A DNA stretch of 64,000 bases from Bradyrhizobium icense. GTDB taxonomy: Bacteria > Pseudomonadota > Alphaproteobacteria > Rhizobiales > Xanthobacteraceae. The notes beneath the pieces were generated by a model that saw only the letters and a list, made by a program, of their open reading frames with translations, made no database searches and was not told the origin of the DNA. Of this stretch, positions 1-64,000 are shown piece by piece. The stretch is from assembly GCF_001693385.1 (NCBI RefSeq), contig NZ_CP016428.1, forward strand, positions 4,154,001 through 4,218,000, written 5' to 3'. Numbering within the stretch: the first letter of the stretch is position 1; every line of letters begins with the position of its first letter. A program made the translations under genes and the position numbers.

Positions 1-1
1 G

Positions 2-442
2 GATCCTGAAATCCGGCGCACACAGGACGGGCGGCCGATTGCCAATCTGAGCATCGCGACCTCGGAGACCTGGCGCGACAAGGCCACCGGCGAACGCAAG
101 GAAAAGACCGAGTGGCACCGCGTCGTGATCTTTAACGAGGGGCTCTGCAAGGTCGCCGAGCAGTACCTGAAGAAGGGCGCCAAGGTTTACATCGAGGGCC
201 AGTTGCAGACGCGCAAATGGACCGACCAGAGCGGGGTCGACAAGTACTCGACCGAAGTCGTGCTGCAGGGTTTCAACTCGAACCTGACCATGCTCGACGG
301 CCGCAGCGGCGGTGGGGGCGGCGGCTTTGGGTCCGACGATTCCGGCGATTTCGGCTCCAGCGGTCCGGCCTCTTCGGCGCCGCGTCGGGCAGTCGCGGCA
401 GGCAGCCGCAACAGCGACATGGACGACGACATTCCGTTCTGA
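2..442 (+). CDS. ssb: Single-stranded DNA-binding protein SSB, 5' end missing
   Basis: This is the 3' part of ssb; the reading frame is already open at base 2 and the start lies outside the window. SSB binds and protects single-stranded DNA in replication, recombination and repair. The visible part holds the second half of the OB fold ([18 protein letters not shown], then [11 protein letters not shown] and [13 protein letters not shown]), a glycine-rich flexible linker, and the canonical acidic tail ending DMDDDIPF that recruits partner proteins. A perfect hairpin lies 50 bases downstream. Identification is secure from the OB-fold motifs and the tail. Confidence 0.97.
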
Positions 443-492
443 GCGCGAAGTCAGCCGGCACAATAGCACTTTGAGGTAGAGCATTTAGTTTG

Positions 493-526
493 AGGCATTC
501 GGCCGATCTCGCGCCGAATGCCTTTG
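493..526 (+). terminator. Rho-independent terminator after ssb
   Basis: Perfect 11-bp inverted repeat (493-503 pairs with 513-523) with a 9-base loop, followed by a short T run. It lies 50 bases after the ssb stop and ends that transcript. Confidence 0.7.
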
Positions 527-688
527 TGCACCTGCAACCTCACCGCAGCCAAATCTGCGCGGGTGGACGGGATGACCGGACCAAGAATACGCGCGTTTTG
601 AATGGCTCGGCAGAGGTTTGTGACCTCGGGCGTCACGCGCGATCGGAGCGGTCGTTCATCCAATCGATCAGGACGGTGTCGATTGAAC

Positions 689-717
689 TTGACAGTGGAA
701 AGATTGATGTAAATACT
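689..717 (+). promoter_or_regulatory. Candidate sigma-70 promoter for the DUF2306 gene
   Basis: TTGACA at 689-694, a 17-base spacer and AATACT at 712-717 match a housekeeping promoter. It is 55 bases upstream of the ATG at 772. Apart from this promoter and the ssb terminator, I see nothing else in 443-771. Confidence 0.4.
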
Positions 718-771
718 CCTTACATGGTGCAGGAGCCCTGCATCGCGCGCAGCAATCGCCGGGAGTTTCAG

Positions 772-1168
772 ATGCCGCTCGCACCGCTGCTGGACGCCGC
801 GCCCGCGATACCGGTCCATGCCTTTGCCGCCATGGCGGCGTTCGGGCTCGGTGTCGTTCAATTGGCTGCTCCTAAGGGAACGCTGCCGCACCGGACGGTT
901 GGCTGGATCTGGGTCGGCCTGATGATCGTCGTCGCCACCAGTTCGTTCTGGATCCACGAGATCCGGCTGCTCGGCCCCTGGAGCCCGATACATCTCCTGT
1001 CGGTCATGGTTCTGGTGATGCTGCCGATCGCCGTCATCGCTGCGCGCCGGCACAATGTGAGCCGCCATCGCAAGGCGATGGTCGGTATTTTCGCCGGCGG
1101 ATTGATCATCGCCGGGCTTCACATTCGTCCCCGGGCGGATCATGCACGCCGTGCTTTTTGGCCAGTAA
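772..1168 (+). pseudogene. DUF2306-type small integral membrane protein, frameshifted
   Basis: The ATG at 772 has a GGGAG ribosome site 7 bases upstream and opens a protein of about 130 residues with four hydrophobic segments, including GWIWVGLMIVVATSSFWI and HLLSVMVLVMLPIAVIAA. This resembles the DUF2306 family of small membrane proteins of unknown role. Near base 1117 the frame slips: the expected C-terminal end FVPGRIMHAVLFGQ is encoded in the +1 frame and stops at 1168, whereas the starting frame runs on to 1329 with unrelated residues. A one-base insertion or two-base deletion, or a sequencing error, explains this. Function is unknown. Confidence 0.7.
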
Positions 1169-1359
1169 GCGGGCGCGGAAAGAGGCCTCCGGCGGCGCTG
1201 TTTCGAGCCCCCGAAACGCAGGCTCCGCGGGTCTCTCGCCAATCCTGTAAGTCTATGAAAAAACGAGCGGAAAAACGACGCGTCCGAGGCGCTTCGGGGT
1301 GGTTATTGGACCCTCGATGCGCTATATGATTCTCAGTTGAGAACTGACTGGATTTCCCT

Positions 1360-4089
<2,730 letters not shown>

Positions 4090-4680
4090 CGCGCGGCCAA
4101 GTGTGCAGCCCCTGGGTGGAGCCAACGGGTCGCGCAAATGCGCGCCGGATGACAGGCTCCGCGCAACCCGGGATCAACGCTGGGACATGCTCGCCATCCA
4201 GGTCGACGGGTATCGTAAGCGCTTCCAAAACGGGGCGTAATCGTGAACCCATCCGGATGCGGGATTGCACGTTTGTGTCACAAGCCGATGTAATCGGAGC
4301 ATGGGCCGCATGGGAGCGGTCGGCGTGAACAAAAACGAACAGATAGCCCGGATCATGCTAGCGGCGGCGCCAAGGCCGCATGCGCGCCTGAGCGGACAGT
4401 TCCGCGTTCACGGCGTCATGTTCGAACCATCCCGCGTCGCTGCCGACATCCCGATCGGTGGCTTAGCCAGAGATCGTGGCGGCAGCTATGATGAGAGGCG
4501 TATCGAAACTGTGACGCAGTAGCACGATGGCCAAGCAACAATAGCGGGCTACGACGCTGGACGCTCACCCCGGCGCGCCGCGTCAGGGCTCCCGCTCACG
4601 GTAAACCAGACATTAACTATACATTGGTACACATTCGATGTGTCCGGGTGGTGACCGTCCGGCCAACGGGAGCGGATATC
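4090..4680 (+). other. Long intergenic region with a REP-like repeat
   Basis: This stretch has no convincing gene. Bases 4121-4163 carry a GC-rich motif (gccaacgggtcgcgc...) that recurs at 32629-32666 and is typical of Bradyrhizobium intergenic repeats. A GTG-started open frame at 4325-4522 (65 codons) has a weak ribosome site, and I do not recognise its product. Confidence 0.4.
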
Positions 4681-5190
4681 ATGCCCGTCGAGATGCTGAC
4701 GTATGCCGATCTAGGCGAGCGGCTCAAGATTTCCCCAGAGGCTGCCCGTGCTCTGGTGAAACGACACCGGTGGCCGCGCTCCCGCTCCAACGACGGCAAG
4801 ACGCTCGTCCACGTCGATCTCAGCGAATTCAGCCATTCCCCAATATCCCGTCCGCCGCAAACCCAGGCCGGTCACCAGGTGGTCACCGCCCTAAAGCAAC
4901 GAATCGAGGCCTTGCAGACCGAGCTGGCAGAGATGAAGGTGATTGCCAGCGGCCATCGGGCCGACTTCGAGAGGGAATGCGAACGCACGAACAAGCTGTT
5001 GGCCGAACTGCTCAAAGTCAGCACGGAAAGCGTGGGAGCCCGGGAAAGGGCAGCTCTGCTCGAAGGCAAGCTATCGATGCTGACGCAGCCGTGGCGACGT
5101 CGCCTGGTCGACGCTCTCACCCTTGCCCTGCCACAAGTCGCCTCCAACCCTCGCGAGAGCGCCGGCCCCGTAACCCAGTCACGGAATTGA
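4681..5190 (+). CDS. HTH plus coiled-coil protein of accessory-DNA type
   Basis: 169 residues. The ATG at 4681 is preferred over an upstream GTG because GGGAG lies 8 bases before it. The N-terminus (MLTYADLGERLKISPEAARA) looks like an excisionase- or MerR-like helix-turn-helix that starts with the usual 'tyr-ala-xxx-glu-arg-leu' recognition segment. Residues 60-125 form a long heptad-rich coiled coil (KQRIEALQTELAEMKVIA, then LLEGKLSML). The C-terminus is basic and aromatic (QPWRRRL). Similar proteins are recalled from mobile or plasmid-like DNA of rhizobia and methylobacteria, but the role is not established. It probably binds DNA and self-associates. Confidence 0.65.
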   Translation: MPVEMLTYADLGERLKISPEAARALVKRHRWPRSRSNDGKTLVHVDLSEFSHSPISRPPQTQAGHQVVTALKQRIEALQTELAEMKVIASGHRADFERECERTNKLLAELLKVSTESVGARERAALLEGKLSMLTQPWRRRLVDALTLALPQVASNPRESAGPVTQSRN

Positions 5191-5330
5191 ACCGACTTGC
5201 CAACGTGCCGCGCTTCGCCCCGATTGGCACAAATTGCAGATCGCACCGACTCTGCCATGTGCAATCATGGACGGGCAACGCCGGCATTCGCGCTCGTGAT
5301 AGGGGCGCTCCGGTGTTTGTTCAGTCCGGT

Positions 5331-6197
5331 CTATCTCTGAGATGGTGTGCTTGTTGGCGTAGACAGGAAGTCACTCGCCCGCCTTCGAACTGGCACTTCT
5401 GACTCCATGGCGCGCCAACTCGTCCTCGCATTAAATCGCGCAAACAGCATCGCCTCCCGGAGGGTCCGGCTCGAGCATAAGACGGAGACAAGGCCCAGCG
5501 CCATCAGCAGCACGCCAAGCCAGGTTGCCGCCCAGCCTTGGCCGTCATCGGCCGCCTCGGCGTTGGAAAGGGCGACCGGCGCGGCAGGAGGCACGGGCAC
5601 GGAGGCGGCAACAGCGTTGCTGGCGGCTGGCGCGGGTGCCGGAGGCATCTCCACGTCGGCCTGGCGCGAGGCGGGCTGGTCAAGCGTGAGCTGATCGGTC
5701 GGGCTGTTGGTGACGGGTGCCGGCAGCACCAGGGCCGCGGCGCCCGCAGGGACGACGGGAGCGGCATCAACCACCTTTGGCTTGGGCGCGAGCGGGGCCG
5801 GCTGAGACGTTTCCGCCGGTGCGGAGGGCAGCAGCTCCGCACGCGCATCCTCGACCGCCTTCCGCTTGCGCTCCGCGGCCTCGTTGTCCTCGGGAGCGGC
5901 GACACGAGGCCTCGCGACGCGATGACGAACCTTCTTCACCGTCGCGGTCTCCTCGGCAGCCTGGAACCAGCATTTGCGGCGCCCCTCAGTACGATAGACC
6001 CAGCGCTGACCTTCCGCCGTCGACTTGCCGGGTCGCGGCAAGCACTCCCTTTCCTTTTCCGCGGAAGCGGGCTCAGGGGCCGGCTGGGGCGGAGAGACAT
6101 TGAACAAGTCTGCAAGAGGATTCGAAGACGCAGGCGAAGTCGGGAGACCTGCGAGAAGGACAAAGGTGGCGATGCAAAATCGCAGATGACCGGACAT
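5331..6197 (-). CDS. Proline/alanine-rich exported protein with C-terminal membrane anchor
   Basis: 288 residues with no recognised family. It begins with a clear signal sequence (FCIATFVLLAGLPTSPASS). A short two-cysteine region follows (ECLPRPGKSTAEGQRW, then RRKCWF), then a long low-complexity Pro/Ala/Val region. One membrane segment near residue 225 (ATWLGVLLMALGLVSVLCS) precedes a basic cytoplasmic tail. The predicted topology is periplasmic with a single C-terminal anchor. No neighbouring gene on this strand suggests an operon. Confidence 0.6.
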   Translation of the reverse strand: MSGHLRFCIATFVLLAGLPTSPASSNPLADLFNVSPPQPAPEPASAEKERECLPRPGKSTAEGQRWVYRTEGRRKCWFQAAEETATVKKVRHRVARPRVAAPEDNEAAERKRKAVEDARAELLPSAPAETSQPAPLAPKPKVVDAAPVVPAGAAALVLPAPVTNSPTDQLTLDQPASRQADVEMPPAPAPAASNAVAASVPVPPAAPVALSNAEAADDGQGWAATWLGVLLMALGLVSVLCSSRTLREAMLFARFNARTSWRAMESEVPVRRRASDFLSTPTSTPSQR

Positions 6198-6577
6198 GAG
6201 AACCCCGGAGTTGCGCCCCCGCGGAAACGACCTTTGGTCGCGACCTGGGTCACAATGCGGCTCGAATCCGGCAAGGGGATGGATTCATTCTGGTCCGGAA
6301 ACGAGATTGAGGCCAGGGTGCCTGCAGCCGCGCGAAAGGCGTCCAAGGTGGCTTCTTCCTCGTCTCGAACCTCGATAGGTCGTTGAAACTCAGCAAGTCA
6401 TGTTGCTGACAGCATCGATGTGGCGGGAACCGCCCCATGCACCGCTGCACCTCGTCCGGAGTCGCGCATGACAGTGCGGCTGTCGCGCACCCCTCTCGCT
6501 GCACCACGAACATCCAGAGCGCGTGGCCGGCCTCCTTCACCAGAATGCGCCGTGGCTGCTGCGCTAAGCGGCTGGCG
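6198..6577. other. Intergenic region without a supported gene
   Basis: 380 bases between the divergent exported-protein gene and the threonine leader. Open frames on the minus strand (for example 6250-6603) show no family signal or ribosome site that I would trust. Confidence 0.4.
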
Positions 6578-6606
6578 TTGACGCCTGAGCGCTTTACCGC
6601 CATACA
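6578..6606 (+). promoter_or_regulatory. Promoter of the thrS-like leader transcript
   Basis: TTGACG at 6578-6583, a 17-base spacer and CATACA at 6601-6606. Only six bases separate the -10 box from the ATG of the leader ORF at 6613, so transcription should begin at or within a base or two of that ATG. The arrangement is nearly identical to the promoter upstream of asd (23157-23185). Confidence 0.55.
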
Positions 6607-6612
6607 CAGAGC

Positions 6613-6690
6613 ATGAATAAGCTTCTATCAGCCGCATCGACGACCACTGCGACCGCTTACGGCGGATCGCCTGCTGGTTGCGCGCGCTAG
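6613..6690 (+). CDS. Threonine-rich leader peptide of the thrS-like gene
   Basis: A 25-codon ORF beginning MNKLLSAASTTTATA, with three consecutive threonine codons (10-12) and a fourth at 14. It ends at TAG 6688-6690. A strong terminator hairpin follows 17 bases later, and the downstream gene encodes a threonyl-tRNA synthetase paralogue. The composition and position are those of a ribosome-mediated attenuator: stalling at Thr codons when charged tRNA-Thr is scarce would prevent terminator formation. There is no Shine-Dalgarno sequence, which fits a leaderless start at the transcription start site. CTGGTTG at 6674-6680 could pair imperfectly (6 of 7) with CACCCAG at 6705-6711, a weak antiterminator candidate. 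The function is inferred from architecture only. Confidence 0.6.
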   Translation: MNKLLSAASTTTATAYGGSPAGCAR

Positions 6691-6707
6691 AGACAAGCGT
6701 ACTTCAC

Positions 6708-6753
6708 CCAGAAAAGGCCCCGCCGGCGACGGACGGGGCCTTTTCTGGTTTTT
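6708..6753 (+). terminator. Terminator (attenuator) before the thrS-like gene
   Basis: Perfect 15-bp inverted repeat (6708-6722 with 6734-6748), an 11-base loop, then five Ts. It sits between the threonine leader peptide and the ATG at 6798 and there is no other upstream gene on this strand for it to terminate, which favours attenuation. Confidence 0.8.
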
Positions 6754-6797
6754 GATGGTCCCCGTCCGCGCTTTTTCCCATCACAAGGAACACAGCC

Positions 6798-8029
6798 ATG
6801 GACGATCTCGACCACAGAAATCTCGGCGTGAAGCTCAAACTCTGGCACCTTCAGGAAGATGCGCCGGGCATGGTGTTCTGGCATCCGCGCGGCTACGCGC
6901 TCTACCGTGTGCTGGAGGACTATCTCCGACGCAAGATGCGCCAAGCCGGTATGCCGAGGTCCGGACGCCACAGTTGCTGCCAAAGGAGTTCTGGGGCCGC
7001 AGCGGCCACTGGGACAAGTTCGGCGAGCACATGTTCCGGGTCGACGACGGCGAGCTGGCGATGGCGCTGAAACCGATGTCGTGCCCGTGCCACGTGCAGA
7101 TCTTCAACAAAGGGCTGCGCTCGTGGCGGGAACTTCCGATCCGCTATGCCGAGTTCGGCGTTTGCCACCGCAATGAGCCTTCCGGTTCGCTCCACGGCAT
7201 CATGCGGACGCGCGCCTTCGAGCAAGACGACGCGCATGTGTTCTGCCGCGAGCAGGACGTGGAGGCCGAAGTCGCGCGCTTCATCACCCTCCTTGACGAG
7301 GTCTATCGCGACCTCGGATTTCCCGACTACGAGGTGGCGCTGGCGACGCGACCGGCGGCGCGCGCCGGCGACGACGCGACCTGGGATTGGTCAGAAGCGA
7401 AGCTCAGCGATGCCGCGCGGCGCTGCGGCCTCGCGCCTCAAATCAACCCCGGCGAAGGGGCGTTCTACGGACCGAAGCTGGAATTCGCGCTGCGCGACCG
7501 GCTGGGACGATCCTGGCAGTGCGGCACAGTGCAGCTCGACGGCGTGCTGCCGCAGCGACTCGAGGCGTCCTACGTCGCCCCCGACGGCAGCCGCGCGAGG
7601 CCCCTGATGATCCACCACGCCATCTTCGGATCGCTCGGCCGCATGATCGCGATCCTGCTCGAGCACCATGGCGGCGTGTTACCGTTCTGGCTGTCACCGG
7701 ACCAGGTCGCGGTCGCGCCGATCTCGAAAGACCAGGCCGGATACGGCGCGGACGTTCTGGCGGCGTTCGAGGATGCCGGGATCCGGGCCGTTGCCTATGA
7801 CGGCGCCGATACTCTTTCGCGGCGCATCGTGGCTGCGCATGAAATGGCGGTGCCGGTGATGGCTGTTGTCGGCGGGCGCGAGATGAGGGACGGCCGGGTG
7901 AGCCTGCGCGAGCGCGACGGCTCACAGGCCGACGTTCCGCTGGCCGAGGCGGTGTCCCGCCTGCAGGCGAGGGCCCGGCCAGGTGCCCTTGTGGCTGAAG
8001 CCTTGCAACCCGCGGACGCGGGATCCTAG
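6798..8029 (+). pseudogene. Short threonyl-tRNA synthetase paralogue, frameshifted
   Basis: Encodes about 410 residues of the class II ThrRS catalytic and anticodon-binding domains without the N-terminal TGS and editing domains of full ThrRS. Recognisable signatures are [19 protein letters not shown], the KPMSCPCHVQIF segment with the zinc cysteine, RAFEQDDAHVFC, and HHAIFGSLGRMIAILLEHHGG with the third zinc ligand. The C-terminal anticodon-binding domain begins near LSPDQVAVAPI. The ATG at 6798 has AAGGAA upstream. One base is missing near 6949 (QAG then [10 protein letters not shown] in another frame), splitting the gene into 6798-7070 and the remainder. This is a real lesion or a sequence error. 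A full-length thrS presumably exists elsewhere. The upstream leader and terminator suggest threonine-responsive control. Confidence 0.8.
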
Positions 8030-8216
8030 GCGAGCAAGCGCTAGCAAAAGGGCGTATGCCGCCGCCCTTTGGCGCTTCGCGTCATTTTGCTGCCGTGCAG
8101 GAACCGCGTCACTTTGGGGCGGAGCAGACATTGCTTCTGCACGTCACGCCACCGGTTTTATGGGTACACGGCCCAAATGAGCGAATTGGCCGGCGGCCGA
8201 GCTACGGGCCTGGACC

Positions 8217-9212
8217 TCATTCGATCACCAAACCGGCCTTCTGAATCAGTGGCACCCAGCGATCGATTTCCGACTGGACGAAGTTGCGGAAGCCGGTTGG
8301 GGTGTTGGTCGCATCCGCTGGCATTTCGAGACCGAGCGGGGCGAGGCGGTCGCGCAGGGCTGTGTCCTGCGTCGCCTTGCGGATCGAGGCGTTGAGCCGC
8401 TCCACGATCGGTTGCGGCGTGCCCTTCGGCGCCAGGAAGCCGAGCCAGACCGGGAAGTCGAGCCCAGCGACGCCGAACTCGTTGGTGGAGGGCACATCGG
8501 GCAGCGTGGAAATCCGCGCCGAGCGGAAGACCGCGAGCGGCCTCACCGTTTTTGCCTGAATCTGAGCCAGCGCGGTGAGGGACACTTCGACCATGTAGTC
8601 GATCTGGCCCGCGATCAGATCGTTCATCGCAGGACCCGTTCCCCGGTACGAGACCAGATTGACCTTGGTGCCGAGGCGTACGTTCAGCATGGCCGCGCCC
8701 ATATGCGCCGACGAGCCGGGTCCGGCGGTGCCGGCGTTGAGCTTGGTCTCATTGGCGCGGACGTAATCCACGAATGCCCTGAAGGTATCAGGCGGAAGGT
8801 CACGCTTGACGATCAGCACCTGCGGGAGATCGCCGAGCAGTCCGAGATGTTCGTAGTCCGTGATGGGATTGTACTTCAGGTTACGATAAAGCCCGACGCT
8901 CGACACGTGCGTGCCGGCCTGACCGATCTGTATCGTATAGCCGTCGGGCGTCGCGCGCGCGGCTCTGGTCGAGCCGATCGTTCCGCCGGCGCCGGCGACG
9001 TTTTCGACGACCAGCGTCTGGCCGAGGTCGCGCGAGAGGAATTCGGCATAGATGCGCGCAATCGCGTCGGTCGGACCGCCGGCGGCAAACGGCACGATGA
9101 CGTTGATCGGCCGGTCCGGATAATTCGTCTGGGCGCGCAGGACCGAAGGCATGCAGAGGGCGCCAGCGAGGCCGAGCGTGACGGCGCGGCGATCAAGCGT
9201 GTGGGTCGCCAT
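8217..9212 (-). CDS. Bug-family (TctC) periplasmic solute-binding protein
   Basis: 331 residues. The N-terminal signal (DRRAVTLGLAGALCMPSVLRAQ) is followed by NYPDRPINVIVPFAAGGPTD, the hallmark start of the tripartite tricarboxylate transporter binding proteins, and by ENVAGAGGTIG and DGYTIQIG. These proteins capture carboxylates or related small molecules in the periplasm; no TctA/TctB membrane genes are in the window, so it may work as an orphan receptor or with a distant transporter. It lies 33 bases downstream of the lyase gene on the same strand, suggesting one catabolic operon controlled by the divergent GntR gene. The substrate is unknown. Confidence 0.9.
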   Translation of the reverse strand: MATHTLDRRAVTLGLAGALCMPSVLRAQTNYPDRPINVIVPFAAGGPTDAIARIYAEFLSRDLGQTLVVENVAGAGGTIGSTRAARATPDGYTIQIGQAGTHVSSVGLYRNLKYNPITDYEHLGLLGDLPQVLIVKRDLPPDTFRAFVDYVRANETKLNAGTAGPGSSAHMGAAMLNVRLGTKVNLVSYRGTGPAMNDLIAGQIDYMVEVSLTALAQIQAKTVRPLAVFRSARISTLPDVPSTNEFGVAGLDFPVWLGFLAPKGTPQPIVERLNASIRKATQDTALRDRLAPLGLEMPADATNTPTGFRNFVQSEIDRWVPLIQKAGLVIE

Positions 9213-9245
9213 GAATCGATCCTCCCAGATGTTTATTGATCGTGT

Positions 9246-10595
9246 TTATCGTTTGCTTTGACGCGCGAGCACGCGGTCTACCATTGCTCCGGCCGTACCG
9301 AGATAGTTTGACGGTTCGCACAGGGCGGCGAGCCGATCGCGCGGCAAAGCGGATGCGATGGCCGGGCGCCGCAGCAAGGCATCGAGCAGCGGGTCGCCGC
9401 GCTCGAACGCGTCGCGGCAGGCGGCATAGACTTCGTCGTGCGAGAGCTGACGGCCAAGCGCAGGCGCGAGCCCCATCATGACCGCTTCGGCGACGATCAG
9501 CCCGCGCGTGGATTGCAGGTTTCGCTTCATCGCTTCGGGATCGACGATCAGGCCGGACAGCATGAATTGCCCCTGCGCCAGCGATCCGGCCGTCAGCAGA
9601 CAAACCTGGGGCAGCGCCAGCCATTCGCAGTGCCAGGGCCCGGTGGCGCGCTCGAGATCCTGCACCATTGCATCCAGCATCAGCGAAGCGGCGTCGCGGG
9701 ACGCTTTTGCGTTCGCCAGCAGAATTTCCGAGGAGATCGGGTTGCGCTTCTGCGGCATGGTCGAGGATGCGCCGCGATGCGAGGAAAAGGGCTCGAACAC
9801 CTCGCCGATCTCGGTCGCCATCAGGATCATGACGTCATAGCCGATCTTGCCGAGCGCGCCGCAGATGACGGCCAGCGTCTGCACCAGTTCGATCAGCCCG
9901 TCGCGGGCGACATGCCAGGTGATGTCCGGTTCGGCAAGGTTGAGCGCTCGCGCGTAGCCGGCACGCACGTCCAGTCCGCGTTCGCCGAGCGAAGCCAGCG
10001 TTCCCGCCGCGCCCCCGAGCTGCGCCTGAAGGGCGCGAGGCTTGGCCTGCGCGAGCCGATCGGCCGAGCGCTGCAGCGCCGAGAGCCAGATCGCCGCCTT
10101 GTGCCCGAACGTGATCGGCAGGGCCTGCTGAAGATGGGTTCGGCCGGCCATCGGCGTATCGCGATGCAGTCGGGCGAGATTGGCGAGTGTTGCCATGACC
10201 TCGCCGAGCTGGGTTTCGATCAGCGCGACCGCTTCGCGCAGTTGCAGCACGGTCGCCGTATCCATGATGTCCTGGGTGGTCGCGCCCCAATGCAAATAGC
10301 GGCCGGCTTCGCCCAGTCGCTCCGATAGCTGGCGGACCAGGCCGACAATGGGATAGCCGACATTCTCGGTGTCGCGCTTCAACTGCTCTATATCGAGCGA
10401 CATCGCCGGCGCCTGGCGCGCGATCGCCTCAGCCGCCTCGTGCGGAATCACGCCGGCTTCGCCCTGCGCAATGGCAAGTGCCACTTCGGCCTGCACAAAG
10501 GCCATGAGCTGCGCCTCGTCGGAAAACACCGCGCGCATGGCCGGCGTCGAAAAGACGTCGCGATAAATGGCGCTGTCGAACATCGTGCTGGCCAC
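9246..10595 (-). CDS. Fumarase/aspartase-superfamily lyase (PcaB/adenylosuccinate lyase-like)
   Basis: 449 residues. The superfamily signature is present as SSTMPQKRNPISSE around residue 280, with the other conserved regions LHWGATTQDIMDT and MAGRTHLQQALPITFGHKAA. The overall pattern is closest to the 3-carboxy-cis,cis-muconate cycloisomerase branch. It lacks neighbours for purine synthesis, and its pairing with a Bug binding protein and a UTRA-type GntR regulator points to carboxylate catabolism rather than to purB. The enzyme would catalyse addition/elimination at a substituted fumarate-like substrate. The exact substrate cannot be read from sequence. Confidence 0.85.
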   Translation of the reverse strand: MASTMFDSAIYRDVFSTPAMRAVFSDEAQLMAFVQAEVALAIAQGEAGVIPHEAAEAIARQAPAMSLDIEQLKRDTENVGYPIVGLVRQLSERLGEAGRYLHWGATTQDIMDTATVLQLREAVALIETQLGEVMATLANLARLHRDTPMAGRTHLQQALPITFGHKAAIWLSALQRSADRLAQAKPRALQAQLGGAAGTLASLGERGLDVRAGYARALNLAEPDITWHVARDGLIELVQTLAVICGALGKIGYDVMILMATEIGEVFEPFSSHRGASSTMPQKRNPISSEILLANAKASRDAASLMLDAMVQDLERATGPWHCEWLALPQVCLLTAGSLAQGQFMLSGLIVDPEAMKRNLQSTRGLIVAEAVMMGLAPALGRQLSHDEVYAACRDAFERGDPLLDALLRRPAIASALPRDRLAALCEPSNYLGTAGAMVDRVLARQSKR

Positions 10596-10615
10596 GCGCT
10601 TGTTTCCTCCCTGTT

Positions 10616-10650
10616 AATATGTACGGCCATATGATTGATACGTACAAATT
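10616..10650. promoter_or_regulatory. Candidate GntR operator between divergent genes
   Basis: An inverted repeat of aatatgtacg (10616-10625) and cgtacaaatt (10641-10650) matches at 9 of 10 positions and lies in the 90-base gap between the lyase and GntR genes. Its symmetry and location fit a regulator site covering both promoters. Confidence 0.5.
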
Positions 10651-10719
10651 TGTCAAGCGCGGGTGCGGGGCTGGCGCGGCCGTGCTATGGGAGCCGCCAA
10701 CCCGCGAGAGCTGTTCGAC

Positions 10720-11502
10720 ATGCCAATCTACGAGGACATCGCCCGCGATTTGCTGGAGGCGATCCACCGCGGCCAGTATCCGGTCGGCGGCCTGATCCCG
10801 ACCGAACTCGAGCTTGCCGCGCGCTACGACGTGAGCCGGCAGACCGTGCGGGCGGCGATGCGCCGGCTCACTGAGCTCGGGGCGGTCTCGCGCCGGAAGG
10901 GCTCCGGCACGCGGGTTGAGACGCGCGAACGCCCGCAAGAGAGTTTTCAGCAGACGCTCGGTTCACTGAGCGATCTCGTGGAGCTCGCTGCGGCGACGGA
11001 GCGCGACATCAGGAGCATCGAGACCGTCGTGATGGATCGCCAGGCAGCAAGGCGCTTCGGCTGTCAGCCGGGGTCACGCTGGCTTCGGATCGCGTACGTT
11101 CGCGCATCGACAAAGCCCAAAAGTTCACCGTTGGCCTGGGTCAACGTTTATGTCGAAGAGAGCTACGCAGATGCCGCGCGCGATATCAGAAAAGACCGCC
11201 GCCTGGTGTGCGAAATGATTGCGGACAGTTACGGCGTGATCGCCTCCGAAGTGCATCAAACCGTTGCCGCGACCGTTGTGCCGAACGAGTTTGCCAAGGC
11301 GCTGGGCGCAGAAGCAGGATCGGCCGCGCTCGAGGTCATCCGCAGCTATCTGGACTCGCGCGGCCGCCTGTTCGAGATCTCGGAAAGCATCCATCCCGCC
11401 GGCCGCTACGTCGTGACCTCGGTACTGAAGCGGGTGGCCAATCCGGGAGCGGCAGACGGCAGCCCGGCGCGATCTTCCGGAAGGGCGAGACCGCGCGCCT
11501 GA
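10720..11502 (+). CDS. GntR-family regulator with UTRA domain
   Basis: 260 residues from the ATG at 10720 (MPIYEDIARDLLEAI); ATG 10687 or GTG 10663 in the same frame are alternative starts. The N-terminal winged helix shows the GntR pattern YPVGGLIPTELELAARYDVSRQTVRAAMRRLTELG read in sections, with GSGTRV in the wing. Residues from about 85 onward form the UTRA ligand-binding fold. It is transcribed divergently from the lyase and Bug genes across a palindromic site, so it most likely represses or activates that operon in response to a pathway metabolite. Confidence 0.88.
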   Translation: MPIYEDIARDLLEAIHRGQYPVGGLIPTELELAARYDVSRQTVRAAMRRLTELGAVSRRKGSGTRVETRERPQESFQQTLGSLSDLVELAAATERDIRSIETVVMDRQAARRFGCQPGSRWLRIAYVRASTKPKSSPLAWVNVYVEESYADAARDIRKDRRLVCEMIADSYGVIASEVHQTVAATVVPNEFAKALGAEAGSAALEVIRSYLDSRGRLFEISESIHPAGRYVVTSVLKRVANPGAADGSPARSSGRARPRA

Positions 11503-11670
11503 GGTAGGCGGTAGCGGGCATCTCTACTCGCTACTGGCTGCAGTCGGTTGGAGATTAGGGTGCGGGTTCATTGGCAACCAGCTAAAGCAGATCGACGCGA
11601 GCTTAAAGGGGCAACTCCGCTGGCCGGCTCGCGACCAATACTGGCCCGCCAGCGGCCCCGACTTTTGGTT

Positions 11671-14600
11671 TCACGCCGCCAGCGATCCTCGAGACGTTCT
11701 TTCCGCGCGTCCCGTGCGAACGAAATTGCGAAGCACATCGCAAAACTCGTTCGTGGCCGAGAACATCGGGTTATGGCCCTTGCCCTCAAACATATAGAGC
11801 TGCGCGTCCGGAATGCGGGATGCGATGAATTCGCTCGCGGTGCAGGGAATGAGTTGGTCTTCTCGACCGTGGGCGACAAGCGTCGGGACGGCGATCGATT
11901 CAAGCAGTGGTGCGATGTCCAAGTCCGGATCCGCATCGTAGAAGCTCAAGATCGTCTCCAGTGGCAGCCTGCAGACGCGCTCGGCGGCCATCCGCCGCAA
12001 CTCGTCGGTATCTGGCTCGCTGTAGACGTACCGATTGTGCAAGCGAATCAATTCCTCAATGGCACCCCGACTATACGCGTCCTCACGACGCGCCATCTCG
12101 GCACGAAACGCCATGTAATCCGGGTTGAGTACCGGGCGCCCGTCCGCTCCGATCAACGGCGTGCCCACCGTCATGATCTTTCCGACGAGCTCCGGGTGTT
12201 TGTGGGCAAGCTGGATAAGCAGGTTGGAGCCGCGCGAGATGCCAACGCCAACGATCGGGGCAGCGTCGGCCGCGTGGATGATCGCCCGCAGGTCCTCCAT
12301 GTGTTGGAGCGTCGAATAAGGGCGCACCAGGGGGTCGGATCTTCCGGCGCCCCGGCAGTCGATGGTGATGACACGGAATTCCTGGCAAAGCTGCTCGAGA
12401 ATCGGTTCAAAGGTCGCCAGCCCGTATACGATCGGATTGATGAACACGATCGACGGCTCGCCGCTACCGTGCTCGTAGAAGACGAGCCGCGCGCCGTCCC
12501 GCACCGCGTGTCGGGCGCGGTGAATGCAGTTGCGCGCGCGGTCGCGGTCAGCGTCGGATTCGCCGAGCGCCATGGCGCGCTCGTAGTAGTTGTTCGCTCG
12601 ATCCAGGTCGTCGTCGACGCCGGCCAAGTCGCCCAGCATCAGGAGGCACTCGCGCTCGGTGCACCGATCGGTCGGCGCCGCATTGTCCCGATGACGGGTG
12701 GTGAGCCGCAGGCACGTTTCAAGCTGGGAGACCGCTTCTCTTGCGGCGTGCCGCGCCTTTGCCAGCCGACCGGCGGCTAGAAGATAAATTGCCCCCCGGT
12801 CAGGCAGGCCGCCTTCAATGAAGTGATGGGCGACGATCTCGGGCTGGCCCTCTGCGATCTCTGGTCGCAAGCGCTCGATCGCCTGCGCGATGCGCGCATG
12901 CAGCTGCTGACGGGACGACTTGAGCAGGGTGGCGTACGCCGCGTCGCGGACGAGCGCGTGCTTGAAGTTGTACGCGTGCCGCGGCGGCATTCCGCCTCGC
13001 TGGATCAGTCCAGCCTTGCAAAGTTGACCGAGTGCCGCAGCCAGCTGCGGTTGGGGGTATCCGGCAATCGCGCCAACGACATCCTCCTCGAACTCCCGAC
13101 CGATGCAGGCGGCGATTTGGGCCACCTCGCGTGCCGGAGCCAGGCGATCGAGGCGCGCCATGAGCGAATCCTGCAGCGTCGCCGGGATGGCAAGTGGCGG
13201 AAGAGGGCCGTCAAGCTCGAGATCGCCATCGACGGCTGTCGTCTTCCAGATCGCCGCTTCAAGGACCGTTTTCGTCAATTCCTCGACGAACAGCGGAACG
13301 CCCTCGGTGCGGGAAAGAATGGCTTCAATCACGATTGGCGGCAGCGATCGTTCGCCCGCCGCCATTTGGATAAGCGTTCGGCATGCTGGCCGCCCGAGGC
13401 GGTTGAGGCTCAGTAATGTGACGTGCGGGAAATTGGTCCAGGGCGTAGGCACGTCGGGCCGCAAAGTTACGACGAGAAGTATTGGCAGACCGCGGATCCT
13501 GTCCACCATGCGTTCGAAGAGTTCCTCCGAGGTCGGATCGAGCCAATGCGCGTCTTCCAACACCATCAGCATCGGCCGCTGGCGCGAAAGCCCCTCCATC
13601 TGTCCCAGCAGAATGCCGAACAGCCGCGCCTTCTTCTCCTGTGGCGTCCCTCCAGGCGCCACGTAGCCGCCATCGAGCGGCAGCCCCATGACCTCGGCGA
13701 GCCGCGGCACCGCGTCCTCGCCAAACTCGCCGGCTTGGCCGACAAGCCGATCCAGTTTCTCGAGCTTCAATGACGGAGTGTCCTCGTGGAGATACCCTGC
13801 CGCGCGCTGAAGCTGGGCGATCACCGGCCAGAGCGCGCTGTTCACATGGTGCGGCGAACAGTAATACCCGATCCGGAAACGAGGTTCGGTTCGCAGGCGC
13901 TCACGAAGCGCGAGCACAATCCGCGACTTGCCGATGCCGGCCTCCCCGGACAGCAGCACGACCTGTCCCTCGCCGCTTTTCGCCATCTCCCAGCGGTCGA
14001 TGAGCAAAGCGAGCTCATTTTCGCGGCCGATGAGAGGACCAACATCGGCCCGCCGGAGGGCTTCGAACCGCCCCTCGGCCGTCGCTTCGCCAAGGACGCG
14101 GAAAGCCGATACCAGGCCTTCGATTCCTTTGAGCTGTTGCGGCCCCAGATCCGTGATTGTGAACCAGCTGCCAAGAAGACGACGCGTGCTCTCGGAGACC
14201 ACGACGGCACCGGGCTCTGCGAGCTGCTCCAGGCGTGCGGCGAGGTTGGGCGTGGCGCCCACGACTCCCTCTTCCTGTGCAGCACCTTCCCCGATCAGGT
14301 CGCCGACCACGACCAACCCGGTCGCAATCCCGACGCGCGCGGAAAGAGCTAGGCCGGCTCGTTTCTCTAGTCCCTCTACGGCTTCCACAATTGCAAGCCC
14401 GCTGCGCACTGCACGTTCGGCCTCGTCCTCATGCGCCTGCGGCCAGCCGAAATAGACCAGCACACCATCGCCCATGAGCTTGGCGATGTATCCCTCGAAG
14501 CGGTCCACCTCCGCTGCAACCGCTTTGTGGTAGGCGGCAAGGATTTCCCTCAACTCCTCGGGATCGAGGCGCACCGAAAGTGCAGTGGAACCGACGAGGT

Positions 14601-14898
14601 CGACGAACATCACCGTCAAATGACGGCGCTCGGCGGGCCGCGTTTTAGTCGACGGTCGTGAAGCGCTTGCCTCCGCTGGCGGCGGTCCGCGATCTTCCTC
14701 CAGATTCTTGCCGAGTGTCGGGGATAGTGCGGCGATCGCCGAGAGTAGCTTCTTGCGATGGCCAAGCGATGCGATGCCGAGTTCACGCAGATCGTCTGCC
14801 GTCAAGCTGGGCAGCGTCTCCGCATCTACGTCGTTGTCACGAAACACGCTCTCGTACTGATGCAACCCGAGGCGGCGCAGCCAATCCGCTATGTCCAC
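11671..14898 (-). CDS. SAM domain-adenylate cyclase-AAA ATPase-alpha/beta hydrolase fusion
   Basis: 1,076 residues from a GTG at 14898, chosen because GGAGG lies 5 bases upstream; the frame is open further upstream but without such a site. Order of domains: SAM domain (1-60); class III nucleotide cyclase (about 92-270) with metal aspartates D100 and D144, base-selecting K140 and T216, and N218/R222 for the transition state; AAA/STAND-type ATPase with Walker A GEAGIGKS at 318-325 and a Walker-B-like LMVLEDAHW; a helical TPR-like region; and a C-terminal alpha/beta hydrolase (804-1076). The hydrolase has a complete apparent triad: S889 in GISRG, D1015 in GREDQ and H1043 in GKGHNP. It probably makes cAMP under ATPase control. 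The hydrolase tail replacing or following the usual TPR region is the unusual part. Confidence 0.88.
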   Translation of the reverse strand: MDIADWLRRLGLHQYESVFRDNDVDAETLPSLTADDLRELGIASLGHRKKLLSAIAALSPTLGKNLEEDRGPPPAEASASRPSTKTRPAERRHLTVMFVDLVGSTALSVRLDPEELREILAAYHKAVAAEVDRFEGYIAKLMGDGVLVYFGWPQAHEDEAERAVRSGLAIVEAVEGLEKRAGLALSARVGIATGLVVVGDLIGEGAAQEEGVVGATPNLAARLEQLAEPGAVVVSESTRRLLGSWFTITDLGPQQLKGIEGLVSAFRVLGEATAEGRFEALRRADVGPLIGRENELALLIDRWEMAKSGEGQVVLLSGEAGIGKSRIVLALRERLRTEPRFRIGYYCSPHHVNSALWPVIAQLQRAAGYLHEDTPSLKLEKLDRLVGQAGEFGEDAVPRLAEVMGLPLDGGYVAPGGTPQEKKARLFGILLGQMEGLSRQRPMLMVLEDAHWLDPTSEELFERMVDRIRGLPILLVVTLRPDVPTPWTNFPHVTLLSLNRLGRPACRTLIQMAAGERSLPPIVIEAILSRTEGVPLFVEELTKTVLEAAIWKTTAVDGDLELDGPLPPLAIPATLQDSLMARLDRLAPAREVAQIAACIGREFEEDVVGAIAGYPQPQLAAALGQLCKAGLIQRGGMPPRHAYNFKHALVRDAAYATLLKSSRQQLHARIAQAIERLRPEIAEGQPEIVAHHFIEGGLPDRGAIYLLAAGRLAKARHAAREAVSQLETCLRLTTRHRDNAAPTDRCTERECLLMLGDLAGVDDDLDRANNYYERAMALGESDADRDRARNCIHRARHAVRDGARLVFYEHGSGEPSIVFINPIVYGLATFEPILEQLCQEFRVITIDCRGAGRSDPLVRPYSTLQHMEDLRAIIHAADAAPIVGVGISRGSNLLIQLAHKHPELVGKIMTVGTPLIGADGRPVLNPDYMAFRAEMARREDAYSRGAIEELIRLHNRYVYSEPDTDELRRMAAERVCRLPLETILSFYDADPDLDIAPLLESIAVPTLVAHGREDQLIPCTASEFIASRIPDAQLYMFEGKGHNPMFSATNEFCDVLRNFVRTGRAERTSRGSLAA

Positions 14899-15137
14899 AT
14901 CGACCTCCCGCAGGAAAGGGGCGGTCACTAGTCGCAGCGGAAGTCTACCGCAGCCTTCAACAGCACACCATCCCCGGTCCCGTCCACTGGCAAAGAGCCG
15001 CGGTCGGCGGGCTCGAATTGGCAGCGCAATCCCGGGCGATGGGCCACGAGGTCTGGCGCGCAAATGGCGAGCAGGGGGGCATCCCTACTCGCCACCAGAG
15101 CGTTCCTTGGAGGTTAAGCGGAACGAAAATTGCGCCG

Positions 15138-15395
15138 TTACGGGGTGCGGTCGGCGGTAACCAGGCGGGCTTCCTTCACCATCGATTTGGAGTCGGCGGC
15201 GCGGAGGCAGGAAGCTTCGAAATTCGGCCAGGCCTGCTGCGAGCAATCCTTACCGACGGTACGGATGTCCAGGCGGTCGCCCTTGGCAAGCGCCTGCGGC
15301 ACGCTGGCTTCGACCTGGGGGGCAAAGCCGGGCAATACGGTCAGCGCGGCAGCAATGAAAGCGGCAGCAGCGATGGCGGAAAAAGCCTTTATCAT
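15138..15395 (-). CDS. Small secreted protein of unknown function
   Basis: 85 residues: a signal peptide (MIKAFSAIAAAAFIAAALTV) and a mature part with two cysteines (KDCSQQAWPNFEASCLR). Proteins ending in a similar CSQQ.WP...ASCL motif are common short periplasmic proteins in Bradyrhizobium. The two cysteines likely form a disulfide. No function is known. Confidence 0.7.
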   Translation of the reverse strand: MIKAFSAIAAAAFIAAALTVLPGFAPQVEASVPQALAKGDRLDIRTVGKDCSQQAWPNFEASCLRAADSKSMVKEARLVTADRTP

Positions 15396-15664
15396 GACGG
15401 TCCCCTGTCATGGGCCTTCGCGGCCCGTCGTTTCGTTGGGAGGACTTGTAGCCAGGGCAAGTTTCCGGCCGTCTTCGCGGGTGCGGAAAATGGTTTCGTC
15501 GGGGCTGAGTTTTGTTTCGTCGGCCAGTGGCGGACGAAACATTGCCGCCCGTCCAGCGCGCGCCCGGCCCCACGACTGGTTCATTGGCCGATCCCAAAAA
15601 AAGCCGCACCAGGGGGAACCGGGCCCGGCTTGCCGGGCCGCCCGGGGCGGGGTAGGAGGGACCT

Positions 15665-16162
15665 ATGCCCCGTATCGCGCTCTATCCCGGTTCATTCGAT
15701 CCCATCACCAACGGCCATCTGGACGTGCTGCGGCACGCCGTGACGCTGTGCGACCGCCTGATTGTCGCCATCGGCGTCCATTCCGGTAAAAAGCCGCTGT
15801 TTTCGACCGAGGAGCGGCTCGAGATGGTTCGGGCGGTATGTGAGCCGATTGCGCAAAAGGCCGGCTGCGCTTTCGACTGCACCACCTACGACAACCTCAC
15901 CGTAGCTGCGGCGCGGCAGGTCGGCGCGACCATCATGATTCGCGGCCTGCGCGACGGAACCGATATGGACTACGAGATGCAGCTTGCCGGCATGAACGAG
16001 GTCATGGCGCCGGAGGTGCACACCGTGTTCGTTCCGGCGTCGCCCGCGGTCCGCCCGATCACCGCCACGCTAGTGCGCCAGATCGCGGGCATGGGCGGCG
16101 ACTTCTCCGCCTTCGTGCCGCCCCAGATTGCCGCGAGGCTGAAGGCCAAGTTCGCGGGCTAA
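15665..16162 (+). CDS. coaD: Phosphopantetheine adenylyltransferase
   Basis: Transfers AMP to 4'-phosphopantetheine, the penultimate step of coenzyme A synthesis. 165 residues, normal length. The nucleotidyltransferase (T/H)xGH motif is [15 protein letters not shown] at the N-terminus, and the second signature region reads [25 protein letters not shown] ribosome site precedes the ATG by 5 bases. It starts a housekeeping run with two cyclophilins and queA. Confidence 0.97.
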
Positions 16163-16206
16163 CGCGCTCGCACGCGCTGTCCTGTTTTCACATCACCGGA
16201 GCTTTC

Positions 16207-16749
16207 ATGATCCGAATTCTCGCCGTTCTCGCCGCGCTGTTCGTTGTGGTCCCCGCGATCGCGCAGCCGCTGCCCGCCAACCTCGACAAGGCGAATGCGA
16301 TCGTGATCGACACCACCAAGGGCCGCATCGTGATCAAGCTGCGCAACGACATCGCGCCCCAGCATGCCGAGCGCATCAAGCTCTTGGCGCGCGAGGGCTA
16401 CTACAACAACGTGCCGTTCCATCGCGTGATCGAGGGATTCATGGCGCAGACCGGCGACGGCAAGAATTTCAACGGCACCGGCGGTTCGAAACATCCGAAC
16501 CTGCCGGCCGAGTTCTCCAACGTGCCGTACAAGCGCGGCATCGTCGGCATGGCGCGAACGAGCGATCCCAACTCGGCGAATTCGCAGTTCTTCATCATGT
16601 TCGCCGAAGGCGCGTCGCTGAACGGAAAGTACACCGTGATCGGCGAAGTCGTGTCGGGCATGGACGTGGTCGACAAGATCAAGCGCGGCGAACCGGTCGT
16701 CGATCCCGACAAGATGGTGAAGGTGCAAGTCGCATCCGACATCAAGTGA
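16207..16749 (+). CDS. Periplasmic peptidyl-prolyl cis-trans isomerase (cyclophilin)
   Basis: 180 residues with an N-terminal signal peptide (MIRILAVLAALFVVVPAIAQ), so this copy acts in the periplasm as a proline isomerase in protein folding. Cyclophilin motifs are VPFHRVIEGFMAQTGDG, the GIVGMARTSDPNSANSQFFI core and the C-terminal GMDVVDKIKRGEPV. It lies 44 bases after coaD and 4 bases before the next gene; a cytoplasmic paralogue follows at 17170. Confidence 0.95.
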   Translation: MIRILAVLAALFVVVPAIAQPLPANLDKANAIVIDTTKGRIVIKLRNDIAPQHAERIKLLAREGYYNNVPFHRVIEGFMAQTGDGKNFNGTGGSKHPNLPAEFSNVPYKRGIVGMARTSDPNSANSQFFIMFAEGASLNGKYTVIGEVVSGMDVVDKIKRGEPVVDPDKMVKVQVASDIK

Positions 16750-16753
16750 GGCC

Positions 16754-17194
16754 ATGACGGCGGGCCGCAGCAAGCCATTCGTCTGGTTTACCGCGGTTCT
16801 CGTGTGGCTTGCATCGGGTGCGCATGCGCAGGCTCAGCCGCAGCAACTCGATACCATCAAGGACGTCTTTGCCAAACTGCATTCCTGCTGGCAGCCGCCG
16901 CCTTACTCGCGCGCCAACCCGATGGACATCACGGTCGTCGTCAGCTTCAACCGCGAGGGCGCCATTCTGGGTCAACCGAGGATCACGTACGAATCGGAAC
17001 GAGCCAGCGACAACGACCGGATAGCGTACCGAACTGCCGTAATGGAGGCATTGCAACGCTGCACGCCGTTGCCATTTACCGAGGGACTGGGCGGTGCGGT
17101 CGCCGGCCGGCCTTTCGCGGTCCTTTTTAGAACCCGCAAACGTCCACCCAAACCGGAAGAGAAACGAGCATGGCTGATACAGAAAATACTTTGA
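16754..17194 (+). CDS. Secreted protein with TonB-C-like domain, unknown role
   Basis: 146 residues. Signal peptide FVWFTAVLVWLASGAHAQAQ, then a domain containing MDITVVVSFNREGAILGQP and ALQRCTPLPF, which recalls the C-terminal fold of TonB/TolA-like proteins. It is sandwiched between two cyclophilin genes, starting 4 bases after the first and overlapping the second by 25 bases, so all three are probably cotranscribed. No function is assigned. Confidence 0.75.
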   Translation: MTAGRSKPFVWFTAVLVWLASGAHAQAQPQQLDTIKDVFAKLHSCWQPPPYSRANPMDITVVVSFNREGAILGQPRITYESERASDNDRIAYRTAVMEALQRCTPLPFTEGLGGAVAGRPFAVLFRTRKRPPKPEEKRAWLIQKIL

Positions 17195-17631
17195 TCCTTG
17201 AAACCACCCAGGGCCCCGTCACCATCGAAATGCGTCCCGATCTGGCGCCGGGCCATGTCGCCCGGATCAAGGAACTGGTGCGCGAGGGATTTTACGATGG
17301 CATCGTGTTCCATCGCGTCATCGAGGGCTTCATGGCGCAGACCGGGTGCCCGCACGGCACCGGCACCGGTGGCTCCGGCAAGAAGCTGAAGGCCGAGTTC
17401 AACAAGGAGCCGCATGTGCGCGGCACCGCCTCGATGGCCCGTGCCGCGAGCCCTGATTCCGGCGACAGCCAGTTCTTCATCTGCTTCGACGATGCCTCCT
17501 TCCTCAACGGCCAGTACACGGTCTGGGGCAAGGTCACGTCCGGCATGGAAAACGTCGACAAGATCAAGCGCGGCGAGCCGGTGCAGAACCCGGACAAGAT
17601 CGTCAAAGCGCGGATGGCGCTGGACGCGTAA
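17170..17631 (+). CDS. ppiB: Cytoplasmic peptidyl-prolyl cis-trans isomerase (cyclophilin B type)
   Basis: 153 residues without a signal peptide. Motifs match the cyclophilin core: IVFHRVIEGFMAQTGCPHGT, TASMARAASPDSGDSQFFI and GMENVDKIKRGEPV. It catalyses proline isomerisation during cytoplasmic folding. Its start lies inside the end of the preceding gene, consistent with translational coupling. The close similarity to the 16207 gene suggests a local duplication followed by gain or loss of the export signal. Confidence 0.95.
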   Translation: MADTENTLILETTQGPVTIEMRPDLAPGHVARIKELVREGFYDGIVFHRVIEGFMAQTGCPHGTGTGGSGKKLKAEFNKEPHVRGTASMARAASPDSGDSQFFICFDDASFLNGQYTVWGKVTSGMENVDKIKRGEPVQNPDKIVKARMALDA

Positions 17632-17636
17632 CTCTC

Positions 17637-17751
17637 GCCCCTCATGGTGAGGAGCGTACGCACTACGCGTCTCGAACCATGAGGCCAAGGACGCTGCAGC
17701 ACCCGGGCCTCATCCTTCGAGACGCGCTATCGCGCTCCTCAGGATGAGGAA
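17637..17751. repeat. Palindromic intergenic repeat
   Basis: Two related inverted arms (cctcatggtgaggagcg...cgaaccatgagg and cctcatccttcgagacgcg...cgctcctcaggatgagg) form nested hairpins between ppiB and queA. This is a frequent dispersed intergenic repeat in Bradyrhizobium and Rhodopseudomonas, recognised from memory. Confidence 0.75.
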
Positions 17752-17773
17752 CTGGGGTTGACGTGCAAAGCCG

Positions 17774-18850
17774 ATGCGCACCGATCTCTTCGATTTCGAA
17801 CTCCCCGCCACCCGCATCGCGCTGCGGCCCGCGAGCCCGCGCGATGCTGCGCGGATGCTGGTGGTGCAGCCCGATGGGGTGCTGCGCGACCGCACCGTCG
17901 CCGAGTTGCCGCAATGGCTGGAGCCCGGCGACCAACTCGTCGTCAACGACACCAAGGTGATCTCCGCCCAACTCAAGGGCCGCCGTATCGGCCGCGAGAC
18001 CGAGCCGAAGATCGAGGCAACGTTGATCAAGCGGCTGGACGGCTCGCGCTGGCGCGCGCTGGTTAGGCCTGCGAAGAAGCTCGCGCCCGGCGACATCGTT
18101 CGCTTCGGCAATGAGGGCAAGGTCTGCCTGCTCGGCCATCTCGATGCCGAGGTGGAGGCCAAGGGCGACGAGGGCGAGATCACGCTGTCGTTCTCGTTTC
18201 ACGGGCCGGCGCTGGATCAGGCCATCGCCGATCTCGGCACGCCGCCGCTGCCGCCCTATATCGCCTCCAAACGCACGCCCGACGATCGCGATGCAGCCGA
18301 CTACCAGACCATGTTCGCAGCGAATGAAGGTGCCGTCGCAGCGCCGACGGCGGGATTGCATTTCACGCCTGAGCTCGAAACGGCGCTTCGCCGCCACGGC
18401 GTCGAATTGCATCGGATAACGCTGCATGTCGGGGCAGGGACCTTCCTGCCGGTGAAGGTCGAGGAAACTTCCGCGCACAACATGCATGCCGAATGGGGAT
18501 CGATCTCGGCCGATACTGCTGCCGCGCTGAACGCTGCGCGCGCCAATGGCGGCCGCATTGTTGCGGTCGGCACCACGTCGCTACGGCTGTTGGAAAGCGC
18601 CACGGCCGAAGACGGCACCGTTCAGCCGTTCGACGGCGAGACCTCGATCTTCATCACGCCGGGCTATCGCTTTCGCGCGGTCGATATCCTCATGACCAAT
18701 TTCCACCTGCCGCGCTCGACGCTGTTCATGCTGGTGTCGGCGTTCTCCGGTCTCGACACGATGAAGCGCGCCTATGCGCATGCGATCGCGGCAGGCTACC
18801 GGTTCTATTCCTATGGCGATGCTTGCTTGCTGTTTCGCGCGCCGGATTGA
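17774..18850 (+). CDS. queA: S-adenosylmethionine:tRNA ribosyltransferase-isomerase
   Basis: Transfers and isomerises the ribosyl group of SAM to form epoxyqueuosine on tRNA. 358 residues, standard length. Family motifs seen: [17 protein letters not shown] at the N-terminus, [38 protein letters not shown] and [17 protein letters not shown]. Its pathway partner tgt lies at 26388, separated by accessory genes; in related genomes the two are often close, so the intervening 7.5 kb may have been inserted (inference). Confidence 0.97.
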
Positions 18851-19028
18851 GGCAAAGCCGGGCGTCTTCGCTTGAAAAGAGGCCCGCCAATTGGGCGGGC
18901 AAAGGTCAGGGAGGAAGCGCTCTGACAATAAAGCGCCACCCCCTGTCTCTTTGATTCGGCTGATGTCGCCAAGATCGTATAACTACCGTCTCGCGGCGCA
19001 TCGGTGCGCGGAACAACAGGGGCCTTGC

Positions 19029-20330
19029 ATGAACTTTTCCGGCATTTTCGCGCGAATAGTCGCGCTGATCGGGGCCGCGGCGCTGCTGTGGCGCCGTCGG
19101 CAGGGATCCGAACCCAAACCGGCCTGGGGCAACACGCCCGCAATTCCGGCGGCGAAGCCGCAAGGGGCTATTCCGACGCTCAAGATGCCGACGGCTCAAG
19201 GCTGGAACACTGGGCAAAAGCCGACCGCAGCGCCCGGGCTCAAGGTCAACGCGTTTGCGACCGACCTGGACCATCCGCGCTGGATCAACGTGCTGCCCAA
19301 TGGCGACGTCCTCATCGCCGAGGCGACGCAGATCGCCGGACCGCCCAGGAGCGTGTTCCACTATGCGATGCAAGCGACAATGCGGCGTGCCGCGGCGCTC
19401 GGCATCAGCGCCGACCGTATCACGCTGTTGCGCGATCGCGACGGCGACGGCGTTGCGGAGGCGCGAGGGATCTTCATGGAGGGACTGAGCCAGCCGTTTG
19501 GCATGGCGCTGGTGGGCGACACCTTTTATGTCGGCAACACCGACGGCGTCGTCGGCTTTCCCTATGTGGCCGGTGCTGACCGCATCGCCGCCGAGGGAAA
19601 AAAACTCGTGACGTTCAAACCCGGCGGGCACTGGACCCGGAGCCTGCTGCCGAGCGCGGAGGGCAAGAAGCTCTACGCGGGCGTCGGCTCGCTCAGCAAC
19701 ATCGCCGAGAGCGGCATGGAGGTCGAGCACGGCCGCGCGGCGATCTATGAGCTCGATCTGGCCAATGGCACGAGCCGCATCTTTGCCAGCGGCCTGCGCA
19801 ATCCCGTCGGCCTCGCCTGGGAGCCCAACACCGACGCGCTCTGGACCGTCGTCAATGAACGCGACGGCCTCGGCGACGAAACGCCGCCGGATTATCTGAC
19901 GTCAGTGCGCGACGGCGGCTTCTACGGCTGGCCCTATTGCTACTGGGGCCAGACGGTGGACGACCGCGTGCCGCAGAATCCGGCCATGGTAGCGAAGGCG
20001 ATTCAACCGGACTATGCGCTCGGCGGCCATACCGCCTCGCTCGGCCTGTGCTGGATGCCATCCGGCACGCTGCCGGGCTTTCCTGACGGCATGGTGATTG
20101 GCCAGCACGGTTCCTGGAACCGCAGCACGCTGAGCGGCTACGCCGTCGTCTTCGTACCGTTCGAGAACGGCCGCCCCTCCGGCCCGCCGCGCGATATTCT
20201 GACGGGCTTTCTCGCACCGGATGAAAAGGTCTCCTACGGCCGGCCGGTCGGAGTGACGCTGGGTCCTGACCGTTCGCTGCTGGTGGCCGACGATGTCGGC
20301 AACGTCATCTGGCGCGTGACGGGCGCGTAG
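19029..20330 (+). CDS. Sorbosone/glucose dehydrogenase-like beta-propeller protein
   Basis: 433 residues from the ATG at 19029 (AGGGG upstream); the frame extends further 5' without a better start. A membrane or signal segment (FARIVALIGAAALLW) is followed by a proline-rich linker and a six-bladed propeller: FATDLDHPRWINVLPNGDVLIAEA, LRNPVGLAWEPNTDALWTVVNERD and GLCWMPSGTLPGF. This is the PQQ-dependent sorbosone dehydrogenase family, periplasmic oxidoreductases of aldose sugars. Cofactor and substrate use cannot be confirmed from sequence. Confidence 0.88.
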   Translation: MNFSGIFARIVALIGAAALLWRRRQGSEPKPAWGNTPAIPAAKPQGAIPTLKMPTAQGWNTGQKPTAAPGLKVNAFATDLDHPRWINVLPNGDVLIAEATQIAGPPRSVFHYAMQATMRRAAALGISADRITLLRDRDGDGVAEARGIFMEGLSQPFGMALVGDTFYVGNTDGVVGFPYVAGADRIAAEGKKLVTFKPGGHWTRSLLPSAEGKKLYAGVGSLSNIAESGMEVEHGRAAIYELDLANGTSRIFASGLRNPVGLAWEPNTDALWTVVNERDGLGDETPPDYLTSVRDGGFYGWPYCYWGQTVDDRVPQNPAMVAKAIQPDYALGGHTASLGLCWMPSGTLPGFPDGMVIGQHGSWNRSTLSGYAVVFVPFENGRPSGPPRDILTGFLAPDEKVSYGRPVGVTLGPDRSLLVADDVGNVIWRVTGA

Positions 20331-20335
20331 CTGCG

Positions 20336-20424
20336 GTAGGGTGGGCAAAGGCGCGTTTGCGCCGTGCCCACCCTCGTTTCGCATCAACCTGAATGGTGGG
20401 CACGCTTCGCTTTGCCCACCCTAC
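20336..20424. repeat. Bradyrhizobium-type palindromic intergenic repeat
   Basis: Outer ends gtagggtgggcaaagg and gctttgcccaccctac are inverted, with an inner hairpin ggcgcgtttgcgcc. The IS element begins directly at its right edge. Confidence 0.7.
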
Positions 20425-20425
20425 G

Positions 20426-21941
20426 AGGCTGTGAATCTTTCATTTCGGCTTGGCGGATGTAGCGGAGATCAAGGCGGTCGTGATTCTCTATGTGCGTTGA
20501 TTCGCCGGAGAGAATAATGGCTGACGAAGGGCTCTTTGGAGAATTGCCGGAACAGGTAAAGCCCCGAGCGGGTGCGGAGCCGCGTGGAGCGCCGCGACTG
20601 CGCGAGCCAATGCGCGAGCAGATCGAACTTCGCGCTGTGGATATCGAGAGCCTGATCGGGCAAGAGCATCCGGCGCGCGTGATCTGGGGCTATGTTGAGG
20701 GGCTGGACCTGAGCGAGCTTGAGGATCGGGTCAAGGCGCGGGAGAATACGCCCGGCCATCCGCCGCCATCGCCACGACTGCTGCTGGCTCTTTGGCTTTA
20801 CGCCACGAGCGATGGCGTGGGCAGCGCGCGTGCCTTGGCCCGCCTCTGCGAGAACCATGACGTCTATCGCTGGCTCTGTGGCGGGGTGTCGATGAACTAT
20901 CACACGCTGTCGGACTTCCGGGTCGGTTGTGCCGACCTGCTCGACCGGTTGCTGAGCGAGCATCTGGCGGCGCTGAGCAAGGCGGGGCTGGTCGATCTGG
21001 AGAAGTTGACCCAAGACGGGGTGCGGATACGGGCCAATGCGGGGACCGGATCGTTCCGGCGCGAGGCGACGCTGGATCGGCAGATGGCGCAGGCCCAGGC
21101 GATAGTGGAGGAGCTGAAGCGCGAGGTCGATGCGGATCCGGAAGCCAGCAATCGGCGCATCCGGGCCGCCAGGGAGCGCGCGGCGCGCGAACGCAGCGAG
21201 CGCGTACAGGCTGCGCAAGCGGCGCTGGCCGAGATCAAGCGCAAGCGAAAGCAACTCGACGAGAAGGGCGGCAATGGCAAAAAGCCGAAGGAACCGCGGG
21301 CCTCTACCACAGACCCGCAGGCACGGGTGATGAAGATGGCGGATGCCGGCTTCCGTCCAGCCTACAACGTGCAGGTGGCCAGTGCAGCGGGCGAGCTGAT
21401 CGTGGTCACGGTCGATGTCGATAACAATGGATCGGATCGCGGCCTGATGCGGCCGATGCTGGAACGAACGCGCTCACTGCTGGGCTGCTTTCCCCGCCGC
21501 CACCTCGTCGATGGCGGGTTCTGCAGCGCCGAGGACATCGAGTGGGCGCATGGCAAAGGCGTTGACGTCTACTGCCCACCAACACAATCCAGGAGTGGCA
21601 TCGATCCTTATTTGCCCCGGCCCGGCGACAGCCCGGGCGTGTTGGCCTGGCGTGCCCGCATGGCCAGCGAAGATGGCAAGGCGCAGTACCGAGCCCGCAC
21701 GATCTGCGAATGCATCCATGCCCGCTGGCGCAACTGGGACCTGCGGCAATTGACCGTCCGCGGCATCGACAAGGTCCGCGCCGTCGTGCTCTGGTTCGCG
21801 CTCACCAACAACATCTTGCAGGGCCACCGTCTCGCCAAAACCTAGTGGCACCGCCAACGTCCGTCTCTTCACAACGGTCGGATCAACTCACACCCTGACC
21901 TCGCCTTGCCAATCCCCGCGGACCCAAAAGCTTCACAGGCT
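20426..21941 (+). mobile_element. IS1182-family insertion sequence, apparently intact
   Basis: The 1,516-bp element is bounded by imperfect terminal inverted repeats (left aggctgtgaatctttc; right, read inward, agcctgtgaagctttt). The 5 bases ctacg occur on both sides (20421-20425 and 21942-21946) as a target duplication. It contains one uninterrupted transposase gene. Confidence 0.75.
20517..21845 (+). CDS. IS1182-family transposase
   Basis: 442 residues from the ATG at 20517 with GGAGAG 5 bases upstream. The N-terminal part contains the family region ELRAVDIESLIGQEHPARVIW and YRWLCGGVSMNYHTLSDFR. Candidate catalytic acids are in TQDGVRIRANA, LVDGGFCS and the late glutamate in RTICECIHARW. 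A charged coiled-coil insert (residues 180-260) separates the first two. The ORF is uninterrupted, so the enzyme may be active. Confidence 0.93.
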   Translation: MADEGLFGELPEQVKPRAGAEPRGAPRLREPMREQIELRAVDIESLIGQEHPARVIWGYVEGLDLSELEDRVKARENTPGHPPPSPRLLLALWLYATSDGVGSARALARLCENHDVYRWLCGGVSMNYHTLSDFRVGCADLLDRLLSEHLAALSKAGLVDLEKLTQDGVRIRANAGTGSFRREATLDRQMAQAQAIVEELKREVDADPEASNRRIRAARERAARERSERVQAAQAALAEIKRKRKQLDEKGGNGKKPKEPRASTTDPQARVMKMADAGFRPAYNVQVASAAGELIVVTVDVDNNGSDRGLMRPMLERTRSLLGCFPRRHLVDGGFCSAEDIEWAHGKGVDVYCPPTQSRSGIDPYLPRPGDSPGVLAWRARMASEDGKAQYRARTICECIHARWRNWDLRQLTVRGIDKVRAVVLWFALTNNILQGHRLAKT

Positions 21942-21954
21942 CTACGGTCGCCCC

Positions 21955-22980
21955 TCACGCCATCGCGCGCTGCGGCAATAGCTCCGCGATCTGGATCGCA
22001 TTCAAGGCCGCGCCCTTCAGCAGCTGATCGGCCGACACGAACATCGAGATCGAGTGGCCGGAGGCATCGCTGAGGTCCTTGCGGATGCGACCGACGAGAA
22101 CGTCGTCCTGGCCGGACGCATCGATCGGCATCGGAAAGTAGTTCTTCGCGCGGTCGTCGACGATTTTGACGCCCGGCGCCTTCGACAGGATCGCGCGCAC
22201 CTCGTCCTCGGTGATCGGCTTTTCGCATTCGAAGGTGATGGCTTCGCAATGGGCGCGCAGCACCGGCACGCGGACGCAGGTGACGCCGATCGCGATCTTG
22301 TCGTCCTCGAAGATCTTGCGTGTCTCCTTGATCACCTTGGTCTCTTCGTCGTTGTAGCCGGTCTCGGGGTCGATCGCGGTGTTGTGGCTGAAGACGTTGA
22401 ACGCGTAGGGGAGCGGGATCACCTTGGGCGTGAAAGGCCGGCCGTCCAGATAGGCGCGGGTCGACTCCACGAGCTCTTCCATCGCGGCCGCGCCTGCGCC
22501 GCTTGCCGCCTGGTAGGTCGAGACGATCATGCGCTTGATGCGGTTCTGGCGGTGGATCGGCCACAGCGGCACCAGCGCGGTGATGGCCGAGCAGTTCGGG
22601 TTGGCGATGATGCCCTTGTGGTCGCGGATGCGGCCCGCATTGATCTCGGGGATCACCAGCGGTACGTTCGGGTCCATCCGGAACGCCGAGGAATTGTCGA
22701 CCACGACCGCGCCGGCCTTCACGGCAGCGGGCGCGAACTTGCGCGAGATGCCGCCGCCGGCCGAGAACAGCGCGATGTCGACGCCTTCGAACGACTTTTC
22801 GGTGAGCTCCTCGATGACGATCTTCTCGCCGCGGAAGTCGATGGTCTTGCCGGCCGAGCGGGCGCTCGCCAGCGCCTTGAGCTTGCCGACGGGAAAATGG
22901 CGCCTGTCCATGGTGGCGATGAATTCGGCGCCGACCGCGCCGGTCACGCCGACGATGGCAACAACGGGTTCGTGGCTCAC
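21955..22980 (-). CDS. asd: Aspartate-semialdehyde dehydrogenase
   Basis: Reduces aspartyl phosphate to aspartate semialdehyde, the branch point to lysine/diaminopimelate, threonine and methionine. 341 residues from a GTG at 22980, chosen because AGAGG lies 8 bases upstream; an in-frame ATG at 23004 has no ribosome site. Motifs: nucleotide-binding VAIVGVTGAVG, active-site cysteine in NPNCSAI and YQAASGAGAAAMEEL. Between the promoter and this gene lie a Thr/Lys-rich 23-residue leader peptide and a terminator (see 23018-23148), so expression is probably controlled by attenuation. Confidence 0.97.
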   Translation of the reverse strand: MSHEPVVAIVGVTGAVGAEFIATMDRRHFPVGKLKALASARSAGKTIDFRGEKIVIEELTEKSFEGVDIALFSAGGGISRKFAPAAVKAGAVVVDNSSAFRMDPNVPLVIPEINAGRIRDHKGIIANPNCSAITALVPLWPIHRQNRIKRMIVSTYQAASGAGAAAMEELVESTRAYLDGRPFTPKVIPLPYAFNVFSHNTAIDPETGYNDEETKVIKETRKIFEDDKIAIGVTCVRVPVLRAHCEAITFECEKPITEDEVRAILSKAPGVKIVDDRAKNYFPMPIDASGQDDVLVGRIRKDLSDASGHSISMFVSADQLLKGAALNAIQIAELLPQRAMA

Positions 22981-23017
22981 GGGTCTATCCTCTGGTTTAA
23001 GCATATGCTTGCGGGCA

Positions 23018-23051
23018 ATAAAAAAGCCCCGGTCCTTTTCAGGCGGGGCTT
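23018..23051 (-). terminator. Terminator (attenuator) before asd
   Basis: Read on the minus strand: aagccccg, a 12-base loop, cggggctt, then a run of Ts (ttttttatt). It sits between the leader peptide stop and the asd start. Its left arm (agcccc) can instead pair with ggggct inside the leader ORF (23096-23103), giving an alternative antiterminator. Confidence 0.8.
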
Positions 23052-23076
23052 CGGTTCGGATGATGCGGTCGTTCGA

Positions 23077-23148
23077 CTACGCGCGCGCGGCTCCCGAGCC
23101 CCCAGAGGGTGCTTTGGTTTTCGCGGTCGCTTTGGTCGAAGTCGTCAT
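23077..23148 (-). CDS. Threonine/lysine-rich leader peptide of asd
   Basis: A 23-codon ORF starting MTTSTKATAKTK; five of the first twelve residues are threonine and three are lysine, two end products of the pathway served by asd. It ends in TAG, 26 bases before the terminator hairpin. The late codons TCT GGG GGC TCG GGA contain gggggctcgg, which can pair with ccgaagcccc at the left arm of the terminator (nine pairs with one bulge); ggctcgggagcc can fold on itself. A ribosome finishing the peptide would cover this segment and allow termination; one stalled at Thr/Lys codons would leave it free. No Shine-Dalgarno precedes the ATG, fitting a leaderless transcript. Function is inferred. Confidence 0.65.
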   Translation of the reverse strand: MTTSTKATAKTKAPSGGSGAARA

Positions 23149-23156
23149 GGCGCGGA

Positions 23157-23185
23157 CTTATGCGGCAGCTTTGAGCTGCCGTCAA
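23157..23185 (-). promoter_or_regulatory. Promoter of the asd leader transcript
   Basis: On the minus strand: TTGACG (23185-23180), 17-base spacer, CATAAG (23162-23157), then 8 bases to the leader ATG at 23148. The predicted transcription start is at or next to the ATG. Confidence 0.6.
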
Positions 23186-23232
23186 CGGCTTTTCGCCTTA
23201 TCCGGGCTGCAACGGAGGCAGACGAGCCCGCA

Positions 23233-23838
23233 TCATCGCCGCCTTGCGGCGCCGGGAGGCTCGAGGATCACCGCTTTCAGGTCGTTGCCAGTCATGACGA
23301 CGATCGCAAAATTCAGCCGGCCGCGTTCGCGGATCAGGCCGCCGCTGATGGCCTTGCCCGACGCCGCGTGCTCGGCCACGCGGACGGCATCTGCCAGGCG
23401 CTGCCGGATCGTCTTCAGTGCAACGAGGTTGCTGCGGTCCCCGGCATCGAACTCCTTCAAAGGAAAGGCGGCTTCGCCGCCGACGATCTTGCCGGTCGTG
23501 GCGTCGATGGTGTGGTGCCAGATGCGGTCGTTGTGAAGGGTCTTGACGCGGTAGACCGGTGAATCCGGCGCGCCGTCGAAGCTGACGTCGGCGGTCGTCG
23601 CGCCGGCATGTAGCGCTTCGGCGATGGCCATCGCCTGGCTCAGCGAGATGGCCGAGCCACGGAAAAGCTCGAGCTCGCGACTGACCGCCTGCTGGTCGGA
23701 CGCGGCACCATCGTCGGCCTCATTGCGGAGCGAGGTCGGCTCGTCGGTCGGCGAGGCCATGGCATAGATCGGGGCAGGGAGGATGACCGCCACCAGGACG
23801 ACTGCAAGCAAATGTCTCCAACATCGGGGCGTACGCAT
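23233..23838 (-). CDS. PepSY-domain exported protein
   Basis: 201 residues from the ATG at 23838 (GGAG 9 bases upstream), the start of a clear signal peptide (RHLLAVVLVAVILPAPIYAMA); the open frame extends to 24183 without supporting features. Two PepSY-like repeats follow: SLSQAMAIAEALHAGATTADVSF with YRVKTLHNDRIWHHTIDATTGKIVGG, and LVALKTIRQRLADAVRVAE. PepSY proteins are periplasmic, often peptidase-inhibitory or redox-associated. A 21-bp palindrome upstream (24032-24052), shared with the patatin gene, suggests control by the adjacent TetR regulator. Confidence 0.8.
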   Translation of the reverse strand: MRTPRCWRHLLAVVLVAVILPAPIYAMASPTDEPTSLRNEADDGAASDQQAVSRELELFRGSAISLSQAMAIAEALHAGATTADVSFDGAPDSPVYRVKTLHNDRIWHHTIDATTGKIVGGEAAFPLKEFDAGDRSNLVALKTIRQRLADAVRVAEHAASGKAISGGLIRERGRLNFAIVVMTGNDLKAVILEPPGAARRR

Positions 23839-24031
23839 GTTTGCAAGTCTCCATCCTTGAGGCTGTCTCTGCCGGCGGAGGGGCCGGTTCGTCTCGTATA
23901 ACGCGCGGCCGACCCTTTGGAGGCATACGGGTCGGCCGCGGAACGCCGCAAAGGTACCGCCGTTCGCAGCGATCGAAGCGGTGCGAGCCCCGCCGGGACT
24001 GCCAAACAGGAACTCGCACTTCGCTTGTAAC

Positions 24032-24052
24032 AAAACCATACCGTATCGTTTT
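24032..24052. promoter_or_regulatory. Palindromic TetR operator, copy 1
   Basis: Half sites AAAACnATAC and GTATnGTTTT are perfect inverted repeats around a single central base. It lies upstream of the PepSY gene and downstream of tetR. A near-identical site is at 26244-26264. Confidence 0.65.
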
Positions 24053-24112
24053 GTTTTGGTCAAGAACGCCCCCGCGCCGCTCCGCATGTGAAACTCCGTT
24101 CTCACGGAATTG

Positions 24113-24889
24113 TCAGCGGGAGGGACGTCGCCGAGGTGTCGTTTTGGGAATGGACTGGACGCGATTCGGTGGCCCGAGTGCACCGGCCAGGAACAGCCTG
24201 ATCGCCAACCGCATGCGCTTTTCGGCGGACTTCATCTCCAGCGGCGTTCCGAACGTCGCCATGCGGTGCGTGTGACCGACGACCACGTCGAGAAAGACCT
24301 CCGCCGCGATCCCGGTATCCTCGACGTCCATGGCACCCTGCGCGACCAGATGATCAAAGAACCGCGCCGTCGTTGAAACGGCCTTCAACCAGCCTTCCTC
24401 CTTGCCAAGCTTGGCAATGTCGGGAAAGTTGATGGCCTGTGACGTCATCATGCGGCTGAACGCGACGGCATCGGGTCCGCAGGTGAACATCAGCATCTCG
24501 CGCCCGACCTCTATCAGGCGCTGCTCGACCGAAATGTCCGAGGCACGCGTGAGCTGCACCTCCGCCGCTTCGGCAAGCGGCGCAAGCCAGCGGTCAATTT
24601 CGCGCCTCAGCACTTCCGCAAACAGTCCGCGCTTGTCGCCGTAGCGCGCATAGACGGTGGGCTTGCTGACCCGGGCTGCTTCCGCAACCGCATCAAGCGA
24701 CGTCGCATCATAGCCCCGGTCCAAGAAAAGACGGGTGGCAACTTCGATCAGCCGCTGATCGCGCTCGATGGCGGCGCTCTTCGTCGGCCGGCCGCCGCGC
24801 GACTTCGGGACGTCTCGCCTTGCCGGTCTGGCCTTGGTCGCAGTCAATCCCATGCCCAATGATTCCTGCGCGGTCGTAATAGTCGTCAT
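24113..24889 (-). CDS. TetR/AcrR-family transcriptional repressor
   Basis: 258 residues; an in-frame ATG twelve codons later could be the true start. After a basic N-terminal tail (SRGGRPTKSAAI), the TetR helix-turn-helix reads LFLDRGYDATSLDAVAEAARVSKPTVYARYGDKRGLF in sections, residues about 50-90. The remainder is the helical ligand-binding and dimer domain, including the AefR-like region LMFTCGPDAVAFSRMM. It lies 100 bases downstream of the patatin gene on the same strand and upstream of the PepSY gene; both have the same palindrome, which is the likely binding site and would include autoregulation if patatin and tetR are cotranscribed. Confidence 0.92.
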   Translation of the reverse strand: MTTITTAQESLGMGLTATKARPARRDVPKSRGGRPTKSAAIERDQRLIEVATRLFLDRGYDATSLDAVAEAARVSKPTVYARYGDKRGLFAEVLRREIDRWLAPLAEAAEVQLTRASDISVEQRLIEVGREMLMFTCGPDAVAFSRMMTSQAINFPDIAKLGKEEGWLKAVSTTARFFDHLVAQGAMDVEDTGIAAEVFLDVVVGHTHRMATFGTPLEMKSAEKRMRLAIRLFLAGALGPPNRVQSIPKTTPRRRPSR

Positions 24890-24989
24890 TGCTCTATAAC
24901 GCGCAGCAACAGGGGCGTCATCGCGAATCTGGCCGAATTGGCCATATCGGCAACCGTCCAGGCAGGTCGTCGTGCGCTCCTAAAGTGGT

Positions 24990-26168
24990 TCACGGAAGCG
25001 TGGCCGTCCAGGCGCGGCCCGATGCAGCCTTCTCATAGCCATACCGATAGAGGGCGCGCATATAGGTGGTGTCGAATCCCTCGGAGCGCAGCGCCGGATA
25101 GTCGCGCTCGATATAGGACAGATGGAAGCCCCACCGGTTGCGCTTGGCGAAATCGTAGGTCGAGAAGATGACCGAGCGCGTCTGGGACTGGGTGATCGAC
25201 GACAGGCTGCGCGAGGCGACATCGAGCGTGCTGTTGGACACGAGCTCGAAAGTTCGTTCGAGCTTCTTGTTGACGAGGATGTAGATGTTCATCCGGCTGT
25301 TTCCGGGCAGGCGTCCCTGGAAGAGCAGGGCATCCGGCAGCGTCAGGACCGGAGCTGTCACGCCGCCGTCGACATGCATCTCCTGAAAGCGCCGGCCCTG
25401 GCCCTCGGCTTCGATGAGGATGGGCGGGAAGACCAGAGGAATGCTGGCGGAGGCCGCCATCACGTCGCGAAACAGGTGCAGCGCCTCGGGCGAACCGACG
25501 GCTGCGATTTTCCCCATGTCCCAAACGACCGTGCGCTGGGTGTCGAGATCGGTCGTCACCACGAGCAGTTTTCGGCCCTTGGCATTTTCGCGTGCAACGG
25601 CGGCCAGGATCTCCGGCCCGACATAGCGAGCCACCAACTCGCGCAGTCGCTTGTTGCCGAACAGGCCGGATCCGAAGAGCACGCGGATGATGCTGGGATC
25701 ATCGAGCAGGCTCTCGGCTATGCCGCTGGTGTAGACCTCCCTCAGCGTGTCGTCGTATTGGGACCCGAGGAACGCAAAGGGCGCGATCAGGCCGCCGGTG
25801 CTTACGCCTGAGACGACCGAGAAGGTCGGGCGGGTGCCGGCCGCGGTCCAGCCGTTCAGCACGCCCACCCCATAGGCGCCATCTGCGCCGCCGCCGGAGA
25901 GCGCGAGATAGGTCCTGGTTGAGGAGAGGTCGTCTTTCTCGAAACGGAATTTCGTGACGGGGTCGTCAGTGTAGCGCCGCAGGCCGTCGATATCGAGCAC
26001 GCGGGAGCTAGAGGAATCCGCAGCGCTGTAGGGCGTCCGCGGCAGGGACGTGCAGGCGGCCAGCGCGAGGCTGCACAGCAAGACGGCTGACCTGAGCAGG
26101 CGTGAGCCTGTCCTCCTGATCCGCCCGTCGGAGAGAATTGATCCATTCAGAAGAGAGGGGGAGGGCAT
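24990..26168 (-). CDS. Patatin-like phospholipase lipoprotein
   Basis: 392 residues. A lipobox (LALAAC, cysteine 39) predicts an outer- or inner-membrane lipoprotein. The patatin catalytic elements are complete: oxyanion loop SGGGADGAYG (residues 91-100), nucleophile elbow GVSTGG with S123, and the aspartate in MHVDGGV. It would hydrolyse acyl lipids at the cell envelope. A 21-bp palindrome 76 bases upstream matches the one before the PepSY gene, and a TetR repressor gene follows 100 bases downstream. Confidence 0.92.
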   Translation of the reverse strand: MPSPSLLNGSILSDGRIRRTGSRLLRSAVLLCSLALAACTSLPRTPYSAADSSSSRVLDIDGLRRYTDDPVTKFRFEKDDLSSTRTYLALSGGGADGAYGVGVLNGWTAAGTRPTFSVVSGVSTGGLIAPFAFLGSQYDDTLREVYTSGIAESLLDDPSIIRVLFGSGLFGNKRLRELVARYVGPEILAAVARENAKGRKLLVVTTDLDTQRTVVWDMGKIAAVGSPEALHLFRDVMAASASIPLVFPPILIEAEGQGRRFQEMHVDGGVTAPVLTLPDALLFQGRLPGNSRMNIYILVNKKLERTFELVSNSTLDVASRSLSSITQSQTRSVIFSTYDFAKRNRWGFHLSYIERDYPALRSEGFDTTYMRALYRYGYEKAASGRAWTATLP

Positions 26169-26243
26169 TCGCCGTCAGTTACCGTACACGCAGTTGCCGC
26201 CGCTGGCCTCACCGCCGCGGCGTCCCGTCATGGCTTCGTTTAT

Positions 26244-26264
26244 AAAACTACACGGTATCGTTTT
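26244..26264. promoter_or_regulatory. Palindromic TetR operator, copy 2
   Basis: Half sites AAAACnACAC and GTATnGTTTT, one mismatch from perfect symmetry, upstream of the patatin gene. The right half and central spacing are the same as in copy 1. Confidence 0.65.
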
Positions 26265-26387
26265 ATTTAACAAGGGAGATGCTGAGCCGCTCTGGGCGGC
26301 TCAATTGTGTCCGGCGTGGGGCACGGGCTGTTCGGAACGCGCACTGAGCGGTTGATTGGCCGTTCCCGGCACGCAATAAGCAGCGCC

Positions 26388-27521
26388 ATGAATCTTCCCA
26401 ATCATTTCGAATTGCTCGCCACCAATGGTACTGCGCGCACCGGGCGACTGACTACGCCGCATGGCGTAGTGCAAACGCCGGCCTTTATGCCGGTCGGCAC
26501 GGCGGGCGCGATGAAGGGCATGCATTGGCGCGAGGTGCGGGACGCCGGCGCCGATATAGTGCTCGGCAACACCTATCATTTGATGCTGCGGCCGGGCGCC
26601 GAGCGGATCGCCGCACTTGGCGGCTTGCAGACCTTCACCGGCTGGAACGGGCCGATGCTGACGGACTCTGGCGGCTTCCAGGTGATGTCGCTGTCGGACC
26701 TGCGCAAGGTGAGCGAGAAAGCCGTGACGTTTCGCTCGCATATCGACGGCACCAAGGTCGAGCTGTCGCCGGAGCGTTCGATCGAGGTGCAGCGGCTGCT
26801 CGGCTCCGACATCGCGATGCAGATGGACGAATGCGTGCGGCTGCCGGCTGCGCGCGACGACATAGAACGCGCGATGCGGCTGTCGTTGCGCTGGGCCGAG
26901 CGCAGCAAACGGGCGTTCGAGACCGCGCCTGATGGCTACATGCTGTTCGGTATCGTGCAGGGCGGCGACATTCCCGAGATGCGCCACATCAGCGCGCGCG
27001 AACTGGTCGACATCGGTTTCCACGGCTACGCGATCGGCGGGCTTGCAGTGGGCGAGCCGCAGGCCGTGATGTTGTCGATGATCGAGGAAACCGCGCCTGC
27101 GCTGCCGGCCGATCGGCCGCGCTATCTGATGGGCGTCGGCACGCCGGAGGATCTGCTGGAGGCGGTGGCGCGCGGCATCGACATGTTCGATTGCGTGATG
27201 CCGACCAGGAACGGGCGTCACGGCATGGCGTTCACGCGTTTCGGCCAGATCAATCTGCGCAACGCCCGCCATGCCGACGATCCGCGGCCGCTCGATGAGG
27301 AGAGCGAATGGCCCGCAGCGCGCAACATCTCGCGCGCCTATTTGCATCATCTGGTCAGGTCGGGAGAAACGCTCGGCGCGATGCTACTGTCGGAGATCAA
27401 CGTGGCTTATTACCAGTATCTGATGCAGGGCATGCGCGACGCGATCACCGCCGGCACGTTCGAGGCATTCCAAAAACAAACGCGCGCCGGATGGGCGCGC
27501 GGTGATATTGCTCCACGATAG
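26388..27521 (+). CDS. tgt: tRNA-guanine transglycosylase lacking zinc ligands
   Basis: Exchanges guanine for a queuine precursor at position 34 of GUN-anticodon tRNAs. 377 residues from the ATG at 26388, the usual family length; the frame is open further 5'. Catalytic regions are intact: [12 protein letters not shown] (D93), GVGTPEDL and [15 protein letters not shown] (D268). The C-terminal zinc site is absent: the three cysteines of the usual CxCxxC are S306, W308 and A311, and the histidine is I337, while flanking residues ([18 protein letters not shown]) are conserved. The protein is therefore probably a zinc-free variant rather than a decayed gene. queA lies upstream at 17774. Confidence 0.95.
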
Positions 27522-27527
27522 TTTGAA

Positions 27528-27743
27528 TCAATTACAGGCGAACCGCTTGACCGAATGCTTGGTCACGAAACCGTAACCGCAGGTGTCGCAGGTCCAGAGA
27601 TAGCTGATCACGTTGTCGTTGAGGTAGGCTGAAGCTTCCGCAGCCACCATGGTGTCGGCGCACACGGGGCAGGTCGGCAAATCACATCCGCGCGGATCTG
27701 GCCCAAGCGCTACGGTCGACCGGATTTCAGCAATAGCTGGCAT
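27528..27743 (-). CDS. Small zinc-ribbon protein
   Basis: 71 residues with two CxxC knuckles (CPVCADTMV and WTCDTCGYGF) spaced as a zinc ribbon, followed by a short basic end. Convergent with tgt, six bases from its stop. No family name or role is known to me; such proteins often bind nucleic acid or a protein partner. Confidence 0.7.
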   Translation of the reverse strand: MPAIAEIRSTVALGPDPRGCDLPTCPVCADTMVAAEASAYLNDNVISYLWTCDTCGYGFVTKHSVKRFACN

Positions 27744-27976
27744 CGTGACCTCCCTGCGATCTGAACCTCAGGCTCAGCCCACGACCAAAGTATAAACAGA
27801 AATCTTTGACGATGTCGCAACATAAATGCGTTGATTTCGCGATATTTAGCGACGTTCTTGTTTTGCAATGCAGCGAATGCTTCGTTCCGGTATTTCTGCC
27901 TTGCGCATCGATGTGGCCGCCTCCTAAGTAAGAGAGCGCCTTTTCCCCCGCACATGATCGCTTTGGGAGTGTCGAG

Positions 27977-28954
27977 ATGGATGCATCGTTAGCCGCGGGT
28001 GCAGTGCAACGTCCTGGGCGGGGACGGGTCTTCGACTCCATCGTCGATGCGATCGGCGACACACCGATCGTTCGTTTGCGCAAACTGCCGGAGCAGCATG
28101 GTGTTAGCGCAACCATCCTGGCCAAGCTGGAATATTTCAATCCCGCCGCGAGCGTCAAAGATCGCATTGGCGCGGCGATGGTGATCGCGATGGAAAAGGC
28201 CGGCGTGATCAACGCCGACACCGTGCTGATCGAGCCGACCTCAGGCAATACCGGCATCGCGCTGGCGTTTGTCGCTGCCTCCCGTGGCTACCGGCTGAAG
28301 TTGGTGATGCCGGAATCGATGTCGATCGAGCGGCGCAAGATGCTGGCGTTTCTCGGCGCCGAGATCATCCTGACGCCGGCTGCGCAGGGTATGAAGGGTT
28401 CGATCGCAACCGCAGAGGAACTGGTGCGGACGACGCCCAACGCGGTGATGCCGCAGCAGTTCAAGAACCTCGCCAATCCCGAAATTCACCGCCGCACGAC
28501 AGCGGAGGAGATCTGGAACGACACCGGCGGCAATATCGATGTCTTCGTCGCCGGCGTCGGCACCGGCGGTACCATCACCGGCGTCGGCCAGGTGCTGAAA
28601 CCGCGCAAGCCGTCATTGCGGATCGTCGCCGTCGAGCCGGAGGAAAGCCCGGTGCTCGGCGGCGGTCAGCATACGCCACACAAGATCCAGGGCATCGGCG
28701 CCGGCTTCATTCCGGACATTCTGGATCGCTCCGTGATCGATGAGATCGTCAGGGTCAACGGCCCGACGGCGATCGAAACCTCGCGTGCGCTGGCGCGCAT
28801 GGAGGGTATTCCCGGCGGCATTTCCTCGGGCGCTGCAATCGCGGCGGCGCTTGCGATCGGCAAGCGTCCCGAGAGCGCCGGCAAGACCATTTTGGCCGTC
28901 GTGCCGTCATTCTCAGAGCGGTATCTTTCGACGGCATTGTTTGAAGGAATCTAG
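27977..28954 (+). CDS. cysK: Cysteine synthase (O-acetylserine sulfhydrylase)
   Basis: Forms cysteine from O-acetylserine and sulfide using pyridoxal phosphate. 325 residues. The PLP lysine is K61 in [11 protein letters not shown]; the phosphate/substrate loop is [24 protein letters not shown] binds the cofactor phosphate. The C-terminus contains the usual [14 protein letters not shown] BrnA-like gene starts 2 bases after the stop and is probably cotranscribed. Confidence 0.96.
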
Positions 28955-28956
28955 CG

Positions 28957-29196
28957 ATGGCGGATCAGCCGCGCCGGCCGAGAACCCTGAACGATGCGCG
29001 CACCGAAGCCGAGGCCGCATTCAAGCGCGCCACCGCCAAGGTAGCGCAAGCACCGGCCAAACAAGCTGCCGTTCCCGGCGTGCGCGAGCAGGTCACGCTG
29101 CGGATCGATCAGGATGTGCTGGAATGGTTTCAGGAGGGGGGTCCGGGCTGGCAGGATCGCATCAATGAGGCGTTGCGAAAAGCCGCGGGCAAGTAA
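28957..29196 (+). CDS. BrnA/DUF4415-type protein without a toxin partner
   Basis: 79 residues. The C-terminal half (VTLRIDQDVLEWFQEGGPGW then QDRINEALR) matches the BrnA/DUF4415 ribbon-helix-helix antitoxin pattern; the N-terminal half is Ala/Lys-rich and probably disordered. BrnA normally follows the BrnT RNase toxin, but no BrnT-like ORF is adjacent; instead it follows cysK by 2 bases. It may be an orphan DNA-binding regulator. The family assignment is by motif only. Confidence 0.75.
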   Translation: MADQPRRPRTLNDARTEAEAAFKRATAKVAQAPAKQAAVPGVREQVTLRIDQDVLEWFQEGGPGWQDRINEALRKAAGK

Positions 29197-29240
29197 CACG
29201 GCTTTTGACGCAAATCGGCCTGCGAGGCACAAAATGAAAA

Positions 29241-29264
29241 AGGCCCGGGATGGATCCCGGGCCT
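29241..29264. terminator. Bidirectional terminator between brnA-like and caspase genes
   Basis: Perfect 10-bp stem (aggcccggga with tcccgggcct) and a 4-base loop. It is followed by a T-rich stretch on the minus strand (tttttcatttt) and a shorter one on the plus strand, serving both convergent genes. Confidence 0.75.
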
Positions 29265-29292
29265 CTTTGGCAGATGGGTCGCTTGCCGTTAG

Positions 29293-30714
29293 TTAGCGCA
29301 GCATGCCGCCGACGACACCGCCGATAAAGCGGCCTGCACCGGCCGGATCCGGGCCGGGGTTGCTGTACTGGCGCTGCGGCGGGGGCTGCTGCGGCTGCGG
29401 TTGCGCCTGAACGGTGCTGGGGGCGCGGCGCTTGGGGGCGGGGCGCTCCTCCTCGGAACTCGCAGTCGGTGCCGCCGCCACGATCTCCGTCAGCAGCGCC
29501 TTGTGCTGCAGCCTGTTGAGGTAGCCGCTCTTCGGATAGCCGCGCGCCGCCTGCCAGCGCGTGATCACGGCGCGGGTCGGGGCGTCGAACTGGCCGGTGA
29601 CCCTGGTGTCGAAACCGAGCCCGTTCAGGCGGCGCTGCACGTCGCGCCGCTGGCCTCTGTCGAGGCCGATCTGGTCCTCGGTGGTCTGGTTTGCTTCTTC
29701 CTTGAAGGTCGCGGGATCGATGCCCGTGCTCAGGTTACGGGTTGCATCCTTTGCACCGCTCTCCAGCGATGCAATCCGCGACAGCGCCAGCGACCGGAAC
29801 TGACCGTTGGGATAGTTGGTCAGATAGGCGTTGAACTCTTCCGGCTTGTTGGAATCCTTGATCGAGCGCCAGAACTCCAGTTCGACATCGGACCCCGGCT
29901 TTGCACCTGACGCCGGCGCTGCAGCGGCCACCGCACCGGGCGCGGGCGCGCCGTTCAGGTAGACGGCGCCGATCAGGTTGGTGTGACCCCAGGGCAGTTG
30001 TCCCTTGTTGGTCTCCTCGTTGACCTGCGCACGGACTTTGGTCATCGCCTGCTGGATCTCGACGCCGGGCTGGGTGAGATTGGCGAGCAGGGCGCGCGTG
30101 AACGGGCTGTTGCCGCCTTCCTGGCCATCGAGTGCGGTCTGGCCGGGGCCGGTCGCGAACGCGATCAGCGTGCCTTCGCCGGACTTCATTTCAGCGAGAC
30201 CCGTCTGCACGTTGACGCTGCGGGTGGCCGAGTTCGACTTGATCTTGGCCGCGAAGGGATTGTCGCGGCAAGCGTCGAGGAACACCAGCTTGACCTTGGC
30301 ATCGCCCATGGTCTGCTCGAGGGTGAGGTCGATATTGATCGCGGCGCCGAGTTTGACGTCCATTTCGGATTTGATGTCGGCGTCGATGGGCAGCAAATAG
30401 TTCGTGCCCGAGATGGCGATGCCGTGGCCGGCATAGAAGAACAGTGCGACGTCGGCGCCTTGGGCCTTCTTGCCGAAGTCGAGCAGACGTTCGGTCATCT
30501 TGTCGCGCGTGAGATTGGAACCTTCGACCACCTCGAATCCGACATTGCGCAGCGCAGCGGCCATCGCCTTTGCGTCAACGGAAGGATTCGGAAGCGGTGC
30601 CACGTTCTTGTAGGTGCCGTTGCCGACGACGAAAGCGACTCGCCTTTCGGCTTGGGCGGTTCCGGCCGCAAAGACCATGCATATGACGGACAAAATGAGG
30701 GTTTGGTAACGCAT
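29293..30714 (-). CDS. Secreted caspase-family (orthocaspase) peptidase
   Basis: 473 residues. Signal peptide LILSVICMVFAAGTAQA, then a C14 caspase-like domain (24-250) with the histidine in YAGHG (H97) and the cysteine in DACRDNP (C149), so the dyad is intact. Following are a sel1/TPR-like piece (EEFNAYLTNYPNGQF), a peptidoglycan-binding-like helical region (GQRRDVQRRLNGLGFDTRV) and a Gln/Pro-rich tail ending in a glycine-rich segment. The signal predicts a periplasmic or extracellular protease; the substrate is unknown. Confidence 0.88.
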   Translation of the reverse strand: MRYQTLILSVICMVFAAGTAQAERRVAFVVGNGTYKNVAPLPNPSVDAKAMAAALRNVGFEVVEGSNLTRDKMTERLLDFGKKAQGADVALFFYAGHGIAISGTNYLLPIDADIKSEMDVKLGAAINIDLTLEQTMGDAKVKLVFLDACRDNPFAAKIKSNSATRSVNVQTGLAEMKSGEGTLIAFATGPGQTALDGQEGGNSPFTRALLANLTQPGVEIQQAMTKVRAQVNEETNKGQLPWGHTNLIGAVYLNGAPAPGAVAAAAPASGAKPGSDVELEFWRSIKDSNKPEEFNAYLTNYPNGQFRSLALSRIASLESGAKDATRNLSTGIDPATFKEEANQTTEDQIGLDRGQRRDVQRRLNGLGFDTRVTGQFDAPTRAVITRWQAARGYPKSGYLNRLQHKALLTEIVAAAPTASSEEERPAPKRRAPSTVQAQPQPQQPPPQRQYSNPGPDPAGAGRFIGGVVGGMLR

Positions 30715-30889
30715 AGGAAATCCCCCTGCAGAATCGACAAAGGCTTTGGCTTGTAACGTGCCTGGACATTACAAAAGATCGCCCGCTTCGCACCACAAAA
30801 AAGCTGGCGAACAGCCAAATCCGGAAGCATCCGTTACCGTTACGACACGCGCCGGGGCGTGATCTAGATCACAGCCCGGGAAATAAAGT

Positions 30890-31765
30890 TCAGCCTTGCA
30901 CGCGCGCAGGCGAAGGATTCGGTTTCAGGTTCAACAGATTGCCGGTGAGGATTAGCGCCGCGCCGAGCACGGTGAATGCATCCAGCCGTTCCGAATAGAT
31001 CAGCCAGCCCGCGGCGGCGCTCAATGGAACCCGCAGAAAATCCATCGGGATCACCACGGTGGCATCCGCGTGCAGCATCGCGCGCGCCATGCAGTAGTGG
31101 GAGAACGTGCCGCAAAACGCGATCACCACCACCCAGCCCCAGAGATGGGCGGGCGGCCACGTCCAGACGTAGAGCGCGGGGAAGAGACCGGCCGCCGACT
31201 GGATCACCAGCATCCAGAACATGATCGAGAGCGTCTGCTCGGTCCGGGTGAGCGACTTGACCATCGCCACCGAGACGCCGAACCCGACCGCGGCCGCCAG
31301 CGCGATCAACTGCCCCGGATCGATCTCGCTGGCAGCGGGCCGAACGATGACCACGACGCCGACGATTCCGAGCATGATCGCAGCGATCTTCCAGAATGTC
31401 ATGCGCTCGCCCAGAAACGTGGCGGCCAGGATCGCGGTCCAGATCGGCATGGTGAATTCGATCGCCACCACCTGACCGATCGGGATCAGCGTGAGCGCAA
31501 AGAACCAGCCGAGCTGCGCGCCATAGTGAATGAGGTTGCGCGCAACGTGCTGCGGCAGGCGTGCCGTCTTCATCATGGCAAATCCGCCCTTGGCGCGGAT
31601 CAGCGGGTACAGCATCAGGAAGCCGAGGATCGAACGCATCTCCATGAGCTGGAACACGTTGATCTCGCGCGCGGCTTCGCGTCCGGCGATCGCGATGATC
31701 AGCATCAGGGTCAGCCAGCCGGCCATCCACAGCGCGGCCAGGGCTTTGGATTGTATGCGGTCCAT
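30890..31765 (-). CDS. DMT-superfamily (EamA) transporter
   Basis: 291 residues from the ATG at 31765; the frame extends to 32002 but with unrelated residues and no signal. Ten hydrophobic segments in two five-helix EamA halves are visible, for example LWMAGWLTLMLIIAIAG at the start and GAALILTGNLLNL at the end. The family exports metabolites or amino-acid-like compounds; the substrate is not predictable. It is divergent from the RidA gene. Confidence 0.88.
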   Translation of the reverse strand: MDRIQSKALAALWMAGWLTLMLIIAIAGREAAREINVFQLMEMRSILGFLMLYPLIRAKGGFAMMKTARLPQHVARNLIHYGAQLGWFFALTLIPIGQVVAIEFTMPIWTAILAATFLGERMTFWKIAAIMLGIVGVVVIVRPAASEIDPGQLIALAAAVGFGVSVAMVKSLTRTEQTLSIMFWMLVIQSAAGLFPALYVWTWPPAHLWGWVVVIAFCGTFSHYCMARAMLHADATVVIPMDFLRVPLSAAAGWLIYSERLDAFTVLGAALILTGNLLNLKPNPSPARVQG

Positions 31766-31925
31766 TCGCGAGGAGATCGGTTGAGGGCAGGCCGGGTATC
31801 GGCGAGGGCGCCACAATTTGCAACGCGCAAATGCGCGGGGGCAGCGATGCGCGCCGTCGCAATTTCGCTGTGGGAGCGGCTCCCGGTTCAGTGCTAAGAG
31901 CGGCGGTCTCAAGGAGGACTTACAC

Positions 31926-32324
31926 ATGCGTATCTTGCAACCGGCCGAATGGTCGAAACCCCGCGGCTTCTCGCATGGTGTCGAGGTCGACGCTTCAGGC
32001 AAATGGATCGTGCTCGCCGGCCAGACCGGCGGCGACGAGAAGGGCGACTATGCCCCGGACATGGCCGCGCAGGTCGGCACGGCGCTGAAGCGCATTGTCA
32101 AGCTGCTTGGGGAAGCAGGCGCCGGCCCTGAGCACATCGTGCGCCTGACCTGGTACCTGACCAGCCGCAGCGAATATGAGGCCGCAGGCCCCGGCATCGG
32201 TGCGGCCTGGAAGGAAACACTCGGGCGCAATTTCCCGCCATCGACGCTGCTCTACATCGACGGGCTGGTCGACGTCAGGGCCAAGGTCGAAATCGAAGTC
32301 ACCGCCTTCGTGCCCAAGGCGTAA
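31926..32324 (+). CDS. RidA/YjgF-family protein
   Basis: 132 residues from the ATG at 31926 with a strong AAGGAGG ribosome site. Motifs WIVLAGQTGGDEKGDYAPDM, MAAQVGTALKRIVKLLGEAG and LLYIDGLVDVRAKVEIEVTAF match the RidA trimer fold that hydrolyses reactive enamine/imine intermediates. The usual late Arg of the RidA active site corresponds to the RAKVEIE segment; catalytic identity is likely but not certain. Confidence 0.88.
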   Translation: MRILQPAEWSKPRGFSHGVEVDASGKWIVLAGQTGGDEKGDYAPDMAAQVGTALKRIVKLLGEAGAGPEHIVRLTWYLTSRSEYEAAGPGIGAAWKETLGRNFPPSTLLYIDGLVDVRAKVEIEVTAFVPKA

Positions 32325-32394
32325 TACCACGTGTGCCGGGCGGGCTGTTGCCCGTCAAAGCGCATACCGAAAAGACAAGGGATATCGTGAGCCA

Positions 32395-32595
32395 ATGACC
32401 ACTCGATCGACCTCTGCGGATTTCGTGACTGCCTTCGCAACCGGCTGGCCCGAGCACCAGCCCGACATCATGGTCCTGTCGTTGACCACGCACCGCGGCG
32501 TGCAGGATTTTGCGTTCAACAAGGAGCAGGCCTTGCTGATCGCCAAGACCATCAAGGAGACCGCGGCGAAGCTCGAGAAGCCAAAGACGAGCTAG
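32395..32595 (+). CDS. Small conserved-looking protein, unknown function
   Basis: 66 residues starting MTTRSTSADFVTAFATGWPE; GGGATATCGTGAGCCA precedes the ATG. The sequence has the balanced composition of a folded protein (DIMVLSLTTHRGVQDFAFNK) and a Lys/Glu-rich helix at the end. It follows RidA by 70 bases. I do not recognise a family. Confidence 0.5.
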   Translation: MTTRSTSADFVTAFATGWPEHQPDIMVLSLTTHRGVQDFAFNKEQALLIAKTIKETAAKLEKPKTS

Positions 32596-32620
32596 GGCGA
32601 TCGCCACACCCTGAACTGTC

Positions 32621-32666
32621 GTCGCCCGCCAACGGGTCGCGCGAACGCGCGCTCGCGGGCGATGAC
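32621..32666. repeat. Palindromic intergenic repeat
   Basis: Outer arms tcgcccgc and gcgggcga enclose aacgggtcgcgcgaacgcgcg. The central part is shared with 4121-4163. Confidence 0.5.
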
Positions 32667-32676
32667 GTCGGATTGA

Positions 32677-33234
32677 CTACTTCGACAGCGAAATATTGGC
32701 GGCCCGGAACTGGCTGTCGGCCCTCAAGGCGATCTGCTGCTTGTTGCCGCTGGTCTTCAAGGCAATGTTGGCGGCGAATCCGGCTGCTTGGGCAACCACC
32801 TGGAAGCTGCCGTGGGCACCGCGGCCCTGAATGGTGCCGCCGATATTGCGGCTGGACTCGGTCCAGGTGCCGCTGACTTCACCGCCGGCTGCGGCGACCG
32901 CGGCCGCCAGGTTGAATTTGTAAGCGTCGCTGGCGCAGGTGAGGACCATTTCCATGTTGGGTCCGAAAACCTTGTAGGTCGCGCGGCAACGAATCCGTTC
33001 GCTCGAACCGTCGTCAAGGGTCACCGTGCCGCCGCCGGACCAGGTGCCGGCCATGCCGGCGAAGGCGCTCGACTGCGCATGGCTGGTCGAGGCCGCTGAC
33101 GCGGCCATAAAAAAAGCGACGGCTGCGAATGTCAGCCGCCGCTTTTTGGCGAAAAATTCAAAAGAAGCCTGGCTTGCCTTACTGACGGGACGCTTCCCAT
33201 CGACCGCTACATGCGACACCAGCTGAAGCCCCAT
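32677..33234 (-). CDS. Exported protein of unknown function
   Basis: 185 residues from the ATG at 33234. The mature part begins after a signal segment (LTFAAVAFFMAASAASTSHAQS) that lies unusually deep (about residues 31-53), and the start overlaps the upstream gene by 56 bases; the true start is uncertain. The mature domain (MAGTWSGGGTVTLDDGSSER, then IRCRATYKVFGPNMEMVLTC) looks like a small beta-sandwich recalled in several Bradyrhizobium hypothetical proteins. It is probably cotranscribed with the gene at 33179-33532. Confidence 0.65.
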   Translation of the reverse strand: MGLQLVSHVAVDGKRPVSKASQASFEFFAKKRRLTFAAVAFFMAASAASTSHAQSSAFAGMAGTWSGGGTVTLDDGSSERIRCRATYKVFGPNMEMVLTCASDAYKFNLAAAVAAAGGEVSGTWTESSRNIGGTIQGRGAHGSFQVVAQAAGFAANIALKTSGNKQQIALRADSQFRAANISLSK

Positions 33235-33532
33235 TCCATTTCCCCGATCCGGAGTTGCCACTGAGTTGACCGTTCGCATATGCACCATTGATCGAGACCC
33301 GCACAAGTCCCCCGCTGCCGACGCTGCCGGAAACCGGACCGCCCGAAATCTTGCCGCCGCTGACATTCACGGTCGAGGTAGTCTGCGCATCGCAATTGCC
33401 CGTTTTTGTGACAACGGTGACCTGCCAAAGACCGTCATAGGGGTTCTGGGCGGAGGCGGGAGCGCTGGCGAAGGTGGCGGCGGAAGCAAGCAACGAGACA
33501 AACAACAGGTTGTGAATGCGGTTGGAGCGCAT
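33179..33532 (-). CDS. Small exported protein of unknown function
   Basis: 117 residues. Signal peptide LLFVSLLASAATFASAPASAQ, then a domain (PYDGLWQVTVVTKTGNCDAQ, then GLVRVSINGAYANGQLSG) with a repeated glycine/asparagine beta-rich character and three cysteines. It resembles its downstream neighbour in fold type (both evaluate as short beta-sheet domains after a GxW motif), perhaps distant paralogues. Its stop lies within the 5' end of the downstream gene. Confidence 0.7.
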   Translation of the reverse strand: MRSNRIHNLLFVSLLASAATFASAPASAQNPYDGLWQVTVVTKTGNCDAQTTSTVNVSGGKISGGPVSGSVGSGGLVRVSINGAYANGQLSGNSGSGKWNGASAGVACSGRWEASRQ

Positions 33533-33725
33533 GGATCAAGGACCTCGAAATGTGTGTGATGGCGCGCCTTATCTGGTCACAATGTGTCCAAACTTGGGTG
33601 CGCCGCAGCACTGTGGAAAGTTCCCGCGATCTCAAACACATCAAGGTGAATCTGGTTCCGGCTTGGGGAACGAAAATTCGCAGTTTCGTCGCGATCGCGC
33701 CGGATTGGCGGTATGATGGTAGAGA

Positions 33726-34325
33726 TCAATGCTTGGCGTCGGTCAGGCTCGGTGCCTTGGTGGCAAATTCCTCATCTTGGGGCGTGGCCGGCAGGCTGCC
33801 GTGGGTTTTGGCGTGGTAAATGACATCGGCCAACAATTTCTGGCCGAGCGGCGCCAGCGCACGTTCCCAGAGCTCTCGGGCGGTTTCCCCTTTTTTGACG
33901 AACACCCATTCCTGTGCGGCGATCGCGCCGGCATCCATCCGGTCGGCGAGATGATAGATGGTACCGCCAGCGATCGGATCGCCTTCCTTGACGGTCCATT
34001 CGACTGCGGCGATGCCGCGATGCCGGGGCAGCAACGAGGGGTGATAGCCAATGCCGCCGAGCTTGGCTGTGGCCAGCGCCTCCCTGGTGACGCGGGCATG
34101 GCTGTGTGCGGTGACGATCAGGTCCGTCCTTGGTGCGATTTCCGAGGCGATCACGAGCTTCGGATGGGCCTGCACCACGAGGTCAATCCCGGCGGCCTGT
34201 GCCGCGGCGGCAAGTCGGTCCTCGCCGTCGTGAACGACGACGCGAACAATATCGACCCCATGTTGGCGTAGGGTGTTCATTGTCGTCACGCCAAAATGGC
34301 GGGAACCGACCAGGGTAATCCGCAT
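33726..34325 (-). CDS. Formyltransferase-family protein with altered active site
   Basis: 199 residues, matching only the N-terminal formyl-transfer domain of methionyl-tRNA formyltransferase or GART. The signature region is GYHPSLLPRHRGIAAVEW, with GDPIAGGTIYHLADRMDAG following. H95 and D131 of the usual Asn-His-Asp triad are present, but the asparagine position is glycine (G93). The C-terminal tRNA-binding domain is absent. It may therefore be a divergent or non-classical formyl-group enzyme; substrate unknown. Confidence 0.82.
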   Translation of the reverse strand: MRITLVGSRHFGVTTMNTLRQHGVDIVRVVVHDGEDRLAAAAQAAGIDLVVQAHPKLVIASEIAPRTDLIVTAHSHARVTREALATAKLGGIGYHPSLLPRHRGIAAVEWTVKEGDPIAGGTIYHLADRMDAGAIAAQEWVFVKKGETARELWERALAPLGQKLLADVIYHAKTHGSLPATPQDEEFATKAPSLTDAKH

Positions 34326-34455
34326 GTGTTCTTTCCGTCGTTAATCAGGCCGATATGCCGATAGCACACGATGCCGGCCTGTTTCGATGCTCGCCGACCG
34401 GCTCGCGGGTTATCAACAGGGCGGGCCGGCTGAGCACAGGCGGGGCGGCAGGCGG

Positions 34456-34559
34456 CTAGAGCCTTTCGGTTCTGATTCAATCAGAACCGGGCTCTAGATT
34501 CTTGTTTTGACGCGTTTTTCTGACGCGAACCGGTGTCCACTTCGCTGGAAAGCGCTCTA
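34456..34559. repeat. Rhizobiales dispersed intergenic repeat
   Basis: Hairpin gagcctttcggttctgatt/caatcagaaccgggctc followed by a conserved tail (gattcttgttttgacgcg ... aaccggtgtccacttcgctgg). I recognise this as a repeat present in many copies in Bradyrhizobium and relatives. Confidence 0.7.
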
Positions 34560-34570
34560 ATCCTGTCCCG

Positions 34571-34816
34571 TCACCACGACAGGATTCGCAGTTCTGGCCT
34601 GGAATAGGGCGAGGCCGGTGATCGGACCGGCTCGGGCTGTTGTTCAGCCACCCTTTGCAGGCACGCCCGCAAGTCGGCGCTGCACTGCTTCATCTGGTTG
34701 CGCAGCTCGCGCCGGGCGAAGGTGGTGAGGGTGGGATCGCCAAGCTGATGCCAGGCAGCGCGCAGCCACTGCTGCAGGGCGCGGATATCGGAATCGAGCA
34801 CTTCGGGCTGGTTCAT
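34571..34816 (-). CDS. Small helical protein, unknown function
   Basis: 81 residues, starting MNQPEVLDSDIRALQQWLRA. Two helices with tryptophans and two cysteines (MKQCSADLRACLQRV) are followed by a proline-rich end. No signal sequence. It looks like a genuine short cytoplasmic protein; the family is not recognised. Confidence 0.55.
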   Translation of the reverse strand: MNQPEVLDSDIRALQQWLRAAWHQLGDPTLTTFARRELRNQMKQCSADLRACLQRVAEQQPEPVRSPASPYSRPELRILSW

Positions 34817-34977
34817 GCCGCCGGAATCTCAAGACGTGATCGCGCCTTGATTAGGACTGATTCTCTCGCCGACGCCTACTGCGGAACAGGGCGGACAGCA
34901 CGAAATGGACTCGCCTGGAAGCTAGGGAACGCGCGTCCCATATGTTCGTTGAGTGGGAGCCTCCTGGAGAGACCTCG

Positions 34978-35373
34978 ATGTCCCGCAATCCGGCGCTTGT
35001 TCTCTTCGTGGCGTTCAGCCTGATCGTTCCCGTAAAGGCATTCGCACAACTGACGCCGCCAGCCGGTTCGGCGGGCGCCGGCAATTCGCCGATATCGGGC
35101 GTGCCGTTCGGACCGGCCAACCCCAGGGCGCTCTCCGATCCCAGCGGCATCGGCAATGCCGCGAGCGTGCCACCGCTCCGCCCCAACCCCCCGCCGCCGG
35201 CCGTCTCCTACGGCTCAGTCGAAGCGCCGCGCGCACGTGTCGTGACGCCGCCATATCCAACCGCCTCGCAGCGGATCATCAGCGCGCGCAAGGCCCGCCC
35301 GCGCAAGCCGCCGGTTCGCCCGCGGGGGCGGCCCGAGGTGAGTAGGTTCACCGGGATCTGCCGCGGGTGCTAG
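34978..35373 (+). CDS. Short exported proline-rich protein
   Basis: 131 residues from the ATG at 34978 (GGAGAG 7 bases upstream). Signal peptide NPALVLFVAFSLIVPVKAFAQ, then a Pro/Gly-rich mature region (LTPPAGSAGAGNSPISGVPF) and an Arg/Pro-rich C-terminus ending in CRGC. Such low-complexity exported proteins are frequent in this genus; no role is known. Confidence 0.6.
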   Translation: MSRNPALVLFVAFSLIVPVKAFAQLTPPAGSAGAGNSPISGVPFGPANPRALSDPSGIGNAASVPPLRPNPPPPAVSYGSVEAPRARVVTPPYPTASQRIISARKARPRKPPVRPRGRPEVSRFTGICRGC

Positions 35374-35566
35374 CGATCAAATTACGATCCATCCTGCGGG
35401 AAACGAAGCGCGCCGGAAGACTGACATTTCCGCTCCCTGCCACGGCCAGGAACAAATTTTCTCTTGCCGGATTTGTCCAAGGTCAAGCGCTCAGCGGTCA
35501 TGCGTACTGGTTCCTGCATGTGCCGACATCGAGTATCGCGTAACGCGAAATTGCCCTTGGGCAGGG

Positions 35567-37909
35567 ATGGCGAGAATGAACATCCAGCGACGGACGGCCA
35601 AAACTTTCTCCCAGCCAGGCCGGTCCGCCTTCCTGGACGTGCCTCATCTGCCTCGCGATGAATGGCGGCAGGCGCACGAAGACAGGCTGGCTGTCACCTA
35701 CGAACATGTCGGCGTCGGCATCGTCGAGATCGATGAGGCCGGGCGGATGCTGCGCGTCAACCAGAAGGCCTGCGAACTGGTGGGACGAGAAGCGGCCGAC
35801 TTGCTCGGCGGTTCCATCTTTGACGAGACCTCGCCACAGGACGTCGCGCAGGATCTCGCGCAGTTCCGGCGACAGATCGCCGGCGAAATCGATCGTTACA
35901 CCATCGAAAAGCGTCTCGCGCGCAAGGACGGTTCGTGCTTCTGGGCGGAGGTGACGTCCTCGAGCGTTCGCGATGCGTCTGGAAATTTCCTTTATGCGGT
36001 GCGCGTTCAGCATGACATCAGCGCTCGCAAGGCAGCCGAACAGGCGCTGGCGCGGCGCAGCGAAGAGCAGGCGGCGCTGTTCCGGTTCTCGGAAAGACTG
36101 CAATACGCCACATCGTTTCCAGACGTTTACGACGCCGGCCTGGACGCTATCGTCGGCGCGCTTGCCTGCCGGCGCGCTTCCATTCTCCTGTTTGACGACA
36201 ACGACATGATGCGTTTCGTCGGATGGCGGGGTCTTTCGGACGGGTACCGTCAGGCCATTGAGGGCCACTCGCCATGGGGCAGGGATGAACGAAATCCGCG
36301 CCCGGTCTATTTCGAGGATGTCGGCGCTTCAGCCCTTTCGGATACCCTCAAGGAAACGATCGCCCGCGAGCACATCGCAGCCGTGGCCTTCATTCCAATC
36401 CTGATCGGCGGCCGGCTCGCCGGAAAATTCACGGCCTATTACGACAGGCCGCATCACTTCATCGAACCGGAGCTCGACGTCGCGCTGACGCTCGCGCGGC
36501 AACTCGGGTTTGGCATCGCCAGACTGAGGGCGGAACAGGCGCGATGCGCCGCCGAGGATCGCGCGCAGCAACTTGTGTCCATCGTGGAATCCTCCGACGA
36601 CGCGATCATCAGCAAGGATCTCGACGGGATCATCAGGACCTGGAATTCAGGCGCCGAGCGGCTGTTCGGCTATAGCGCCGGCGAAGCCATCGGCAAGCCC
36701 GTGACGATTCTCTTTCCGTCGGGACGCGAAGACGAGGAACCCGGGATCCTCGCGCGCATACGGCGCGGCGAGCGCATTCACCATTATGAAACGGTTCGCC
36801 GCCGGAAGGACGGAAGCCTTCTGGACATCTCGCTGACCGTCTCGCCCGTGCGCGACCGCGCAGGAACTATCGTCGGCGCGTCAAAGATCGCCCGCGACAT
36901 CACCGATCGCAAGCAAGCCGAACGCAAGCTGCGAGAGAGCGAGCAGCGTCTTTCGGAATTGCTCGCGGCGATTCCCTCCGCGATCTATACGACCGACGCA
37001 CAAGGGAAAATCACCTATTTCAACCAGGCGGCGATCGACTTTTCGGGGCGGACGCCTGTGCTCGGCAGCGACGAATGGTGTGTCAGCTGGAAGCTGTTCA
37101 ACCCCGACGGCACGCCGCTTCCGCACGACCAGTGCCCGATGGCAATTGCGCTGAAAGAAGGGCGTGCCGTGCGCGGCGCCGAGGCAGTTGCCGAACGGCC
37201 GGACGGGACGCGGGTGCCGTTCATTCCGTTCCCGACACCGCTGCGGGACTCTTCCGGCAAGATCACCGGCGCCATCAACATGCTGGTTGATATCAGCGAG
37301 CGGCGGCAAGCGGAGACTCAGCAGCGGCTTCTGCTCGATGAACTCAATCATCGCACGAAGAACAATATACAGATGCTGCAAGCGTTGCTGTTTTCCGCAG
37401 CAAGGACTGCGCGCAGCGACGAGGCGCGGAAAGTCCTGAATGAAGCCAGCGCACGGATCGCGGCCATGGCGGCGGCACAGCGTGTGCTGTACGGCCGAAG
37501 CGATGCCAGCCGCTTTGCTGCGGAGGAGTTTCTGCCGGCGGTTTGTCAAACCATCCGGCAGTTGCTGCCGCCGGATGCACGAATTGAGTGTAGCGCGGCG
37601 CGTGGCGTCCTTTCCAACGATGTGGCTATGCCGCTCGCGCTGATCTTGAATGAGTTGCTGACGAATGCGGTGAAGCACGGCATCAGGGACTATGCGAGCC
37701 AGAGCGTCCGGGTCAGCCTGACCGAGCATGACGGACGGCTGGCCCTTTGCGTCGAGGACGACGGCGGGGGGTTCGACCTCGAGGTCGTGCGCAAGACCTC
37801 GTCCGGGCTCCAGCTCGTACTCGGCCTCGCACGCCAGCTCCATGGAACGCTTCACGTCACGAAAAACCCATCGCGGGCGTGCCTCGATTTCCCCGCCGCG
37901 AAAATCTAA
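35567..37909 (+). CDS. Cytoplasmic multi-PAS/GAF sensor histidine kinase (HisKA_2 type)
   Basis: 780 residues. No membrane segments, so it senses an internal signal. Order: PAS (about 40-155, VTYEHVGVGIVEIDEAGRML), GAF (about 170-325, RRASILLFDDNDMMRFVGW), PAS (about 340-460, IVESSDDAIISKDLDGIIR), PAS (about 470-580, AIPSAIYTTDAQGKITYFNQ), then a HisKA_2 kinase with phospho-acceptor H595 in ELNHRTKNNIQ and the ATPase N box ILNELLTNAVKHG and G box EDDGGGFDL. A receiver-only response regulator starts 11 bases after the stop and is the likely partner. A start at ATG 35576 is also possible. Confidence 0.92.
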   Translation: MARMNIQRRTAKTFSQPGRSAFLDVPHLPRDEWRQAHEDRLAVTYEHVGVGIVEIDEAGRMLRVNQKACELVGREAADLLGGSIFDETSPQDVAQDLAQFRRQIAGEIDRYTIEKRLARKDGSCFWAEVTSSSVRDASGNFLYAVRVQHDISARKAAEQALARRSEEQAALFRFSERLQYATSFPDVYDAGLDAIVGALACRRASILLFDDNDMMRFVGWRGLSDGYRQAIEGHSPWGRDERNPRPVYFEDVGASALSDTLKETIAREHIAAVAFIPILIGGRLAGKFTAYYDRPHHFIEPELDVALTLARQLGFGIARLRAEQARCAAEDRAQQLVSIVESSDDAIISKDLDGIIRTWNSGAERLFGYSAGEAIGKPVTILFPSGREDEEPGILARIRRGERIHHYETVRRRKDGSLLDISLTVSPVRDRAGTIVGASKIARDITDRKQAERKLRESEQRLSELLAAIPSAIYTTDAQGKITYFNQAAIDFSGRTPVLGSDEWCVSWKLFNPDGTPLPHDQCPMAIALKEGRAVRGAEAVAERPDGTRVPFIPFPTPLRDSSGKITGAINMLVDISERRQAETQQRLLLDELNHRTKNNIQMLQALLFSAARTARSDEARKVLNEASARIAAMAAAQRVLYGRSDASRFAAEEFLPAVCQTIRQLLPPDARIECSAARGVLSNDVAMPLALILNELLTNAVKHGIRDYASQSVRVSLTEHDGRLALCVEDDGGGFDLEVVRKTSSGLQLVLGLARQLHGTLHVTKNPSRACLDFPAAKI

Positions 37910-37920
37910 AGCGGCGATCG

Positions 37921-38400
37921 ATGACGCATCCGCAAAGCGCAGGTCATTTTGCGTTGCCATCCGACCCGGATCGGACCTTGTCGCCATCTGTCGAACAGAC
38001 CCAGCGCATGGAAGACAAGCAGGGTCCGCCGCGGGTTCTTGTCGTCGAGGATGATTTCCTGATCGCCTTGCAAACAGAAGTCGCGCTGACGGCAGCCGGC
38101 TTTGAAGTTGTCGGTCCGGCCACGACCGCCGAGGAAGCCGTCGCGCTGGCCAGTGACGCGCAGCCGACGCTTGCCGTGATGGATATTCGCCTGGCCAGCA
38201 CCCGCGACGGCATCGACGCCGCACGGGAACTGTATCAGGACTTCGCAATTCGCTGCATCTTTGCGACCGCGCACGACGATGTGCGCACGCGGGGGCGCGC
38301 CGAGCCCTACGCCCCGCTCGGATGGCTGCCGAAGCCATACACTATGGCGTCGCTGGTATCGGCGGTCGTCGAGGCTCTCGCGCAGTTGCGCCGGCCGTAG
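37921..38400 (+). CDS. Single-domain response regulator (CheY-like)
   Basis: 159 residues: an unstructured N-terminal extension of about 35 residues, then one receiver domain with the acidic pair in VVEDDF, phospho-acceptor D88 in AVMDIRL, Thr in FATAHDD and Lys in LPKPYTM. No output domain, so it relays phosphate or binds a partner. The 11-base gap to the kinase gene suggests one operon. A decayed copy of its 3' end lies at 39569-39627. Confidence 0.92.
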   Translation: MTHPQSAGHFALPSDPDRTLSPSVEQTQRMEDKQGPPRVLVVEDDFLIALQTEVALTAAGFEVVGPATTAEEAVALASDAQPTLAVMDIRLASTRDGIDAARELYQDFAIRCIFATAHDDVRTRGRAEPYAPLGWLPKPYTMASLVSAVVEALAQLRRP

Positions 38401-38421
38401 CGGGAGCGCAGCGCGCGATGC

Positions 38422-38814
38422 TCAGTCGTCATCATAATAATAGCGGCGCCGACCTTCATATCCGCCGCCGTAATAGCGCTGGCGACCCACCTGAAACTGC
38501 GGCGGGACCGTTCCGGTCGGGTAGCATCGACCGTCTCGGCTATCCTGGTCCGCGCCATGCCCGCACGGAATGGGATAGCGGCCGCCGCCGCGATAATAAC
38601 GCGGATATTGCCTTCCCGCCTGATCCTGCGGATGCAGATATCCGTTCGGATAGCAGAGGCCGTCGCGCGCGCTCAGATCCCAGCCATGGCCGCATGGCGG
38701 GGGATGGGCGGGTACGCGATATTGCACGGCCTGAGGCAAGACAGGTTCAGCAGCGCTCCCGGGCGCTACGCTCAACTGAGCGGCCAGTGCTGCGGCGGCA
38801 ATGCTGACGATCAT
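38422..38814 (-). CDS. Exported CGHG-motif protein A
   Basis: 130 residues from the ATG at 38814 (GGAG 8 bases upstream). Signal peptide VSIAAAALAAQLSVAPGSAA, then two copies of a motif PCGHGxDxxxRDGxCYPxG separated by an arginine/tyrosine/glycine-rich spacer (RYYRGGGRYP). Four cysteines and two histidines are spaced as two disulfide or metal-binding knots. The tail is YGGGYEGRRRYYYDDD. Its paralogue is at 39028. The function is unknown. Confidence 0.7.
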   Translation of the reverse strand: MIVSIAAAALAAQLSVAPGSAAEPVLPQAVQYRVPAHPPPCGHGWDLSARDGLCYPNGYLHPQDQAGRQYPRYYRGGGRYPIPCGHGADQDSRDGRCYPTGTVPPQFQVGRQRYYGGGYEGRRRYYYDDD

Positions 38815-39027
38815 TGGTTGGTCTCCGATCAAACCAGAAGCTGCCGGCGCTTCCACGACGCGCTGACCGGTCGCCCGATCACAAGGCTGCTGTTGCAACG
38901 ATGCAAATATATCGAAACAGGCTCTGAATATCCCATGAACATATTTCAGATATCGGACGTCAAATCCTCGGCAACGGCAGTCCCGGGATAGCCGCGACTC
39001 GGCGGACAGACGTTCAGCATCGCCGCA

Positions 39028-39465
39028 CTATCGCATTTCGTAATAGCCGTTACGTCGATAGTGATAGCGCGGGCGGCCGGCCTGGTATTGCCGTGGCACC
39101 GTGCCCGTCGGATAGCAGAGCCCATCGCGGATATCGACGTCCGTGCGATGGCCGCACGGTACCGGCCGTCGGCCGCCGCCATACTCCAGGGGGTAATACC
39201 GGCCCGATTGAAACCGCGGCGGCACCGTTCCGTTCGGGTAGCACTTGCCGTCCCGCTCATCGAGGTCGTAGCCGTGGCCGCAAGGCGGTGGATGGCCGCG
39301 ACGGCGGTACCGGATTTCTTGGGCCAAGCTATCTTGGGCCAAGCTTTCTTGGTCCAAGTTTTCATGGGCCAGGATTCCTTGGGCCAAGGGGGTACTTTCG
39401 TTCTGCGGGTAGGCAGGCACTCCCAATTGTAGCGCGAGGGCTACGCCGGCAATGCTGGCGAACAT
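39028..39465 (-). CDS. Exported CGHG-motif protein B with pentapeptide tandem repeat
   Basis: 145 residues from the ATG at 39465 (GGAGG 8 bases upstream). It is a paralogue of the 38422 gene: signal peptide, then two PCGH..D...RDG.CYPxGTVP motifs and a YHYRRNGYY tail. Between signal and first motif are five tandem five-residue units (LAQGI, LAHEN, LDQES, LAQDS, LAQEI) encoded by a 15-bp repeat. Neither gene has a known function. The repeat is absent from the paralogue, so it expanded after duplication. Confidence 0.7.
   Translation of the reverse strand: MFASIAGVALALQLGVPAYPQNESTPLAQGILAHENLDQESLAQDSLAQEIRYRRRGHPPPCGHGYDLDERDGKCYPNGTVPPRFQSGRYYPLEYGGGRRPVPCGHRTDVDIRDGLCYPTGTVPRQYQAGRPRYHYRRNGYYEMR
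39313..39387. repeat. Five tandem 15-bp units within CDS
   Basis: Units starting at 39313, 39328, 39343, 39358 and 39373 each carry ttgggccaa or a one- to two-base variant, in frame with the protein encoded on the minus strand. In-frame unit size means copy number can change without disrupting the gene. Confidence 0.85.
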
Positions 39466-39568
39466 CTTTCGGTCCTCCGGTGAACACTGAAGGGCGCCCC
39501 TGCGGGCGATCTCCGCTGCTACGGCGGATTGTACCCTCCGGTATCGATTTTGTGGGAGCTGATGAAGC

Positions 39569-39627
39569 TGCATCTTGCGACAGCGCACGACGATGCACGC
39601 GCTACCGAGGCCCACGCCCCGCTCGGG
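39569..39627 (+). pseudogene. Decayed fragment of the response regulator gene
   Basis: About 60 bases (tgcatcttgcgacagcgcac onward) match 38256-38320 of the response regulator at 37921 with several substitutions and small gaps, encoding the ATAHDD...APLG stretch. It is a leftover of a local duplication. Confidence 0.55.
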
Positions 39628-39785
39628 CCGCGCGCCAAATCCAAAAATCCCTCGTTGAGGTGGCCGCCAGGCTGCCGCACTGTTGGGTCCGGCCGTTGCG
39701 CCCGGCATCCGCAACCGGGGCAGAGCTATGGAACTTTCCAATTTTTCCCGATTTAACGCAATGGCAAAGATGGAGAGTAGCAGAG

Positions 39786-39992
39786 ATGGCCAAGCGCTGG
39801 AGTGACGAGGATATCAGAGATCTCAAGAAACTCGCTTTGCAATATTCAGCCCAAACAATTGCAGAAAAGATGGATCGAACCGTAGCCGGGGTGGTCTTCA
39901 AGGCTCAGCAGCTAGGAGTATCTCTAAAGCCACGCTCGCGTCTTACCGGTTCGACGGCCAGTGACCTCCATCGGGGGGCATCAGACGTTTGA
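39786..39992 (+). CDS. Small SANT/Myb-like DNA-binding protein
   Basis: 68 residues starting MAKRWSDEDIRDLKKLA, with GGAGAG upstream. The pattern (W at residue 5, a long helix, then SAQTIAEKMDRTVAGVVFKA) is the helix-turn-helix seen in short SANT-like proteins of rhizobia that resemble phage or regulatory DNA-binding proteins. The C-terminus is basic. Target unknown. Confidence 0.65.
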   Translation: MAKRWSDEDIRDLKKLALQYSAQTIAEKMDRTVAGVVFKAQQLGVSLKPRSRLTGSTASDLHRGASDV

Positions 39993-40051
39993 CAAAGACC
40001 GCCGAGGCGCTACGGCGCCAGAGGGGACGTGTCGCCTTCTACGCTCAGGCG

Positions 40052-40138
40052 CTAGCCGCTGCGATAGGCATCCAGCGCATGGGCGGCGAAGATGCCCACG
40101 CTGACCAGGGCGAGGATTGCTGCTGAGAGCTCGATCAT
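40052..40138 (-). CDS. 28-residue single-helix membrane microprotein
   Basis: Starts MIELSAAILALVSVGIFAAH and ends DAYRSG. GGGAGG lies 6 bases upstream of the ATG. One hydrophobic helix with a short polar tail. Highly similar microproteins are recalled as unannotated in Bradyrhizobium. The stop codon of the upstream ORF (40135-40269) overlaps the ATG as ATGA, suggesting translational coupling. Confidence 0.6.
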   Translation of the reverse strand: MIELSAAILALVSVGIFAAHALDAYRSG

Positions 40139-40269
40139 TTTTCGGCCTCCCGCTTACCTATTGCAGCGAGAACTCTGTCGCGTGGCTCGTTCCAGACGAG
40201 ATTGAAAGAGAATTGCACGGTCGCGTCCCTGTTTCTGTTATTAACCAGGTACGCAGCCGTTTGTTTCAC
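40135..40269 (-). CDS. Short ORF coupled to the 28-residue microprotein
   Basis: 44 residues from a GTG at 40269; the frame is open further upstream so the start is uncertain. Sequence segments such as VNNRNRDATVQFSFNLVWNE look like a folded protein. Its stop overlaps the next ATG by one base. No recognised family. Confidence 0.35.
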   Translation of the reverse strand: MKQTAAYLVNNRNRDATVQFSFNLVWNEPRDRVLAAIGKREAEK

Positions 40270-40651
40270 GCATGGTCGAGTAATCTTGAACTCGACCGAT
40301 GGCGAGGGCGCCGGAGCTAAATGGAAAAGGGGAGGGCGTTCGGCCAGCGCTTTTTCATCCCGGCGGCAACCTGGAAGGCCAAGCGATTTTCGGATCGCGT
40401 CGATGGGATGAACTTGGCATGCGCTCGACGGGCGGCCGCCTTCTGTCGCCCGCGCTGGCGCCTGACATATCGTTTGGATCGCGTATGCATTTGGCATCGC
40501 TCCAAGGTCCCGGCCATGACCCTCTCACTGAATTTGAGACTTGGCAACCAGAGCAGCGCCAGCTTTGGGAGTGCAGCGCACAAACTGTTTTGCTTTTGCG
40601 AGGTGCGAATCTAGGCGAGACTTGGCCAGCGACATGTCATTGGGGATGAGC
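40270..40651. other. Intergenic region, no gene supported
   Basis: Several overlapping open frames exist, but none has a ribosome site plus convincing composition. Confidence 0.35.
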
Positions 40652-40744
40652 ATGGACGTCGTAGAGCTCGTTATTTACGGCTTACTGGCTTTGTGGGGGC
40701 CGCCCTTGTTGTTCGCGGCGTACTTGTTACGTCCGATCAAATGA
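40652..40744 (+). CDS. 30-residue membrane microprotein
   Basis: MDVVELVIYGLLALWGPPLL followed by FAAYLLRPIK: one or a hairpin of hydrophobic segments ending in a basic residue. GGGG lies 7 bases before the ATG; an in-frame ATG 6 bases earlier is possible. Too short for a family assignment. Confidence 0.5.
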   Translation: MDVVELVIYGLLALWGPPLLFAAYLLRPIK

Positions 40745-41245
40745 ACCGCCTCACCATCAGACAATGAGGGATAGCCGGCCGGCTATCGCGATCACGGCAG
40801 CGATGAAGTCCTTCACTCTCAGCCATGGGTGGGACCGATCATCGTTCAAGACGAAGCCGCCAGGCGAAGTAGGATCGCCTGACGGCTTTGCTGGTGTGGG
40901 CCCGGACGCTTGGGGGATTGTCCGGCGGCCAATCACTAGGCGTGGCCGCGCCGGGCGGCAACCGATGTCGCAGTTTAACCTAACCAGTCAACCTTACCGA
41001 GCGCGATGGCTTCGGTCTCGGAGCGGCCTCCAGACGAGGTTGCTGCTTGAGCTTAAGCTCTGCCATGTGCTCCGACAAATTTCGCGGCGTCCCGCCGTCC
41101 CTTCGACTTCTCTTTCACGACGTGGACTTTCTGTCCCATTACCAGTGTCCCCATTCGGAAGATATTGCGTTAACTTTTTCTTAAACATTCGGCTGAGATA
41201 ATTCAGAGTTTAAGAAATTGCGAATCATCGGGCTGGAGATTTGCC
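40745..41245. other. Intergenic region with a stem-loop
   Basis: No coding sequence is supported here. The only structure I see is the imperfect hairpin at 40855-40887. Confidence 0.35.
40855..40887 (+). terminator. Possible terminator
   Basis: Stem agccgccaggcg/cgcctgacggct with one mismatch and a 9-base loop, followed by only two Ts. Could end the 40652 transcript. Confidence 0.35.
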
Positions 41246-41347
41246 ATGCTCACGACGGTTCTCTTGATGGCTTTGGCCGCGCTGGCCGCTTGCACGGCTA
41301 TTCTCGTAAGCTTCGAATTGTTGGCGCGGAAGCGAAGGGCGTCATAA
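41246..41347 (+). CDS. 33-residue membrane microprotein
   Basis: MLTTVLLMALAALAACTAIL and SFELLARKRRAS: a hydrophobic helix and a positively charged C-terminus. GGAG lies 7 bases upstream of the ATG. The 'AALAAC' segment resembles a lipobox, so a tiny lipoprotein is an alternative. Confidence 0.55.
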   Translation: MLTTVLLMALAALAACTAILVSFELLARKRRAS

Positions 41348-41429
41348 CGGCTTCGGGCGGTAAGCCGATGCCCATTGGGGCGGCGAGGGTAGGGCAGCCG
41401 GACATCGGGAGCCGAACGGCTGCATAGAG

Positions 41430-41672
41430 CTACAGGTCGAAGACTACGCCAAGTCTGTACTCCTTGCGCCACACAACGCGACAAGGGAGCCTTAGCTTGT
41501 CGTCCGGCAGGATCAATGTGAACTCATTGGGAATGCGGATCAGCTCGGAAAAGTCCAGCGCCGCGCCCGTGCTGGATATGTCACGAACGATACAAGGATA
41601 CTTGTCGCCGCCGTAATCGATCTTGGCAGGCTTCATCACGCGAACACGTGGAGCAATCCGAGTTTCCACCAT
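41430..41672 (-). CDS. PilZ-domain protein
   Basis: 80 residues from the ATG at 41672; the frame is open to 41768 but homologous sequence starts here. The c-di-GMP-binding PilZ motifs are present: RxxxR in APRVRVMK and D/NxSxxG in DISSTGAALDF, followed by LPCRVVWRKEYRLGVVFD. A single-domain PilZ adaptor would change partner activity on c-di-GMP binding. Confidence 0.88.
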   Translation of the reverse strand: MVETRIAPRVRVMKPAKIDYGGDKYPCIVRDISSTGAALDFSELIRIPNEFTLILPDDKLRLPCRVVWRKEYRLGVVFDL

Positions 41673-42252
41673 CGCAATAATCCATTTTGAAATGCCGCCT
41701 TGGTAGCACTGAACGGTTAAAATCTTCCAAAAGATGGAACGAGCTTGAGCCGCTTCGTGCCTGCTCAAATAGCGGCCTCACATTCGATGCCCGCTTACGG
41801 CACGCGCTGCAGACGAACTGAGCCTCAATGCCCGACAGCCGCGCAGGGTCCAGCTAGCGATCGGCGTTGAGAACAGTCGCAGGCGCTGCATTGCGCCAAA
41901 TTCTGCCAAGAATCGAAATCAGCCTGAACAAGCCATTAGGGGAGTGAGTGCCCTGGCGTGGCATGGCTCTGCGCATGTCGTCCGGCAACGTCGTGCGCAG
42001 GGCCTTCAACTGTTGGAAGGCTCCGGCTGGGCGCCCTGTCTCCTCGGCACAAATCCAGTCACTTAGCAACGCCTTTGTCAGTGACCGTACAGACCGTCTC
42101 CAACTGGCGGCCTATTCTGCAGGGCCCCTGGCTAAATGCCCCCAAGCCCCTAGCCGGGGGTATTCTCCAAGGTCGGCGGCCCCGGTGCGTTGCGTATTGC
42201 CGGGGCCGCCAGAGGGAGCATCAGTTGACAGACGAGTGCATACCCGGTCGGT
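41673..42252. other. Intergenic region, nothing supported
   Basis: 580 bases between the PilZ gene and the Cys-rich gene. Open frames here overlap each other on both strands and show no recognisable motif; I see no tRNA or strong terminator. Confidence 0.35.
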
Positions 42253-42498
42253 TCAACGCGGTATGCACATCATGGATTGCCGGCTCCATCGGTGATATGG
42301 GCCGCAAGGGGGAGATGGCTGGGATGTGGCCGGGCACACGTTCCGAACGGGCATAGCTTCCTGCCATCCGTCGCGGACGCACGCTCCTTCTGACGTGCTG
42401 CGACAACCAACGCCGCATCCGCCCGTAGCCGAGGCTGGCCCAGTGAGAGCGAAAAGAGCTACAAAGAAGGCCCCAAAGCAGGCAAAGCGGATCATCAT
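42253..42498 (-). CDS. Small cysteine-rich exported protein
   Basis: 81 residues from ATG 42498 (or 42495), with GAGGAG upstream. Signal peptide FACFGAFFVALFALTGPASA, then a mature part of about 55 residues with six cysteines (GGCGVGCRSTSEGACVRDGW, then VCPATSQPSPPC). Even cysteine count and the GW motif suggest disulfide knots. Similar short secreted proteins occur widely in rhizobia; function unknown. Confidence 0.65.
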   Translation of the reverse strand: MMIRFACFGAFFVALFALTGPASATGGCGVGCRSTSEGACVRDGWQEAMPVRNVCPATSQPSPPCGPYHRWSRQSMMCIPR

Positions 42499-42972
42499 GG
42501 CGGCTCCTCGTTGTCTTGAGTGCACGGGTTAACATTGGCTCCGTGAATACCGTTCCTTTGCTCTGCTCGGATCCAAGCTGCAGCCGGTCTCTGGCGAGCT
42601 CATTGCGGCGAGCGGTCCCGGCGCGGATACGCAACGCTGCACCAGGACCGCTAACCCAATGGCTTTAGGCACCCTCGCGGGGCTGGCAGCAAAGGCTACC
42701 CGGCAAGCCATCGCTGTCATGTTAGCTTCACACTTGCTACTTTTTCCCGGTCACAGTGTCGCATCATTGCTCCAGTGTCGGCTTTGGAACAGACGCGCCC
42801 CATTCCTGATGCTTCAATGTCCCGGTTTCAGCACGTGCAGTTACTTACCGAGTTAGCCCGGCCAGTGGCCGGGCTTTTTTCGTGGGCTACAGCGACCCCA
42901 GCGTCTGCCCGACGATACCAGCACCAAGCTACCAGCATGGCGTAAGCGGTCTGGCGGCCAATCCGGTTCACT
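42499..42972. other. Intergenic region; possible small RNA before a terminator
   Basis: No gene on the plus strand is convincing (the open frame 42659-42856 ends inside the hairpin). Because a strong plus-strand terminator sits at 42855-42880, the region just 5' to it could be a small RNA. Confidence 0.3.
42855..42880 (+). terminator. Strong orphan rho-independent terminator
   Basis: Stem agcccggcc/ggccgggct with a 3-base loop and six Ts. No supported coding gene ends here. Confidence 0.75.
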
Positions 42973-43227
42973 TTAGTAGATCCGAAGATGCCGCCGATAA
43001 CCCGCGGGCCCTTGCGCGCCTCCGAAATATGGATTGATGACACACTGTGCCGAGCGGCCCGATGCAGACGCGTTGCATTGAGGCAGCGACGTGTATCGGC
43101 ACTCGTAATAGCTAGCTGGGCCGTACACTCGCAAGCAAACCGGATAAGCCGGATCGTACATCTGGGCAGCCGCCGGTCCTATTGAGACTGTCCCGATCGC
43201 CAAAATCGCCAAGGGCAGAATGCGCAT
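42973..43227 (-). CDS. DUF3551 exported small protein
   Basis: 84 residues from the ATG at 43227 (GGAGG 5 bases upstream). Signal peptide ILPLAILAIGTVSIGPAAAQ followed by YDPAYPVCLRVYGPASYYECRYTSLPQC and ASGRSAQCVINPYF read in parts, the DUF3551 hallmark with four cysteines. The family is restricted mainly to Bradyrhizobiaceae and has no known role. Confidence 0.9.
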   Translation of the reverse strand: MRILPLAILAIGTVSIGPAAAQMYDPAYPVCLRVYGPASYYECRYTSLPQCNASASGRSAQCVINPYFGGAQGPAGYRRHLRIY

Positions 43228-43363
43228 CAGAGCCTCCTTCGGCATTCAAATCCAAGACCTCATACTCGAAGGCCACACCTTCCGGATCGTTCTCCTCGAA
43301 CCATTTTTCCGCGGCGTCCTCGCTCGCAAACCTTGTCACCAACGTGGTTGCTTGTGCGGACAA
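43112..43363 (-). CDS. Small acidic protein overlapping the DUF3551 gene
   Basis: 83 residues. The first 45 (LVTRFASEDAAEKWFEENDP, then GVAFEYEVLD) look like a real short protein family; the rest is read from the DUF3551 gene in another frame over 116 bases. A stop codon in the +1 frame just after EVLD suggests that a single-base change may have extended the ORF. Confidence 0.45.
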   Translation of the reverse strand: MSAQATTLVTRFASEDAAEKWFEENDPEGVAFEYEVLDLNAEGGSDAHSALGDFGDRDSLNRTGGCPDVRSGLSGLLASVRPS

Positions 43364-43397
43364 GGGGAGGCCGGAGCCTGCAGGAGTGCCTCACCTT

Positions 43398-43589
43398 TTA
43401 GCTGACAATCTCCCTGACCTTGATGCCGCGCAAGGCATCGATGCAGTCAGCCACCAAATGCAAGAACTCTTGCCGCTTTATGCGCTTCACCTGACGCCCT
43501 TCCATATTAATTAGAATGAACTTCGCCATGTCGTGGGCGACTTCAAACTGCGATTTGCCGGTAACCTCAACGTCTATTCTCTCAGCCAT
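43398..43589 (-). CDS. Small conserved-looking protein, unknown function
   Basis: 63 residues starting MAERIDVEVTGKSQFEVAHD; GGAGAGG lies just upstream of the ATG. An alpha/beta pattern (ILINMEGRQVKRIKRQEFLH) with no signal. It is followed after 34 bases by another short gene on the same strand. No family recognised. Confidence 0.6.
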   Translation of the reverse strand: MAERIDVEVTGKSQFEVAHDMAKFILINMEGRQVKRIKRQEFLHLVADCIDALRGIKVREIVS

Positions 43590-43600
43590 TTCCCTCTCCG

Positions 43601-43690
43601 CTAGTTGTCACCGTCGCGATCGACCAGTACGCAGAGAAAGCGCTGGGCAAGCGCGACTACTTTCTCAACAAGCCCTACGGCGTCGGTTAG
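43601..43690 (+). pseudogene. C-terminal fragment of a protein, no start
   Basis: An open stretch VVTVAIDQYAEKALGKRDYF then LNKPYGVG and stop, with no usable start upstream. The ending looks like the C-terminus of a normal protein. It lies 240 bases from the tRNA-Lys gene. Nothing else is supported in 43590-43927. Confidence 0.3.
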
Positions 43691-43927
43691 CGCCGGAATC
43701 GTCGCGCGTCGGGCCGCTATTTAGGAACCATGTTGGCTTCGAAGCGTTCGATGCGGTGGCTTCCGGTTTGCGTCGCCATACAGGCTCCCGCCGGAAGTGG
43801 ACGGCTCTGGCGCATCTCGCTAGGGCCGTTTTGTTCACCCCGGCGGGTCGCATTGACGATTGTGCCCCGGGTGTGCCCCCAGCTTCTAAAAGCAAATCGC
43901 GGAAATGCTGTAAGTATCTGATTCCAT

Positions 43928-44003
43928 TGGTGAGCGCGGAGGGACTCGAACCCTCGACCCCATGATTAAAAGTCACGTGCTCTACCGCCTGAGCTACGCG
44001 CTC
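43928..44003 (-). tRNA. tRNA-Lys (anticodon TTT)
   Basis: 76 bases including an encoded CCA. Acceptor stem GAGCGCG/CGCGCTC with A discriminator, D-arm TAGCTCAGGCGGTAGAGC, anticodon loop CTTTTAA with anticodon TTT, and T-arm GAGGGTTCGAGTCCCTC are all visible on the minus strand. Confidence 0.96.
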
Positions 44004-44149
44004 ACTCGCCGCGCTGTGTAGGGGGCGGGCCCTTGCGGGTCAATAGCAACCCCGCGGCAAATTCATGTTCGTTTGATCCCAATTCTCTTTAGAGAGCTAA
44101 AGGTTAGTTCGGAATCTTCAACTACCCGCGACCAATCAATCCACGGCGG

Positions 44150-46828
44150 TTAGTTGACCTCGCGGCGAATTTCCGAGGCAACCGGCTGGGACTGGGTGTT
44201 GACCGTCGGCAGAGTGACCGGGCGCAGCCCGATCAGTTCCGCTGTCCGCACCGCGCTGTTACGCCAGAAGGCGAAGGAGTTGATACGGGAGTTCTCCAAC
44301 ACCGCGATCGCGACCGCCGCGAGGAACGGCAGGCTCTGCAGCACCAGCACGCCGGCAAAGATGTAGATCTCGCGCACCTCTTTATAGCTGTTGGTGACGA
44401 TCAGGACGGCGGCGCCGATCAAGAGCAGCACGCCGATCACGGCCTCCCAGAACGCCTGGAATTCGATCGACATCCGCGACAACCCGCCCTTGGAGGTCCG
44501 GGCGAAAGCGAGATGCTCGGTGATCAGGCCCTGGGCCACGGCGCGCGACACCGTCCATTGCACGCTCATCGCCGCGATCATGGCGCCCAGCATCTGGCCG
44601 GCCTTGATCTTCACCCGCAGGCGGTAGAGCGCGACGAAATGCACCAGCGAGACGACGAAGGAGCCGATGATCGGCAGCGTCAGGATCTTGTCGGGAACGG
44701 CGATGTCGGCAAACGCCACGATCGGCACCCAGATCAGGTTGAGGATCGCCACCACCACGCCGAGGCTTTCGGCACCGAGCCAGTTCAGCCAGCCCAGCGA
44801 GAATTCGCGGCGCTGGTCCCGCGTCAGCCGGCTGGCGCCGGGCAGGAAACGCCGCCAGTGCTTCTTGACGATCTGGAAGCCGCCATAGGCCCAGCGGTGG
44901 CGCTGCTTCTTGAAGGCCTCATAGGTGTCGGGCAGGAGGCCCTCGCCATAGCGGACGTTGGTGTAGTGCGTCAGCCAGCCCTGCTGCTGGATGGTCAGGC
45001 CGAGATCGGTGTCCTCGCAGATGGTGTCGCTGGACCAGCCGCCAGCCATGTCCATCGCGGAACGGCGGATCAGGCACATCGTGCCATGCACGATGATCGA
45101 GTTGAACTCGTTGCGCTGGACCATGCCGATGTCGAAGAATCCGGCATATTCGCCGTTCATGATGTAGTGCATCAGCGAGCGGTCGCCGTCGCGGTGCTCC
45201 TGCGGCGCCTGCACCAGGCCGACGCGCGGGTCGGCGAAAACAGGCACGAGATCCTTCAGCCAGTCCGGATGCACGACATAGTCGGCGTCGATGATGCCGA
45301 TGATCTCGGCATCCGCCGCGGTGCGCTCCATGGCGATCCGAAGCGCGCCGGCCTTGAAGCCCTGCACCTTCTCGGCGTTGATGAACTTGAAGCGTTCGCC
45401 GAGCGCGCGGCAGTGGTCCTGGATCGGCCGCCAGAATTCCGGGTCGGGCGTGTTGTTGATGATGCAGACGCATTCGAAATTCGGGTAGTCGAGCCGCGAC
45501 ACCGCATCCAGCGTCTGCTTCAGCATCTCGACCGGCTCGAAGTAAGCAGGAATGTGGATCGAGACCTTCGGGAAGGCGACGTTCTCGCCGATGGTGGCAG
45601 GGGCCAATGTCGCACTTTTGGTAATCAGCCGGCGCGGGCGGTGGCCGAAGGCGATCGCCGCGATTTCGTCGATGCGGGCCATCGCGATCAAGATCAGCGG
45701 AACCAGCAGGGTCAGGCCGAGCGTCAGGGCAAAGGCCGAGCCGAACACGAAATAGTGCCCGGCCCAGTAGGCGAACACGGTGGAAACCCAGGCGCCGACG
45801 CCGTTGGCGGCCGCCGAGAGCAACAGCGCCTGCATGATTTTCGGCTGCTCGAGCCGCAGGATCGGCAGCGACATCAGGATGCCGACCAGCAGCGCGATCG
45901 CAGCCAGCTTCCAGTAGTTCTCGTTCACGATCGGGCCGGTCCAGGCGAATTTCGGTTCGCGATTGGCGTCGAGGATGCCCCAATAGGGGCCGACGCCGCC
46001 TTCGAAGAATTTCCAGGGCTGATCGATCGCTTCGACGATGTTGTAGTCGATGCCGATAGCTTCGGCGCGGGTGACGAAATTGCGCAGCACCGAGGCCTGT
46101 TCGAACGGGCCAGGCTCGGCGTTCCTCAAATTATATCCGGCGCTCGGCCAGCCGAACTCGGCAATCACGATGCGTTTGCCGGGAAACTGGTCGCGCAGCA
46201 GTTGGAACATGGCTACCGCCTGATCGACGGCCTGCTTGTCGGTGAAGTTCTCCCAATAGGGCAGCACGTGCGCGGCGATGAAATCGACGGAGGACGCCAG
46301 TTCCGGATTGTCGCGCCAGATGTTCCAGATTTCACCGGTGGTCACGGGAACGTTGACGGATTTCTTGACCTGCTTGATCAGCTCGACCAGGTCGTCGATC
46401 TTCTGCTCGCCGCGGAAAATGGTTTCGTTGCCGACGACGATTCCGTTGACGTTGCTGTTGCGCTTGGCGAGGCTGATCGCGGCCTCGATCTCGCGCTTGT
46501 TGCGATCGGAATTCTTGTCGATCCAGGCGCCGACGGTGACCTTCAGGCCGAATTCGGCGGCGATCGGCGGCACCAGTTCGACGCCACCGGTCGAGGAGTA
46601 GAGACGAATCGCGCGCGTGATCGTCGACAGCTTCTTGAGGTCGGCGCGGATCTTTTCGATCTGCGGAATATTGTCGACGTCGGGATGCGCCGAACCCTCG
46701 AACGGCGCATAGGAAACGCTCGGCAAAATGCCCCTGAAATCGGGCGCGGCTTGCTTTTCCTGGAACAGGCCCCACAGCCCGGCGTGAGCTGCGGTGACAA
46801 ACAGCAGAACGGCAACGACGGCACGCAT
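44150..46828 (-). CDS. ndvB: Cyclic beta-(1,3),(1,6)-glucan synthase
   Basis: 892 residues, inner membrane. It couples a GH17-like domain to a family 2 glycosyltransferase. The GH17 part (residues 35-285) has acid/base E135 (VVGNETIFRGE) and nucleophile E224 (IAEFGWPSAG). After two or three membrane helices the GT2 core (420-660) shows DAD (514-516), ED.D (605-608) and QRHRW (642-646). C-terminal helices likely form the translocation channel. NdvB of Bradyrhizobium makes the cyclic glucans needed for osmotic adaptation and nodulation. An ndvC-type GH17 gene and a small gene between them complete the cluster. Confidence 0.93.
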   Translation of the reverse strand: MRAVVAVLLFVTAAHAGLWGLFQEKQAAPDFRGILPSVSYAPFEGSAHPDVDNIPQIEKIRADLKKLSTITRAIRLYSSTGGVELVPPIAAEFGLKVTVGAWIDKNSDRNKREIEAAISLAKRNSNVNGIVVGNETIFRGEQKIDDLVELIKQVKKSVNVPVTTGEIWNIWRDNPELASSVDFIAAHVLPYWENFTDKQAVDQAVAMFQLLRDQFPGKRIVIAEFGWPSAGYNLRNAEPGPFEQASVLRNFVTRAEAIGIDYNIVEAIDQPWKFFEGGVGPYWGILDANREPKFAWTGPIVNENYWKLAAIALLVGILMSLPILRLEQPKIMQALLLSAAANGVGAWVSTVFAYWAGHYFVFGSAFALTLGLTLLVPLILIAMARIDEIAAIAFGHRPRRLITKSATLAPATIGENVAFPKVSIHIPAYFEPVEMLKQTLDAVSRLDYPNFECVCIINNTPDPEFWRPIQDHCRALGERFKFINAEKVQGFKAGALRIAMERTAADAEIIGIIDADYVVHPDWLKDLVPVFADPRVGLVQAPQEHRDGDRSLMHYIMNGEYAGFFDIGMVQRNEFNSIIVHGTMCLIRRSAMDMAGGWSSDTICEDTDLGLTIQQQGWLTHYTNVRYGEGLLPDTYEAFKKQRHRWAYGGFQIVKKHWRRFLPGASRLTRDQRREFSLGWLNWLGAESLGVVVAILNLIWVPIVAFADIAVPDKILTLPIIGSFVVSLVHFVALYRLRVKIKAGQMLGAMIAAMSVQWTVSRAVAQGLITEHLAFARTSKGGLSRMSIEFQAFWEAVIGVLLLIGAAVLIVTNSYKEVREIYIFAGVLVLQSLPFLAAVAIAVLENSRINSFAFWRNSAVRTAELIGLRPVTLPTVNTQSQPVASEIRREVN

Positions 46829-47042
46829 CGGCGGCTAAACCATACGGGGCTGCAATTTATGGAAAGCGAACCTGTCCCCTAGGTTCGACCGACATGGCGG
46901 CATCATCAGGATAGTCCTGCCCTGCGATTTCACAACTGGTATGACGCCATGACTTTTTTAAGGACGCGTTTTCAGGGCGCGACCAATCCAAACGCCGGAT
47001 AGATAGGATCGTTCCGCTGAACGTATCCTGAATGCCGGACGT

Positions 47043-47618
47043 CTATTTCGCGGGCGCGGCAGGCGCGGGGCTGGGGGCCGGCGAGGGCGATGCGGCCGGC
47101 GCAGGCGTTGCGTTGCCGGCGGTCGCTGGCGCCGGGCTGGCCGCTGCGGCAGCCTGCGGCTGGGCGCCCGGATTGATCCAGCAGACATGAATGCGGCTGT
47201 CGAGGGTCTCAGCCACCTTGGGATCGATCTGTCCGCCAAAACGGGTCAGGCAGCGGAAGGTGGCCTGGACATGCCCGCCGGGGCAGCCGAACCGGTCATA
47301 GAGATCGAGGTGCCTGAACGCGGTGTCGAGGTCGTCGCGCCACATCAGGCGAACCACCCGACGGCCGAGCCAGACGCATTCGGGATTTCCGGCCGGGCCG
47401 TTGATCGCCTGGGCCGCCTCGACGAATTCGTCGGCCTTGCGCTGATTGTCCTTGTTGGCCTCGGCGGTATTGGCGGCCGGCGCCTTGCCTTGCTGATCCT
47501 GCGGGGTCGGGCTGCCGCTCTGGGCAAACGCCCCGGCCGATCCGATCAGGAGGGCCAGGCCCACCGCGGCGAAGCGCCTCAAAACCGCAACTCTTGGATC
47601 AAGCACCCGTCGACGCAT
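47043..47618 (-). CDS. Exported Ala/Pro-rich protein between ndvB and ndvC (candidate NdvD)
   Basis: 191 residues with a signal sequence (FAAVGLALLIGSAGAFAQ). A central domain with four cysteines (ECVWLGRRVVRLMWRDDLDT, then FGCPGGHVQATFRC) precedes an Ala/Pro-rich tail. In B. japonicum a third glucan gene, ndvD, has been described between ndvB and ndvC; the position fits, but I recall that product as somewhat larger, so the name is not assigned. It may support glucan synthesis in the periplasm. Confidence 0.6.
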   Translation of the reverse strand: MRRRVLDPRVAVLRRFAAVGLALLIGSAGAFAQSGSPTPQDQQGKAPAANTAEANKDNQRKADEFVEAAQAINGPAGNPECVWLGRRVVRLMWRDDLDTAFRHLDLYDRFGCPGGHVQATFRCLTRFGGQIDPKVAETLDSRIHVCWINPGAQPQAAAAASPAPATAGNATPAPAASPSPAPSPAPAAPAK

Positions 47619-47865
47619 ACATTCCCCGATCAGTTTCCCGCCGCGCGTGGCGGCTGATGTCTGGGCTTGTTGCCGCCGAAATAGGACCCCAATGCGGCGG
47701 ACCGGCCCGGCGATTCAAATGACGGGTATTTCAGATTTTGTCCAGCAAAGTCACAACTTTATCACGGGCGCGGGTAAAACTGCCGCAGGGACGAGCTGGA
47801 ATAGGGCGATCGTGCATCTTGGCAGAACGCCGATGAACGGGTAATCGACGGTCCCCGCCCGGAGG

Positions 47866-49491
47866 ATGGAACCGATTTCACTTCGTACGCCGCTGGCGCT
47901 TTTCCTTTCATCGCTAGGTATGATCGCGGCCCTTTGGTGGTGGCTCGCCACGCCGATTACGCTTGCGCGCGCGCCGATCGATCCCAGTGCCAAGCTGCAA
48001 TGCGTTTCCTACGCGCCGTTCCGCGGCACGCAGACACCCCTGATACCGACCACGCAGATCCTTCCCGAACAGATCGCGCAGGACCTCGCGCAACTCGCCA
48101 AGATCACCGACTGCGTGCGGACCTATTCGATCGAGAACGGGCTCGACCAGGTTCCGGCGCTGGCCGCCAAGGTCGGGCTGAAGGTGATCCAGGGGATCTG
48201 GCTATCGAGCAACCGGATCAAGAATCTCGCCCAGATTTCGGTCGCGATCGAACTGACCAAGGAACACCCGGACACGATTACCGCGCTGGTGGTCGGCAAC
48301 GAGGTGCTGCTGCGCGGCGAGATGACGACATCGGATCTCGCGGCCCATATCCGCTCGGTCAAGTCGCGTGTTACCGTGCCCGTGACCTATGCCGACGTCT
48401 GGGAGTTCTGGCTGCGCAACCGCGAAATCTATGACGCAGTCGACTTCGTCACGATCCACATCCTGCCGTACTGGGAAGACATGCCGGTGCGCGCGAAGCA
48501 CGCCGCCGGCCACGTCGACGATATCCGCAAGCGGATGGCGGTGGCATTTCCGAACAAGGAAATCCTGATCGGCGAAACCGGCTGGCCGAGCGCGGGACGG
48601 ATGCGCGAGGGCGCGCTGCCGTCGCGCACCAACCAGGCGCGTGTGGTGTCCGAAATCCTCGACCTCGCCAAGCGCGAAAAGTTTCGGGTCAATCTGATCG
48701 AGGCCTATGACCAGCCGTGGAAGCGCCAGCTCGAAGGTACCGTCGGCGGCTATTGGGGCATGATCGACGACGCGCAGCGCGCGGTGAAATATCCGCCCGG
48801 CGAGCCGATCAGCAATTATCCGTTCTGGAAACTGCAGATGGGAAGCGGGATGGCGCTCAGCGCCTTCGTTTTCCTGGCGGGCTGGCTGACGCTGCGGCGG
48901 CGGCCGTGGAAACCGCGGCTGACTGCGTGGGTCGCGGTCGGGACGTCGGCGACGACCGCCGGCATGCTGCTCGGGGTCGCCGCGGACAAGATGTTTTACG
49001 AGAGCTACGGGGCAGGCGGCTGGCTGCAATGGGGCGCGCTGCTGGCGGCCGCCATCGCCTCGCCGATGCTGTGCGCGAACGCCGCGATGTCGGGACGGCC
49101 GCTGCCGACCTTCCTCGAACTGCTCGGGCCGCGTGACGGCCGCACCAAGTCGGTGCTGTCGGCGCTGCTCGGTCTCGTACTCGTCGTCACCACGCTGATC
49201 GCGGCGCAAACCGCGCTCGGCTTTACGTTCGACCCGCGCTACCGCGACTTTCCGTTCGCTTCGCTGACCATGGCGGTGGTGCCGTTCGCGGCCTTGATGC
49301 TGCTCAACCGGCCGAAAGAGGGCATTCGCCCGATTGCCGAATCCGCTTTTGCCGGCTTGCTGGTCGCGGCCGCGATCTTCATCGGCTTCAACGAGGGCAA
49401 CCAGAACTGGCAGGCGATGTCGACGTGCGCGATCTATCTCTTGCTGGCGATTACGCTGTGGCGGGCGCGGGCCGTGCAAATCCCAAAATGA
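47866..49491 (+). CDS. ndvC: GH17-type membrane protein of cyclic glucan synthesis
   Basis: 541 residues. An N-terminal membrane anchor (LFLSSLGMIAALWWWLATPI) is followed by a GH17-like domain (45-330) with acid/base E in VVGNEVLLRGE and nucleophile E in IGETGWPSAG. Seven or so C-terminal membrane helices follow. In Bradyrhizobium NdvC is thought to introduce beta-1,6 linkages. It is divergent from ndvB and the small gene. The GGAGG ribosome site directly abuts the ATG (no spacer), so the true start could be the Met at residue 19. Confidence 0.9.
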   Translation: MEPISLRTPLALFLSSLGMIAALWWWLATPITLARAPIDPSAKLQCVSYAPFRGTQTPLIPTTQILPEQIAQDLAQLAKITDCVRTYSIENGLDQVPALAAKVGLKVIQGIWLSSNRIKNLAQISVAIELTKEHPDTITALVVGNEVLLRGEMTTSDLAAHIRSVKSRVTVPVTYADVWEFWLRNREIYDAVDFVTIHILPYWEDMPVRAKHAAGHVDDIRKRMAVAFPNKEILIGETGWPSAGRMREGALPSRTNQARVVSEILDLAKREKFRVNLIEAYDQPWKRQLEGTVGGYWGMIDDAQRAVKYPPGEPISNYPFWKLQMGSGMALSAFVFLAGWLTLRRRPWKPRLTAWVAVGTSATTAGMLLGVAADKMFYESYGAGGWLQWGALLAAAIASPMLCANAAMSGRPLPTFLELLGPRDGRTKSVLSALLGLVLVVTTLIAAQTALGFTFDPRYRDFPFASLTMAVVPFAALMLLNRPKEGIRPIAESAFAGLLVAAAIFIGFNEGNQNWQAMSTCAIYLLLAITLWRARAVQIPK

Positions 49492-49831
49492 GCAGGCCGA
49501 TCGCAATTCCCGACAGCGCGATATTGTAGAGCACGATTCCGAATCCCGCCGCGATCAAGCCGCCGGTCAGCAGCACGATCGACGGCCGCATGACGTGAAG
49601 CGTCGCAATGATCAACGCGGTGATGCCGAACACTGAATTCTTGAACAGATAGGTGGCGAGCGTCCGCGACTTGCACAGCATGGTCTGCAGGCCGGCGTCG
49701 CAGGCCAGCGCCACGGTCGAGAACTCGACCGCGAGGTAGCGCAGATAGAGCGCGTAGCCGACGGTGACGAAGCCGACCACCAACAGGAACTGAACTTGAT
49801 AGGGCGTGAGCCGGAACGGGGATTTTTTCAT
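49451..49831 (-). CDS. Four-helix membrane protein, unknown function
   Basis: 126 residues with four hydrophobic segments (QFLLVVGFVTVGYALYL, NSVFGITALIIATLHV, SIVLLTGGLIAAGFGIVLY, ALSGIAIGLLILGFA). It is convergent with ndvC and overlaps its 3' end by 41 bases. It could assist glucan export, but this is only proximity. Confidence 0.7.
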   Translation of the reverse strand: MKKSPFRLTPYQVQFLLVVGFVTVGYALYLRYLAVEFSTVALACDAGLQTMLCKSRTLATYLFKNSVFGITALIIATLHVMRPSIVLLTGGLIAAGFGIVLYNIALSGIAIGLLILGFARPAPATA

Positions 49832-49927
49832 CGGCGCAATATGGTCGGGATTGGCTCTTGGGACAAGCGTTCGCCCGCAGTGAAAATGCAGATCAGAATT
49901 TTGTCATAACGCCCTGTAGCCAAAAGA

Positions 49928-51211
49928 TTATTGTGAATTTTTCTTGCCGAAGATGGACGACAAGCTCGTCTGCGTTGTCGCCGGCGGCGGTTCGGGCTTC
50001 TTCGGCGCTTCCTCAACGACTGTCGCCGCCGACTGCTTGGCGACGCTGCGCCGGCGCGGGCCAGGCTTGGCGGCAGTGGGCGGCGGATCGTTCAACGACA
50101 GCCGCTGGCCATCGAAGATGGCGGTTTCGCAGGGCCGGTTGTTTTCAGCCATGATAGCGCAGATCCTGGCAGCGGCGCCGGCGTCGTGCAGCGGACCGGC
50201 GACCAGGCGAAGTTGCATGCCGAGCCCGTTGGTGCCTTCCTTCACGACGATGATCGGGCGCAGCGCCGTCAGCGGCGCGTTCGATCTCGATTTCAATAGC
50301 CCGCGCCACAGCGCGCGCAGGCCGTTCACCGAATTGGCGCTGCCGAGATCGACCCCGAACTCGGTCCGCTGCAGGGAGACTTTTGGTGCGTTGGCGTCGT
50401 CCGCTTCCGCATCAGCCGGCGCCGACGCCACGACATCCGGGATCGGACTCGCGATCACCGGGTTCGGTCCTTTGCCCGGCTCGATCAGTTTGCCGGCGGC
50501 GGGATCGGGCGGAGCCATCATCGACTGCGCGGCCCTGAGCGGCGTCGCGGGCGAAGGTTTCGCGGGCTCCGGCGTGACGGTGTCGGCCGTTACCATCTCA
50601 GCCTTGGCCGTTTCCGGCTTGGCGCTATCTGCTTTGGCAGCGTCCGTCTTCGCGGCCTCCTTTGCCGTGGACGAAACGGTCGCCGGGGACGGCTCGGCGG
50701 TGGCGGTTTTGTCGGTGGCGGGCGCTGCGGCCGGGGCGCTCGCTACCGGTGCGACGCTTGGCGACGGCGGTTTTTGGGCGGCTTGCGATTCCGCAGTTGC
50801 AACCGGCGGGGAAGCCTGCACAGAACCCTGGCGGGCGATGGCGCCGGTAACGGAATCGAGCCCCTGTTCCAGGCTGGTGACACGGGAATACAGCCGGTCG
50901 CGGTCGCCATTGAGCGTATCGATGGCGGCGGCGAGCCGGCGCGCCTCGTTCTGGGTTTCCCTGGCCACGAGCTGAACTTGCTGCGCCTGCCGGGTGATAT
51001 CAGCCGCGGCGACCTGCTCACGCTTCAATCCAAGGGATGATTGGTTGGCCATCACGGCCAGAATCACCGCAGCCGTCGCGCCGACGCCCCAGGATCCGAT
51101 CCGCCACAGCGCGCGGCGGTCGAGTTCATCTTCGTCGGCCAACAGGTTGCTCAGCACGCCGCCGCTGTCATCCGCCTCGAAGTCCGCGAGATGGTCTGGT
51201 TTTCTGGCCAA
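49928..51211 (-). CDS. SPOR-like membrane-anchored protein
   Basis: 427 residues from a TTG at 51211 preceded by a purine-rich GAGG cluster; the frame runs to 51430 without a better site. N-terminal acidic cytoplasmic part (DFEADDSGGVLSNLLADEDE), one membrane segment (GVGATAAVILAVMANQ), a coiled coil (VARETQNEARRLAAAIDTLN), a long Ala/Pro/Thr/Lys linker, and a C-terminal domain (VDLGSANSVNGLRALWRGLL, then LVAGPLHDAGAAARICAIM) that follows the SPOR pattern binding denuded peptidoglycan. A cell-division role is plausible but not shown. Confidence 0.8.
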   Translation of the reverse strand: MARKPDHLADFEADDSGGVLSNLLADEDELDRRALWRIGSWGVGATAAVILAVMANQSSLGLKREQVAAADITRQAQQVQLVARETQNEARRLAAAIDTLNGDRDRLYSRVTSLEQGLDSVTGAIARQGSVQASPPVATAESQAAQKPPSPSVAPVASAPAAAPATDKTATAEPSPATVSSTAKEAAKTDAAKADSAKPETAKAEMVTADTVTPEPAKPSPATPLRAAQSMMAPPDPAAGKLIEPGKGPNPVIASPIPDVVASAPADAEADDANAPKVSLQRTEFGVDLGSANSVNGLRALWRGLLKSRSNAPLTALRPIIVVKEGTNGLGMQLRLVAGPLHDAGAAARICAIMAENNRPCETAIFDGQRLSLNDPPPTAAKPGPRRRSVAKQSAATVVEEAPKKPEPPPATTQTSLSSIFGKKNSQ

Positions 51212-51374
51212 GCGCCCTCGGCCCTCCTCGAGGCCCTGCCGAATCACAGGGCAAACATTAACAGGAAAAGCGCCGACCACTTGAATCCGGACGTTTTCGG
51301 GGCGGCGAATCGGTTTGATCTCCGGGGGAAAACAATTAAAGACGGCCGGAAACCTTGTTCGCCTGAGGACCAGA

Positions 51375-52733
51375 ATGACCGCTCGATCCAGCCTGACAGT
51401 CGTGCTCGCGGCCGGTGAGGGCACGCGCATGCGATCCTCGCTGCCGAAGGTGCTGCACCCGGTCGCCGGTCAATCGCTGCTGGCGCATGTTCTGGATGCC
51501 GCCCCGCATGGCGCGGGCGCCTCGCTCGCGGTCGTGGTCGGGCCGGACCACAAGGCGGTCACTGAGGAGGTCAGGCGCGTCCGCGCCGATGCCGCGACCT
51601 TCGTTCAGGCCGAACGGCTCGGCACCGCGCATGCCGTGCTGGCTGCCCGCGAGGCGATTGCGCGCGGCGCCGACGATCTGCTGGTCGCGTTCGGCGATAC
51701 GCCGCTGATTTCGGCCGAGACCTTTGCGCGGCTGCGCGCGCCGCTGGCGAAGGGCGCGGCGCTGGCCGTGCTCGGCTTCCGCGCCGCCGATCCGACCGGT
51801 TACGGCCGGCTGCTGCTTCAGGGCGATCGGCTGATGGCGATCCGCGAACATGCCGACGCGACCGATGAAGAGCGCAAGGTCACGCTGTGCAATGCCGGCG
51901 TGATGGCGTTCGACGGTCGCCGCGCGCTGGAAATTCTCGACCGGATCGGCAACGCCAACAGCAAGGGCGAATACTATCTGGTCGATGCCGTCGCCATCGT
52001 CAGGAAAATGGGATTGGAGGCCGTCGTGATCGAAACCAGCGAGGACGAAGTGCGCGGCATCAACAACAAGGCGCAGCTTGCGGAGGCCGAAGCGGTGATG
52101 CAGGCGCGGCTGCGCCAGGCGGCGCTCGACGCCGGCGTGACGCTGATCGCGCCGGAGACGGTTTATCTCGCCGCCGACACGAAGTTCGGCAGCGACGTCA
52201 CCATCGAGCCGTTCGTGGTGATCGGCCCCGGCGTCACCATCGCCGACGGCGCGGTGATCCATTCGTTCTCGCACATCGTGCAGACCTCGATCGGCAGACA
52301 CGCCTCCATCGGTCCCTATGCGCGCCTGCGCCCGGGCACCTCGCTGGGCGAGGGCGTTCGGATCGGCAACTTCGTCGAGACCAAGGCCGCGACGCTGGAG
52401 GCCGGCGTCAAGGTCAACCACCTCTCCTATGTCGGCGACGCCCATGTCGGCGCCAATTCCAACCTCGGCGCCGGCACCGTCACCTGCAACTACGACGGCT
52501 TTTTCAAGCACAAGACGCTGATCGGCGAGGGCGCGTTCGTCGGCACCAACTCCTCGCTGGTCGCGCCGGTCAAAATCGGCAACGGCGCTTATATCGGCTC
52601 GGGCTCCGTCATCACCAAGGACGTGCCGGATGATGCGATGGCGGTCGAGCGTAGCCCGCAGAGCAACCGCGAGGGTGGCGCCGCGCGCTACCGCGAGATG
52701 AAGCTGCGGGCCAAGGCGGAGAAACAGGGTTAA
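51375..52733 (+). CDS. glmU: Bifunctional GlmU (GlcNAc-1-P acetyltransferase/uridyltransferase)
   Basis: Acetylates glucosamine-1-P and converts it to UDP-GlcNAc, precursor of peptidoglycan and lipid A. 452 residues from the ATG at 51375 (GAGGA upstream). N-terminal pyrophosphorylase: [19 protein letters not shown]-terminal left-handed helix with hexapeptide repeats and the catalytic [10 protein letters not shown] and GTNSSLVAP regions. glmS, its usual neighbour, is now 6.4 kb downstream because of an insertion (see 52747-59070). Confidence 0.97.
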
Positions 52734-52746
52734 GCGCGAGGGGCTG

Positions 52747-52784
52747 TTAAGCTTTCCGCTTAAGATTTTCTCAATCGGCAATAA
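52747..52784. repeat. Left direct repeat of the glmU-glmS insert
   Basis: 38 bases beginning TTAAGCTTTCCGCTTAAG match the right copy at 59033-59070 at 34 positions. Confidence 0.75.
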
Positions 52785-52969
52785 GCTTCTCGGTCAAAAA
52801 TGCCGTGACTATAGCTTGATGACTCTTGGTTAGATCGATTTGGCCGCAGACTTGCTTCACCTCTCACCGGCTTGCACTGGCTGACCGGGCTGCCGCTGGT
52901 TGGCCCGCAAATCCTGGTGGTTCTGCTGGCGCCATCGTCATCTGACAAGATCCGCCTGATTTCTCCGCC

Positions 52970-52997
52970 TTGACATATGCCGATATCGGAATATGTT
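52970..52997 (+). promoter_or_regulatory. Promoter with embedded ArsR operator
   Basis: TTGACA (52970-52975), 16-base spacer, TATGTT (52992-52997). A 22-bp palindrome (catatgccgat/atcggaatatg, 10 of 11 matching) at 52974-52995 fills the promoter. The ATG at 53005 is 7 bases from the -10 box, so the message may be leaderless. Confidence 0.7.
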
Positions 52998-53004
52998 GGC
53001 GCCC

Positions 53005-53346
53005 ATGGCACGAGCAGCAACGACATCGGACGTCTTCAACGCGATCGCCGAGCCGCAGCGCCGGGAGATCCTGGCACTGCTGCGGGCGGGTGAGCGGCCG
53101 GTGACCGAGTTGGCGCAGGAACTGGGGATGACTCAGCCGGGGGCGTCCAAACACCTGCGGGTGCTCCGGGATGTCGGGCTGGTGCGGGACCGCAAGGCAG
53201 GCAAGCAGCGCCTGTACGGCCTTGATGCCCGCGGGCTGCGACCGGTTCACGAGTGGACCGGAGGTTTCGAGCGGTTCTGGAATGAGAGCTTCGACCGGCT
53301 GGACGCGTACGTGCAGGAGCTCAAGCAGGCCAGGAAGGAGGAGTGA
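53005..53346 (+). CDS. ArsR-family transcriptional repressor
   Basis: 113 residues. Winged helix: FNAIAEPQRREILALLRAGE, then RPVTELAQELGMTQPGASKHLRVLRDVGLV read in sections and a wing RDRKAGKQRLYGLDARG. No metal-binding cysteines are present, so this belongs to the SRPBCC-linked ArsR group rather than metal sensors. First gene of a tightly packed three-gene operon and probably autoregulated through the palindrome in its own promoter. Codon choice is very GC-rich compared with flanking DNA. Confidence 0.92.
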   Translation: MARAATTSDVFNAIAEPQRREILALLRAGERPVTELAQELGMTQPGASKHLRVLRDVGLVRDRKAGKQRLYGLDARGLRPVHEWTGGFERFWNESFDRLDAYVQELKQARKEE

Positions 53347-53349
53347 CCG

Positions 53350-53853
53350 ATGGCAACGACAGGACGGGACGCGGCGCAGTTAGCGACGGCCGACCGCGAG
53401 ATCGTGATCTCCCGGGCCATCAGTGCCCCACGGGAGCTGGTGTTCGAGGCATTCACCGAAGTCCGGCACCTGTCGCGATGGTGGGGACCGGAGGGGTTCA
53501 CCACCACCACGCAGGCGTTCGAGTTCCGCGTCGGCGGGGAGTGGGTCTTCGTGATGTACGGACCGGACGGGACGGACTACCAGGAGTGGATCTCCTGGAC
53601 CGAGATCGCCCCGCCGGAGCGGATCGCACTGCTGCACGGTGAGTCCCGCGGCGACCCGAACGCCTTCGAGTCGGTCCTGACGTTCGAGCCCGACGGTGCG
53701 GCGACCCGGATCGAGATGCGCACGGTGTTCCCCACCAAGGAACTGCGCGACGAGGCGGTCGAGAAGTACCACGCGATCGAGGGCGGCCAGCAGACCCTGA
53801 GCAAGCTGGCTGTCTACGTCACCGAGATTGTTCGGAAGGGAGTTGAGGACTGA
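53350..53853 (+). CDS. SRPBCC/AHSA1-family protein
   Basis: 167 residues. START-like fold of the AHSA1 type: ISRAISAPRELVFEAFTEVR, then HLSRWWGPEGFTTTTQAFEF and GGEWVFVMYGPDGTDYQEW. Such proteins form a ligand-binding cavity and are often encoded after an ArsR regulator. Starts 4 bases after the ArsR stop and overlaps the next gene by one base. Ligand unknown. Confidence 0.92.
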   Translation: MATTGRDAAQLATADREIVISRAISAPRELVFEAFTEVRHLSRWWGPEGFTTTTQAFEFRVGGEWVFVMYGPDGTDYQEWISWTEIAPPERIALLHGESRGDPNAFESVLTFEPDGAATRIEMRTVFPTKELRDEAVEKYHAIEGGQQTLSKLAVYVTEIVRKGVED

Positions 53854-54518
53854 TGGCCGGAAAGGTGTTTTTCAGCGTGACGATGTCGCTCGACGGGTTC
53901 ATGGCGCCGGAGGCCGTGCCCGTCGAGGACGTCTTCTCGCCCGAAGGTCAGAACGACCCGAGGGTCCAGCGCTGGATGAGGAAGTGGTCGGAGCTGCAGG
54001 CGTGGGCGTTCCCGCAGCGGTTCTTCCGGGAGAACCTCAAGCTCGGCGAGGGCGGCGAGGAAGGACTAGACAACGACATCGCTTGGGCGACGCACGAGCG
54101 CACCGGCGCGAGCGTCATGGGCAAGCGCATGTTCGACGCCGGCGAGCTGGCATGGCCGGAGGAGGCGCCGTTCCACACCCCGGTGTTCGTCGTCACTCAC
54201 ACCAGGCGCGAGCCGTGGGAGCGGCCGGGCGGGACCACCTTCCACTTCGTCAACGACGGCATCGAGGCCGCGCTCGACCAGGCCCGCGAGGCCGCCGGCG
54301 ACCGCGACGTCCGCATCGCGGGCGGCGCCGAGACGATCCTGGAGTACGTGAACGCCGGCCTGATCGACGAGTTCTCGATCGCGCTGTCGCCCGTGCTGTT
54401 CGGCTCCGGAATCCGCCTGTTCGAGGGCGTGGACGCGGACCGCGTGGCCCTGGAGCCGGTCCGCGCGGAGCCGACGCAGTGGGTGACCCACCTAACCTAC
54501 GCAGTCCGGGAGCGGTAA
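53853..54518 (+). CDS. RibD C-terminal/dihydrofolate-reductase-like reductase
   Basis: 221 residues. Motifs: VTMSLDGFMAPE at the start, ASVMGKRMFDAGE, TPVFVVTHTRREPW, DVRIAGGAETILEYVNAGLI and LFGSGIRLFEG. It is a NAD(P)H-dependent reductase of the RibD_C group; substrates of these stand-alone versions are unknown. Last gene of the ArsR-SRPBCC-reductase operon. Confidence 0.92.
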   Translation: MAGKVFFSVTMSLDGFMAPEAVPVEDVFSPEGQNDPRVQRWMRKWSELQAWAFPQRFFRENLKLGEGGEEGLDNDIAWATHERTGASVMGKRMFDAGELAWPEEAPFHTPVFVVTHTRREPWERPGGTTFHFVNDGIEAALDQAREAAGDRDVRIAGGAETILEYVNAGLIDEFSIALSPVLFGSGIRLFEGVDADRVALEPVRAEPTQWVTHLTYAVRER

Positions 54519-54819
54519 CTGTCTCCACCTCAGCGCTCCCGACAGATCAGAGGGTGGTGATCAGCAAGTCGCGTGACACGCCGATCCACAGGTCTTGACT
54601 ATTCCTCCGCGGAGCGCCGGGTGAGGGCTCTCTCCACATGGGGAGTGTCAATTGTGGAGACACCCGGCGTGAGGTTTCGCGAGAGTCTGCAATGAGACGG
54701 GCTAGAGTCGCAGCACGATTTAGCAATTTGGCTACCAATTGGTGCCAGCATTCCGCCCATTGCGGATAGGTCGCGATCGGCGACTGCGAATTCCGAAAGG
54801 CTCTAACCCGACCGGCCTG
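54519..54819. other. Intergenic region of the island, no gene supported
   Basis: 300 bases between the reductase gene and the palindromic element. A short minus-strand frame (54547-54738) has no recognisable motif. Confidence 0.4.
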
Positions 54820-54888
54820 GAATTACGGTGACTGTGCACTCAATTGCACTTCGCCAGCAGCAGATTGAGTGCACAGTCACCGTAATTC
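54820..54888. repeat. Large perfect palindromic element, copy 1
   Basis: 25-bp perfectly complementary arms (54820-54844 and 54864-54888) flank a 19-base loop. Left arm begins gaattacggtgactgtgcac. A degenerate copy is at 56684-56749 and half copies at 57591 and 58291. It resembles REP-type sequences I recall near Y1 (IS200/RAYT) transposases. Confidence 0.8.
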
Positions 54889-54924
54889 TGGGTTGGCGGT
54901 CTCTTTCCTTTGGAGAGGCCCACT

Positions 54925-55059
54925 ATGATCAAAGGCTTTGTAATGGCAGCCTTGATGCTGCTTGGCGCGTCGCAGCTAGACCAGTATCTCACCCATGGTC
55001 GGTATACCGACGCCGCCATATCGATGCTGAGGCAGATCAGGCACTCGTTCGGTATTTGA
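54925..55059 (+). CDS. 44-residue exported or membrane microprotein
   Basis: MIKGFVMAALMLLGASQLDQ followed by a polar part (YLTHGRYTDAAISMLRQIRH). GGAGAGG lies 7 bases upstream. Very similar short proteins ending in 'MLRQIRHSFG' are recalled from other Bradyrhizobium genomes; role unknown. Confidence 0.7.
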   Translation: MIKGFVMAALMLLGASQLDQYLTHGRYTDAAISMLRQIRHSFGI

Positions 55060-55211
55060 CCTGCAACCCGGCTGGCCTTGGCTGAATTGCGACCGCCCGT
55101 TAGGCCACCTCGGTTGACGCCGAAGGGAACGCTTAACCTTGATGAATATTCATTCAAGTTCCTTGCAACCATCAGTCTCGTTCGACGTCATGCGTAGGTG
55201 CGGAGCGCGAT

Positions 55212-55415
55212 ATGGACGACGACAAGGAACAGCGTGAGCTTCAAGAGCGGGTGATGCGCTACCGCGTGATGGAGCGCGAGGTTACCGACCCGCTCGCAAT
55301 TGGCCTCCTGCACGACATCGTCACAGAACTGGAAGCGGCCCTGGAGCAGCCTGACAGGTACTCATGCAAAAGCCCGGCAGCCATTTCGGACTGCCGGGCG
55401 AAACGCAAATATTAG
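55212..55415 (+). CDS. Small acidic protein, unknown function
   Basis: 67 residues starting MDDDKEQRELQERVMRYRVM; GGAG lies upstream. A helical protein of a recurring rhizobial type (EVTDPLAIGLLHDIVTELEA). The last 15 residues run into a hairpin and may be an extension. No known role. Confidence 0.6.
   Translation: MDDDKEQRELQERVMRYRVMEREVTDPLAIGLLHDIVTELEAALEQPDRYSCKSPAAISDCRAKRKY
55372..55399 (-). terminator. Hairpin with T run on the minus strand
   Basis: Stem gcccggcag/ctgccgggc, 10-base loop, tttt on the minus strand. It overlaps the end of the small gene above, so it may also end plus-strand transcripts. Confidence 0.45.
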
Positions 55416-55658
55416 GTGAACTGAATGCCACGCCGCTGCAATGCGGCTATTCTGGTACCGATTTCGGGACCGTCTATCCGGAAGAGTACGGGCGCGCACT
55501 TTCTCCCATTGGAACCGAACCCTCGCACCTTTGCGGGGGCCGCTCACTCGAAAGGCGGCATACGCCGCGCTACTTCCGTGCTTCCTTGATTGCCCCAAAG
55601 GAACCCTCAGCATTCGTGCCCGTTGCACCGCTAGATCAAGCCCAAGGAGGACTTCCAC

Positions 55659-55946
55659 ATGTTGAGGATCGCTCTTTCCGTGGCGGCAGCCGCCGCGCTG
55701 CTTACGACTGCCCCGCTCGTCACTCCGGTCAAGGCCCAAGGCGTCGATGTTCAAATCGGCCGGGACCGCGACTACGATAGGGATCGCGACTATCGCTACG
55801 ACCGTCGCCGACACTACGACCGCGACACCACAGTTGGCATCGGCCCAGGGGGTGTCACCATCGGCAAGCGCTGCCGCATGGTGTCTACCACGATTGAACG
55901 GGACGACGGCCGCAGGATCACGCGCAGGGAGCGCCGCTGCGACTAA
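55659..55946 (+). CDS. Exported Asp/Arg/Tyr-rich small protein
   Basis: 95 residues with AAGGAGG upstream. Signal peptide LRIALSVAAAAALLTTAPLV, then a low-complexity stretch of alternating D/R/Y (DRDYDRDRDYRYDRRRHYDR), followed by VGIGPGGVTIGKRCRMVSTT and a C-terminal cysteine. Known in many rhizobia as a short secreted repeat protein; no function established. Confidence 0.75.
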   Translation: MLRIALSVAAAAALLTTAPLVTPVKAQGVDVQIGRDRDYDRDRDYRYDRRRHYDRDTTVGIGPGGVTIGKRCRMVSTTIERDDGRRITRRERRCD

Positions 55947-56072
55947 ACGGCGAGTAAACAAGGAAATACTTTGGGGCTCGCTCCGCAATGAGACGAGCCA
56001 AGAGGAAAGTCCCAACGCCGGGTGACGTTTTTTCTTGCGCTCGCGAGGGCGACGCCCTTTGCCGCGTCTTCG

Positions 56073-56224
56073 GTTCGGATCGAATTCGTCAGCCGGGAGC
56101 TAAAGGCGGCTGGAAAGGCCAGCCTACGTTCCATTGCAGAGGAGCGGAACGAAGCCGACATTTCGGTCGCGCGTGGGCAAGCTTCGGGGTACCGGGTTCA
56201 GCGGTTGCGCGTGTCCTTTGAAGA
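56073..56224 (+). pseudogene. Remnant of a serine recombinase
   Basis: The translated stretch VSRELKAAGKASLRSIAEER then ISVARG and YRVQRLRVSF matches the C-terminal helix-turn-helix-like segment of resolvase/invertase enzymes (pattern: L..AG..SLR.IAE.LN..GI.TARG...W....V). The catalytic domain is missing. It marks past mobility of this island. Confidence 0.5.
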
Positions 56225-56364
56225 TGGAATGGGCCCGGAACAGAAGCAGCGATGCCGGCCAGAATGGGCTCGCCGAAGGATGTCGCTGCAATCGTGATCA
56301 TCACTACAGATACGAGGACTACGAGCACATCGGCTATGATGCGCTTGGAATAGTGTTTCGTCAT
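56089..56364 (-). CDS. Possible small membrane protein
   Basis: 91 residues from the ATG at 56364. A strong membrane segment (IIADVLVVLVSVVMITIAAT) lies near the N-terminus, but the C-terminal half is antisense to the recombinase remnant, so the true protein may be only about 45 residues. Confidence 0.4.
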   Translation of the reverse strand: MTKHYSKRIIADVLVVLVSVVMITIAATSFGEPILAGIAASVPGPFHLQRTRATAEPGTPKLAHARPKCRLRSAPLQWNVGWPFQPPLAPG

Positions 56365-56683
56365 GATTTGAGCCCTCACAACCGAATTGAAGTACGTGCG
56401 CAGTTACAATCTAGTTCGTACGTAAAATGGGTATGTGAATGGGTGCTCACCGCGCTTGGCGGATCATCCCTCCAATAGGCTGGCAGCGGGCAATAGTGTA
56501 GCAGCGATCCAGACCTAACAAGTTAGTTTGTTCAGTTCAGATGCGTCGAAGCTGATGCGCCCATAGGATGAGGTGCATCATAGACCGGCGCTATAGTTGA
56601 CGGTTCTGTTTTCGCGCGACATGCGTCGGCCTTAGCACCTATGTCGCGTAGCGACGACGCACTGAGGGCGCGCTTCGTGTTAG
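56365..56683. other. Intergenic region, nothing supported
   Basis: 319 bases with no convincing ORF, hairpin or RNA gene. Confidence 0.35.
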
Positions 56684-56749
56684 AATTACGGTGACAATGC
56701 ACTCAATTGCACTTCGCCAGCAGCGATTAAGTACACTGTCACCGTAATT
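56684..56749. repeat. Palindromic element, degenerate copy 2
   Basis: Arms 56684-56707 and 56726-56749 pair with a few mismatches; the loop tgcacttcgccagcagcg is almost identical to that of copy 1. Confidence 0.75.
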
Positions 56750-56978
56750 TTATTGATCAGAACCGATCCGACCGGCGAGCCTTCGACCAGCAATGCCGGA
56801 TGGCGGATTGCGGCGCGGTATTGATGGGCGCGACCGACGATCCGGTCCGGATGCGGAACGGCATGATCCAGATCAAGATGGGCGCTCGACAGCCGCCCAA
56901 GGAATTCGCCTTGGGCTGGACGCTCCTCGGCTGGGCCACCGCGCTCAGAATCCGCCACCGCTTGTGGAGTGCGTCACA

Positions 56979-57557
56979 ATGAAACGCTGCCTTGCTGCTT
57001 TCGCAATCGCCGCCAGCCTGTTCGCACCAGTTGCGCACGCCAACGATGCCTTGGAAGCCAAGGTGCGGGCCTACGTTCCGGTCGTCTCCCTCGCCAAAGT
57101 ATGTGACCTCAGGATCAATGAGGCCACCTTGGGTGACCACCGCGCCATGCTCGAAGCGGCGAAATCCGACCCGAACGCCAACAAACTCGCCTACCGCGTC
57201 CATTACGAAACGCAGACGGCCTACATCAAGGCCCGCGACGGAGGTCAGCGGGTCGCCTTCTGCAGAGACTTCATCGCAGCCAACAGCCAATACGCCAAGG
57301 CGCGCTTCACCGCCGTGGTCGAGGACCACATGAGCGACATCAGCACCAGTGTGCAGAAAGCGATTGCCCACAACGTCTGCGGTGCGCCCCCCGTCAAGCT
57401 GTCCAAGGCCGACTGGAAACCGTACGCGCTCATCAAAAAGATGCTTCAAACCGAGCAGAAGTTGGCCAGGGAAAACGCCGAAACGAACGGCTGGATCGTC
57501 ACCGAGGAAACGACGGCGGTCACGGAACAGTTCTGTGCGGCGATAAAAACCCGATGA
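56979..57557 (+). CDS. Exported helical protein, unknown function
   Basis: 192 residues from the ATG at 56979. Signal peptide RCLAAFAIAASLFAPVAHAN, then a helical domain with four cysteines (VCDLRINEATLGDH, AFCRDFIAANSQYAKARF, HNVCGAPP, EQFCAAIKTR). Not recognised as a family. It lies within the island between glmU and glmS. Confidence 0.65.
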   Translation: MKRCLAAFAIAASLFAPVAHANDALEAKVRAYVPVVSLAKVCDLRINEATLGDHRAMLEAAKSDPNANKLAYRVHYETQTAYIKARDGGQRVAFCRDFIAANSQYAKARFTAVVEDHMSDISTSVQKAIAHNVCGAPPVKLSKADWKPYALIKKMLQTEQKLARENAETNGWIVTEETTAVTEQFCAAIKTR

Positions 57558-57590
57558 CCGTCATCGCCGCCAAAGTTCGAGCCCCGCTGA

Positions 57591-57610
57591 TACGGTGACA
57601 GTGCACTTAA
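57591..57610. repeat. Half copy of the palindromic element
   Basis: tacggtgacagtgcacttaa matches the left arm of copies 1 and 2, without a partner arm. Confidence 0.6.
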
Positions 57611-57740
57611 CTGCGAGGAAAAGGCAGAGTTACAGCTTTCTCGAAAAAGCGCCGCTTTCTCCGCGCCTTTTCAGAAGGGAAAGCAGATCGGCGGAGATCA
57701 GATTCCATGGGAATGGAGCTTAGGGTTTGAGATAGTCGAG

Positions 57741-58136
57741 TTGATTCCTACATTCAAAATTGAGATTAACAACGAAAACGACGATCAAGTCGAAACCAAC
57801 AAGGCGGAACTATCAGAGTATCTATTCGGAAAGCTTCGGCCAATATCGGAGTCGAGACGATCTGGTTTATACGCGATGTTCGGGTCTCAACGTGAGATCA
57901 CGGAATTCGGTCTGTTCATCTACAAGTCCGGGGACGGCATGAATAGATGCCGTCTGCGGGGCAGTGTCAGTTACACATCGGAATGGGACTTCGAGGACAT
58001 TACAGAACAGGATTCTGTTCAAATGTATGTCTACCTATCAGCAGAGAAATTCGATCAGCTTATGAACTTTGTTAAGTTTCCTAGGCCGACGGGTGCAGAG
58101 ATTCGATTGACCGGCGTCTCGCGGCACTCGGCTTGA
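57741..58136 (+). CDS. Hypothetical protein of low-GC type
   Basis: 131 residues from a TTG (57741); no ATG is in frame upstream. The sequence (MIPTFKIEINNENDDQVETN, then EFGLFIYKSGDGMNRC) is Asn/Lys/Asp-rich and lower in GC than its surroundings, suggesting foreign origin. Balanced composition favours a real protein; no family recognised. Confidence 0.5.
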   Translation: MIPTFKIEINNENDDQVETNKAELSEYLFGKLRPISESRRSGLYAMFGSQREITEFGLFIYKSGDGMNRCRLRGSVSYTSEWDFEDITEQDSVQMYVYLSAEKFDQLMNFVKFPRPTGAEIRLTGVSRHSA

Positions 58137-58290
58137 ATCCGCGAAGTATTGAATCATTACCGTTCAGTAGGACGAACAGCAAAGCGAGCGTGCCAATTGT
58201 CCAAATAACGCCTGCCACCCCGCCCTCCCAAAAGGGCCGTCACTCTGGTGCAAGTCGAGAAGTTCAGCAAGCGGATGAGGGCTGCGTGAG

Positions 58291-58313
58291 ATTATGGTGA
58301 CAGTGTTTAATTC
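58291..58313. repeat. Second half copy of the palindromic element
   Basis: attatggtgacagtgtttaa is a diverged left arm with no partner. Confidence 0.5.
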
Positions 58314-58399
58314 TGCTTGGCTAGGCCTGCGCGCTCAAGCTAATTTGCTGAACCAAATCAAGCTGATGCTACCCGTCCAGTCGTATCCGAAAAAATATT

Positions 58400-58995
58400 C
58401 CGCTTTTCGCCACAGGCCAAATCACCGCTATCACTTCGCCCATCCACCCCGGCAAGAGGGGCGTATCGCGATCGTCACGGATGCGGGGTTGGATGCGGTG
58501 GACGCAGCGGCGTCGGGCGCGATCGTGATCGCAAGGCGGGTTCTCCCGTGAGTGATCTTACGCTTGCGCAGGTGACCGGCGTTTCAAGGCCTTCATCGGG
58601 ACCTTCGGCCGGCATCTCGTCGATCGGAGTGAAGGTAGAGGGCGCTGCGTACGGAAAAGTCGTGTGGTTCTGGCATCCATGGCTGATGTCAAGCCAGCGG
58701 AGACGCGTCGGCCCGACCGGGCTTAAGACAAATCTCAATCCGCTGGCGACGGTGACAAAAAGGAATTCGTCGCCGGGAAGAGCACGTATAAGCCGTAAAG
58801 CCATTGCGCAGGGAATGCCGGATTGCCTCCGCTGAACCTGTATGCTCGTGTGCGTTTCCTTCTACCCATTGTACACGAGACCGCGGGTGCAGCGCGCATC
58901 CGGCATTCCCTGCTCCCTCTTTCTTTGGAGGGAACCAAGGCCAAGCCTCGGGCAGATCATGCCGCGAGATCGCGGACTCATATTCCATCAGCATG
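58400..58995. repeat. Long dispersed Bradyrhizobium repeat element
   Basis: This segment (running through gatcgtcacggatgcggggt, gaattcgtcgccgggaagag and acacgagaccgcgggtgcag) is recalled as a high-copy dispersed sequence in Bradyrhizobium that yields many spurious ORF calls on both strands. Boundaries are approximate. No gene is supported in it. Confidence 0.65.
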
Positions 58996-59032
58996 GCGGA
59001 TGTGACAGGTTAATCCCCGGTTAGGCTACCCA

Positions 59033-59070
59033 TTAAGCTTTCCGCTTAAGGCTGTCTCAATCCGCAATAA
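59033..59070. repeat. Right direct repeat of the glmU-glmS insert
   Basis: Same orientation as 52747-52784, 34 of 38 bases identical. The 6.3 kb between the copies is the candidate island. Confidence 0.75.
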
Positions 59071-59154
59071 TTATTGAGTATCTGTCGGACTTCATTTCTC
59101 GTTAAGAGACTAGCGGGTTGCGACGCTATTCGTCGATTTGGGGTATTGAACCGC

Positions 59155-60981
59155 ATGTGCGGCATTGTCGGCATTCTTGGGAAAGCTCCGGTCGCGGAGC
59201 AGTTGGTGGACTCACTCAAACGGCTTGAATATCGCGGCTATGATTCCGCCGGCGTCGCCACGCTGGAGGGCGATCACCTCGAACGCCGTCGCGCCGAGGG
59301 CAAGCTGAAGAACCTCGAGAAGCGGCTGGATGCCGAACCGCTGAAGGGGCACACCGGAATCGGGCACACCCGCTGGGCTACGCACGGCAAGCCGACCGAG
59401 AACAACGCGCACCCGCACGCGACCGATCGCGTCGCCGTGGTTCACAACGGCATCATCGAGAACTTCCGCGAGCTGCGCGAAGCGCTGGAGAAGAAGGGTA
59501 CGGTCTTCAAGACCGAAACCGACACCGAAATCGTTCTCCACCTCGTCGACAGTTTTCTCCAGAAGGGCATCAAGCCGGTCGAGGCGGTGAGGGCGGCGCT
59601 GTCGGAACTGCGTGGCGCGTTCGCGCTCGGCTTCATCTTCGCCGGCGACGACGACCTGATGATCGGCGCCCGCAACGGCCCGCCGCTGGCGATAGGCCAC
59701 GGCGACGGCGAAATGTATCTGGGGTCGGATGCGATCGCGCTCGGGCCGTTCACCGATACGATCAGCTATCTCGAGGACGGCGACTGGGCGGTGCTGACGC
59801 GCAAGGGCGCGACCATTTACGACAAGACCAACGCGATCGTGCATCGCGACGCGGTCAAGCACAGCGCCTCGACCTCGCTGGTCGACAAGGCGAACTACCG
59901 CCACTTCATGGCCAAGGAAATCCACGAGCAGCCGGAAGTCGTGGGCCACACGCTGGCACGCTACATCGACATGGCGAGCGAGCGCGTCATGCTGCCGGTC
60001 AAGCTGCCGTTCGACTTCAAGGATATCCAGCGCATTTCAATCACCGCCTGCGGCACCGCGAGCTATGCCGGCTACGTCGCAAAGTACTGGTTCGAGCGGC
60101 TGGCGCGCATTCCGGTCGAGCTCGATGTCGCTTCCGAATTCCGCTATCGCGAGGCGCCCTTGCGCAAGGGCGATCTCGCGATCTTCATTTCGCAATCGGG
60201 TGAGACCGCCGACACGCTGGCCGCGCTGCGCTACGCCAAGGCCGAGGGCGTTCACACCCTGTCGGTGGTGAACGTGCCGACCTCGACGATTGCGCGCGAA
60301 AGCGAAACCGTGCTGCAGACGCTGGCCGGCCCCGAGATTGGCGTAGCCTCGACCAAGGCCTTCACCTGCCAGTTGATGGTGCTGGCCTCGCTCGCGGTTG
60401 CCGCCGGCAAGGCGCGCGGCGAACTGTCGGATGAGGACGAGACCAAACTCGTCCATGGCCTCGTCGAGATTCCGCGGCTGATGGCGGCGGCGCTGACGTT
60501 GGAACCGCAGATCGAAAAGCTGGCGCGCGACATCTCGAAATCGAAGGACGTGCTCTATCTCGGCCGCGGCACCAGCTACCCGCTGGCGCTGGAAGGCGCG
60601 CTGAAGCTGAAGGAAATTTCCTACATTCACGCCGAGGGCTATGCCGCCGGCGAACTCAAGCACGGTCCGATCGCGCTGATCGACGAAACCATGCCGGTCG
60701 TGGTGATCGCGCCGTACGACCGGGTGTTCGAGAAGACCGTCTCCAACATGCAGGAAGTCGCGGCCCGCGGCGGCAACATCATCCTGATGACCGACGCCAA
60801 GGGAGCGGCGGAAGCCACCGTCGACTCCCTGGTGACGATCGTGCTGCCCGACATGGCCTCGGCGTTCACCCCGATGGTCTACGCCGTCCCGGTGCAGCTC
60901 CTGGCCTATCATACCGCCGTGGTGATGGGGACCGACGTGGATCAGCCGCGAAATCTCGCGAAATCGGTAACCGTCGAATAG
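59155..60981 (+). CDS. glmS: Glutamine-fructose-6-phosphate aminotransferase (isomerizing)
   Basis: Makes glucosamine-6-phosphate from fructose-6-P and glutamine, feeding GlmM and GlmU. 608 residues from the ATG at 59155, which places the nucleophilic Cys at residue 2 (MCGIVGILG). The glutaminase domain (2-220) includes GHTRWATHGKPTENNAHPH; two SIS sugar-isomerase domains follow (ITACGTASYAGYVAKYWF, FISQSGETADTLAALRYAK, YLGRGTSYPLALEGALKLKE). The C-terminal end DQPRNLAKSVTVE is typical. Confidence 0.98.
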   Translation: MCGIVGILGKAPVAEQLVDSLKRLEYRGYDSAGVATLEGDHLERRRAEGKLKNLEKRLDAEPLKGHTGIGHTRWATHGKPTENNAHPHATDRVAVVHNGIIENFRELREALEKKGTVFKTETDTEIVLHLVDSFLQKGIKPVEAVRAALSELRGAFALGFIFAGDDDLMIGARNGPPLAIGHGDGEMYLGSDAIALGPFTDTISYLEDGDWAVLTRKGATIYDKTNAIVHRDAVKHSASTSLVDKANYRHFMAKEIHEQPEVVGHTLARYIDMASERVMLPVKLPFDFKDIQRISITACGTASYAGYVAKYWFERLARIPVELDVASEFRYREAPLRKGDLAIFISQSGETADTLAALRYAKAEGVHTLSVVNVPTSTIARESETVLQTLAGPEIGVASTKAFTCQLMVLASLAVAAGKARGELSDEDETKLVHGLVEIPRLMAAALTLEPQIEKLARDISKSKDVLYLGRGTSYPLALEGALKLKEISYIHAEGYAAGELKHGPIALIDETMPVVVIAPYDRVFEKTVSNMQEVAARGGNIILMTDAKGAAEATVDSLVTIVLPDMASAFTPMVYAVPVQLLAYHTAVVMGTDVDQPRNLAKSVTVE

Positions 60982-61059
60982 TCAAGCGCCTGGATAGTCA
61001 AGCCCCTCGGTTGTCACGCTGGCCCTTCAAAAACCTGCTAGGATGGCTTAGCTGGCATA

Positions 61060-61105
61060 GGCGCGATCAGCAAAAGTGGACCCCGGTTTTGCGTCCGATC
61101 GCGCC
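61060..61105. repeat. Rhizobiales palindromic repeat
   Basis: ggcgcgatc and gatcgcgcc arms enclose agcaaaagtggaccccggtt, a frequent dispersed motif in Rhizobiales. Confidence 0.6.
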
Positions 61106-61142
61106 CGAATGTCGAGTTCGGCCGCCCTGACCTGGAACCACG

Positions 61143-61928
61143 ATGAACCGCGAACAACTGCCCCCGACCGCGTCCCCGGAGGAACCCCTGCCGGAGGCGC
61201 ACCATGCCGGGCTAATGGCCCGTTTCCGAAACTATTTTCTGACCGGACTGATTGTCGCAGGGCCGGTCGCGATCACGCTCTACCTGACCTGGTGGTTCGT
61301 GAACTGGGTCGACAACCTGGTTCGCCCCTTCGTGCCGACGGTCTACCGTCCCGAAACCTACCTGCCGTTCGGCTTGCCGGGGTCGGGACTGATCGTCGCG
61401 GTGATCGCGCTGACGCTACTCGGCTTCCTCACCGCCAATTTGATCGGGCGGACGTTGGTCGACCTCGGCGAGCGGCTGCTCGGCCGCATGCCCGTGGTGC
61501 GCGCGATCTATCGCGGCCTGAAGCAGGTGTTCGAGACGCTGTTCTCGGGCAAGGGCTCGAGCTTTCGCAAGGTCGGCCTGGTTGAATTTCCCTCGCCGGG
61601 CATGTGGTCGATCGTCTTGATCTCGCAGCCGCCGAGCGTGAACATCGCCAGCCAGCTTCCCGACCAGGAAGAGCACATCTCGGTGTTCCTGCCCTGCGCG
61701 CCGAACCCGACCACGGGTTTCTTCTTCTACGTGCCCAAGAGCAAGATCATCGAAGTCGACATGAGCACCGAGGACGCCGCGACGCTGATCATGTCGGCCG
61801 GCGTGGTGCAGCCCGGCTCTGATCCGCAGAAACGCAACGCCGCGCTCGCCGGCATGGCAAACGCCGCGCGCGTGGCCAATTCGGCTGCCGGTCTGAAGAC
61901 GGCTCCCGCAAAGGTAAAGGTGGAGTAG
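61143..61928 (+). CDS. DUF502-family membrane protein
   Basis: 261 residues. Two N-terminal membrane helices (YFLTGLIVAGPVAITLYLTW and GLIVAVIALTLLGFLTANLI) precede a soluble domain with the family region RMPVVRAIYRGLKQVFETLF and HISVFLPCAPNPTTGFFFYV. The family is widespread in proteobacteria and plants (COV-like) and its role is poorly defined. Standard length. Confidence 0.92.
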   Translation: MNREQLPPTASPEEPLPEAHHAGLMARFRNYFLTGLIVAGPVAITLYLTWWFVNWVDNLVRPFVPTVYRPETYLPFGLPGSGLIVAVIALTLLGFLTANLIGRTLVDLGERLLGRMPVVRAIYRGLKQVFETLFSGKGSSFRKVGLVEFPSPGMWSIVLISQPPSVNIASQLPDQEEHISVFLPCAPNPTTGFFFYVPKSKIIEVDMSTEDAATLIMSAGVVQPGSDPQKRNAALAGMANAARVANSAAGLKTAPAKVKVE

Positions 61929-62005
61929 GGCGGGCGCCTGATGGCGCGGCCCTTCCAAGTCGCGCTCTGGCGCTGAAAATCTCGAATGCTGGCAGGCCTG
62001 ACATC

Positions 62006-62995
62006 ATGACGAAGAAGATCGAAGGCATCATTCCCGTGATGATCACGCCGTTTACCGAAAGCGGCCAGATCGACTATCCGGGTCTCGGCCGGCTGGTGGA
62101 ATGGTACATCGACAACGGATCGGACGCGCTGTTTGCGGTCTGCCAGTCCAGCGAAATGCAGTTTCTGAGTCTCGACGAACGGGTTGCGCTCGCCGCCTTC
62201 GTCAAGAAGGCCGCCGCGGGCCGCGTCCCGGTGATCGCTTCCGGTCACGTCAGCGAAAGCCTGGATGACCAACTTGCCGAACTGACCGCGATTGCCGCGA
62301 CCGGGGTTGACGGCATGGTGCTCGTCACCAACCGGCTCGATGCCAGGCAGGAAGGCGGCAGCCGGTTCATCGACGATCTGACCTGGCTGCTCGATCGGCT
62401 GCCGAAGCAAATTCCGCTCGGTCTCTACGAGTGCCCGGCGCCCTATCGCCGCTTGCTCACCGACGACGAACTGACGTTCTGCGCCAATACCGGCCGCTTC
62501 GTCATCCTCAAGGACGTGTCCTGCGACCTCGAAACGGTGAAGCGCCGGGTGGCATTGACCAGGGGCACGCCGCTTGCCATCGTCAACGCCAATGCGGCAA
62601 TTGCATTCGAGGCAATGAAAGCCGGTTCGCGCGGCTTTACCGGCGTGTTCACGAATTTTCATCCCGATCTCTACAAGTGGCTGATGACCGAGAATGCCGA
62701 CCATCCGGCACTTGCAGACGAACTTTCCGTCTACCTCGCGCTGTCGGCGATGGCCGAACCGATGGGCTACCCGAAGCTCGCCAAGCTCTACCACCGGCGT
62801 CTCGGCACGTTTGCCTGCAGCGAGAGCCGTGCCGTCACCTTCGATGTCCACGAAAAGTTCTGGGCGTTGCAGGCGCTGCTCGACAAGATCGTCGACGGCA
62901 CCGAGCATTACCGGCGCCGCATTGCCGCCGTTGAGGCGAGCAAGACCTATCCCGCGCCGATCAGCGGTACGGCTTCGTCGCGTTCATACAGATAA
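62006..62995 (+). CDS. Dihydrodipicolinate synthase-family aldolase
   Basis: 329 residues of the DapA/NAL TIM-barrel family. The Schiff-base lysine is in RFVILKDVSCD and the catalytic tyrosine in LGLYECPAPYRR. The N-terminal IIPVMITPFTESGQIDYPGL is typical. Family members act on pyruvate or related keto acids; differences from DapA (no TTGE motif: CQSSEMQFLS) argue for another aldolase role. Its 3' end overlaps recG by 49 bases. Confidence 0.9.
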   Translation: MTKKIEGIIPVMITPFTESGQIDYPGLGRLVEWYIDNGSDALFAVCQSSEMQFLSLDERVALAAFVKKAAAGRVPVIASGHVSESLDDQLAELTAIAATGVDGMVLVTNRLDARQEGGSRFIDDLTWLLDRLPKQIPLGLYECPAPYRRLLTDDELTFCANTGRFVILKDVSCDLETVKRRVALTRGTPLAIVNANAAIAFEAMKAGSRGFTGVFTNFHPDLYKWLMTENADHPALADELSVYLALSAMAEPMGYPKLAKLYHRRLGTFACSESRAVTFDVHEKFWALQALLDKIVDGTEHYRRRIAAVEASKTYPAPISGTASSRSYR

Positions 62996-64000
62996 AGCAG
63001 GCAGCGCAGCGCTTCGCCGCGCTCGCCCTTGAGCTTGGGATTGTCCTTCATGATGCGCAGCGCCTCGTCGCGCGCCTGCGTGATGAGCTGGCCGTGCACG
63101 TCGGAGCGGGCGATGCGATAGCCGGGCAGGCCGCTCTGGCGAATGCCGAGCACGTCACCTTCGCCACGCAGTTTGAGATCCTCCTCGGCGATCCTGAAGC
63201 CGTCGGTGGTCTCCCGGATCACCTTCAGCCGCGCCGCCGACATCTCGCCGAGCGGCTCCTTGTAGAGCAGCAGGCAGGTCGAAGACTCCGACCCACGGCC
63301 GATTCGGCCGCGCAGCTGGTGCAATTGCGCGAGCCCAAAACGCTCGGCGTTCTCTATCACCATGATGGTCGCGGCAGGGACGTCGACGCCGACCTCGACC
63401 ACGGTGGTGGCGACCAGAAGTCCGATTTCGTGGGCGGCGAACTGCGCCATCACGCGGTCCTTCTCCACGCCCTTCATCTGCCCATGCACCAGCCCGACGC
63501 GGTCGCCGAAGCGTTTCTGCAGCCGCTCGAACCGTTCGGTGGCGTTGGTGAGGTGCTCGGTCCCCTCGGCCTCGGATTCCTCGACCAGCGGACAGATCCA
63601 GTAGACCAGCTTGCCGGCCTTGAGCGCGCGGCCAACGGCATCGACGACTTCATCGAGGCGGCTGGCCGGGACCGCGCGGGTGTCGATCGGCTGGCGGCCG
63701 GCCGGTTTCTCACGCAGCTCGGAGACGTCCATGTCGCCGAAATAGGTGAGCACCAGCGTGCGCGGGATCGGCGTTGCGCTCAAGACCAGCACGTCGACCG
63801 CTTCGCCCTTGTTGGTGAGCGCCAGCCGCTCGCGCACGCCGAATCGATGCTGTTCGTCGACCACCGTCAGGGCCAGCGCCTTGAAGATCACGTCGTCCTG
63901 GATCAGGGCATGGGTGCCGACCAGAAAATCGATCTCGCCGGCTTCGAGCTGCGAAAGGATCGCGCGCCGCTCCTTGCCCTTCTCACGTCCGGTCAGGATT
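62947..64000 (-). CDS. recG: ATP-dependent DNA helicase RecG, N-terminal part missing
   Basis: The C-terminal 350 residues or so of RecG, which reverses stalled replication forks. Helicase motifs present: DEQHRFGVRER (motif II region), LSATPIPRTL (III), VHGQMKGVEKDRVM (IV), LVATTVVEVGVDVP (V), QLRGRIGRG (VI), and the TRG-like GFRIAEEDLKLRGEGD. The gene continues beyond the window on the minus strand. Identification is certain. Confidence 0.97.
   Translation of the reverse strand, partial: ILTGREKGKERRAILSQLEAGEIDFLVGTHALIQDDVIFKALALTVVDEQHRFGVRERLALTNKGEAVDVLVLSATPIPRTLVLTYFGDMDVSELREKPAGRQPIDTRAVPASRLDEVVDAVGRALKAGKLVYWICPLVEESEAEGTEHLTNATERFERLQKRFGDRVGLVHGQMKGVEKDRVMAQFAAHEIGLLVATTVVEVGVDVPAATIMVIENAERFGLAQLHQLRGRIGRGSESSTCLLLYKEPLGEMSAARLKVIRETTDGFRIAEEDLKLRGEGDVLGIRQSGLPGYRIARSDVHGQLITQARDEALRIMKDNPKLKGERGEALRCLLYLYERDEAVPLIGAG

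Follow-up and report, generated by a model that had tools for sequence, protein, structure and literature searches.

A Conserved Thr/Lys-Rich Leader ahead of a Second asd Gene in Bradyrhizobium: A Very Likely Ribosome-Mediated Transcription Attenuator

Introduction

Ribosome-mediated attenuation is a classic mechanism. In Escherichia coli, the thrL leader carries Thr and Ile codons, precedes the thrABC genes, and has a ribosome binding site before it, and in the rhizobial trp attenuator the control codons are those for Trp. The enzyme encoded by asd makes the intermediate from which the pathways to lysine, threonine, and methionine branch. As set out in the sections of PMC10117765 that deal with it, the rhizobial trp attenuator (trpL/rnTrpL) has a leaderless leader ORF, yields a terminated small RNA, and belongs to trpE. 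In the Rhodobacterales, the uORFC-8-2 motif lies before cysS, and its leader ORF, with Cys codons, has been proposed as a ribosome-mediated attenuator (PMC8632094, in the part concerned with this motif). A translated sORF of Sinorhizobium meliloti, SEP5, has six Thr and three Lys residues near its end and is located in the 5'-UTR of an “aspartate dehydrogenase” gene; the portion of PMC10117765 that treats it suggests a possible leader peptide and calls it conserved only in Sinorhizobium. Apart from that suggestion, we found no asd attenuator in the literature, mainly open-access, and the papers found there contain no account of an asd2 attenuator with a terminator and an antiterminator, of a wide spread of such leaders, or of a difference in their output.

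In this article, we describe a Thr/Lys-rich leader ORF ahead of an asd gene, here called asd2, in Bradyrhizobium icense. The locus lies in a stretch of 64,000 nucleotides, the whole of which was analysed and is referred to as the window. The leader resembles trpL/rnTrpL in being, as we infer, a leaderless leader attenuator, and differs from it in having Thr and Lys codons and asd2 in place of Trp codons and trpE. Like thrL, it belongs to the aspartate pathway and has control codons for Thr and for a second amino acid; in contrast to thrL, the second amino acid is Lys and not Ile, the gene is asd2 and not thrABC, and no SD-like motif stands where thrL has its ribosome binding site. Both uORFC-8-2 and the asd2 leader are alphaproteobacterial leader ORFs, whereas Cys codons and cysS are found only in the former. 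Like SEP5, the asd2 leader is a Thr/Lys-rich sORF ahead of its gene.

We consider it very likely that the asd2 leader acts as a ribosome-mediated transcription attenuator and that its signals are charged tRNA-Thr and tRNA-Lys. The grounds are its anatomy, its conservation, its codon bias, and the predicted dependence of its structure on the position of a stalled ribosome. A conserved leader of this kind may offer a testable account of how flux at the branch point is set in soil and plant-associated bacteria.

The Gene behind the Leader

The asd gene of the window is encoded on the minus strand at 21955..22980, with a GTG start at 22980 that is preceded by AGAGGA (22993-22988), and its protein passes the cut-offs of both NCBIfam NF011456 (441.6 bits) and TIGR01296, asd_B (410.3 bits). 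The genome of the strain (8.32 Mb, one contig) holds two asd genes, and the canonical copy, at C1:8180418-8181410, is 45% identical to the copy in the window. Among the matches listed, an asd gene like the window's copy is present in 92 of the 98 genomes of the genus and absent from the other six (G032, G041, G048, G053, G097, and G091, the last of which is without any match); outside the genus, identity above 60% is reached in two genomes among the matches listed, G170 (81%) and G327 (63%). Judged by these sequence comparisons, the gene is a lineage-restricted second paralogue (asd2) and not the canonical asd.

It should be mentioned that, in the 6 kb around the canonical copy, the ORF upstream was read by eye as leuB. 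Near asd2, an IS1182-family transposase gene (20490-21845, plus strand) is separated from the 3' end of asd2 by about 110 bases; the nearest plasmid match of the element (79%) is from Bradyrhizobium, and the other 18 records are from Rhizobium.

Organization and Conservation of the Leader Unit

The leader unit runs on the minus strand from 23185 to 22980 in the order promoter, 23-codon ORF, intrinsic terminator, and asd2. By direct reading, the promoter (23157..23185) consists of TTGACG (23185-23180), a spacer of 17 bases, and CATAAG (23162-23157), and 8 bases lead from there to the leader ATG at 23148. The ORF, MTTSTKATAKTKAPSGGSGAARA (23077..23148, 23 codons and TAG), is probably leaderless and has five Thr and three Lys within residues 1-12, the Thr/Lys codons lying at positions 2-12. 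The AGCCCC of the terminator starts 26 bases past the leader stop, and the whole terminator, AAGCCCCGCC-TGAAAA-GGACCGGGGCTTTTTT (23020..23052), includes a U run of six T (23025-23020). A preliminary description of this DNA had proposed the same promoter, ORF, amino acid content, and terminator distance, with asd downstream, and all of these were found on the minus strand as described. Among the 2521 short-ORF starts of the whole window (8-60 amino acids, nested starts included), at least eight T or K in 12 residues are seen only in the asd2 leader and in an ORF at 57760 (plus strand, TTG start). A generic promoter and terminator scan of the window reported neither the promoter of the asd2 leader nor its terminator, and folding of the whole leader gave no greater stability than that of its shuffles (z -0.80). 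A near-perfect inverted repeat in the promoter spacer, GGCAGCT-CAA-AGCTGCC (23164-23180, minus strand), was discarded as support; relatives such as L003 lack it.

The conservation of the unit was counted in 97 asd2 upstream regions: those of 91 genomes of the genus, the second copies of G071 and G076, and those of G199, G216, G232, and G170, which is of another genus; a partial asd2 gene in G051 was excluded. The 97 sequences are related, and the counts are not independent. Four further regions of the genus (G487, G504, G567, and G576) bring the total to 101. The preliminary description had named loss of the ORF in close relatives as the observation that would speak against it. This loss was looked for, and the Thr/Lys leader ORF is retained in 100 of the 101 regions and the U-run terminator in all of them; G504, G567, and G576 have both the leader frame and the terminator. 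In the remaining genome, G487 (L126, L204), the start, the Thr/Lys codons, and the terminator are kept, and the frame continues past the terminator because the usual stop of the leader does not lie in frame. With leader ORFs selected by a Thr plus Lys count of at least six, all 97 regions have an ORF of 22-24 codons with 6-10 Thr plus Lys among its first 13 residues, and the common leader sequence is MFTTTKRTTKTTTA(F/S/P)GARGGVRA.

TTGAC is found in 95 of the 97 counted regions, CATAAG in 94, and both in 92; where both are found, the spacer is 17 bases in every case (92/92) and the gap from CATAAG to the ATG is 8 bases in 86. The two regions that lack TTGAC belong to the second copies of G071 and G076. 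No SD-like motif was found in the 20 bases ahead of the leader ATG in any of the 97 regions, and this, together with the nearly fixed distance between the -10 element and the ATG, fits a putative leaderless start. The extra asd2 copies of G071 and G076 (L116, L117) have the leader and differ in their -35 region.

In the terminator, 99.1% of the pair cells are standard, and the hairpin has a predicted energy of -13.5 to -18.7 kcal/mol. One might suppose that this hairpin is simply a constitutive terminator, or the end of a transcript unrelated to asd2, and that asd2 is expressed from another promoter, and the 39 bases between the U run and the asd2 start would leave space for such an arrangement. 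However, the order of ORF, terminator, and asd2 is kept in the regions read, and 92 of 97 have the promoter motif, whereas the stretch between the terminator and asd2 itself varies widely in length and sequence, and we regard an unrelated terminator as highly unlikely. A lysine riboswitch or a T-box would suit a pathway whose end products include lysine and threonine, but at the gathering score Rfam matches a single tRNA in the window and nothing else; this reading of the asd2 leader was rejected, and we find it scarcely credible.

Thr is encoded at leader positions 5, 8, and 11 in 94, 92, and 95 of the 97 regions, and Lys at positions 6 and 10 in 95 and 92. Of the 234 Lys codons in the asd2 leaders, 215 are AAA. 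The corresponding counts are 2 of 353 for 19 asd2 genes from the genus and 96 of 338 for 21 mechanically derived ORFs of the window, some of which are possibly false. Of the Lys codons at the named loci of relatives (the best 80 of 592), AAA accounts for 186 of 216 in the leaders and for 94 of 1373 in asd genes. All these codon counts rest on related sequences. At the other end of the leader (23077-23088, minus strand), most relatives have GTGCGCGCG-TAG, the nucleotides of which are nearly invariant; this end resembles the ends of other leaders of this type, and pairing accounts for only part of its constancy.

How the Leader May Work

Four segments on the minus strand, in addition to the 3' arm of the terminator, enter into the proposed switch. 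Region 1, AGCACCC (23107..23113, codons 12-14), is predicted to pair with region 2 if no ribosome is stalled upstream. Region 2, GGGGGCTCGG (23094..23103, codons 16-19), is the antiterminator strand, and its predicted partner is region 3, CCGAAGCCCC (23045..23054), which also serves as the 5' arm of the terminator (regions 3:4) and is nearly invariant among relatives. A local hairpin, 2:2b (GGCT-CGGG-AGCC, 23089..23100), is supported by reading of the sequence and by pair counts. Both the pairing of region 2 with region 3 and this local hairpin had been pointed out in the preliminary description, and both are present.

When transcripts are truncated ahead of the 3' arm of the terminator, the 5' arm pairs with the leader at a mean probability of 0.80, versus 0.46 in codon-order-shuffled leaders; at most 3 of 60 shuffles equal the real 2:3 pairing in 63 of the 97 sequences, and more than 3 of 60 do so in 34. 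For a ribosome sitting on codon 8, the antiterminator reaches 0.81 in the real sequences versus 0.41 in random synonymous recodings, and the real sequence lies above all 25 recodings in 49 of the 97, the window's own among them, and not in the other 48. The preliminary description had also named loss of the alternative stem in close relatives as evidence against it. The stem is predicted above shuffled and recoded controls, but the pairing is weak in some sequences (0.48 in L116, 0.57 in L120) and draws no support from column-wise covariation. In a column-wise count over the 97 sequences, the 2:3 helix has no double change and its covariation falls below that of shuffles, because region 3, being also a terminator arm, hardly varies and because the bulge registers differ between clades.

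The late codons bear on a further alternative, namely that the leader sORF encodes a functional small protein, with the terminator serving simply to set it apart from asd2. Such a protein would account for the conserved length and end of the peptide (mostly ...VRA). It would not account for Lys codons that are nearly all AAA, for late codons that favour RNA pairing over their synonymous recodings, or for related leaders before canonical asd genes that have a Thr/Lys composition in common and not a sequence, and we hold it to be extremely doubtful.

In hairpin 2:2b, where the local partner of region 2 is GGAGCC, one of the four pairs covaries, being C-G in 72, G-C in 20, and unpaired in 5 of the 97 sequences; 84.8% of the cells are paired, a value reached by none of 500 shuffles, and 53 of the 97 sequences have a disrupted innermost pair. 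The upstream partners, at codons 12-14, are AGCACCC, GGCC, or AGCCC. A hairpin in the 1:2 stretch is predicted in all 97 sequences, with a mean energy of -8.2 versus -5.9 in codon-shuffled leaders; this is a modest gain, and the energy ranks within the first 5 of 100 in 18 of the 97.

The dependence of these structures on a ribosome was explored with a stall model, in which the RNA is folded without the part that extends to 12 bases from the first base of the codon at which the ribosome has stalled, the 3' arm of the terminator being still unmade. The model is thermodynamic, and the 12-base footprint is assumed. For the 97 sequences, the mean antiterminator probability is 0.57-0.60 with the ribosome at codons 2-3 and 0.81-0.82 at codons 4-12; it falls to 0.55, 0.46, and 0.41 at codons 13-15, to 0.20 at codon 16, and to 0.06 or less from codon 17. 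In the free RNA, the mean is 0.24, with a range from 0 to 0.99. The window's own sequence gives 0.85-0.86 at codons 4-12 and 0.03 when free. The sensitive span of the model coincides with the Thr/Lys block. The profile therefore points to termination as the default in untranslated RNA, antitermination upon stalls at Thr/Lys codons, and termination after full translation, and the model predicts which leader codons should matter.

From these observations, we infer a start of transcription, a stalling of ribosomes, and a response to Thr and Lys that would operate as follows. Transcription would start at or beside the leader AUG, and ribosomes would therefore load on a leaderless leader ORF. With Thr and Lys in abundance, the ribosome would pass through the late codons and cover region 2, so that the terminator 3:4 would form and transcription would stop ahead of asd2. 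When Thr or Lys is scarce, a stall in codons 4-12 would leave region 2 free for region 3; the 2:3 pairing would then block the terminator, and asd2 would be transcribed. In an untranslated leader, region 2 would mostly be held by the upstream leader sequence and the local hairpin, which would make termination the likely default.

A leader ORF with codons for pathway products and a terminator between this ORF and asd2 are both in place, and an antiterminator that excludes the terminator in dependence on the stall position is predicted by folding. The Thr/Lys attenuator interpretation given in the preliminary description is in this way supported. By analogy with rnTrpL and peTrpL in Sinorhizobium, the terminated leader RNA or the leader peptide might instead act chiefly in trans, with cis attenuation as a secondary function. 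Both rnTrpL and peTrpL are reported to act beyond cis attenuation in the relevant parts of PMC7298713 and PMC10117765, and the late codons GTGCGCGCG-TAG of the asd2 leader seem to be constant beyond the needs of pairing. An objection to this possibility is that action in cis already explains the terminator, the antiterminator, and the stall dependence, and we think a mainly trans-acting leader unlikely.

Thr/Lys Leaders before the Canonical asd Gene

Leaders rich in Thr and Lys are also located before canonical asd genes. In other families of the order, a short frame with at least seven Thr/Lys in 12 residues is found at 31 of 52 canonical asd loci; for the antisense strand the count is 1 of 52, and among shuffles the rate is 0.19%. 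In the family of B. icense itself, the genus included, one of 28 non-asd2 copies has such a frame (L041), and the five canonical asd copies that were read in the genus (L176-L179 and L190) have no Thr/Lys leader. Among 80 named loci, which are the best 80 of 592 related to the query L146, 67 have at least seven T or K in 12 amino acids, and these 67 span Mesorhizobium, Rhizobium, Sinorhizobium, Brucella, Roseibium, and others. Eight of the 13 named loci under the cut (again among the best 80 of 592) reach six; those that fall short of it include Xanthobacter, Ancylobacter, and Methylobacterium.

In Sinorhizobium psoraleae and S. americanum (L277, L278), the frame before canonical asd is SKTTAKTTTKTV, in which six Thr and three Lys occur towards the end. 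Because these frames match its composition, SEP5 is very probably the canonical-asd member of the Thr/Lys leaders, and a Thr/Lys leader of canonical asd would account for this translated Sinorhizobium sORF. L277 and L278 have no U run, whereas the asd2 leader belongs to a different paralogue and has a U-run terminator and a predicted antiterminator.

This difference extends to the canonical-asd leaders more generally, which have the Thr/Lys-rich sORF of the asd2 leader and not its output structure. A U run of at least five T is present in 4 of the 67 canonical-asd spacers (from the best 80 of 592) versus all 97 of the asd2 regions. A stretch that follows the leader, such as CCCUCUCC or GCUCUCU, has its complement close to the canonical asd start (GGAGAGGG or AGAGAGC); the longest complementary match in the spacers averages 7.06, versus 5.53 in base-shuffled sequences, and is at least 7 in 53 of the 67 (from the best 80 of 592). 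RNAalifold on 62 canonical-asd spacers gave a weak consensus (-5.64) without the proposed stem at the asd ribosome site. Tentatively, these complementary segments suggest that the canonical-asd leader may exert translational control by hiding the ribosome site of asd.

It is conceivable that one Thr/Lys asd sensor is distributed across much of the Hyphomicrobiales and that its output has been changed, acting on translation at canonical asd (CUCUCC with GGAGAG) and on transcription at Bradyrhizobium-like asd2, with the same leaderless frame also used for a thrS-like gene and perhaps for others. Taken as a whole, this reading appears to us slightly more doubtful than probable. If it is true, two outputs on one sensor would provide a natural comparison for the evolution of attenuators.

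Other Leader Units of This Type

A covariance model built from the 97 asd2 leaders was used to search the genome of B. icense itself. It recovers asd2 with an E-value of 1.5e-46, and the next match, at 6573-6745 of the window (plus strand), is weak (E 0.002) and goes unreported under stricter covariance-model filters. This match contains a Thr-rich leader, MNKLLSAASTTTATAYGGSPAGCAR, together with a TTGACG box and a terminator, and a thrS-like gene with a TIGR00418 match follows at 6798-8029. The leaders of asd2 and of the thrS-like gene have in common a late Arg-Ala or Ala-Arg before the stop and a GC-rich terminator. In the stall model, the MNKLLSAASTTTATAYGGSPAGCAR leader gives 0.85-0.86 at codons 10-13, which lie in its Thr stretch, 0.67-0.74 at the adjoining codons, and 0.00 in the free RNA. 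The preliminary description had counted the asd2 leader as a second attenuator, and the Thr-rich leader of the thrS-like gene is probably the first. The thrS-like frame is broken near 6948, and the two pieces match TIGR00418 separately.

The covariance model also matches units of leader and terminator at L210 (G549) and L216 (G146), ahead of genes that by eye are like the dapA family; their leaders, MITRATQRNMKHRASSGDGDLCAR and MIIRIAHLASKYRGRFGAGDARAR, are not Thr/Lys-rich. At L298, L300, L301, and L211, units with a terminator of the same type and a leader end of GGVVR, GGVAR, or GVVR stand before small genes that resemble those for DUF1127 proteins.
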